A stretch of 31,028 bases of DNA from a virus, in the IMG/VR virus record IMGVR_UViG_3300034166_001631, positions 1-31,028 of that record, one strand, 5' to 3'. Position 1 is the stretch's first letter. Each line of letters starts with the position of its first letter. A program made the position numbers and the translations under genes. Positions 1-31,028 of the stretch are shown here, in pieces. The notes below the pieces were generated by a model. That model was not told where the DNA came from and searched no databases. It worked only from the letters and a program-made list of their open reading frames with translations.

Positions 1-1047
1 AACGGGACAAACCGATACCGGATCCGGATGGCAACAGGCCGCAAAAAGCGAACCGCGAAACCCATTGCAGTGCAGCGCAAGTCAGCACACCCCCTCCCCC
101 CAGAGGGGAGTCCCCCCCAGGGGCCCCCCCCTCCCCCTGGAGGGGACTCCCCTGGAAGGGGACCCCTCCCCCCAGAGGGGACTCCCCCCGGGGGGGACCC
201 AATCAATAAACCTCTAAACGAAGAACAAGAAATCCAAGAAGGGTTAATTGATTACTCCACTACATATATCCACCAACGCGACGAAAAAATCGATGCTACG
301 GCGCCAACGGTCACGACGGCCGAGCCCGTCGCGACAGCGGTCGAGATCGTGATAGCCTCAGCTCACAACGACGCTCCCCAGCGCCATGCCCAACCGGCAA
401 CCCAGGCCCCAGCTACCAACTCAGCCCTCCCCGACTGCGCCATCCCGTACCGCCACCTCCTGCGCAAGTGGTGGCTCAGGCGCCGCAGCAAGCACCCCGC
501 CGCGGCCAACGAGCTCAGCGCTGGCGACATCCAGGCCATCCAGCACGCCGATGCTCTGGGGGTCCTCCGGCCGTTCCTCGAACACGCCGCGGCCAGCGGT
601 TGCAAAAGTCTTGCCACCGGCTACCGCCGTCGCTGCGAGCAGCTGCTCGCCGGCCCTGCAGCCGCTGAGGCCTTCGACACCCTTCGCAGCTCCTACCTGG
701 CGGCGCCCCGTCGGGTCCCCTGTCAATCTCTGCCCGCTGCCCAGAGAGAGTTTTCCGCCGTGCTGGCTGAGGGACACACCGCCGAGCAGCTGGTAGCGGC
801 CCTGGCCGCTGAAATCCGCGCGCAGGACCAGCAGCACGCCTCCACGGGTTTTGCCCCATCCCTGCCTGACATCGCTCGCTGGCTGAAGGAGCGCCGCTTC
901 GCCGCCTACCTGCAGCAGAACCAGCCCGTCGCCCCCGCCGCATTCGAGGCCCCGATCGATCCAGAAACCGGCGCCCCTGACCCCTTCGCCTACCACCGTC
1001 ACATCACCGGCCATGACGCTCTCGCTCCCCTCAGCTCCAGCACCTGA
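1..1047 (+). CDS. Phage replication-organiser-like protein, C-terminal part (5' end outside window)
   Basis: The frame is open from base 1, and the residues before the first ATG (position 28) read NGTNRYRIR, which looks like the last strand of a winged-helix wing as found in phage O-like or HTH replication proteins. The real start is therefore probably upstream. After this comes a basic linker, then a proline/glycine stretch of PPEG/PPGGD units encoded by palindromic GC repeats (about 91-200), then an acidic, AT-rich-encoded linker, and finally an alanine-rich helical C-terminal domain (about residues 140-310 counting from the ATG at 28). The inferred role is binding the phage origin, possibly located inside its own gene, and recruiting host replication proteins. 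The next gene overlaps its end by 35 bases. The family assignment rests on the short wing-like segment and the layout, so it is moderate. Confidence 0.5.
   Translation, partial: NGTNRYRIRMATGRKKRTAKPIAVQRKSAHPLPPEGSPPQGPPPPPGGDSPGRGPLPPEGTPPGGDPINKPLNEEQEIQEGLIDYSTTYIHQRDEKIDATAPTVTTAEPVATAVEIVIASAHNDAPQRHAQPATQAPATNSALPDCAIPYRHLLRKWWLRRRSKHPAAANELSAGDIQAIQHADALGVLRPFLEHAAASGCKSLATGYRRRCEQLLAGPAAAEAFDTLRSSYLAAPRRVPCQSLPAAQREFSAVLAEGHTAEQLVAALAAEIRAQDQQHASTGFAPSLPDIARWLKERRFAAYLQQNQPVAPAAFEAPIDPETGAPDPFAYHRHITGHDALAPLSSST
91..181. repeat. Cluster of short GC-rich palindromic repeats
   Basis: A 19-base unit made of C4-T-C6-AGA-G4-A occurs at 91-109 and again at 163-181. Between them lie two related palindromic units, CCCCTGGAGGGGAC (134-147) and CCCCTGGAAGGGGAC (149-163). 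All can fold into C4/G4 hairpins. They are in frame inside the first gene and give repeating Pro-Pro-x-Gly residues. They could be replication iterons, mobile palindromic repeats inserted in a linker, or both. Confidence 0.75.
91..290. other. Candidate phage replication origin inside the replication gene
   Basis: The palindromic repeat cluster (91-181) is followed directly by a markedly AT-rich tract (about 200-290, with runs such as AATCAATAAA and TTAATTGATTA) in an otherwise GC-rich region. Repeats followed by an AT-rich unwinding region inside the initiator gene is the arrangement of the lambda origin in gene O. Here it is inferred from layout only. Confidence 0.35.
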
Positions 1048-1507
1048 GCCCCTAGCCCCGCACAAGCGCCGCCCAGCCGCCGGCCCCGCTTTCGTGCTCC
1101 CAGGTTTTGCCTGTTTCGCCTGCTCGGACACCGGCATCGTCGGCAATCACGACCGGGCGATCAACGAGTTCATCCCCGACTACGACGTCCTCCCTTCCGG
1201 GGAGGTCCTTCCTGGGTCTGATCCGGCGATCATCTGCTGCTGCAATGCCGCCTATCCCAGGGAAGGCCGCGGCGGCTTTCGCGATTCAGCCGGCATTCGC
1301 CGTCTTGAGACCGCGGCCGGGCCTCGCATGGTGGGCTGTGAGCTGGATCAGCAGGCCATCGAGGCCATTCACCGAAATCGCCGCCAGCGTGCCTTTGCTG
1401 AAGTTCAGTTCACCGCTGAGCAGGTCCGCCAGGTAAAGGCCATCAAGGAAGCCACGCTCCAGGAAGCCGTTGCCGGCCTGTTGCCCTCGATCCCTGGGAG
1501 CCTCTGA
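1013..1507 (+). CDS. Hypothetical protein with cysteine clusters
   Basis: The protein has 164 residues. The ATG lies 32 bases inside the end of the preceding gene and the stop overlaps the next ATG (TGATG), so this is part of a tightly coupled early operon. A CFAC pair near residue 33 and a CCC triplet near residue 75 may bind a metal. The C-terminal third (from about residue 110) is helical, with GCELDQQAIEAI and later alternating charged residues. I do not recognise the family. A DNA-associated role is suggested only by position after the replication gene. Confidence 0.6.
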   Translation: MTLSLPSAPAPEPLAPHKRRPAAGPAFVLPGFACFACSDTGIVGNHDRAINEFIPDYDVLPSGEVLPGSDPAIICCCNAAYPREGRGGFRDSAGIRRLETAAGPRMVGCELDQQAIEAIHRNRRQRAFAEVQFTAEQVRQVKAIKEATLQEAVAGLLPSIPGSL

Positions 1508-1842
1508 TGGCCACTCACATCGCCCCCGCCCGCCCGCTGCCAGATATCGGCGCCGTGCTCCTGTGCCTGGAGCTTGGCTCCACTGCCTATCCCGTCACGG
1601 TCGAGCGGCACCTGGGCCGCTACTTCTTCGCCGGTGGCCACCGCTTCCACGTCTACGACGACTGGAAGGTGGGCACCACCCGCCACACCTGGCGCACGGC
1701 CGCGGCCATGGTCTGGCTGTCCAGCCCTGAAGAACAGGCTTCCCTGGAGAAGCTCCAGGCAGAGCTGGCCACGGCTTCTCGGGCCCCCTGGCAGCCCCCC
1801 GCGCCACCGGTTGGCCTTCCAGAGCCCACCGAGAACTGGTAA
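1507..1842 (+). CDS. Hypothetical small protein
   Basis: The protein has 111 residues and its ATG overlaps the stop of the preceding gene by one base. The middle (residues about 15-75) alternates hydrophobic and aromatic residues in a beta-rich pattern (CLELGSTAYPV, GRYFFAGGHRFHVYDDW). It is followed by a short helix (PEEQASLEKLQAELA) and a proline-rich end. It ends in TAA, unlike most genes here, which end in TGA. No family is recognised. Confidence 0.6.
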   Translation: MATHIAPARPLPDIGAVLLCLELGSTAYPVTVERHLGRYFFAGGHRFHVYDDWKVGTTRHTWRTAAAMVWLSSPEEQASLEKLQAELATASRAPWQPPAPPVGLPEPTENW

Positions 1843-1862
1843 CCCCCTCGCTCCCCACCCCC

Positions 1863-2018
1863 ATGCTCATTTTCTGCAGAACCCGAGAAGTGCACCCCTG
1901 CAGTGCCCGTTGGCGCAAGCCGCTCCCCTTTGGGTGGGAGATCCGCTGGCAATGCCCCAACCGCCCCATCGTCGCCGTGCCTCTTCATGGTTGCTGGAGG
2001 CAGAGAACGTCATGTTGA
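1863..2018 (+). CDS. Small cysteine- and tryptophan-rich protein
   Basis: This is a 51-residue reading frame (MLIFCRTREVHPC... ending ...QRTSC) in a stretch that otherwise has no gene. It carries five cysteines and four tryptophans and is basic. Its TGA overlaps the start of the next gene (ATGTTGA at 2012-2018), the coupling pattern used throughout the window, which favours a real gene. No Shine-Dalgarno sequence is seen, only a C-rich leader. Function unknown. Confidence 0.45.
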   Translation: MLIFCRTREVHPCSARWRKPLPFGWEIRWQCPNRPIVAVPLHGCWRQRTSC

Positions 2019-2689
2019 GCAGCCTGTTCCGACCTGAACCCACCACCTGGCTACCAGCACAGGACCAGCCCGTTCAACCGGCCGCGGCCGGTGGCTACAT
2101 CACCTCCAGCGGGGAGGAGCTGTTCTCCGCCAGTGGCATCCTCGACCGGGTCTATCCCCATCGTGCCCTGCAGTTGGCCCGCAACCCGGTGGTGCTGCGC
2201 GCCTGCGTTGCCTATGCCAACAGTCTCCACAACCCGGATGTGAGCGCAGCAGGGCCTTGGTCGCCCGCTGTGGCGCCGTTCACCGATCAGCTCAGCACCA
2301 TCGCCCCGCTGATCGGCCATCCCTTCTGGGCCAGACTCAAAGTGCTGGCAGCACCGGTTCATGTGCGTCACCGCCGCCTGCCTATAGCCACCACATCAGA
2401 GCTGCTGGTCCGCTTCTCCGATGGCGGGGACATCGGCATTGGCCTCTGCCAGAGCGCTGCCAGCGATCAGCTCAACCCGATTCGCATTGCTGCTGAAGTT
2501 GGCGCAGCGATCGCCCTGCTGGGTGACAGCTGCACCTGGTGGCCGCGGCGTGCGTTCGTCTTGTTTTGCAGTCCTGAGCGCACCACGGTGGAAATGATCG
2601 ATGTAGACACGGCCCTGGGCTGCTGGATCGATGCAATCGATGCCTACCGCTTCATGGCCAGAACCATGAACTGGGAGGTGCGGTTTTGA
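2012..2689 (+). CDS. Hypothetical protein, possibly a degenerate PD-(D/E)XK nuclease-like fold
   Basis: The protein has 225 residues. ATG 2012 is chosen because GGAGG lies at 1996-2000 and because the upstream part of the frame lacks coding character. The C-terminal half follows the order of a PD-(D/E)XK core: a beta hairpin (ELLVRFSDGGDIGIGLCQ), a helix (RIAAEVGAAIALLGD), a strand (RAFVLFCSP) and a strand plus helix (VEMIDVDTALGCWIDAIDAY). The usual E-x-K on the second strand is replaced by G-L-C-Q, so if the fold is right the site looks inactive. It could also be an unrelated alpha/beta protein. Confidence 0.6.
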   Translation: MLSSLFRPEPTTWLPAQDQPVQPAAAGGYITSSGEELFSASGILDRVYPHRALQLARNPVVLRACVAYANSLHNPDVSAAGPWSPAVAPFTDQLSTIAPLIGHPFWARLKVLAAPVHVRHRRLPIATTSELLVRFSDGGDIGIGLCQSAASDQLNPIRIAAEVGAAIALLGDSCTWWPRRAFVLFCSPERTTVEMIDVDTALGCWIDAIDAYRFMARTMNWEVRF

Positions 2690-2940
2690 GCCCCTCGAAG
2701 CCGCGGCCGCCCATGGTGCAGGTGTGGGTCTGGTTTGTGGGCCAGGCTGATTGGAAGCGGATGAGCATGCGGGAGAGCGATCTGCCCTTGATCGGATCGC
2801 CCACGGCGCTGATCACCGTGGAGGGCGATGGGTTCCTTGCCACGCCCATGCCGGGCTGGCGAGTGACCCGGGAGCGGCCTGGCCATGGCGGCCCACCTCT
2901 CTTGGCCAGCGCATCGATGGGGAGGCCTGAAGATGGCTGA
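2686..2940 (+). CDS. Hypothetical small protein
   Basis: The protein has 84 residues from a TTG start that overlaps the upstream stop (TTGA). An in-frame ATG at 2713 (MVQVWVWFVGQAD) is an equally good start. The N-terminal part is beta-strand-like and the end is disordered and glycine/proline-rich. The next gene overlaps its last eight bases (ATGGCTGA). No family is recognised. Confidence 0.5.
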   Translation: MSPSKPRPPMVQVWVWFVGQADWKRMSMRESDLPLIGSPTALITVEGDGFLATPMPGWRVTRERPGHGGPPLLASASMGRPEDG

Positions 2941-3232
2941 GGGAATCGTGGCTTTCCACGGCTTTACAGGCCCCGCCTGGCCGAGGCTGCAGCAGCCCAA
3001 TCCCCTGGCCGCGGCCCGTGAGCAGCTGGACGCAGCTGTCGCCTACCTGCTGGAAGCAGCCACCGCCGAGGTGAGCGGGGACGTCCTGCTCCGCAAGGCC
3101 CTGGCCATTGGCCAGCAGATGGAGCGCCGTCGCGTGATGGCCCTGTTGCTAGATCGCCTGGAGCAGTACCCCCGGCCCTCTGACACCCGCCGCATCCTCC
3201 TGCTCGACCTCCTGGAGGACGTGAAGGGATGA
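2933..3232 (+). CDS. Hypothetical helical protein
   Basis: The protein has 99 residues. ATG 2933 is preceded by GGAGG at 2921-2925. From residue 25 on it is a run of amphipathic helices rich in Ala, Leu and Arg (REQLDAAVAYLLEAATAEV, LLRKALAIGQQMERRRVMAL). Its end overlaps the following PolX-like gene (ATGA), so the two are made together. It may be a small partner protein, but nothing identifies the function. Confidence 0.6.
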   Translation: MAEGIVAFHGFTGPAWPRLQQPNPLAAAREQLDAAVAYLLEAATAEVSGDVLLRKALAIGQQMERRRVMALLLDRLEQYPRPSDTRRILLLDLLEDVKG

Positions 3233-3756
3233 GCACCACCACCACCCGCCTGCCCCTGGCCACCGCTGATGAAGTGGCCGCCCAGGTGCTGGAGCTGCTG
3301 AAGCCTCATTGCGAGCGCATCCACATTGCCGGCAGCGTCCGCCGCCGGCGGCCCACCATTGGCGACCTGGAAATCGTCTGCATCCCCAAACCCTACGACC
3401 CATCCCCCTTGTTCTGCTCTGGCATCGCCACCGTGGTGAACCAGTGGGAGAAGGTGAAAGGCGAGCTGCCCTGCCGCTACACCCAGCGGGTCCTGCCCTG
3501 GCACGGGATGAAGCTCGATCTGTTCATGCCTGACCCGCGTGGCTACGGCCTCCAGCTGGCGATCAGAACCGGCTCGGCAGAATGGAGCCATCGCCGGCTG
3601 GCCGCGGCCTGGGTCCGTGCCGGCTTCACATCGAAGGACGGCCTGCTGCGCCGGAGCAGCGACGGGGCCATCTGCCCCACACCCACTGAAGAGGCCTTGT
3701 TCCGGATGATCGGGATACCTTGGGTCGATCCAACCGCACGGGAAGTCAGGCCATGA
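3229..3756 (+). CDS. DNA polymerase X-type (Pol beta-like) nucleotidyltransferase
   Basis: The protein has 175 residues. The Pol-beta-type core is visible: the G-S-x-R-R motif (GSVRRRRP, about residues 36-43) followed by GDLEIVCIP, whose D and E stand at the metal-binding positions, and a third acidic strand KLDLFMP (about residue 95). The end (YGLQLAIRTGSAEWSHRRLA) matches the conserved continuation in small phage and bacterial PolX-like proteins. It lacks the HhH and PHP domains of full-length PolX, so it is a minimal palm/fingers unit. It probably fills gaps or adds nucleotides during phage DNA replication or repair. It is coupled by ATGA overlaps to both neighbours. Confidence 0.75.
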   Translation: MSTTTTRLPLATADEVAAQVLELLKPHCERIHIAGSVRRRRPTIGDLEIVCIPKPYDPSPLFCSGIATVVNQWEKVKGELPCRYTQRVLPWHGMKLDLFMPDPRGYGLQLAIRTGSAEWSHRRLAAAWVRAGFTSKDGLLRRSSDGAICPTPTEEALFRMIGIPWVDPTAREVRP

Positions 3757-4016
3757 GCCTCTGGTTGCATAACGAGCTGCGCCGGCGGACCTTCTTCACG
3801 GCAGGTCGCCGCATGGGCACGGCGCGGGCCATGGGCCTGCTGTCGAAGGAGCTTGAGCAGATCGATCTGCTTGCTGAAACCTCAGCCCGGTGGCCAGATC
3901 CGCCCTTCGTGGTGATCGATGAGGTTGGCCCCCCGCACTCCATGACCACTGGCCCCTCCCCTCGCTTTGCGCAGCTCTCCTGCCTCCAGCGTCAGCGGTC
4001 CCGATGTGCCGGGTGA
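3753..4016 (+). CDS. Hypothetical small protein
   Basis: The protein has 87 residues. ATG 3753 overlaps the PolX-like stop (ATGA). The N-terminus is basic and helical (LRRRTFFTAGRRMGTARAMGLL) and could bind nucleic acid. The C-terminal 35 residues look disordered. It ends 25 bases inside the convergent minus-strand gene. No family is recognised. Confidence 0.5.
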   Translation: MSLWLHNELRRRTFFTAGRRMGTARAMGLLSKELEQIDLLAETSARWPDPPFVVIDEVGPPHSMTTGPSPRFAQLSCLQRQRSRCAG

Positions 4017-4879
4017 CTCGGGGGGAGGGAGTGAACTGGCCACAGTCCTCGATCAACTGGGTCCTGCTGGGCATCCATCAGCAGTGGATCAACAAAGCGC
4101 CGCCCGAAGAGCACGACCTGGATCCGTTTGCCATCCCAGACGATCTTTCGGCAGAAGTAGACGGCCACCATCCGCCACTGGTGTGAGGTGGCTCCCTCCC
4201 AGGCCCCCCAGCTGCTGAACGTCCTCCCCCAGCAGTCGAGCTCAGACGGCTCCCCAACCTGGTCCCAGACCAGCTGCATTCGGGCTGCCATCGTCGGATA
4301 GCCCATCCGTGGCAGGCCCGCTTCATGCAGCTCCCTCCTCAGCTTCAGGAAGTCCTCCAGTTTTTGCAGCCACTGCTGCTCCCGCTGCCGCTGCATAGGC
4401 GTGCGGTGCTCGCATAGCCGGACCAGCTCCGGCAGCCGCCGCTGCAAGGCCTCAAACACCGCCCGCTTGATGGCCGCGGCCTGCACCCAGCTCCGCTTGC
4501 CACTGGGCAGCCGGCAGACCGGGCAGCACCAGCGATGGGGCCTGGAACAGGCCTGTCGTCTTCGGGGTCGTTGCATCCTTCGCCCGCAGTGGCAAATCAT
4601 CAGGCCATCGAACAACTGCGGCGGACTGAATTGGTAGTTCGCTTGTATTAGCCGCTCTGCCTGTGCCAGATCAACTGGATCGGCAATGCGCCGCCCTGTC
4701 TTCTCCCACCAGTACCGGAGCTTCATGTCGGTCATGCCGAGCGCAGCTCTTGCTGCTGTCCAGTAGAAGCCAGATCGCAACAGGGCTTCCAGCCGTTCCA
4801 CTGGCCCGTATCCCTGGCCTTCAGCCAGATCGACATCACCGCAACTCAGGCGGAAAGTCATCGCAGCATCTCGCCGCAT
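3992..4879 (-). CDS. Zinc-ribbon protein resembling a serine recombinase C-terminal half, without the catalytic domain
   Basis: The protein has about 295 residues. The start is uncertain (ATG 4879, ATG 4861 or GTG 4897). About residue 96 a ribbon begins with CHCGRRM and continues with WCCPVC, followed by a helix (VQAAAIKRAVFEALQRRL) and later a helix-to-strand end (RMVAVYFCRKIVWDGKRIQVVLFGR). That order of zinc ribbon, linker helix and final V-x-[IV]-x-x-x-G strand is typical of the C-terminal half of large serine recombinases, but no resolvase-type domain with a catalytic serine precedes it. It stands alone on the minus strand between two plus-strand blocks. It may be a decayed recombinase, an accessory factor for the integrase at 20224, or an unrelated zinc-binding DNA-binding protein. 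Confidence 0.6.
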   Translation of the reverse strand: MRRDAAMTFRLSCGDVDLAEGQGYGPVERLEALLRSGFYWTAARAALGMTDMKLRYWWEKTGRRIADPVDLAQAERLIQANYQFSPPQLFDGLMICHCGRRMQRPRRRQACSRPHRWCCPVCRLPSGKRSWVQAAAIKRAVFEALQRRLPELVRLCEHRTPMQRQREQQWLQKLEDFLKLRRELHEAGLPRMGYPTMAARMQLVWDQVGEPSELDCWGRTFSSWGAWEGATSHQWRMVAVYFCRKIVWDGKRIQVVLFGRRFVDPLLMDAQQDPVDRGLWPVHSLPPSHPAHRDR

Positions 4880-4881
4880 CA

Positions 4882-5589
4882 ATGGCTGAGAACGCACCTA
4901 CTCCACTACGTTATGAGACAGATACGGCACCACAAGGCATGGTCAAGCGCCGCACCCCTCTGGCAGCAGTCACCGCCCCGACCGAGACCACGCTGGAGGC
5001 CCTGCTCCAAGACCCCAAAAACGCCCGGCGCCGCACCCAGCGCAGCACCGGGATGATCGAGCGCTCGCTGCGCGAGTTCGGCGCTGCCCGCTCCCTGGTG
5101 GTGGATGAAACCGGCATGATTCTCGCCGGCAATGGCACCGCCGAGGCAGCCGCCGCCATCGGCATCGAGCGGGTGCTGGTGGTCCCGGCCGATGGCCGCA
5201 CCCTGATTGCCGTGCAGCGGACGGATCTTTCCCCAGCACAAAAGGCGGAATATGGGGTGGCGGACAACCGCTCCAGTGACACCTCGGAGTTCAACGGCGC
5301 GGCGCTGGCGGCCCTGCTGGATGACCATGCGGAGCTGGACCTGAGCCCGTGGTTCACGGACGACGAGTTCAAGGCCCTGGTCGACGGGATCGATGAGCTC
5401 CCGGATCCACCAGCGCCCCCGGAGACCTCCCCGGGCCTGACGGTCCAGCTGACCTTCCCTGACCACCAGGCCCTGGTGGAGTTCCAGCAGCTGATGGGCC
5501 GCCTGGCGGAGGTGCTGCCGGAGGAGGAGAGCACCGAAGCCCGCCTGGCGCGCGCTGTCGAGGCCCTGCTGGCCCACCGGAACCGCTGA
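4882..5589 (+). CDS. ParB/Sulfiredoxin-like domain protein
   Basis: The protein has 235 residues from ATG 4882. ATG 4939 (MVKRRTPLAA) is an alternative start. The ParB-like core is clear: LLQDPKNARRRT, then IERSLREFGAARSLVVDETG, the box ILAGNGTAEAAAAIG in the GxRR/NG position, and VQRTDLSPAQKAEYGVADNR. Phage proteins of this type sit just upstream of terminase genes and often near DNA methyltransferases, and they may act as nucleases or DNA-binding packaging factors. The C-terminal part (from about residue 165) is acidic and helical. The gene is divergent from 4879 with almost no spacer, so its promoter would lie in the other gene. Confidence 0.75.
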   Translation: MAENAPTPLRYETDTAPQGMVKRRTPLAAVTAPTETTLEALLQDPKNARRRTQRSTGMIERSLREFGAARSLVVDETGMILAGNGTAEAAAAIGIERVLVVPADGRTLIAVQRTDLSPAQKAEYGVADNRSSDTSEFNGAALAALLDDHAELDLSPWFTDDEFKALVDGIDELPDPPAPPETSPGLTVQLTFPDHQALVEFQQLMGRLAEVLPEEESTEARLARAVEALLAHRNR

Positions 5590-5592
5590 GCC

Positions 5593-6447
5593 GTGGCAGC
5601 CACCGCCTACCGCCCTGCTCTGCCCACGGCGCCCCCACCAGCTCGCCGCGGCAGCGACATGAGCCTGAAGGAGCATGCCCGGATCTATGCCCTTCACCAG
5701 CAGGGTTTCTCAGCCCGTGAGATCGCGGACGAGCTGGGGCGGAGCCTTAGCTGCATCTACGCGAGCCTCGCCGATTCCCGCCGGAGCCGTGGGGAGGCGC
5801 TTAGGTTCCGGGGCTTCACCAACCACCTCCAGGCCGGTGGAGATGGGATCGTCACCCAGAAGCCCCGGCTTTCGGTGGCGGTGGTGGTGCACCGCTACCT
5901 GGCCGAGGAGAGCATCGAGGCCCTGGCCAGCAGCTATGAGGTGAGCCGTGCGGCGATTCGCAGCCTGCTGGTGACGGCCGGCGTCACCATCCGGGCGAAG
6001 AGGCGCAGCGTCACCGACCGCTACCGGCAGTGGACCCACGAGGAGAGCGCCACCTGCCTGCGGTTGCGGGCGCTGGGCCATGACGCCTCGCTCATCGGCC
6101 AGATGATCAATCGCAGCACCCTGGCGGTGCGCTCCTGGCTGCAGGAGCACGATCGCCCCAACCATTCGGCCCGGATGGTCGAGCGGGCCCGCCGCCGCCG
6201 CGGTGAGCTCCTGCCGGAGGAAATGCCATCAGATGAGCTGCTCGAGCAGCTGCGCAAGGGCTGGATCGAGGGTCAGACCGTTGCCGCCATGGCCCGGGAG
6301 TTCGCCATCCCATCCGCCATCGTTTCCGGTGCCCTGAAGCGATCTGGGTTCCTGGTGAAACGTGGCCCTAACCCCAACCGCCTGCGCCAGGCCGCGGCCG
6401 CCCTGCCACCACGCGGAAGGCCGTTGTTACAGGTTCCTAACCTTTGA
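5593..6447 (+). CDS. Multi-HTH DNA-binding protein next to the terminase genes
   Basis: The protein has 284 residues from a GTG four bases after the ParB-like stop. ATG 5659 would begin exactly at the first HTH. Four homeodomain-like helix-turn-helix units can be read: about residues 24-62 (LHQQGFSAREIADELGRS), 98-132 (ESIEALASSYEVSRAAIRSL), 140-180 (LRALGHDASLIGQMINRS) and 215-255 (WIEGQTVAAMAREFAIPSA). Each has a short G-x-[ST] or Q-T turn and an A-x-x-[FL] helix. Repeated HTH units suggest recognition of an extended or repeated site such as a packaging (pac/cos) region. It could instead be a transcription factor. Confidence 0.65.
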   Translation: MAATAYRPALPTAPPPARRGSDMSLKEHARIYALHQQGFSAREIADELGRSLSCIYASLADSRRSRGEALRFRGFTNHLQAGGDGIVTQKPRLSVAVVVHRYLAEESIEALASSYEVSRAAIRSLLVTAGVTIRAKRRSVTDRYRQWTHEESATCLRLRALGHDASLIGQMINRSTLAVRSWLQEHDRPNHSARMVERARRRRGELLPEEMPSDELLEQLRKGWIEGQTVAAMAREFAIPSAIVSGALKRSGFLVKRGPNPNRLRQAAAALPPRGRPLLQVPNL

Positions 6448-6464
6448 GCAGGAGGAACCCCGGG

Positions 6465-6932
6465 GTGGCGAAAAAGAAAGCCGGGGCCAGCCCAAAGCCT
6501 GCGCGAGATCGCACCCTCTCCAGGGCGGCAGAACGCAACTACCGGGTGCATGCCCTGCTGGGCATGGCGGTGAGGCAGGGCTTCGGGCCGAAGGATCTGA
6601 TGGACGTGGCTATTCGGGGCTGGCGGGTCAGCCCTGCCGTTGCCTCGAAGCTGGTCGGCGAGGCCTATGAACTGGCAATCACCAGCACCAGCCTCTACGA
6701 CAAGCTGCGCCTGTCTTCCATCCAGCTCTGCCGGATGGAAGACCTCCTGAAGAAGGCCATGGCCAGCAAGCAGCTGGGCGTCGCCTTGGCGACGAACCGC
6801 GAGATCAACCAGCTGATCCTCACCATCGAGAAGTTCGAGAAGGCGCTGGAGGAGGCTGGGGACGGCGGCGCTGGGGCTGAACCCCTGAGCCCAGAGGAGC
6901 AGGAGGCAGAGGATCGGGCCGGTGATTTCTGA
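6465..6932 (+). CDS. Probable terminase small subunit
   Basis: The protein has 155 residues. GTG 6465 is chosen because GGAGG lies at 6451-6455. The TTG at 6444 overlaps the previous stop but has no ribosome-binding site. The N-terminus is Lys/Arg-rich. A helical domain (about residues 20-65) contains an HTH-like segment (MAVRQGFGPKDLMDVAIRGWRVSPAVASKL), then a long helical coil (LSSIQLCRMEDLLKKAMASK, TIEKFEKALEE) fit for oligomerisation, and an acidic tail. The stop overlaps the start of the large terminase (TGATG). Size, order and coupling support a small terminase, and the sequence itself is not diagnostic. Confidence 0.6.
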   Translation: MAKKKAGASPKPARDRTLSRAAERNYRVHALLGMAVRQGFGPKDLMDVAIRGWRVSPAVASKLVGEAYELAITSTSLYDKLRLSSIQLCRMEDLLKKAMASKQLGVALATNREINQLILTIEKFEKALEEAGDGGAGAEPLSPEEQEAEDRAGDF

Positions 6933-8488
6933 TGGACTGGGACGACGAGGCCTGGGCTGAGTACGACGCTCAGCTCCGCACTCAGACCTCCTGCTACAGC
7001 TGGCCTCGGACGGGTCCCGCCGGGCTGCACATCCCCCGGAAGCAGCCGGTTCTTCGCCCCCTACTGCAATACGCCCCCCGGCGGGGGCTCTTCACCCAGG
7101 CCCAAACGGTTCAGCCATGGGACCAGCTCCCGAAGCGCTGGCCCGACTTCGCCGCCCGCACCACCATCGCCTCGCAGGGCAAGTACCTGCCGTTCAAGGC
7201 CTGGGACTACCAGCTGGAGCTGATCCGCACGATCCGGGCCCACCAGAACACCTACGTCAACAAGGCCCGCCAGACCGGTGTTTCCGAGACGATCATCTCC
7301 TACATGCTTCAGCAGGCCATCCAACGGCCGGCGTGGGTCGGGATCATCTTCAGCAAGACCGGGGAGGACGCAAGCGAGCTGGCGGCACGGATCAAGGGCC
7401 AGGCCGCCTCCCTGGGCTCCGCCTGCCCTCCCCTGCCGAAGGACAGCGCCCGGAAGCTGGTCTTTCAGGGCCGCGGCAGCCTGCACTTCCTACCTCCCAC
7501 CGAGCGCGCCGCCCGAGGCATCCCCAGCGCCTCCATGGTGCTCTTCGATGAGGGCGCCTTCATCGAGAAGCTCGCCGGCATCGAGACCGGTGCCATGCCC
7601 ACCCTTTCCCTGCTGGGGGCCCGGGCCAGGGCCGTGTGGGTCTCCACCCCCAACGGCCGCAGCGGCCGGTTCTACGAGCACTGGGCTACCGACCACGGCG
7701 AGGTGCAGGTTGGCGATGCGTTCGTCAACGACATCCCCACCCTGCGCTGCAGCCCCGATGGCCAGTTCGCCAAGGTCGCCATCCACTGGAGCCAGCACCC
7801 GATCTATTCGCTGGATCCGGACTATCCAGAGAACACCCGCCGCAAGTTTCAGCTCACCCAGCAGCGCTACCGGCAGGAGTTTGAGCTCGACTTCGCCGCC
7901 ACTGACGCTGAGGTCTACCCCCACGACCTGATCGAGGCGGCCGAGGCCATCGGCGGCCTGCAGCTGGCCACCAGGGGCCACAGCTACGTGATCGGGATCG
8001 ACCCCAACGGCTCCGGAGACGACGAATGGGTCACCACCGTGCTCGACATCACCTCCAACCCCTGGCAGGTGGTGGCCCGTTTCAACGACGCCCGGCGCAG
8101 CCGCGACTACGGCCTGCAGCGCACCGCCCGACTGATCGACGAGTACAGCCCCGAGATGGTGGCGATCGAGAACAACGGCGTCGGGGCCAACGTGGGGGAG
8201 GCCCTGTCGATCCTCCGGCCTGGGGTGCCGATTGAGGAGTTCGCCACCTCCAAGCCCTCGAAAATCCGCATGACCGACCGGGTCCTGTTGTTGTTGGAGC
8301 AAGGCGAGCTGGGAATCCCGCCAGACGACATCTACGGCAAGCAGATGCGCACCTTCCGCCAGGGGGCCGACGGCAATCGCGAGGCCGCAGCCGGCTCCCA
8401 CGACGACGCAGTGATGAGCCTGGCTGCAGCTTGTGAAGCCGGCGCCCGGACTCGACCGATGATGGCCGAATGGGTCAAGATGGTGTGA
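6932..8488 (+). CDS. terL: Terminase large subunit (ATPase and nuclease)
   Basis: The protein has 518 residues. It is the DNA-packaging motor, which pumps phage DNA into proheads and cuts it. The ATPase domain has a Walker-A-like KARQTGVSE (111-119), a Walker B MVLFDEG with D206/E207, and a coupling motif near VSTPNGRSGRF. The RNase-H-like nuclease has three acidic motifs: GIDPNGSGDD (D357), MVAIENNG (E413) and SHDDAVMS (D491/D492). All key residues are present, so it looks functional. It starts one base inside the preceding gene and is followed by small coupled genes rather than the portal, which lies 5.7 kb downstream, an unusual separation. Confidence 0.95.
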   Translation: MDWDDEAWAEYDAQLRTQTSCYSWPRTGPAGLHIPRKQPVLRPLLQYAPRRGLFTQAQTVQPWDQLPKRWPDFAARTTIASQGKYLPFKAWDYQLELIRTIRAHQNTYVNKARQTGVSETIISYMLQQAIQRPAWVGIIFSKTGEDASELAARIKGQAASLGSACPPLPKDSARKLVFQGRGSLHFLPPTERAARGIPSASMVLFDEGAFIEKLAGIETGAMPTLSLLGARARAVWVSTPNGRSGRFYEHWATDHGEVQVGDAFVNDIPTLRCSPDGQFAKVAIHWSQHPIYSLDPDYPENTRRKFQLTQQRYRQEFELDFAATDAEVYPHDLIEAAEAIGGLQLATRGHSYVIGIDPNGSGDDEWVTTVLDITSNPWQVVARFNDARRSRDYGLQRTARLIDEYSPEMVAIENNGVGANVGEALSILRPGVPIEEFATSKPSKIRMTDRVLLLLEQGELGIPPDDIYGKQMRTFRQGADGNREAAAGSHDDAVMSLAAACEAGARTRPMMAEWVKMV

Positions 8489-8712
8489 ACCCAGAACATC
8501 AGTACCCAATGATGCCACTCTTCCGCCCCACAGACTGCGCGGCAGTCGGCGGCCCCACGATCAGCCGTGTTCAAGGCTGCATCAACGACGAGATGAAGGA
8601 GTGCGTCGTCTGCGGTGATGCCGTGGTGCACGACATGACCGAACACCCCTTGTTCGGTTTCGCTTGCTCCTGCCCCTATGGGCCATCGAAAGAGGAGGGG
8701 CGCGAGCCATGA
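8485..8712 (+). CDS. Small cysteine-containing protein
   Basis: The protein has 75 residues. The GTG start overlaps the terminase stop (GTGA). ATG 8470 or 8509 are alternatives. A CVVCGD pair and a later CSCP pair, about 23 residues apart, could make one zinc site, with two histidines (VVHDMTEH) between them. The stop overlaps the next start (ATGA). Function unknown. Confidence 0.5.
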   Translation: MNPEHQYPMMPLFRPTDCAAVGGPTISRVQGCINDEMKECVVCGDAVVHDMTEHPLFGFACSCPYGPSKEEGREP

Positions 8713-8969
8713 CCGTCATCGTCGACGCGCCGAACTGCGGCACCGCCAGCAACAACCACTGGAAGGTCACGCGGCTGGATGAGCCCGGCCGGATCCCCGG
8801 CCTGATCCGGTTCCACATGCAGACCCGCACCGCCACCCGCCTCGATCAGGTTGCGCAGTGGCTGCCCGAAGGCCGGTGGGCTGCGGGCCGCTGGAGGCCC
8901 GATCCGCCCAGCGTGCCGAAGTGGCTGATTGCCAGGGTTGAGGACGCCCTGCGGCAAGCGCAGCGATGA
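8709..8969 (+). CDS. Hypothetical small protein
   Basis: The protein has 86 residues. ATG 8709 has a good site, GAGGAGG at 8692-8698, and overlaps the preceding stop. The first half is beta-like, the second carries several Trp and Arg residues (WLPEGRWAAGRWRPD) and ends in a helix (KWLIARVEDALRQAQ). It is coupled to the ASCH-like gene downstream. No family is recognised. Confidence 0.55.
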   Translation: MTVIVDAPNCGTASNNHWKVTRLDEPGRIPGLIRFHMQTRTATRLDQVAQWLPEGRWAAGRWRPDPPSVPKWLIARVEDALRQAQR

Positions 8970-9649
8970 AAGAACGACCGATCCTGTTCTCGGCGCCAAT
9001 GGTCCGGGCCATCCTGAGCGGCAGCAAAACCCAGACAAGGCGGGTGGTAAAACCGCAGCCAGCTGGCAGCTTTTTGGGGCTGATAGAGAGGCCAATCCGA
9101 AGCAGCAAAGACCCGCCTGTGCTTCGAGCGTGGTTCCAAGCCGGCGCAAAGGAGCAAAGCTCGAGGGAGATCACCTGCCCCTACGGATCCCCAGGGGACA
9201 GGCTCTGGGTGCGGGAGACGTGGGCCGTTCAGCATGAATACGATGCTGCTGCCCCTTCAGAAATTGGCGCCAGCGCTCGGTGGCACTACGCAGCCACCGA
9301 AGATCTGGGCGGGCTTCGCAAGCGGTCATCGATCTTCCTGCCTCGGCGTGGGAGCCGGATCCTGCTGGAAATCACCGACGTTCGAGTGCAGCGCCTGCAG
9401 GAGATCAGCGAGGACAACGCCAGGTCCGAGGGCCTTTCCACGGTCACAAAGGACGGATCCCTCTGGAAGTGGGGCATCCCAGACGCCGATGGCCTGCCGG
9501 GGACGGATGACGATGGCTGCCCCTGGCGCGACTGGGAGGGCCGCCCGGGGGATGCCTTCCGCCGCCTCTGGGAGTCCATAAACGGTTCCGGAACCTGGGA
9601 TCTCAACCCGTGGGTGTGGGCGGTCAGCTTCAGGAGGCTGCAGCCATGA
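8966..9649 (+). CDS. ASCH-like phage protein
   Basis: The protein has 227 residues. The start MKERPILFSAPMVRAILSG followed by SKTQTRRVVKPQ is the hallmark beginning of phage ASCH/PUA-like proteins, and YGSPGDRLWVRETW followed later by LLEITDVRVQRLQEIS fits the rest of the fold. Proteins of this group are thought to bind RNA or modified nucleosides, and the phage role is not known. The C-terminus (DLNPWVWAVSFRRLQ) is the usual final strand. ATGA overlaps join it to both neighbours. Confidence 0.75.
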   Translation: MKERPILFSAPMVRAILSGSKTQTRRVVKPQPAGSFLGLIERPIRSSKDPPVLRAWFQAGAKEQSSREITCPYGSPGDRLWVRETWAVQHEYDAAAPSEIGASARWHYAATEDLGGLRKRSSIFLPRRGSRILLEITDVRVQRLQEISEDNARSEGLSTVTKDGSLWKWGIPDADGLPGTDDDGCPWRDWEGRPGDAFRRLWESINGSGTWDLNPWVWAVSFRRLQP

Positions 9650-9867
9650 CCCTTCCCAACTTCGACCACGCCGAGGAAGGCGATCGCGAGTAGGCCTTTG
9701 CCGGTGGCTGCTGGCGGGAGTGGATCCCCTGCGGCCCTGGCGGGGACTGGGTCCCGTCAGCACCACCGCCGGCCACCGCCCGCCGCTTCAACTACAGAGC
9801 ATGGGTTCTTGGCCATGTCAACAAGATCAGGGCTGCCCAGGGGCGGTCGCCAGTTGCAACCCGCTGA
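9646..9867 (+). pseudogene. Small reading frame interrupted by an in-frame amber codon
   Basis: An ATG overlapping the previous stop (ATGA) opens a frame that meets TAG at 9691-9693 after 15 codons. The same frame then stays open for 57 codons to TGA at 9865-9867 and encodes a protein-like sequence (GGCWREWIPCGPGGDWVP, FNYRAWVLGHVNKIRAAQGR). No ATG, GTG or TTG lies in frame after the TAG, so the distal part cannot be started on its own. Either a sense codon (for example CAG) mutated to TAG, or the amber is read through. Confidence 0.5.
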
Positions 9868-9960
9868 CCCATGACGGCGAGAACTGTCAGGCCCGCTACT
9901 TGTGCGTTACAGTATGGGCATTGGGGGATTCGCCCCAGCCCGTCCCATCGCTCCCCAGCA

Positions 9961-10260
9961 ATGACCACCCCCACCCCCGACATCGAAGTTCTTTGTTCTC
10001 GCTATTGCAACAAAGCAACGTTTTGTGGCCTAACCGAAAAAGGCAAAAAAGCAATCAAGGAGGCCAAGTCAGTGTTTGATTTTGTTTTATACGTTGGCCC
10101 TAGTTCGAGATATGGTTTAACCCCGCACGATATTGTTGTTGGCAAGCATTACGAAGCTGAGATTTGGAACTGGCTTCAAGCCAGAGCTTGCGTAAGAGGG
10201 CCACAGCTTGAGTATTGCTACGACGAAGACGGCAAGCCTCTTACGGCCTTTGCCACCTGA
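9961..10260 (+). CDS. Hypothetical protein, AT-richer than its neighbours
   Basis: The protein has 99 residues. ATG 9961 is preferred over the upstream ATG 9871, whose extra 30 residues look non-coding. The region 9980-10190 is clearly lower in GC than its surroundings, suggesting a separate origin. An N-terminal C-x3-C-x5-C cluster (residues 12-22) and a conserved-looking core (VFDFVLYVGPSSRYGLTPHD) are seen. The leader TCCCATCGCTCCCCAGC recurs nearly unchanged upstream of the gene at 10328. No family is recognised. Confidence 0.55.
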   Translation: MTTPTPDIEVLCSRYCNKATFCGLTEKGKKAIKEAKSVFDFVLYVGPSSRYGLTPHDIVVGKHYEAEIWNWLQARACVRGPQLEYCYDEDGKPLTAFAT

Positions 10261-10327
10261 CCCTTACGGCCCGCCTAAGCCCACCAGGCACCCTTCCCAC
10301 CGCTCCCCAGCCATCCCGTTGCCTCTG

Positions 10328-10540
10328 ATGCCTGACCCCACCAACCCCGCCATAACAACCGAATACGGCTACATCCGCTGGCGCAGCACCCTGACCGGCA
10401 AAGAAGGCGGAGGCAATGTGCCTGTTGCCAATCCTTCTAACGAAGTAGCACTGAAGAATGCTCAGTATCCTGAATTAAATCACTGGTCTGTGCCTGTGGC
10501 GGTCTGCTTGCCCCCCATGCGGGAGATTGTCGATGCCTGA
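10328..10540 (+). CDS. Hypothetical small protein, first of three with identical starts
   Basis: The protein has 70 residues and begins MPDPTNPAITTEYGYIRWRS. The sequence ATGCCTGACCCCA also starts the next two genes. Its own last eight bases are the start of the second gene (ATGCCTGA). The composition is polar with a beta-like core. There is no clear ribosome-binding site. Function unknown. Confidence 0.5.
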   Translation: MPDPTNPAITTEYGYIRWRSTLTGKEGGGNVPVANPSNEVALKNAQYPELNHWSVPVAVCLPPMREIVDA

Positions 10541-10706
10541 CCCCATCAGTGCTGAACTGAAAACGGCTCTGAATGCCGCCCACTTTGCTTTATTGGAAGC
10601 CGCAGATCACATCCGAAGGCGTGAAAGCTGGAGCCCTGCTTACCGCCGCGCATCGAATGCCAGTGATGTTGCACAGCAAGCTCTAATCAAGCAGGCCAAT
10701 GCCTGA
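10533..10706 (+). CDS. Hypothetical small helical protein, second of three with identical starts
   Basis: The protein has 57 residues (MPDPISAELKTALNAAHFAL...). It is helical, Ala-rich and basic in the middle (DHIRRRESWSPAYRRASNA). It overlaps the previous gene by eight bases and the next by eight bases, both through ATGCCTGA. The overlaps on both sides argue that this short frame is translated. Confidence 0.5.
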   Translation: MPDPISAELKTALNAAHFALLEAADHIRRRESWSPAYRRASNASDVAQQALIKQANA

Positions 10707-10908
10707 CCCCACCAAATGGGCCCGTTACCGAGCCCGGCTGGTCGGCAACCTTCCCCCGGTGCCGCTGTGCCCCACGTGCGGCCGAAAGATCCGTGGTGCG
10801 GGCCGTGATGGCCTCTGCTCCCGTTGCTGGGCTGTCACGCCAGCCGGCCGGGAAGACCTCAGGCAGCGAGTTGCTCGCTCTCGTCGGCGAGCTGCAGGGG
10901 CGAGCTGA
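10699..10908 (+). CDS. Small zinc-ribbon protein, third of three with identical starts
   Basis: The protein has 69 residues. Two pairs, CPTCGRK and CSRCW, spaced as in a zinc ribbon (C-x2-C, about 14 residues, C-x2-C), are followed by a basic tail (RQRVARSRRRAAG). It probably binds nucleic acid. Its first 17 bases match those of the gene at 10328. It ends 50 bases inside the convergent minus-strand gene. Confidence 0.6.
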   Translation: MPDPTKWARYRARLVGNLPPVPLCPTCGRKIRGAGRDGLCSRCWAVTPAGREDLRQRVARSRRRAAGAS

Positions 10909-11341
10909 CCAGTTTCCATCGCTTTGCCAGCAGCGGCCGGTGGCCAGCTAGAAAGTTGCGCACCGTGTTGAACGGGATCCCCTTGGCTGAAGCGAAGGCC
11001 CGCTCCTGGCCGACGATGATCTCCTGCGCCCGCCCACCCACTTGATCCCTCAGCCGCCACCTGGGCGCCTCGAGGTCGTTGGGCTGGTCATCGGCGGAGC
11101 GCTTCACCCACCAGATCCAGGTGCCCCCCCCGTTGCCCTGGGTCACCCGCCGCAGCAGGCCCAGGGCCGCCAGCTTCAAGATGTTGCGGTTCAAGCTGTC
11201 TCGATCGGTGCCCAGCTGCTCCGCCAGATCGCTCAGGCTGCACCACCACCCTGGCACCAGCTGCTCGATCTGCACCAGCGTGATCACCAGCTCGGCGCGC
11301 AGCTCGCGCCGCAGCTGCGCCAGGTAGGCGGGCTGGATCAC
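10859..11341 (-). CDS. Winged-helix DNA-binding protein
   Basis: The protein has 160 residues from a GTG that overlaps the methyltransferase stop (GTGA). A MarR/ArsR-like winged helix is visible at about residues 10-70: VITLVQIEQLVPGWWCSLSD, then LAEQLGTDRDSLNRNILKLA for the recognition region, and ALGLLRRV with TWIWWVK as wing. The C-terminal part has a second short HTH-like segment (AFASAKGIPFNTVRNFLAG). It is made with the methyltransferase and may control it or the phage. Confidence 0.65.
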   Translation of the reverse strand: MIQPAYLAQLRRELRAELVITLVQIEQLVPGWWCSLSDLAEQLGTDRDSLNRNILKLAALGLLRRVTQGNGGGTWIWWVKRSADDQPNDLEAPRWRLRDQVGGRAQEIIVGQERAFASAKGIPFNTVRNFLAGHRPLLAKRWKLVSSPLQLADESEQLAA

Positions 11342-12531
11342 AGAATCAGCCCCAGCTGTGCACCGTTGATCCGGTGCTCGGCCATGGTGAAGTAGACCGG
11401 ATCCCGCTCGATGCCGATGCCCTGGAATCCCTCGGCAAGAGCGGCCTTGATGGTGGTGCCGCTGCCCATAAACGGATCCAGCACAACGCCACCCGGTGGG
11501 GTGACCAGCCGGCAGAGGTAGGCCATCAGGTCCAGCGGCTTGACTGTGGGATGGGTCACGCCCTGACGCTCTGAGCTGTCGGCCTTCGGGCAGTAAAAAA
11601 AACGGGCGGCGCTGCCGGTGTCTTGGCCGCGTGGGGCATGGCACTGCTGTTGGCCCTCTGCGCCGTGGTAGCCCATGCCGCCCCTTCGAGTTGGATTGGC
11701 TCCGCTGGTGGTCTGCGGGAACAACCCCACCACTTCGCCTTCACCCGAATGGATCAGGTTGGCGGGCCAGCGGCCAGCAGTGGTCTGCTCACCGCTTGAA
11801 GTGGCCCCCGTACTTTGTCCGCTCATTGCCGTTGCAGACACTACGGTTTCAGTCCGCACCATCACGGGCCGCGCTTCCGCGCCCACCCTGCACCCATCCA
11901 CATTGAGCGCCCCGGTGCCGTGCTCCAGCACGTTCGCGGCCACGGTGCCGGTCAGCGGCTTGCGGGCCATGGTGATCGGCTCTAGGGCGGGCTTTAACGC
12001 GGTGCCCCAGCCGGACCACTGCTGGGCCTCGGGGGTCGCGGGGGCGGTGATGGGGATAGTGGCACCGATCACGGGGACAGGGCTGATTGCCTCATCTCCA
12101 GTGCGGCCATTTCTCGCGAGATCCCGTGTCACTTCTCTGCTCCCCACCACCTCCCTTTCAGCCCCTGCCGCCTTATCAATCGCCTTTGACACGTCCAGCG
12201 ACTTCGGGAACCCCGACCCGTAGACCCAGGCGATCATGTCCCGGATCTCAAAACCCGCATCCTCAATCCGTACCGCCATCCGGTGCTGGGTGCGGGTGCC
12301 GGCAAAGGCCAGCAGATGCCCGCCAGGCTTGAGCACCCGGAGGCACTCGGCCCAGATCGCCACGCTGGGCACGTCGTAATCCCACCGCTTGCCCATGAAG
12401 GCCAGGCCATAGGGCGGATCTGTCACCACCGCATCCACGCTGCAATCAGGCATGGTGCGCAGCACGTCGAGGCAGTCCCCCATTAGCAGCCGGCAACCGG
12501 TCAAGACCACCGGCACCACCAGGGCAAACAA
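11338..12531 (-). CDS. DNA (N4-cytosine or N6-adenine) methyltransferase
   Basis: The protein has 397 residues. The catalytic motif IV TDPPYG is at 37-42, and the SAM-binding motif I region DPFMGSGTT at 352-360 near the C-terminus, so the order is catalytic motif first (beta class). The LKPGGHLLAF and TVKPLDLM segments are also typical. The middle 200 residues hold the target recognition part. The start may be later (GTG 12507 next to the upstream stop), since the first 16 residues precede the usual MGDCLDVL beginning. No restriction enzyme is seen nearby, so it is an orphan phage methyltransferase, likely protecting DNA or altering expression. Confidence 0.88.
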   Translation of the reverse strand: MFALVVPVVLTGCRLLMGDCLDVLRTMPDCSVDAVVTDPPYGLAFMGKRWDYDVPSVAIWAECLRVLKPGGHLLAFAGTRTQHRMAVRIEDAGFEIRDMIAWVYGSGFPKSLDVSKAIDKAAGAEREVVGSREVTRDLARNGRTGDEAISPVPVIGATIPITAPATPEAQQWSGWGTALKPALEPITMARKPLTGTVAANVLEHGTGALNVDGCRVGAEARPVMVRTETVVSATAMSGQSTGATSSGEQTTAGRWPANLIHSGEGEVVGLFPQTTSGANPTRRGGMGYHGAEGQQQCHAPRGQDTGSAARFFYCPKADSSERQGVTHPTVKPLDLMAYLCRLVTPPGGVVLDPFMGSGTTIKAALAEGFQGIGIERDPVYFTMAEHRINGAQLGLIL

Positions 12532-12797
12532 CGCCGCCAGGCGCGCCTGGCCTGCCCCTCCTCGCTGCGCCCTCCTGCTGGACCCAGAGCGGCTTCCACC
12601 TCCAGCTCCATGATTCGCCGGTGGGCTTTCTCCACGGTCCGTTCAAGAATTGCCTGTTCTCGGGCCAGCAGCAGTGCCTGGTGCAGCACGGCCTCAGGAT
12701 TGCGCCTGAACGTTCTTCGCACCATCAGTTCCTGCACCTTGAGCCGAAACTCAACCTCCTCGGAGAGCTCCGGCACCCTCCAGTCGCCCCAGCCCAT
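12501..12797 (-). CDS. Hypothetical coiled-coil protein
   Basis: The protein has 98 residues. The ATG overlaps the stop of the LexA-like gene by one base. A long charged helix (EFRLKVQELMVRRTFRRNPE, then ALLLAREQAILERTVEKAHR and RIMELEVEAAL) suggests oligomerisation. The end is rich in Trp and Arg and overlaps the methyltransferase start. No family is recognised. Confidence 0.55.
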   Translation of the reverse strand: MGWGDWRVPELSEEVEFRLKVQELMVRRTFRRNPEAVLHQALLLAREQAILERTVEKAHRRIMELEVEAALGPAGGRSEEGQARRAWRRCLPWWCRWS

Positions 12798-13084
12798 CAA
12801 CCGCCCCTCCGCCGCTTCGGCCGGGGCCACAGCACCCGCACCGACCGCGGCACTCCATCGCGCACATCAATGGCTCCGGCTGCCTGGAGGTGCTTGAAAT
12901 GGGCCTGGATTGTGCTGGTGCTGGCCAGCTGCCGCACCACCATCACGTCGCGAAAGCTCGGCGGGATGCCGTGCTGATCGATGTACTGCCTAACGGCGTT
13001 CAGCGTGAGCTGCTGAGATTCGCTCAGCCCGCGCTCGGTCTTGATCTCGCCTGCAGGGCTAGGGCCGTTGGCCGTTTCCGCCAT
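12797..13084 (-). CDS. LexA-type winged HTH DNA-binding protein
   Basis: The protein has 95 residues. Residues about 20-85 match the LexA DNA-binding domain: LSESQQLTLNAVRQYIDQHG, IPPSFRDVMVV as helix 2, and STIQAHFKHLQAAGAI as recognition helix and wing. There is no autoprotease domain, so it cannot self-cleave as LexA does. It may compete for operators or regulate the minus-strand operon. A three-codon ORF with a good ribosome-binding site lies just upstream (see 13089). Confidence 0.7.
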   Translation of the reverse strand: MAETANGPSPAGEIKTERGLSESQQLTLNAVRQYIDQHGIPPSFRDVMVVRQLASTSTIQAHFKHLQAAGAIDVRDGVPRSVRVLWPRPKRRRGG

Positions 13085-13088
13085 GGAT

Positions 13089-13106
13089 TCACAACATCGT
13101 TACTCC
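13089..13106 (-). promoter_or_regulatory. Minimal ORF (ATG-TTG-TGA) with its own ribosome-binding site before the LexA-like gene
   Basis: On the minus strand GGAG (13106-13103) stands five bases before ATG (13097), which is followed by one codon and TGA (13091-13089). The LexA-like ATG (13084) follows four bases later in another frame and is itself too far from the GGAG (18 bases). Ribosomes would load at the minimal ORF and restart, a possible control point. Confidence 0.35.
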
Positions 13107-13139
13107 AGGATGAACTTACTCCCAACTAGCGCACCAGTG

Positions 13140-14126
13140 CTACGCGGCCAGCGGAAACAGGAGCAGCTGTTGCTCGATCTCTATCTCGGTTACCAGCAGC
13201 TCCACCTGGCCCCCGCCGTGCTGGTGATCGGCGGCCATCAGGTGCTGCGCCATCGCCAGCGCTCGCTCCCACAGCCGTTCGGCGGCCAACCGGGTGATCC
13301 CCATCGCCAGGCCGGCCTCCTGGCAGGTGTGCCCGGCCAGCCGGCGCTCCATGATCTCCCGCAGATCGGGCCAGGGTTCAAGCGCCTCCAGCACTTCGGC
13401 ACGCTCTGTGGTCGTGGTGTCCGCTGTTGTCGTTGGATCCGCCACGGTGGTGATATAGGCATCACCCTCGCCATCGTTCATCAGGGAATCGAGCGAAACC
13501 ACCTGCCGCACAGCGGCCGCCTGCCGCAGGATCCGCAGGTCAGCAGCGCTGATCTGCATCCCCTCCATTGCCTCCTGATCCGTCGGTGAGCGGCCCTCAC
13601 GGGCTGTGAAGGCCTCCACCCATTGCCGCAGCTGGTGCATCTTCGATGCCCGCTTCACTGGGAGTCGAATCGATCCGGAGGTGTGCACCAGCCGGGTCAT
13701 CGACTGCCGGATCCACGGAACCGCATAGGTCGCGAAAGTGTTGCCCAGCGAGGGGTCGAATTTCTCCGCCGCCCTGGTGAGCCCGATCGCACCCTCCTGG
13801 ATCAGGTCCTGCGGCTCCAGGGCCACCACCGAGGACACCGAGAACGAGCGGGCCTGTGTTGCCACCAGCAGCATGTTGCGGGCCACCATCTGCTCACGTG
13901 CCCGCTTGCCGGCTCGCTGCACACCAGGCGGGGCCTTCTCTGGCGTCGGATCCCAGTCCAGCCACCTCCGGATGGCCCGACCCAGTAGCAGCTGCTCCTC
14001 CCTGGTGGGGATGGGCAGCCGCGCATACGCACCGAGCAGCGAATCGAGCGGGGAGCCCAACGGACTAGGGCTGATGTTCGGCCCCAGCCTATGGCGTGCA
14101 ACGTCGTTGGCCAGTGATATTGCCAA
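13140..14126 (-). CDS. Sigma-70 family RNA polymerase sigma factor
   Basis: The protein has 328 residues from TTG 14126, with an AAGGTAGG site nine bases upstream. Region 1.2 is seen at about 28-50 (LDSLLGAYARLPIPTREEQL). Region 2 runs from about 80-152, with LEPQDLIQEGAIGLTRAAEK and FDPSLGNTFATYAVPWIRQ for core binding and -10 melting. Region 3 follows (IRLPVK, then EGRSPTDQEAMEG), and region 4 at about 250-300 (LREIMERRLAG with a degenerate HTH). The layout matches group 2/3 cyanobacterial sigma factors. In this setting it probably redirects host RNA polymerase to phage promoters. It ends with TAG, rare in this window. Confidence 0.88.
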   Translation of the reverse strand: MAISLANDVARHRLGPNISPSPLGSPLDSLLGAYARLPIPTREEQLLLGRAIRRWLDWDPTPEKAPPGVQRAGKRAREQMVARNMLLVATQARSFSVSSVVALEPQDLIQEGAIGLTRAAEKFDPSLGNTFATYAVPWIRQSMTRLVHTSGSIRLPVKRASKMHQLRQWVEAFTAREGRSPTDQEAMEGMQISAADLRILRQAAAVRQVVSLDSLMNDGEGDAYITTVADPTTTADTTTTERAEVLEALEPWPDLREIMERRLAGHTCQEAGLAMGITRLAAERLWERALAMAQHLMAADHQHGGGQVELLVTEIEIEQQLLLFPLAA

Positions 14127-14163
14127 CTCGCCAGGCCTACCTTGGGCCTAAGCGCTAAGACCA

Positions 14164-16131
14164 GTGACGATCGGTTTCCTCCAAGACGCTGATTCCCGTT
14201 CTGAATGGCGGCTGGATGGCGCCCTGATCAACGTCCTCACCGGTCTGGGCACCGCGAAGGACCGAAACGAAGCGATCGGCGTCAAGCGCAGCCGGATCCT
14301 CTCTGAATCTGCTGTCGATGCCCTCTATGAGCAGTCCTGGCTGATCCGGCGCATTGTCGAGAAGTTGCCTCAGCAGGGCACCCGCAGCGGCTGGGACCTG
14401 TCGGTGGGGGATGAAACCTCCAGCCGCATGAAGGCCCAGCTCGATGACGTCGTGGGCTGGACCGAAAAGTTGCACCTGCGCCAGGGCCTGGCCGCGGCCG
14501 CCACCTACAGCCGCCTCTATGGCGGTGGCGCCCTGGTGGCGATCGCCGACGACCGCACGCCGAACGACAAGCCTCTGAACCTCCGGCGGCTCCGGACCAT
14601 CCACGGCTTCTACCCGATCGATCGTTGGCGCCTCTTCCCCGCCGCCGGTTGGTCCGGCATCGGCGAGCCGGAAAGCTACTGGTTCTGGACTCAGGCCGAT
14701 CGGGACCTGCAGAAGCTCAACGATCAGGCCGGCAGCAAGGTGGTAACCAGTGCTGGCATGGGCCTCACCGAAGCCACCCAAATTGAGATCCACAGCAGCC
14801 GGGTGATCCGCATCGAGGGGCTCCCCTGCTCCTGGCGCTCCCAGCAAGAGCGGCAGTGGTGGGGGGTTTCTGTGGTGGACCTGGTCTGGGATGTCTTCAA
14901 GCGGTGGGAGACCGGCCAACAATCGGCCGCGGACATCCTCCACGATTTCGACCTGGTGGTGCACGAGCTGCCGGGCCTGGCCAACATGCTCGCCAATGGT
15001 GGGGAAGAGAAGCTGAGCCAGCGGCTGAAGGCCAATGCCCTCGCCCGCAGCACTATCGGCGCCTACATCCTGAGCGACGGCGAGAAGATCACCAACCTCA
15101 ACCGCTCGGCAGCCGGCATCGCCGAGATCATCGCCAACCTCAAAAGCGAGATCACCGGCGCCTCAGGCCTCCCCCACACCCTGCTATGGGGTGAGTCACC
15201 CTCCGGCCTGGGGGCCGACGGCCGCAGTGAACAGGCTGCTTTTGGCAACGAGGTGGCCGACTGGCAGGCCCAGCACCTCAAAGAGCCCCTGCGGCGGATC
15301 TACGAGTTGGTGATGGCCTGCGCCGAGGGCCCATGGAAAGGGAAAGCCCCCCCCGCCGACTGGGAGATCACCTTCCGGCCCACCTACACCCCCACAGAAG
15401 ACGACCAGGCTGAGCTGCGGGCGAAAGTGGCCACGGCCGACAGCCAGTACATCACGGCCGGAGTGTTGCAGCCCAACGAGGTGGCACTGGCCCGCTTCGG
15501 GAAGCCCCGCTTCTCCGTGGATACCACCCTGTTGAATCGGGAAAAGGACGGCTCAATCCCGCAGCCGAAGCAGCCGGAGGCGGTGGACTTCGGCGGCAGC
15601 CTCGAGGGCGATCCTGCGGCGGCCCCTGGGGAGGCTCCGGCCACAGGCGGTGATGCTGGGCTGGAGGGCGCCGCGCCGCCCCAGACGCCGCCCCGCAACG
15701 ATGCCGCCGATGAGCCCTGCTGTGATGCCTGCGAAGAGCGGGCCCAGGCCCTGGCCGAGCAGATCACCGAGCACCGTGGCCGCCGCAAGCGGCGCCGGGA
15801 TGAGGAGCCCCGCAACGATGCCACCGGCCAGATCCATCAGGTCTTCGGGGTGTCGATCCGCATGGATGGCCCCGGCATCGGCCGCCTGATGGGCCCCTAC
15901 GGGCAGACCCTGCCCTACCCGGTGGCGGTGGGTCCGGATCTGAGCGGCGCCTGGGAGGTGTTCGAGCCCACCACCGGCGCCTACCTGCTGGCCATGGGGC
16001 ACCAGCACCAGCGCGGGATCCGTGATGCCATCGGCGCCGAGCCAAACATCCGCCGGATCAATGCCCTTGACCTGGTGGCCATGGGCGCCCTGTGTGATGC
16101 CTACCTTGCGGGGGAGGGGGCAGAAGGATGA
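14164..16131 (+). CDS. Portal protein (DUF1073 type) with C-terminal extension
   Basis: The protein has 655 residues from GTG 14164. Residues about 40-450 match DUF1073 portals: YEQSWLIRRIVEKLPQQGTR, GWDL, AATYSRLYGGGALV, HSSRVIRIEG, WGVSVVDLVWDVFKRWE and SGLPHTLLWGESPSGLGADG. It forms the ring through which DNA enters the head. Residues about 475-530 are a Pro/Ala linker with a CCDACEE pair, and the last 125 residues (VFGVSIRMDGPGIGRLMGPY, then PYPVAVGPDLSGAWEVFEP) are a separate unrecognised domain. The stop overlaps the next gene (ATGA). Confidence 0.88.
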   Translation: MTIGFLQDADSRSEWRLDGALINVLTGLGTAKDRNEAIGVKRSRILSESAVDALYEQSWLIRRIVEKLPQQGTRSGWDLSVGDETSSRMKAQLDDVVGWTEKLHLRQGLAAAATYSRLYGGGALVAIADDRTPNDKPLNLRRLRTIHGFYPIDRWRLFPAAGWSGIGEPESYWFWTQADRDLQKLNDQAGSKVVTSAGMGLTEATQIEIHSSRVIRIEGLPCSWRSQQERQWWGVSVVDLVWDVFKRWETGQQSAADILHDFDLVVHELPGLANMLANGGEEKLSQRLKANALARSTIGAYILSDGEKITNLNRSAAGIAEIIANLKSEITGASGLPHTLLWGESPSGLGADGRSEQAAFGNEVADWQAQHLKEPLRRIYELVMACAEGPWKGKAPPADWEITFRPTYTPTEDDQAELRAKVATADSQYITAGVLQPNEVALARFGKPRFSVDTTLLNREKDGSIPQPKQPEAVDFGGSLEGDPAAAPGEAPATGGDAGLEGAAPPQTPPRNDAADEPCCDACEERAQALAEQITEHRGRRKRRRDEEPRNDATGQIHQVFGVSIRMDGPGIGRLMGPYGQTLPYPVAVGPDLSGAWEVFEPTTGAYLLAMGHQHQRGIRDAIGAEPNIRRINALDLVAMGALCDAYLAGEGAEG

Positions 16132-18227
16132 GCCTGGCGGTTTCGCTACAGCACCGACTCGATGCCCTGCGAAAGAAGTGCAGCACTGGCTATGGCTGCG
16201 GCAGCAGTTGCATCAGCCTGCGCAAGGAATGCCGCACCAGCCCCCGCAGCGCCATCGGGAAGGAGCGCATGAAGCGGCTCCTGGAGCTTGCCTCTGGCGG
16301 GGCCTCCTCTCAGCGGGGGATTGCACAAGTGCGGCAGAAGGAGGCCGGTGAGCTGGCCGGGGCGATCGCCACCCGCCGGGGCGAGAAGGCGACCCAGATG
16401 AAAGGCACCCGGCAGCAGGCGGCGGCTGAGAAGGCCCAGGCAGCAGAGGCCGCGGCCAAGGCGAGCACCAGCAGCAAAGCCCCCGCCGGCACGCCCCGGG
16501 GAGAAGCCGATCGCGCAGCCAAGGAAGGCGATCCGGATTATGAGTTTGCCCGGGCCTCGGCCGTGGGCAACGTCGGCGAGGATCTCAAGGGCTCAGCCCG
16601 GCACAAGCGAAACGCATGGCGAACCCTGGCGGAAGCAGAAGCCGATGGCACCGCCGCGGCCCTGGTGACCAGGGACAAGCTGCTGAAGGCCGAACCCCTC
16701 GACCTGACGGAAGGCCTCACCAACGCCAATTACCTCACCCGCCTGGCCGGCCACCTGGCCCTGAAGTCTTTCCCGGCGCAGCCCTACACCGAGAAGGCGT
16801 ATGCGGCCTATCAGCAGGACCGGATGCTAAGCAAGAAAACACCGGCGGAGATGCGCAAGCTCTACTACGACCACCTGCAGGAGGTGAAGGGCATCATCGA
16901 CAAGCGGCGGGACGATGCCGACCCCCGCGACATGCTGGTGGAAATCTCCCGGGCCACCACCGACCGGATCGCGGCCATCAGGGGGGATCGGTCCAAGGAC
17001 ACCGCCGATCGCTACAACCCGCTGGCAAATTCGCTGGTGGACCTCACCAACAAGGCGGGCAGAGGCAGCTACTCCAAGACTTCGGTGACGGGGCAGATCA
17101 ACACCCTGGGGGCCCGCCTCAGGAAGGCCAACGACGGGAAGAGCATCGCCGAGCTGGCGGATGTGATGCGCAACGCCACAGAGGAGATCCTGGGCGGCGC
17201 CTCCATCGACAAAGTCACCGGGGTGCAGCGCGGCGGGGCGACCATCAACGCCGCCGACCTCTACGTGAAGAGGGCCGTCCGCACCGGCGGCCGCTCCCTG
17301 GGTGTGGATGACACGCCGGCCGGCTCCACAACGGTGCTGGCCAACCGAATGGGGATGAGGGGCCTGCAGTTCGGCAACAGCGTCACCGATGACGAGCGCG
17401 CCCACCACCTGCGCAAGACCGCCGAGGCCATGGTGGACCTGGCGGACGTGACGGGTCTCCCCGATCGGGCCGTCTCCCTGGATGGGCAGCTGGGCCTGGC
17501 CTTCGGGGCCAGGGGCCATGGCCGAGCCGCGGCGCACTACGAACCGGGGAGCAAGGTGATCAACATCACTCGGAAGAACGGCGTCGGCACCCTGGCCCAC
17601 GAATGGGGGCACGCCCTCGATGACTACATCGGGGCGCGATCTCCGAGGGGCCAATCTTTCGCAAACACAGGCGACATCTACCTGAGCGAGCAGACCAGCT
17701 CCAGGTTCTACGATCGCACCAAAGGCCACGCCAGCCAGGAGGACGATCCTGTCTGGAAAGCCATGGATGGGGTCCGCAGGGCCATCAAGGACACCGACTA
17801 TGACCAGACCCTCAGAGAAGGGCTGCGGGGATACGGCATCACCCCACAGAAAAGCAGAGGCCAGTGGAACTATTGGACGTCAGGCCGTGAGGTCTTCGCC
17901 CGGACCTTTGAGCGGTACGTGCAGCACAAGCTGCGGAGCAAGGGGCAGGAAAACACCTACCTCTCTGGCCTGGGCGGTGAAAGCCCCCTGTGGCCCACCA
18001 AGGAGCAGATCGCGAAGATGGCCCCCGCCTTCGATGAGCTGATGAGCGCGGTGGGCGCCAACACCTTCGGCGGCATGAAGCGCCGCACCGACAGCCGGGA
18101 GGAGCGGATCCAGCGGCTGCTCCAGGAGGCCTACCAGGCCGCGGCCGCCGATCACCGAGCTCATCCGAGGAAGCTCCAGCAACGGATCGACGCCCTGCGG
18201 GCAAGCTGCACCCCCCTGAATGGCTGA
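16128..18227 (+). CDS. Polyvalent protein with HExxH metallopeptidase (LPD1-like) domain and terminal motifs
   Basis: The protein has 699 residues. It opens with the dodecamer LQHRLDALRKKC (7-18) and a cysteine module with C18, C24, C28 and C35, then a basic helix (SAIGKERMKRLL) and an Ala/Lys-rich coil. A helical middle follows. The C-terminal third carries LAFGARGHGRAAAHYEP, the zinc site TLAHEWGHALDDYIG (H491, E492, H495) and REVFARTFERYV with E588 as likely third ligand, the pattern of LPD1-type domains in phage polyvalent proteins. It ends with LQQRIDALRASC (683-694), a second copy of the dodecamer. Such proteins are considered to be packaged and injected, and this one may cut host proteins. 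It overlaps the MuF gene by eight bases. Confidence 0.75.
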   Translation: MSLAVSLQHRLDALRKKCSTGYGCGSSCISLRKECRTSPRSAIGKERMKRLLELASGGASSQRGIAQVRQKEAGELAGAIATRRGEKATQMKGTRQQAAAEKAQAAEAAAKASTSSKAPAGTPRGEADRAAKEGDPDYEFARASAVGNVGEDLKGSARHKRNAWRTLAEAEADGTAAALVTRDKLLKAEPLDLTEGLTNANYLTRLAGHLALKSFPAQPYTEKAYAAYQQDRMLSKKTPAEMRKLYYDHLQEVKGIIDKRRDDADPRDMLVEISRATTDRIAAIRGDRSKDTADRYNPLANSLVDLTNKAGRGSYSKTSVTGQINTLGARLRKANDGKSIAELADVMRNATEEILGGASIDKVTGVQRGGATINAADLYVKRAVRTGGRSLGVDDTPAGSTTVLANRMGMRGLQFGNSVTDDERAHHLRKTAEAMVDLADVTGLPDRAVSLDGQLGLAFGARGHGRAAAHYEPGSKVINITRKNGVGTLAHEWGHALDDYIGARSPRGQSFANTGDIYLSEQTSSRFYDRTKGHASQEDDPVWKAMDGVRRAIKDTDYDQTLREGLRGYGITPQKSRGQWNYWTSGREVFARTFERYVQHKLRSKGQENTYLSGLGGESPLWPTKEQIAKMAPAFDELMSAVGANTFGGMKRRTDSREERIQRLLQEAYQAAAADHRAHPRKLQQRIDALRASCTPLNG
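16146..16408 (+). repeat. Cysteine module, copy A (N-terminus of the polyvalent protein)
   Basis: This encodes L-x-x-R-L-D-A-L-R-x-x-C, then the C-x5-C-x3-C-x6-C set, then a basic helix and an Ala/Arg coil ending in IATRRGEKATQMKGTR. Copy C (29407-29683) is nearly the same at DNA level over the basic helix and coil. Copy B (28066-28185) is more diverged. Confidence 0.8.
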
Positions 18228-19605
18228 CCGCTCGATCGAGCTGATCGAGCAGCTCGACCAGGAGCTGCGGGGCCTGGAGGACCAGCAGCTGCGCAAGCTC
18301 CGGGGGATCTTCGATGAGGCCCTGCGCCGCACCATCCGCAGCCTGATGGACCGCCTGGAGCGGATTGAGGCCCAGCCCGACTACGACCCGGCCACCACCC
18401 CCGGCGCCTTCCTGGGCTCTACCCCGGATGGCCCGGTGTCGATCACCCCGTTGCAGAAGAATCAGGCCAGCCTCTACCTGCAGGGCCAGCTGGCCCAGGA
18501 CTTGCAGGCAATCATCAACCGCTTCCCGGCCGATCGGGCAGCCAATGCAGCCCTGAACCGTGAGCTGGCGGAGCTCTACAACAAGGCCCAGGACCTGGGG
18601 ACCGAGTACGCCCTCGAGCTGTCGCGGGACATGCTCCCACCGGCGGCCGTGCTCTCCGGCCGCCACCCCTCGCTGCAGGACCCCCAGCTGCCACCGGCGG
18701 CACCACCGGCCCCCACCGATGCGCCGGCCACGGGCAGCCCCTACCAGGAAGGGCAGAGCTTCACCAGGCTCCTGAACCTGGGGGCCGTCATCGCTGCCTC
18801 TGAGCGGGACTTCAGGACCCTCAGCGCCAACTACCGCCGCCAGCGCAACGCCGCCACCTCCGATCGGGTCTGGGCATCGAAGGATTATTTCTTCCGCTGG
18901 TGGCGCGACTGGGGCGATGCCGTGCAGTTCGAGACCGCTGCCCAGATGGCCACCGGCGTCGACAGCCGCGCCCTGGCCCGCAACCTCAAGGCCCGCCTCC
19001 CCCACATCAACGACGCCTTCAGGAACCGGGCCGAGACCGTCGCCCGCACCGAAACCCACATCGCCGCCGGCGAGGCCAGGGAGCGCACCTTCCGCCGGAT
19101 CGGTGTTGGGTTCGTGCGGTACGTGGCCACCGCCGCCGATCGGGTCTGCGAGTTCTGCGCCCCCCGGATGAGCTGCCTCTACTACGCCGGCAGCGTGAAG
19201 ACCCCTCTGCACCCCCGATGCAGGTGTGCCCTCTCCCCGATCACCCTGGAGGCGCTGGTGATCCAGAACCAGCTGGCGGCCAACCGCCGCGAGCGCTGGG
19301 AGGATCAGCAGCAGGCCCTGGCCGCGGCGACCCGCAAGAAGTACGACGAGGCCAGCACCAGGCCCTGGCGGCCGATCGGCGGCACCGGTGAGCCCCGGGG
19401 GCCCAGGGACTACCCCCTGATGGAGAAGACCTCCCTGCCGGCCACCACCCCCAGGCCCAACACCGAGAACAACCCAGCCAACGGTGGCGCCAGGCCTTGG
19501 CCATCAGGGGATCCGGTCTGGACACCCTCCCGGGGCTGGATCAATGCCGCCGCTCGCGAGGCCTACGAGGCCATGGTCAATGAGGTGGCAGGGCTGGAGG
19601 TGTGA
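18220..19605 (+). CDS. MuF-type minor head (morphogenesis) protein
   Basis: The protein has 461 residues. A helical N-terminal half precedes the MuF core at about 255-350: NRAETVARTETHIAAGEARE, YVATAADRVCEFCAPR and PLHPRCRCALSPITLE. The paired cysteines and HPRCRC are the usual features. MuF proteins sit inside the head near the portal and are ejected with DNA. The last 110 residues are proline-rich and probably disordered. No toxin domain is fused. Its stop abuts the stop of the convergent gene (TGATCA). Confidence 0.85.
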   Translation: MADRSIELIEQLDQELRGLEDQQLRKLRGIFDEALRRTIRSLMDRLERIEAQPDYDPATTPGAFLGSTPDGPVSITPLQKNQASLYLQGQLAQDLQAIINRFPADRAANAALNRELAELYNKAQDLGTEYALELSRDMLPPAAVLSGRHPSLQDPQLPPAAPPAPTDAPATGSPYQEGQSFTRLLNLGAVIAASERDFRTLSANYRRQRNAATSDRVWASKDYFFRWWRDWGDAVQFETAAQMATGVDSRALARNLKARLPHINDAFRNRAETVARTETHIAAGEARERTFRRIGVGFVRYVATAADRVCEFCAPRMSCLYYAGSVKTPLHPRCRCALSPITLEALVIQNQLAANRRERWEDQQQALAAATRKKYDEASTRPWRPIGGTGEPRGPRDYPLMEKTSLPATTPRPNTENNPANGGARPWPSGDPVWTPSRGWINAAAREAYEAMVNEVAGLEV

Positions 19606-20097
19606 TCATGCCGGGCTCAGAGCTTTGCGCACCTTGTGCCGGCTGACCCCCAGCTTGCTGGAGATCTCCCGCTGGCTGCAGCCTTGAGCGGCAAGGTGCC
19701 GGATCGATGGCGGGGCAACGTTGGCGGGGGTGGTGACCGGAGCGGCATCTGGGGCCGGCATAAGCTCGGCGCCGTTAGTGGTAGCAACGGGTTTCGGCCC
19801 CACGGGGGTGGTGACCATTTCCGTGGCGCCAGGAAATTGGTCTGGAGCTGAACCTGTAAGCCTGACTTTCAAGTTGCTCCCGGGCAGCCCCAGCCGTGCC
19901 AGGCCGTGGAGCTGGTGCTCCTGGGCCCAGGCCCCCAGCTGGTGCCAACGCTCGCCGGCTATGAAACCCAGCGTGTAGATCAGGGCCACCACCGCCCCCA
20001 GGCGGCGGGCAGCGGCATGGAGCGTCGGGCCCCAGTCGGAGGAAAGGGCCCTGGTGATGGTCTTCAGATCGGGAGCGGTGATGCAGATCGTGGTCAT
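19606..20097 (-). CDS. Hypothetical protein with a membrane segment and a C-terminal HTH
   Basis: The protein has 163 residues. A hydrophobic stretch at about 32-50 (LGAVVALIYTLGFIAGERW) could span the membrane or be a buried helix. A proline/threonine linker follows (about 85-128), and the last 35 residues form a clear resolvase-like HTH (IRHLAAQGCSQREISSKLGV, then SRHKVRKAL). A membrane-tied DNA-binding protein next to an integrase is unusual. Alternatively the hydrophobic part is a dimerisation helix. Confidence 0.6.
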   Translation of the reverse strand: MTTICITAPDLKTITRALSSDWGPTLHAAARRLGAVVALIYTLGFIAGERWHQLGAWAQEHQLHGLARLGLPGSNLKVRLTGSAPDQFPGATEMVTTPVGPKPVATTNGAELMPAPDAAPVTTPANVAPPSIRHLAAQGCSQREISSKLGVSRHKVRKALSPA

Positions 20098-20223
20098 GGT
20101 TTGGTCCTATGAGGATCCCGGCGGCTGCTCAGAGCCTGCTCAGGGTGGGTTGTAATGCGGTGCCAGCAGGGCCACTCATGGCTCTTCTGTTGACCCCGGA
20201 ACCGTACCACGTTTTGCAGTGCC

Positions 20224-21663
20224 ATGAGCACGGCTCAGGGCAGGCATGGAAGGCCGGCGGCACTGAAACCCCTTGCAGCGCAAGGCAGCGCTTATGAGAC
20301 GGTATCGAAGGAAAACGTCGTCAAAGCGCTAAGGTCCCAAACCACTGCACCGCAGCCTATGCGCCTTGGCTATGCCCGCGTATCGAAGGAGGAGCAGGCC
20401 GACTCCCTGCCAGCTCAGGTGGCCAGGCTTCGGGCGGCCGGCTGCGATCGAATTGTCGAGGAGATGGAGAGCGGCAAGGTCGACAGCCGCCCAGGCCTGG
20501 CGGAGGTGATCCTTGAGGTTCGTTCTGGCCGCGTGGCCGAGCTGGTGATCACCAGGGCCGATCGGCTGGGCCGAAACGCAGCCTTTGCCGATGAGCTGCT
20601 GGCGCTGTGCGGGATCCAGGGGGTCAAGGTCACGGCGATCGACGGCGGCACCATCGAGGCGGCATCACCTCAAGGATTCATGCAAGCCCGGATCCTCACC
20701 ACCATGGCGGAGGTGGAGTCGCGGATGTTGAGCCTGCGGCTGCGGAAGCAGTTCGAGCAGTACCGCTCCCAGGGCCGCCATCTGCGGCGCCGGAAACCGT
20801 TTGGGTATCGAGGGGGTGCCAACCACAAATTGGAGCCCCACCCGGAGCACTGGCCCCAGGCGTTGAAGGTGCTGGAGCGCCTGCGGGAGCTGGGGAGCTT
20901 CTCCGCGGTGATGCGGGATCTGCCGAGCTGGTGCAGCTGGACCCCGGCGACCCCCAATTTGATGGCGTGGTTCTACAACCCCTGCATAAGGGGGCACGTC
21001 GGCCACCTGCTGCAGAAAGGCAGCGGGAAGAGTTGGGGCCAGCGGTGGGGAGAGATTCACTACGACCAGCATCCGCCGCTGATCGGTGAGGGGGATTGGC
21101 AGGAACTGGCGATGTACCTGAGGCGGCCCAGCAATACCTTTCTGGGTCGAGGCCGTGAAGCTCGCCATGGGCTGACCGGTTTGCTGAGCTGCGCTGCGTG
21201 CGGCCACAGCTTGCGACGCAACATTTCGGGCAATACGGCATGGTGGCGTTGCCGTCACCGGTTGTGCGAGGAGAAAGGCGCCATCCGGGAACCTGATGCC
21301 ATGCCTGTGGCGGTGGCGGCGTGCGTGGCTGCTGCAGATCGCTTGGCGGCAGCGTATGCCATGCCCGCCGACGAGGATCCGGCGGTGGCGGCAAAGCGGC
21401 GGGATCTGGAGCAGCTAGAGGGGCTGGCCAGACGTAACCCGGCTATTTCCTCAGCTTGCGTTGAACTTCGCAAGGAGATTGACAGCCTGGTGCAAAGGCC
21501 GAGGGTGGCGCCTGAACTGGCTGGGTATGTCGAACGGATCAGCGACCCTGAGTTTTTTTCAGGTGCGACACCGCAGGAGCAGCGGGCGCTGTTTGCGGCA
21601 GTCCTTGAGACCCTGGCGGTGGGTCCAACGGGGGAAGTTCGCGCTCAGCCGCGTAGCTGGTAA
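20224..21663 (+). CDS. Large serine recombinase (phage integrase)
   Basis: The protein has 479 residues from ATG 20224. The catalytic domain begins only at ATG 20359 (residue 46, MRLGYARVSKEEQADSLPAQ), which may be the true start. S54 in YARVS is the nucleophile, and VITRADRLGRNAAFADELL and the MQARILTTMAEVESRMLSLR helix complete the domain. Then come a recombinase domain (RRRKPFGYRGG, with FYNPCIRGHVGHLL) and a zinc ribbon with C323, C326, C343 and C348, then a coiled coil. It would insert and, with a directionality factor, excise the element. No tRNA or clear att repeat lies nearby. Confidence 0.9.
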   Translation: MSTAQGRHGRPAALKPLAAQGSAYETVSKENVVKALRSQTTAPQPMRLGYARVSKEEQADSLPAQVARLRAAGCDRIVEEMESGKVDSRPGLAEVILEVRSGRVAELVITRADRLGRNAAFADELLALCGIQGVKVTAIDGGTIEAASPQGFMQARILTTMAEVESRMLSLRLRKQFEQYRSQGRHLRRRKPFGYRGGANHKLEPHPEHWPQALKVLERLRELGSFSAVMRDLPSWCSWTPATPNLMAWFYNPCIRGHVGHLLQKGSGKSWGQRWGEIHYDQHPPLIGEGDWQELAMYLRRPSNTFLGRGREARHGLTGLLSCAACGHSLRRNISGNTAWWRCRHRLCEEKGAIREPDAMPVAVAACVAAADRLAAAYAMPADEDPAVAAKRRDLEQLEGLARRNPAISSACVELRKEIDSLVQRPRVAPELAGYVERISDPEFFSGATPQEQRALFAAVLETLAVGPTGEVRAQPRSW

Positions 21664-21705
21664 GGCGACTGGCGATGGCCTCGCGGAGTGTCATAGCGGC
21701 GGCCA

Positions 21706-22269
21706 TCAGCAACGAGCCTCCGGGTCACCCTGCAGCTGCTCGCGCTTTGCCAACCGTTCCGGCAGCGGCGGCAGCGGGCCGGCCATGCCGTCCAGGGTGG
21801 CCCAGAGGTAGACGCCTTCCACCACCTGGCTGTCGTAGCCCTGAAGATTCCAGCGCACCAGGCGCCTGACGGCCTCCCTGGCTGTCGCCAGATCGCCCCG
21901 CAGGCACTCGGCCTCCTGCTTCGCCTCCCTGGCTTTCTGCTCCGCCATGGCCCGCAGGTTGTGAGGCGTGGCGCCACCGGGGCGGTGGACGGTGACCAGG
22001 ATGTTCCCCTCGCTGGATCCGAAAGCCAGCTCCAGGTAGTTCACGGCCTTTGGGTTGTCCTGGAGCAACCCCAGGAACATGCCGGCGATCATCTGTGCGC
22101 CAGGAGCCGCAAAGCCCATGGTGGCCTGCTGTTTGTGAATCGCGATCCCCGTCAGCGTCGGGTTGGCAAGGGCATCGGAAAGCGCCTTGTTGCGACGCTC
22201 CAGCCGCCGGATCGTGCGCCACGGGGCCAGCAGGCGGGCCAGGTTGCGGAGGGTAAGGGGTGAGGTCAT
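21706..22269 (-). CDS. Hypothetical coiled-coil protein
   Basis: The protein has 187 residues. The ATG overlaps the ASCH gene stop (ATGA), making it the third gene of a minus-strand operon. The N-terminus is a basic helix (LLAPWRTIRRLERRNKALSD). The centre has a Gly/Met-rich helix, and residues 105-140 form a coil (RAMAEQKAREAKQEAECLRG, DLATAREAVRRLV). It could be a virion or membrane-associated accessory protein. No family is recognised. Confidence 0.6.
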   Translation of the reverse strand: MTSPLTLRNLARLLAPWRTIRRLERRNKALSDALANPTLTGIAIHKQQATMGFAAPGAQMIAGMFLGLLQDNPKAVNYLELAFGSSEGNILVTVHRPGGATPHNLRAMAEQKAREAKQEAECLRGDLATAREAVRRLVRWNLQGYDSQVVEGVYLWATLDGMAGPLPPLPERLAKREQLQGDPEARC

Positions 22270-22733
22270 GGCTGCACCCCCGGAACCTCAAAAAAGCCGA
22301 GCTGACCTTTAAGGGGAACAAACGGCAGCGGCTTTGGATCGCGCAATACAAACCCGTTGGGGCCCACAAACCATGGGGACTTAGATCGCCGCACGCAATC
22401 CACTACGTTGACGCTGCCGATAATGCCGCCACGTAGTAGCGGACAGTCGCGAAGACCATGCGCTATGTCAATTCGCGTTATGTGCTGCTTGCTTTCGTCA
22501 ACAATAAAACCCATGCTAGCCGAAACGGTTAATACGCCTAATGCCTCAACAAGCTTCGGATCTATTCTGTAAGCAAAGCTAAGGCCACTAAGGTAATCAT
22601 CCCATGTCATGCCTTTGGCGGCATGAATCAGGATTCGACCACGCGTATTGGTGGGCCAAGTACGGTTTTCAATGTTTTTCCCAGCCAGCAGGATCAAGCT
22701 GGCCCATGGCTGGCGGATGGATAGGGCAATCAT
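22266..22733 (-). CDS. ASCH domain protein
   Basis: The protein has 155 residues. The start ALSIRQPWASLILLAGKNIE, then NRTWPTNTRGRILIHAAKG, the middle GGIIGSVNVVDCV and the end SPWFVGPNGFVL followed by GQLGFFEVP are textbook for phage ASCH proteins, which have a PUA-like fold and may bind RNA. Its DNA is lower in GC than the genes on either side, suggesting separate acquisition. It is one of two ASCH-like proteins here, the other being at 8966. It is coupled to both neighbours. Confidence 0.85.
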   Translation of the reverse strand: MIALSIRQPWASLILLAGKNIENRTWPTNTRGRILIHAAKGMTWDDYLSGLSFAYRIDPKLVEALGVLTVSASMGFIVDESKQHITRIDIAHGLRDCPLLRGGIIGSVNVVDCVRRSKSPWFVGPNGFVLRDPKPLPFVPLKGQLGFFEVPGVQP

Positions 22734-23032
22734 GGCTGCGTCCGGCCTTGATTGACGGCGCGGATCAGCTGCTCAGGGCATTGCCTGACGGTTTCGGCCA
22801 CCATCAGCTGCTGAAACGACGGGTCGCGCATCTCTGAAAACCAGAGGTAGGCATTGTCCGAAAGCCCCACGCGCACGGCGGCGCGGATGCCCAGGTCGGC
22901 GCCCAGGGCCCGGCAGATCGAACCGGCCGTGGCCCAGGCCGCAGTGCTCACGCCGGCATGGGCTGGCGCCGCATGGCAGGCGCCGAGCGTCAGCAGGGCG
23001 GTGGTGATCGCAAAGCGGGAAAACGCTGTCAT
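22730..23032 (-). CDS. Secreted or periplasmic small protein
   Basis: The protein has 100 residues from ATG 23032. The first 26 residues form a signal peptide: a basic start, a hydrophobic core (FAITTALLTLGAC) and an AHA-type cleavage site (HAAPAHA). The C-C-x spacing is not a good lipobox, though a cysteine is present. The mature part has paired cysteines (SICRALG, ETVRQCPEQ) and a helical pattern. It is probably exported by the host from a prophage, perhaps as a lysogenic-conversion or superinfection factor. First gene of the minus-strand operon. Confidence 0.65.
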   Translation of the reverse strand: MTAFSRFAITTALLTLGACHAAPAHAGVSTAAWATAGSICRALGADLGIRAAVRVGLSDNAYLWFSEMRDPSFQQLMVAETVRQCPEQLIRAVNQGRTQP

Positions 23033-23057
23033 TGATCCGGGTCGGCTCAGTCCGGGG

Positions 23058-23070
23058 ATGATCGGATCAT
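23058..23070. promoter_or_regulatory. Perfect 13-base palindrome, operator candidate
   Basis: ATGATC-G-GATCAT lies in the divergent interval 26 bases before the start of the secreted-protein gene, flanked by G4 and C5 runs. An additional GTTGT/ACAAC pair follows near 23096-23114. The position fits a repressor site for the divergent genes at 23032 (-) and 23129 (+). Confidence 0.3.
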
Positions 23071-23128
23071 ACCCCCACAGTCGAACTGATGTATTGTTGT
23101 TGCGCACTCACAACGTAGCGATCTCAAC

Positions 23129-23377
23129 ATGCCCGCACTCCTTCTCCCCGTTCTGCCAAAGCCAGCCTCTCGGCCCCCTGCGCGGGTTCTGCATCCCCAG
23201 CTTCGGGCCCGCCGCCCCAAACGATCAGCCCCTGCCCCTTTCTGCGATGCCGGCCTGATTGCCATCTGCCTATCTGGTGTGGCCCTGGTCACGGCGCTGG
23301 TGGCTTTCTCGATCGTGCGGGACATTGCGGCGCTTAATGGGCCTGCACAGCCCCTGGCCGCGCCGCTTCGCCCGTAA
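23129..23377 (+). CDS. Small single-pass membrane protein
   Basis: The protein has 82 residues. A basic, proline-rich N-terminal half is followed by one hydrophobic segment at about 42-63 (GLIAICLSGVALVTALVAFS) and a short tail. The positive-inside rule puts the N-terminus in the cytoplasm. Being small, of one span and just before the tail genes, it could be holin- or spanin-like, but there is no direct evidence and no endolysin is seen beside it. Confidence 0.45.
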   Translation: MPALLLPVLPKPASRPPARVLHPQLRARRPKRSAPAPFCDAGLIAICLSGVALVTALVAFSIVRDIAALNGPAQPLAAPLRP

Positions 23378-23461
23378 GCTGCGGCCCCCATGGCAAGGCC
23401 CGGTTTTGGCATTGCCAACCAGGGCCATGCCTACCATGAGGGCGATCCAGAGTCGCCATCC

Positions 23462-23755
23462 ATGAACCGTATTGAATGCGCCTACGCCGCCCAGCACTTC
23501 CTGGCCTTCCTGAAGCATGTTGGCCCGATCGAGGCGGCATGGGCCATAAACACGGTTCTCGAAACGCTGATGGAGCTGCCTCCAGGCAATGACCACGTGG
23601 CCGCGGCGGAGAAGGCCTTTGAAGAGGCGCTGACTGAGTTTGATGCGCTGGCCCAGGTTGCCAGCAGCGAGCCAGCAGACGGTGGTGGAGAAGCGCTGCT
23701 GGCTGAAGGACTCACGCCAGAGCCCCCCGCCAAGAAATCCGACAAGGCCAGCTGA
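23462..23755 (+). CDS. Hypothetical acidic protein
   Basis: The protein has 97 residues from ATG 23462. ATG 23390 would add 24 residues of weak coding character. The first 60 residues are helical (YAAQHFLAFLKHVGPIEAAW), and the end is acidic with a Lys-rich tip. It stands at the head of the tail block. Function unknown. Confidence 0.5.
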   Translation: MNRIECAYAAQHFLAFLKHVGPIEAAWAINTVLETLMELPPGNDHVAAAEKAFEEALTEFDALAQVASSEPADGGGEALLAEGLTPEPPAKKSDKAS

Positions 23756-23792
23756 TTGTGAGGCCTAGCCTGACGCCAGCTGCCCGCCAGCT

Positions 23793-24146
23793 ATGACACA
23801 GCCGCAAATCCTCACGCTCAGCGCGGTCTATGAAGGCACGACGTGGGAAGGAATTAACTCGGTAACGCTGGAGCAGCCGGTCGGGACCCCGCTGAACCTG
23901 ACCAATGCGCAGCTGCGCATGGTCTACCGGCGAGTCGGTGAGAACCTGGAGAGGTTAAATCTTGTTGTTGGCGCTGGGATTCAGCTCACCAATGCAACCG
24001 GTGGCGTCTTTCGAGTTATCCCGCAAATCCTGCCACTGACGGCAGGAAGCTACTACTGGGAGATCATCCTCACGCAAGCCAACGGAACGATCATCCCGCT
24101 TTTCGCAGGAACACAGGAAATCACCAGGCTTGGGAGGGCGTCGTAA
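23793..24146 (+). CDS. Baseplate/tail-associated beta-rich protein
   Basis: The protein has 117 residues. The pattern YEGTTWEGINSVTLEQPVGT, then PLNLTNAQLRMVYRR and later GGVFRVIPQILPL resembles the N-terminal beta domain of phage baseplate upper proteins. It is followed after two bases by the fibre gene, which suggests a connector between tail and fibre. Confidence 0.6.
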   Translation: MTQPQILTLSAVYEGTTWEGINSVTLEQPVGTPLNLTNAQLRMVYRRVGENLERLNLVVGAGIQLTNATGGVFRVIPQILPLTAGSYYWEIILTQANGTIIPLFAGTQEITRLGRAS

Positions 24147-24148
24147 CA

Positions 24149-25330
24149 GTGGATATTTCGGCAGTTGTTGTACTGGACGAAACAACCCTCCAGGCCACGG
24201 TGAACCCGCCGCCTGGGCAAGGCAATGTGGGCGTCGGCGGATCTGGGACCGTGACCAGCGTGGGCCTAGGTGTCCCGACGGGATTCTCAGTGAGCGGCTC
24301 GCCAGTGACGGTGAGCGGCAACATCACCCTGTCGTTTGCCGCTGGATACAGCCTGCCCTCCAACACCAGCCAGGCCAACTGGGACACCGCCTTCAGCGAG
24401 CGGCTGCGGTGGGACGGCGGCAGCACGGGGCTGAATGCCGCCACGGGGCGGACATCGCTCGAGCTTGGTTCAGCCTCGACGCGCGATGCAGGCACAGCCG
24501 CTGGGAACGTCCCGGTGCTGGATGGAGCAGGCCTGATATCCTCGGCACTGTTGCCAGGGTTTGTTGATGATGTTCTTGAGTTTGCAAACATCGCCGCGTT
24601 TCCTGTAACGGGCGATGCCGGGAAGCTCTACATCAGCCTGGCGACCAACCGCCAGTATCGGTGGTCTGGGTCGGTCTATACCGAGATCAACCCGTCGCCG
24701 GGCTCTACCGATGCGATCCCAGAGGGATCGGTCAATCTATATTTCACAACCGCACGCGGCCAAAGCGCTGCGCTTTCCTGGTGGTCTGGCTACCGCTCAA
24801 CGATTGGCGACCAACTGGCCACCGCTGCCGACCCTCCAGCGGCCCGCACAGCCATCGGCGCAGGCACCAGCAGCCTGGTGGTCAGCAGCGCCGCCCCCCA
24901 GCCCCTGGCGGCCACCGCATCGGCAGGTAGCACAGGGCAGGCGGCAGACGCAGGGCACGTCCACCAGCGGGACGCCGATGTGATCGTGGTCCCGGTGGGC
25001 GATGAGTCCACGCCCCTCACCACTGGCGCCAACAAGGTCAGGTTTCGGATGCCATTCGCAGCCACGCTGCTCGCGATTCGAGGAGGCGCCAACACCGCCC
25101 CGACCGGCTCAACGCTGATTGTGGATGTGAACGAAGCGGGAGCATCGGTGCTGGGCACGAAGCTGTCGATTGACGCCGGCGAAACCAGCAGCACAACCGC
25201 CGCCAGCGCCGCAACGATCACAGACACCAGCCTGGCCGACGACGCAGAGATTTCAATTGACATTGACCAGATCGGCAGCACGGTTGCCGGGGCCGGCCTC
25301 AAAGTCAGCCTTTTTGTGCGGAGGGTCTGA
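24149..25330 (+). CDS. Tail fibre protein
   Basis: The protein has 393 residues. GTG 24149 has GGAGGG ten bases upstream. The N-terminus holds GTVTSVGLGVPTGFSVSGSP, a very common fibre repeat of phages of this kind. Then come LGSASTRDAGTAAGNVPVLD, the GKLYISLATNRQYRWSGSVY segment and IPEGSVNLYFTTAR, all typical shaft elements. The C-terminal 130 residues (VPVGDESTPLTTGANKVRFR and TGSTLIVDVNEAGASVLG) are a beta-rich tip domain also seen in other phage fibres. It would contact the host envelope. Confidence 0.85.
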   Translation: MDISAVVVLDETTLQATVNPPPGQGNVGVGGSGTVTSVGLGVPTGFSVSGSPVTVSGNITLSFAAGYSLPSNTSQANWDTAFSERLRWDGGSTGLNAATGRTSLELGSASTRDAGTAAGNVPVLDGAGLISSALLPGFVDDVLEFANIAAFPVTGDAGKLYISLATNRQYRWSGSVYTEINPSPGSTDAIPEGSVNLYFTTARGQSAALSWWSGYRSTIGDQLATAADPPAARTAIGAGTSSLVVSSAAPQPLAATASAGSTGQAADAGHVHQRDADVIVVPVGDESTPLTTGANKVRFRMPFAATLLAIRGGANTAPTGSTLIVDVNEAGASVLGTKLSIDAGETSSTTAASAATITDTSLADDAEISIDIDQIGSTVAGAGLKVSLFVRRV

Positions 25331-25332
25331 TC

Positions 25333-26001
25333 ATGCAAAACCTCGTCCTGCTCGACACTGAAACCGGCCTGATTCGCAGCTACCCCCGCCGCGATGAGGA
25401 GCCGGTCGAGGGTCTCGACCCTCGCTATGAGGTGTTGCGGATCGTGCGCGAGCCAGCGCCTCAATATGACCCCGCAACGCACAGCCTCGGCGAAACCCGC
25501 ACCATCAACCGCGAGGCCGGGGAATGGCGCTGGGGCTGGCTGGCTGCACCGCTGCCGCCGGTGGCCCCGCAGCCGGATTGGCGCACCTTCAAACGCACGC
25601 TCCTAGCCCACCCTGCGATCAATATGTTGTTAAGTGGCAGCTTGGCAACGGCACCGGCGGCTGGCTTGAGCCTGCCCGCCACTCTGTTGGCCGCTGAGGG
25701 CGGTGGCGATGTAGACGACTTCCGGGCCGCCTGGGTGGCGCTTCGGCGCCAAGGGCTGGTGAGCCCCGAGCTGCTCCATGAGGTGCGCACCCTGGCCCTG
25801 ATGCTGCACCTCTCTGAGGAATTCGTTGCGGCACTGGGGGGTGCTACCCGTCCGGCCGCGACGGCACTGGGGCAAGAGTGGGTCGATGCCGCCGGGGTTC
25901 TGTGGGTCGTCGTGCAGGCCCGCGGCGAGGATGGTCAGTTTCTGGCCGACGACCTCACCACGCCCGAGCGTGAATCGCTGGCATGGGAGCAGCAGGCATG
26001 A
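25333..26001 (+). CDS. Tail fibre assembly-like or fibre-associated protein
   Basis: The protein has 222 residues. ATG 25333 has GGAGGG seven bases upstream. The N-terminal half looks like a fibre chaperone: a short beta part, then YDPATHSLGETRTINREAGE and WRWGWLAAPLPP. The helical C-terminal half (about 100-180) is unrelated to the usual Tfa domain. It lies between two host-recognition proteins, which supports a folding or attachment role. Coupled to the next gene by ATGA. Confidence 0.55.
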   Translation: MQNLVLLDTETGLIRSYPRRDEEPVEGLDPRYEVLRIVREPAPQYDPATHSLGETRTINREAGEWRWGWLAAPLPPVAPQPDWRTFKRTLLAHPAINMLLSGSLATAPAAGLSLPATLLAAEGGGDVDDFRAAWVALRRQGLVSPELLHEVRTLALMLHLSEEFVAALGGATRPAATALGQEWVDAAGVLWVVVQARGEDGQFLADDLTTPERESLAWEQQA

Positions 26002-26882
26002 GCGTCATCTGGGTTAATTCCGGGAGATTTTCGGCGGCGCCAACTCTATGGACCCTCGCGCACACCCCCACTGAGCTACTGCTGCTGCCGGACGAAGAGG
26101 GGACGATTACAGCTACATCGGGAGCGGTAAGTCAGATACGGGACTTCAAGAACAACGGCCGGCTATTTAACGGAGCCGCTGGAAGTCGGCCCACTATTAC
26201 ACCAAATGCGCTTAACGGTAAAGCGTCACTTACATTTAACGGCTCACAATGGCTAACCTTTGCAGGTTTAGCATCAGTTTTCAACATGCTCCACACAGCA
26301 GCCGGAGCCGGTGCGACAGTTGTTGCTGTGTGGAGAGCGGGAGCGGGAAACATTGCCGATCCCAACGTTCTTTACGGTCTGCTGGGAAACACTGGCGTTT
26401 TATCAGCGAACCACGGCCTTAGTGTGTTCTATGACGACAGATCCGGTTCCGCCAGGAACAACGCGATGGGTGGCTCGATCGTTCGAGGCGTTAATGGCCA
26501 CCCGGCGGCGCAAAATATATCAGCGAATAATGCGCATCCAGTCAATGCGCCTACAATAATTACGCATACCAGCGATCCTGGTAACGCAGTTCCTTCTAAA
26601 AAATCCATACTCAGGGTCAACGGTGTGCCCTTTGAGCTGAACACATTTACAAACGCTCCGTCAACGGCAAACGCTACATTTCCGCTGCAGATCGGGGCAA
26701 CCGGCGGTAATTCCTTCCCGCTCGTCGGCGAGATATTTATGATTAGCATTCTACCGCCTGGCACTATCCAGGACACTATCCTGCGGGCAGAGGGCTACGC
26801 AGCCGGCCCGGAGGCGGGATGGAATCTGCAGAGCCTCCTCCCCACAGGGCACCCCTACAAGTTCGGCGCGCCAACGGTGTAG
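25998..26882 (+). CDS. LamG/concanavalin-like host-recognition protein
   Basis: The protein has 294 residues. ATG 25998 overlaps the preceding stop. The sequence has a jelly-roll pattern: IRDFKNNGRLFNGAAGSRPT, ASLTFNGSQWLTFAGL, ATVVAVWRAG, a further strand around ILRVNGVPFELNTF and a final GEIFMISIL strand. This fits a LamG-like carbohydrate-binding domain at a tail tip. DNA from about 26100 to 26760 is lower in GC than its neighbours, which suggests exchange of the receptor-binding gene. It ends in TAG. Confidence 0.7.
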   Translation: MSVIWVNSGRFSAAPTLWTLAHTPTELLLLPDEEGTITATSGAVSQIRDFKNNGRLFNGAAGSRPTITPNALNGKASLTFNGSQWLTFAGLASVFNMLHTAAGAGATVVAVWRAGAGNIADPNVLYGLLGNTGVLSANHGLSVFYDDRSGSARNNAMGGSIVRGVNGHPAAQNISANNAHPVNAPTIITHTSDPGNAVPSKKSILRVNGVPFELNTFTNAPSTANATFPLQIGATGGNSFPLVGEIFMISILPPGTIQDTILRAEGYAAGPEAGWNLQSLLPTGHPYKFGAPTV

Positions 26883-26918
26883 CCCGGCGGCCAACCCTCC
26901 CTATCACCATGCCCATAC

Positions 26919-27215
26919 TTGACTCAGAACGCTGCAGGCCTTGTGGATCGACGAACTGAAATGGTGCAGCTGGCCACTGAGCTGCTGAGTGAACAGATCC
27001 GCCCGGTGCGGATCGTGTCGATCTCCGATGCCGGCGGTGAGCCGCAAGGCGAGTTCATATCGAACCAGCAACGCTTCATCTTCAAGTTCACCAAGGGCGG
27101 AATGGTGACATACAAGCCCAAGGGCCAGGGCGGCGGCGGCCGGGAAGACAGCGGCAGCCAGGAGGATTTCCAGGCCCGGATCGAGCGCATGAAGGCCCGC
27201 CTGGGGGCATCGTGA
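26919..27215 (+). CDS. Hypothetical small protein
   Basis: The protein has 98 residues from TTG 26919. GTG 26943 and ATG 26961 (MVQLATELLSEQIRP) are alternatives, and the last is likely. A beta hairpin with FISNQQRFIFKFTKGGMVTYK is followed by a Gly-rich linker and a short helix (DFQARIERMKARLG). Its end overlaps the next gene. No family is recognised. Confidence 0.5.
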   Translation: MTQNAAGLVDRRTEMVQLATELLSEQIRPVRIVSISDAGGEPQGEFISNQQRFIFKFTKGGMVTYKPKGQGGGGREDSGSQEDFQARIERMKARLGAS

Positions 27216-27670
27216 GGAACTGGATCAAAAGCCTGCTGGATCCCCTGCTGGATCACCTCGCCACGAAGCTGGCGCTCAAGGTCCGCGCCCAACTGGATGG
27301 TGCGATCGATGCCGCGTTGGATCGGGCGGATGACCGGATTGACACGGCCCTCGAGGGGCTGGAAGAGCGGCTGCTGGCAGCGGCCGCAAAGCCCATCGAG
27401 GAGCTGAAGGTGGCGCTGGGGCCAGCCCTCCAGTTGCAGCAGCAGGCGCTGGAGACGGCGGGGAAGCCTGCCCTGGCGCTGCAGCCGCAGATCGATGCCA
27501 TCGGCCCGGAGCGGCTGCAGGTTGCCGCCGAAGCCGCCGGAATGATCCTAGCCAAAGAAATGGAGGCACAGACCGGCTTTGCAGCCTCTTCAGCAAGGGC
27601 TGCCGCCGCTGACCACCTGCGCAGCCGCTTGACGCCGCCCCGGCCGTGGAAGGAGATCCCTGATCGATGA
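27212..27670 (+). CDS. Hypothetical helical protein
   Basis: The protein has 152 residues from a GTG overlapping the previous stop (GTGA). It is almost entirely amphipathic helix with heptad-like patterns (DHLATKLALKVRAQLDGAID, ALEGLEERLLAAAAKPIEEL). This fits a scaffold-like, tape-like or oligomerising role. It is coupled by ATGA to the next polyvalent gene. Confidence 0.55.
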   Translation: MRNWIKSLLDPLLDHLATKLALKVRAQLDGAIDAALDRADDRIDTALEGLEERLLAAAAKPIEELKVALGPALQLQQQALETAGKPALALQPQIDAIGPERLQVAAEAAGMILAKEMEAQTGFAASSARAAAADHLRSRLTPPRPWKEIPDR

Positions 27671-29535
27671 GGCGTCACCAGTCCTTGCTGGATCGCCTCT
27701 CGGCCATTGAGGCTCAGTTTTCCGTGGCCCGCGTCAACAAGGCCCTGGCCCAGCGCCCCGTGGCCCTGCGGCACGACGCCGCCGATCGGGTCTCCCCGGT
27801 GCTGCAGCAGCTGCTGGCCGAGGTGCTCCCCGGCGCCCTGGTGCTCGACTGGCGGCAGGACGGTGCTGCCCATGCTGGGCGAGTGGCCGCCGATGGCCTG
27901 GTCTACCGGTTCCGTGTCGATGCGGAAGGCGTCGGCTATCGCCCCGCCTGGGAGGGGGTGCTGCAACGTGGCTGGGAGCTGCGATCGGATTTGTTCCTGC
28001 AGCTGCGGGCCCCCGGCTCCCGGATGGACTTCCGCCGCACCCGGGCCGGCGGTGGCCAGAAGCGGAAATGCGCGACGGGCTACGGCTGCGGCAGCGCCTG
28101 CATCTCCCTCCAGAAGGAGTGCCGGATCGCCCCCCGTTCAGCGATCGGGAAGGGCCGCCTGCGGCGCCTCCAGCAGCTGGCTGCCGCCGGCAACCAATCA
28201 GCTGGCAACACCGCCACCCAGGTGATGGCCTCCCGGGGTGCGGCCGCGGCTGCACTGCAGAAGGATCGCACCACCCAGCGGGTGCAGAAGCTGCTCGAGC
28301 GGCCGGAGATCGCCGAGTTCCTGCGCACCGGCAAGCTCCCATCAGGGGCCAACAGCTCCACCGAACCGGGCACTGTCCGGGAGATGAAGCCAGGGGAGAT
28401 CGCCTTCGATCCTTCCCGCTTCCAGTACAAGATCAACGCCACCGCCACCACCGGCGAGGTGGGCAGCCTGTCGGGGGTGCGCAAGTGGGACCCGAACCTT
28501 TCCGGCGTGATGTCGGTCTGGAAAGACCCAGCTGACGGCGAGGTCTATGTGGTCAACGGGCACAACCGCCTGGCGTTGGCCCGCCGCCTGAAGGCGGAGG
28601 CCGTCACTGTGCGGTTCCTTAACGCCGCCACCGCCACCGAGGCCCGGGCGATCGGGGCCCTGCAGAACATCGCCGAGGGGGCTGGCAGCCCGATGGATGC
28701 GGCCAAGTTCTTTCGCGACACCGGCATCAAAAACCAGCAGGACGTGGAGGCCCGTGGCCTGCCCTTGGGCAGCGGCCAGGCATCCAAGGGGCTGAGCCTC
28801 AGCAAGCTCCCCGGCGACGTCTTCAACGCCGTGGTGCGGGGTGACCTGACCGTGAACCGCGGGGCGATCATCGGCGGCAGTGGCCTCGATGAGGCGAAGC
28901 AGCGGGAGGTGTTCAAGATGATCGGCTCCCGCAAGGCCATCACCGACCAGACCCTGCAGGAGCTGGTGGACCATGCCGCTGCCAGCGTGCAACGCACCCA
29001 GACCACGATGAGCCTGTTCGGCGAGACCGAGGAGGCCAAGGACAACCTGCTCACCCGGGCCAAGCTGTCCGCCGGTCTGAAGGCCAAGATCGCCCGGGAG
29101 AAGCGCCTCTTCTCCACCGTCAGCAAGGCCAAGGCCGCCACCAGCCTGACCGAGAAGGGGGGGAACGTGATCAATCAGGAGCAGAGCGCCAAGGTGGCCG
29201 GCGAGGCCAGCGAGGCCCTGGGGGTGTTCGAACGGCTGAAGAGCTCCGCCGGTCCGATCAGTTCCGCGCTCAACCGTGCCGCCGATCGGGTGGAGGCCGG
29301 CGAGGCCGAGGGAATCGTTCGAAAGGAGCTGGAGCGCGACGTGTTCCAGGCGGTGCAGGCCGAGCTGGAAGCGGTAGGGCTGCGCAAGCGGCCCCGGGCC
29401 GACAGCCTCGAAGCTCGCCTCGACGCCCTGCGGAAGAAGTGCAGCACCGGCGGCTTGGCGGCGGCAGCGCCTGCATCAGCTTGCGGAAGGAATGCCGCAC
29501 CACTCCCCGCAGCGCCATCGGGAAGGAGCGCATGA
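27667..29535 (+). CDS. Polyvalent protein with cysteine module and ParB-like domain; C-terminus probably frameshifted
   Basis: The protein has 622 residues as read. The N-terminal domain (1-125) is beta-rich (GRVAADGLVYRFRVDAEGVG, RSDLFLQLRAPG). The cysteine module copy B is at about 134-175 (C135, C141, C145, C152). The ParB-like domain (about 235-350) has GEIAFDPSRFQY, the box VVNGHNRLALARRL (N297 to R301) and TEARAIGALQNIAEG. A long helical part follows with QTTMSLFGE (445-453) and ends with LEARLDALRKKC (581-592). After C592 the frame leaves the expected module: the last about 30 residues are the wrong frame of copy C. The real C-terminus is therefore uncertain. Confidence 0.72.
   Translation: MRRHQSLLDRLSAIEAQFSVARVNKALAQRPVALRHDAADRVSPVLQQLLAEVLPGALVLDWRQDGAAHAGRVAADGLVYRFRVDAEGVGYRPAWEGVLQRGWELRSDLFLQLRAPGSRMDFRRTRAGGGQKRKCATGYGCGSACISLQKECRIAPRSAIGKGRLRRLQQLAAAGNQSAGNTATQVMASRGAAAAALQKDRTTQRVQKLLERPEIAEFLRTGKLPSGANSSTEPGTVREMKPGEIAFDPSRFQYKINATATTGEVGSLSGVRKWDPNLSGVMSVWKDPADGEVYVVNGHNRLALARRLKAEAVTVRFLNAATATEARAIGALQNIAEGAGSPMDAAKFFRDTGIKNQQDVEARGLPLGSGQASKGLSLSKLPGDVFNAVVRGDLTVNRGAIIGGSGLDEAKQREVFKMIGSRKAITDQTLQELVDHAAASVQRTQTTMSLFGETEEAKDNLLTRAKLSAGLKAKIAREKRLFSTVSKAKAATSLTEKGGNVINQEQSAKVAGEASEALGVFERLKSSAGPISSALNRAADRVEAGEAEGIVRKELERDVFQAVQAELEAVGLRKRPRADSLEARLDALRKKCSTGGLAAAAPASACGRNAAPLPAAPSGRSA
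28066..28185 (+). repeat. Cysteine module, copy B
   Basis: This encodes C-x5-C-x3-C-x6-C with G-Y-G-C-G-S between the first cysteines and the C-I-S-L motif after them, then PRSAIGKGRLRRLQQLAAAG. It has no L-x-x-R-[IL]-D-A-L-R motif in front, unlike copies A and C. It lies inside the protein rather than at its end. Confidence 0.8.
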
Positions 29536-29683
29536 AGCGGCTGCTGGCCCTGGCCGGCGGCGGCGCCTCTGACCAGCGGGGTATCGCCCCGGTGAGAGGT
29601 AAGGAGGCGGCCCAGCTGGCCGGCAGCATCGCCACCCGCCGGGGCCAGCAGGCGGCCCAGCTGCGCGGCGCCAGGGCCCAACA
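29407..29683 (+). repeat. Cysteine module, copy C, split by a two-base frameshift
   Basis: The dodecamer (29407-29442) is read in the frame of the upstream gene, while GSACISLRKECR and the basic helix are read in the frame of the downstream gene. Compared with copy A there are two extra bases between 29446 and 29471, and the second cysteine is lost. From 29500 on the DNA closely follows copy A. Confidence 0.8.
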
Positions 29684-30431
29684 GAAGCCGGCTGAGGGGC
29701 AAACCCTTGATCAGGAGATCAGCAGGCTGCAGAAGCTGCAGAAGGCTCACGAAGAAAACGCCAATCGCTCCGGCCGTCACCCGAAGACTGTGGCGCGAGA
29801 GGTGATCGCGGGCCTGCAGGCGTTGAACAACAGTTCTGCCTACGGCAGCAAAAAGCCAGGCAAGCCGCTCCGCTGGAACATCCACGGGAAAAACCATGAG
29901 ATCCCGGAAAGCAAGTTGCAGGGCCTGTCGCCGCGCCAGGTGTCGGCGCTGATCTACACCAAGGTCACCGGATACAAGCCAGGGCCCGGTCAGGGGTTTG
30001 GGGACTGGTTTGCCGTGCCCTCCACCGGCAAATCTCAGGCCGCCGCCAAGCCGCCGGTGCTCACCAACCCCGGCCGCCAGGATCCCGGTCTGGCCCCCAA
30101 GGCCAAGGAGCAGGGCCTCAACGCCCAGGACCTGGCCACCAGCAAGCAGCAAGCCGCCTTCGCCCGGCAGCAGCAGCAGGCCGCCCAGGCCGCCGGCGAT
30201 CAACGCGGCGCCCAGGCCTGGCGCAAGGAAGAGCGCACGGTGGAGCGCAACCGCCTGGCCACGGCCATCAGCACCAACAAGCAGAGCCAGAGATCGCTGT
30301 TTGGGGTGACCGAATACGACGAGACCATGCCGCTGTTCAATAAGCGAGGCGACGGAGCCCGCCAGGATGCCGACATCCTCAAAGCCCGGATCGATGCCCT
30401 GCGGGTCCAATGCGCCACCATGAGCCGATGA
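29439..30431 (+). CDS. Hypothetical protein with cysteine module and C-terminal dodecamer
   Basis: The protein has 330 residues from GTG 29439. It overlaps the previous gene by 97 bases in another frame. The N-terminus carries the back half of the module (CISLRKECR, SAIGKERMKRLLALAGGGAS). The middle is a basic helical part (QEISRLQKLQKAHEENANRS) and a small domain with LQGLSPRQVSALIYTKVTGY and FGDWFAVPS. A Gln/Ala-rich coil leads to QSQRSLFGVTEY (282-293). The end is LKARIDALRVQC (314-325). It may be the downstream half of one longer polyvalent protein. Function not recognised. Confidence 0.65.
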   Translation: MQHRRLGGGSACISLRKECRTTPRSAIGKERMKRLLALAGGGASDQRGIAPVRGKEAAQLAGSIATRRGQQAAQLRGARAQQKPAEGQTLDQEISRLQKLQKAHEENANRSGRHPKTVAREVIAGLQALNNSSAYGSKKPGKPLRWNIHGKNHEIPESKLQGLSPRQVSALIYTKVTGYKPGPGQGFGDWFAVPSTGKSQAAAKPPVLTNPGRQDPGLAPKAKEQGLNAQDLATSKQQAAFARQQQQAAQAAGDQRGAQAWRKEERTVERNRLATAISTNKQSQRSLFGVTEYDETMPLFNKRGDGARQDADILKARIDALRVQCATMSR

Positions 30432-30586
30432 CCAGCACCACCCCCGCCACCCCCCAGGCCCCTCGCAGCGATGGCGAGGCCATCGACTGGGCCAACGTGG
30501 CCGTGGAGGCCACCGTGATGCTGCGCCTGCAGGAGGCCCCGCCAGTGGCCGCGGCCCAGAGCCAATCGCGCAAGCCCTCGCCATGA
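30428..30586 (+). CDS. Hypothetical small protein
   Basis: This is a 52-residue frame whose ATG overlaps the stop of the preceding gene (ATGA). It has a Thr/Pro-rich start, one helix (DWANVAVEATVMLRLQEAP) and a Ser/Lys end. Overlap with its neighbour and a terminator three bases after its stop support it as last gene of the block. Confidence 0.45.
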   Translation: MTSTTPATPQAPRSDGEAIDWANVAVEATVMLRLQEAPPVAAAQSQSRKPSP

Positions 30587-30588
30587 AA

Positions 30589-30614
30589 ATGCCCTGGCTT
30601 CAACCCCAGGGCAT
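30589..30614. terminator. Hairpin terminator between convergent genes
   Basis: A perfect nine-base stem, ATGCCCTGG with CCAGGGCAT (30589-30597 and 30606-30614), closes an eight-base loop. On the minus strand it is followed by TTTTC, so it can stop transcription from the repressor gene. On the plus strand it lies directly after the stop at 30586 but has no T run. Confidence 0.6.
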
Positions 30615-30658
30615 GGCTGAGCCTGAGCTCCTTCGTCACCTCCAACCGTAGGGCACGC

Positions 30659-30886
30659 TCAGAGCCCCAGCAGCTGGGCCGGATCGATCGCGAGCAGCAG
30701 GCAGATCGATCGCAGCTGGCCTGGGTTTGGATCGCGCTCCCCTGAGCACCAGCGGCTGACGGCGCTGCGGTGAACCTCCAGCTGCTCCGCCAGCTGCTGC
30801 TGGCTGACGCCACGCTGTTGCAAGATCACGCCCAGGCGCGCACCCAACAGCCGGCGAACCATCGCGTCAGGCAGGAGTGTTGCCAT
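30659..30886 (-). CDS. XRE-family repressor-like HTH protein
   Basis: The protein has 75 residues. A Cro/CI-type HTH covers residues 13-70: LGARLGVILQQRGVSQQQLA, EQLEVHRSAVSRWCSGERDP and LRSICLLLAIDPAQLL. It has no additional domain, so it is Cro-like in size. It is divergent from the head-maturation gene at 30962 and probably controls it through the inverted repeat at 30894-30913. Confidence 0.8.
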   Translation of the reverse strand: MATLLPDAMVRRLLGARLGVILQQRGVSQQQLAEQLEVHRSAVSRWCSGERDPNPGQLRSICLLLAIDPAQLLGL

Positions 30887-30893
30887 GGTGCGT

Positions 30894-30913
30894 TTATGGC
30901 ATCAACCCCATAA
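30894..30913. promoter_or_regulatory. Inverted repeat, operator candidate for the XRE protein
   Basis: TTATGG (30894-30899) and CCATAA (30908-30913) are separated by eight bases, directly upstream of the XRE start and within the interval to the divergent gene. Further A/T-rich sequence (CATAAGCATAAAG) follows and could include a promoter. The layout suggests self-regulation. Confidence 0.4.
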
Positions 30914-30961
30914 GCATAAAGCTGGCGGCTTCATCTTTCTGGTAGCTCCTGCTATCTGCCG

Positions 30962-31028
30962 GTGCAGTTTCGTTTCGATCGCTCCAGCATTACGGGCAAC
31001 TGGGTGGAGACCCCCGAGGGATTCCTGC
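30962..31028 (+). CDS. Start of a DUF2213-like phage head-maturation protein (cut by window end)
   Basis: Only 22 residues are present. GTG 30962 opens QFRFDRSSITGNWVETPEGF, which matches the typical beginning of DUF2213 proteins (often prohead-protease-like and placed before the major capsid gene). There is no clear ribosome-binding site. If correct, capsid genes lie just beyond the window. Confidence 0.5.
   Translation, partial: MQFRFDRSSITGNWVETPEGFL

Follow-up and report, generated by a model that had tools for sequence, protein, structure and literature searches.

A block of 12–13 nt, ATGCCTGACCCC(A), starts three consecutive small genes at positions 10328, 10533 and 10699 of the window—the whole stretch of viral DNA analysed here, an IMG/VR record of 31,028 nucleotides—and carries, at both junctions inside the chain, the end of the gene upstream. 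We consider it probable that this block serves a group of uncultivated cyanophages as a standard stop/start connector in their small-gene operons, and that it marks the sites where modules are exchanged. The dual use as stop and start, the exact recurrence, the switch of similarity at the block and the presence or absence of a whole gene can be read off the DNA compared, and the pattern of exchange at the block is well supported.

A pattern search of the window finds ATGCCTGACCCC exactly at these three positions, on the + strand. The first-pass annotation had described a 13-base start common to the three genes, and its description holds: ATGCCTGACCCCA is exact at all three starts, copies 1 and 3 share the 17 identical bases that it reported (13 for copies 1 and 2), each gene ends inside the next start at both internal junctions (g1 in that of g2, g2 in that of g3), and the three proteins are unrelated beyond MPDP. 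No gene ends at block 1 itself, which is preceded by 18 open codons only. Both internal junctions are 8-nt stop/start overlaps (ATGCCTGA), read as NAT GCC TGA at the end of the upstream gene and as ATG CCT GAC CCC at the start of the next. When one mismatch is allowed the window holds four matches to ATGCCTGACCCC, whereas 100 shuffles average 0.46 and never reach four, and the reversed control pattern has none; the fourth match, at 3526 (one mismatch), falls within a gene that encodes a DNA polymerase beta thumb domain and is not a start. The protein of g3 resembles a zinc ribbon (DZR_2, E 1.6e-4, 21.9 bits, under Pfam's cut-off of 27), for g1 and g2 Pfam yields nothing at E<=1 and PHROG only matches of E 0.59 and 0.79, and Rfam gives nothing at gathering score on the window.

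Table 1. Features of the three-gene chain and of the DNA before it (window coordinates)
Feature	Position	Strand	Remark
Gene before the chain	9961..10260	+	99 aa, function unknown
Spacer resembling the second connector type (TGACCC..CGGCCCGCC..)	10261..10314	+	common to the window and L004
21 nt matching the 3' end of gene X, including its TGA	10315..10335	+	X present in L004/L005
Block copy 1, ATGCCTGACCCCA	10328..10340	+	start of g1; seemingly what survives of a lost gene's stop region
Block copy 2	10533..10545	+	stop of g1 and start of g2, 8-nt overlap
Block copy 3	10699..10711	+	end of g2, beginning of g3; bases 10699-10715 (17 nt) the same as in copy 1
g1	10328..10540	+	70 aa, function unknown
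g2	10533..10706	+	57 aa, function unknown
g3	10699..10908	+	69 aa, zinc-ribbon-like

The block is not peculiar to this locus. Protein similarity brought in 21 loci for g3, five for g1 and five for g2 (three of the latter, L032-L034, being parts of a longer low-GC protein that we excluded from the junction comparisons), and in these loci the block begins many other small genes. The related loci contain 64 distinct junctions—distinct by sequence and not by contig, the loci of a same contig having been fetched repeatedly—and 52 of them have an open frame of at least 40 codons on both sides, a count that includes the gene-internal match W 3526 (W for the window), which is no true junction. By our reading of the junction table the block starts about 16 unrelated families in this phage group, with the limit that single-linkage clusters may merge families, e.g. 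zinc-ribbon proteins. The block thus recurs in relatives before unrelated small genes, as the first-pass annotation had proposed to verify, and the possibility that it had left standing, of three genes unique to this locus by chance, is ruled out. As to the samples, L179, L186 and L187, which are not gene chains, were left out of the cluster table and of the survey of TGACCCC connectors, the junction-pair and codon/information comparisons take in the loci L178, L181 and L196 of other phages, and the viral background set, itself selected for the 14-mer, is informative only in its remainder.

Two blocks separated by about 153-214 bases were found in 21 viral contigs, read as 15 cyanophage gene chains (some near-duplicates), three other chains and three non-gene repeats. 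With a wider spacing six contigs came out: two chains of other phages, two non-chains and two cyanophage chains, of which one had been detected before. In 84,980 bacterial and archaeal genomes the two-block pattern also occurs in 21 contigs; L201 alone is a chain of this kind, the remaining 20 being by appearance ordinary repeats or unrelated cases. L201 is an 8-kb contig of a Synechococcaceae MAG where four block-started genes follow each other (one block ending CCCT), the last being a g3 relative. Because of this related chain, on that one contig, picocyanobacteria are likely hosts, and those of the phage group are probably freshwater picocyanobacteria. A contig of Limnohabitans planktonicus (L199) carries four block copies in near-identical units 171 bases apart.

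The window record encodes a terminase, a portal, a sigma factor and a serine recombinase, as well as a Mu F-like protein just below Pfam's cut-off. Its terminase has 478 matches in isolate records, all below 60% identity; the best ten of these 478 belong to Nodularia and Cylindrospermopsis phages, at 29-31%. In the 'phages' collection no match was found to the DNA of window positions 9600-11000 at E<=1e-5, nor to the g3 relative of L250 or the RLCGG protein at E<=0.01. As a relative of the window terminase is present in only 6 of 31 records, which may be fragments, the connector does not appear tied to that terminase. The sigma factor (13140-14126, - strand) is a phage-encoded one of sigma-70 type (PHROG 351, E 5.5e-39).

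What is kept at the junctions is more than the peptide. Aspartate is encoded by GAC in 46 of the 49 family-pair junctions, against 49% GAC in the long ORFs of these loci, the 49 coming from loci partly fetched by the block itself. Because some loci had been fetched with the block pattern, the count was redone on those found by protein similarity: 31 of 34 [AGT]TGCCTGA overlaps have GAC and 26 of 34 continue CCCC. The second codon, CCT, represents 14% of proline codons and is required by the overlapping TGA. Over the 49 junctions information is near background outside about -2..+14, with at most 0.39 bits per position from -24 to -3. When the pair pattern was searched with GAT for GAC, seven contigs came out, all read as within-protein repeats, and none of the seven (0/7) holds a gene chain. 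The GAC excess and this control lead us to reject conservation of MPDP at the peptide level.

The same observations bear on host codon use, which, as sole cause of the repeat, would have refuted the first-pass annotation. The 12-mer does occur singly in host-family genomes, and about 8 of 29 loci there were read as solitary stop/start overlaps, so that the host family has such overlaps too. But 200 other genomes of this family contain 32 matches (tallied from the table) against 26 for the reversed control, no series of blocks was seen in the loci examined, and the host MAG has only three matches, all on the phage contig. With GAC at 31/34 instead of 49% and a GAT control devoid of chains, host sequence is no explanation, and host codon use or chance is scarcely credible as the origin of the block.

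The comparison of loci indicates where similarity stops. Among 72 distinct junction sequences, 55 pairs are alike downstream only and 17 upstream only. The downstream-alike pairs have 0-3 identical bases directly 5' of the ATG in 54 cases out of 55, the last pair having 10; in the 17 upstream-alike pairs identity extends 10-17 nt from the ATG. After a gapped re-check 53/55 and 15/17 remain without clear similarity on the differing side; the pairs dropped are W/L017 and L250/L255, which have diverged relatives upstream, and L004/L005 and L182/L183, which differ by indels. These pairs are not independent, since nine close g3 relatives account for 34 of the 55. Neighbouring genes thus differ across the block, in keeping with the suggestion that they are swapped at this point. 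By single-linkage clustering, in which some members are short ORFs, 14 upstream clusters precede the g3 cluster and the RLCGG cluster precedes five; in none of the 59 rows of the table does the g3 cluster itself stand upstream of a block. Between g3 and L011 the differences at the three codon positions number 7, 4 and 27.

A whole gene can be present or absent between block copies. In L250 the RLCGG gene directly precedes a g3 relative; in L201 the same two genes have one extra gene between them, and the alignment of both loci displays a 196-bp insertion or deletion, a whole gene between block copies. At this place L195 has a different, short and possibly frameshifted ORF between RLCGG and the g3-relative position. 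In L030/L031 homologs of g2 (65-68%) lead, through the block, into a diverged g3 relative. The end of the RLCGG gene, in 10 loci, is an exact block in five, a near variant in two and another end in three. Joints also occur away from the block: in L014, L015 and L019-L023 (two distinct sequences) the 3' part of g3 is joined in-gene to other coding DNA. The idea of a start block by which cargo genes are added stands for its recurrence and for its differing neighbours; it has to be amended in that the block closes a gene (GCC TGA CCCC) just as much as it opens one.

We also considered that the small genes could be very diverged tandem duplicates having kept only their start. The two tandem genes of L181 indeed cluster together, with an upstream context 80% similar, but the 23 cassette proteins compared, some of them mutually related, have M-P-D-P as their only invariant columns, homologs of g1 and RLCGG exist without a block at their start, and most of the pairs picked out cease to be alike at the block edges. 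Such a shared descent is very improbable. A function scan of these 23 proteins, out of 32 listed, gave with Pfam three weak double zinc ribbons, one portal (Phage_portal_3), one TiaS zinc ribbon and one laminin-EGF, with PHROGs some portal or minor-head matches and four families without a functional name (phrog_7644 at 3.9e-18), and with PADLOC one weak hit. The cassette ORF L007:586-984 includes a portal-like stretch and is apparently a chimera.

In the window itself, the first block might be the trace of such an event. The match between the window and L004 runs up to the start of gene X and resumes in the last 21 nt of X, whose last codons and stop in L004 are CCC GTT GCC TCT GAT GCC TGA; the remainder of X is absent from the window. 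This suggests that block 1 represents the last codons and stop of a deleted X; that X was lost and its end block kept would be the simplest reading of the alignment, and the order in the window is best read as an X remnant followed by g1, g2 and g3. The g1 homologs of L025-L029 align from residue 5, 9 or 11 and have their own ATG near there, which in four of the five comes after a TGACCCC-type spacer. In the window g1 has ATA at codon 9, so the ATG of the block is now the likely start. In L017, too, such a gene end, with the variant ATGACTGACCCC, precedes a g2 relative.

A second connector exists in the same phages, made of a stop, GGCCCGCCGG with the rest of a GC hairpin, and then an ATG. We count 40 distinct sites for GGCCCGCCGG, 27 of which stand between an open frame and a following ORF; in 26 of these 27 the ATG comes 45-57 bases further on, and in one 65. 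Examples are found at L201:2105, L189:9032, L192:7522 and others, and in L253 the gene end of L185 is followed by the hairpin spacer. The 25-base form is present in 1 of 201 host-family genomes. Both connectors often contain TGACCCC, so that the block can be viewed as a usual stop context to which ATGCC has been added.

The block could also be kept for translation only, because it is good for termination-reinitiation or binds a regulator, random exchange at gene borders being merely tolerated. The open frames of at least 40 codons on both sides at 52 of the 64 junctions (W 3526 counted, though no junction) agree with this, as do the Shine-Dalgarno-like motifs, found before only 15 of 52 junctions against a background of 16%; such a scarcity is expected if initiation depends on coupling. 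An unrelated phage, L127, has the same chained starts: in this locus of GC 0.68 three successive genes begin with ATGCCTGACCCCACC. The ORFs of the 5.7-kb L127 locus have no tblastn hit to the group at E<=1e-6, and the window terminase was not found in its 58-kb record, which encodes an ERF gene. This case points to a general benefit of the sequence and makes inheritance from a single source less likely, and the three chained blocks of L127 suggest convergence. (The three chained MPDPT starts lie at L127:1911-2935, - strand.) On the other hand, some blocks have a start that seems idle—at L006:4500 the block opens an ORF of no more than 15 codons, and at L253:917 its ORF runs in another frame into the next gene—and others a stop that is unused (g1 of the window, and two blocks in L191). 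Besides, the wobble base of the Asp codon and the following codon are nearly fixed, which neither the overlap nor the peptide needs. We regard a purely translational role as rather unlikely.

For the preferred reading, a connector that marks exchange sites, a mechanism can be proposed. Because one stretch of 12-13 nt carries both the stop and the start signal, a gene body between two copies can enter, leave or give way to another while its neighbours stay intact. The block ends the upstream gene as NAT GCC TGA and starts the next as ATG CCT GAC CCC, and the 8-nt overlap would couple their translation by termination-reinitiation. Genes might be exchanged when block copies anneal or slip on one another, with help from ERF/RecT-type recombinases and from the homology of neighbouring genes. 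An ERF or RecT exceeds the family cut-off in 8 of the 24 records scanned and is detected at E<=1e-3 in 12; the 24 include two phages from outside the group, G231 and G251, the former among the eight. The records concerned include G003, G005 and G009, whose terminases, 91-95% identical to that of the window, are the three closest. No ERF or RecT was found in the window record, possibly a fragment, which is one of the 12 records out of 24 negative at E<=1e-3. The large serine recombinase of the window (20224-21663, + strand; PHROG 95) was considered as an agent, and a 13-nt asymmetric block seems too short as a site for such an enzyme; a second gene (3992-4897, - strand) has a weak match to the same PHROG 95. 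According to PMC3945230, the minimal pairing lengths are 23-27 for Red-beta and 31-34 for RecA. With 12-17 nt the repeats fall short of these lengths and must therefore be assisted, by selection or by homology between neighbouring genes. Random recombination followed by selection for intact genes would also be expected to leave sharp breaks at gene borders. A bolder proposal, that the block and its companion hairpin spacer form an integrase-free array of gene cassettes, in which annealing recombinases add, drop or swap genes on the 12-17-nt repeats with frames intact, appears to us possible but tentative, on the doubtful side.

Integron gene cassettes are small genes in series between repeated short sequences. 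The repeat described here differs from them as an overlapping coding sequence without spacer; among the ten window proteins scanned a serine recombinase was found and no IntI-type integrase, and neither the block junctions nor these ten proteins gave evidence of integron-like cassettes. A literature search, with most subscription journals outside its coverage, gave no report of the block element among the matches listed; the letters of the block retrieved no phage paper by title among those listed for them, and the terms sought are absent from a paper on a freshwater cyanosiphovirus (PMC6157547).

The Start-Associated Sequences (SAS/ESAS) of Cluster K mycobacteriophages and Cluster EF Microbacterium phages come closer (PMC3203893, PMC7302621). 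There, SAS is presented as an asymmetric 13-bp repeat that accompanies gene starts of different families within the non-structural region, is seldom found outside the phage group and is rare in the host; it typically lies 3-7 bp upstream of the start, in ribosome-binding position, with AGGAG, and some copies hold a stop. The passages on SAS in these two papers make no claim of gene swapping there. Our block shares with SAS its many copies at genes of different families and its rarity in the host; it differs in that it begins at the start codon, has no Shine-Dalgarno core and holds the stop of the neighbour. As it starts at the start codon, it is not an SAS in ribosome-binding position with AGGAG.

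Lambdoid phages have short conserved boundary sequences, as in the nin region and in HK620. For these phages a model, outlined in PMC3233612 and PMC3029335, proposes that a short sequence shared by gene borders targets recombination, and PMC3233612 treats as an open question whether phage mosaicism is targeted to boundary sequences or random and followed by selection. With a boundary that is exact, serial, defined at the codon level and represented by many natural variants, both models become directly comparable, and variable small-gene operons can be located simply by looking for the block in cyanophage data. Like the lambdoid boundary sequences, it is a short sequence common to the borders of non-homologous neighbouring genes, at which the similarity between relatives switches. 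It differs from them, as far as a comparison by description goes, in spanning overlapping stop and start codons, and in being one 12-13-mer repeated serially within an operon and across families. Boundary sequences as such are known; what is new here is a boundary sequence that is also a stop/start overlap.
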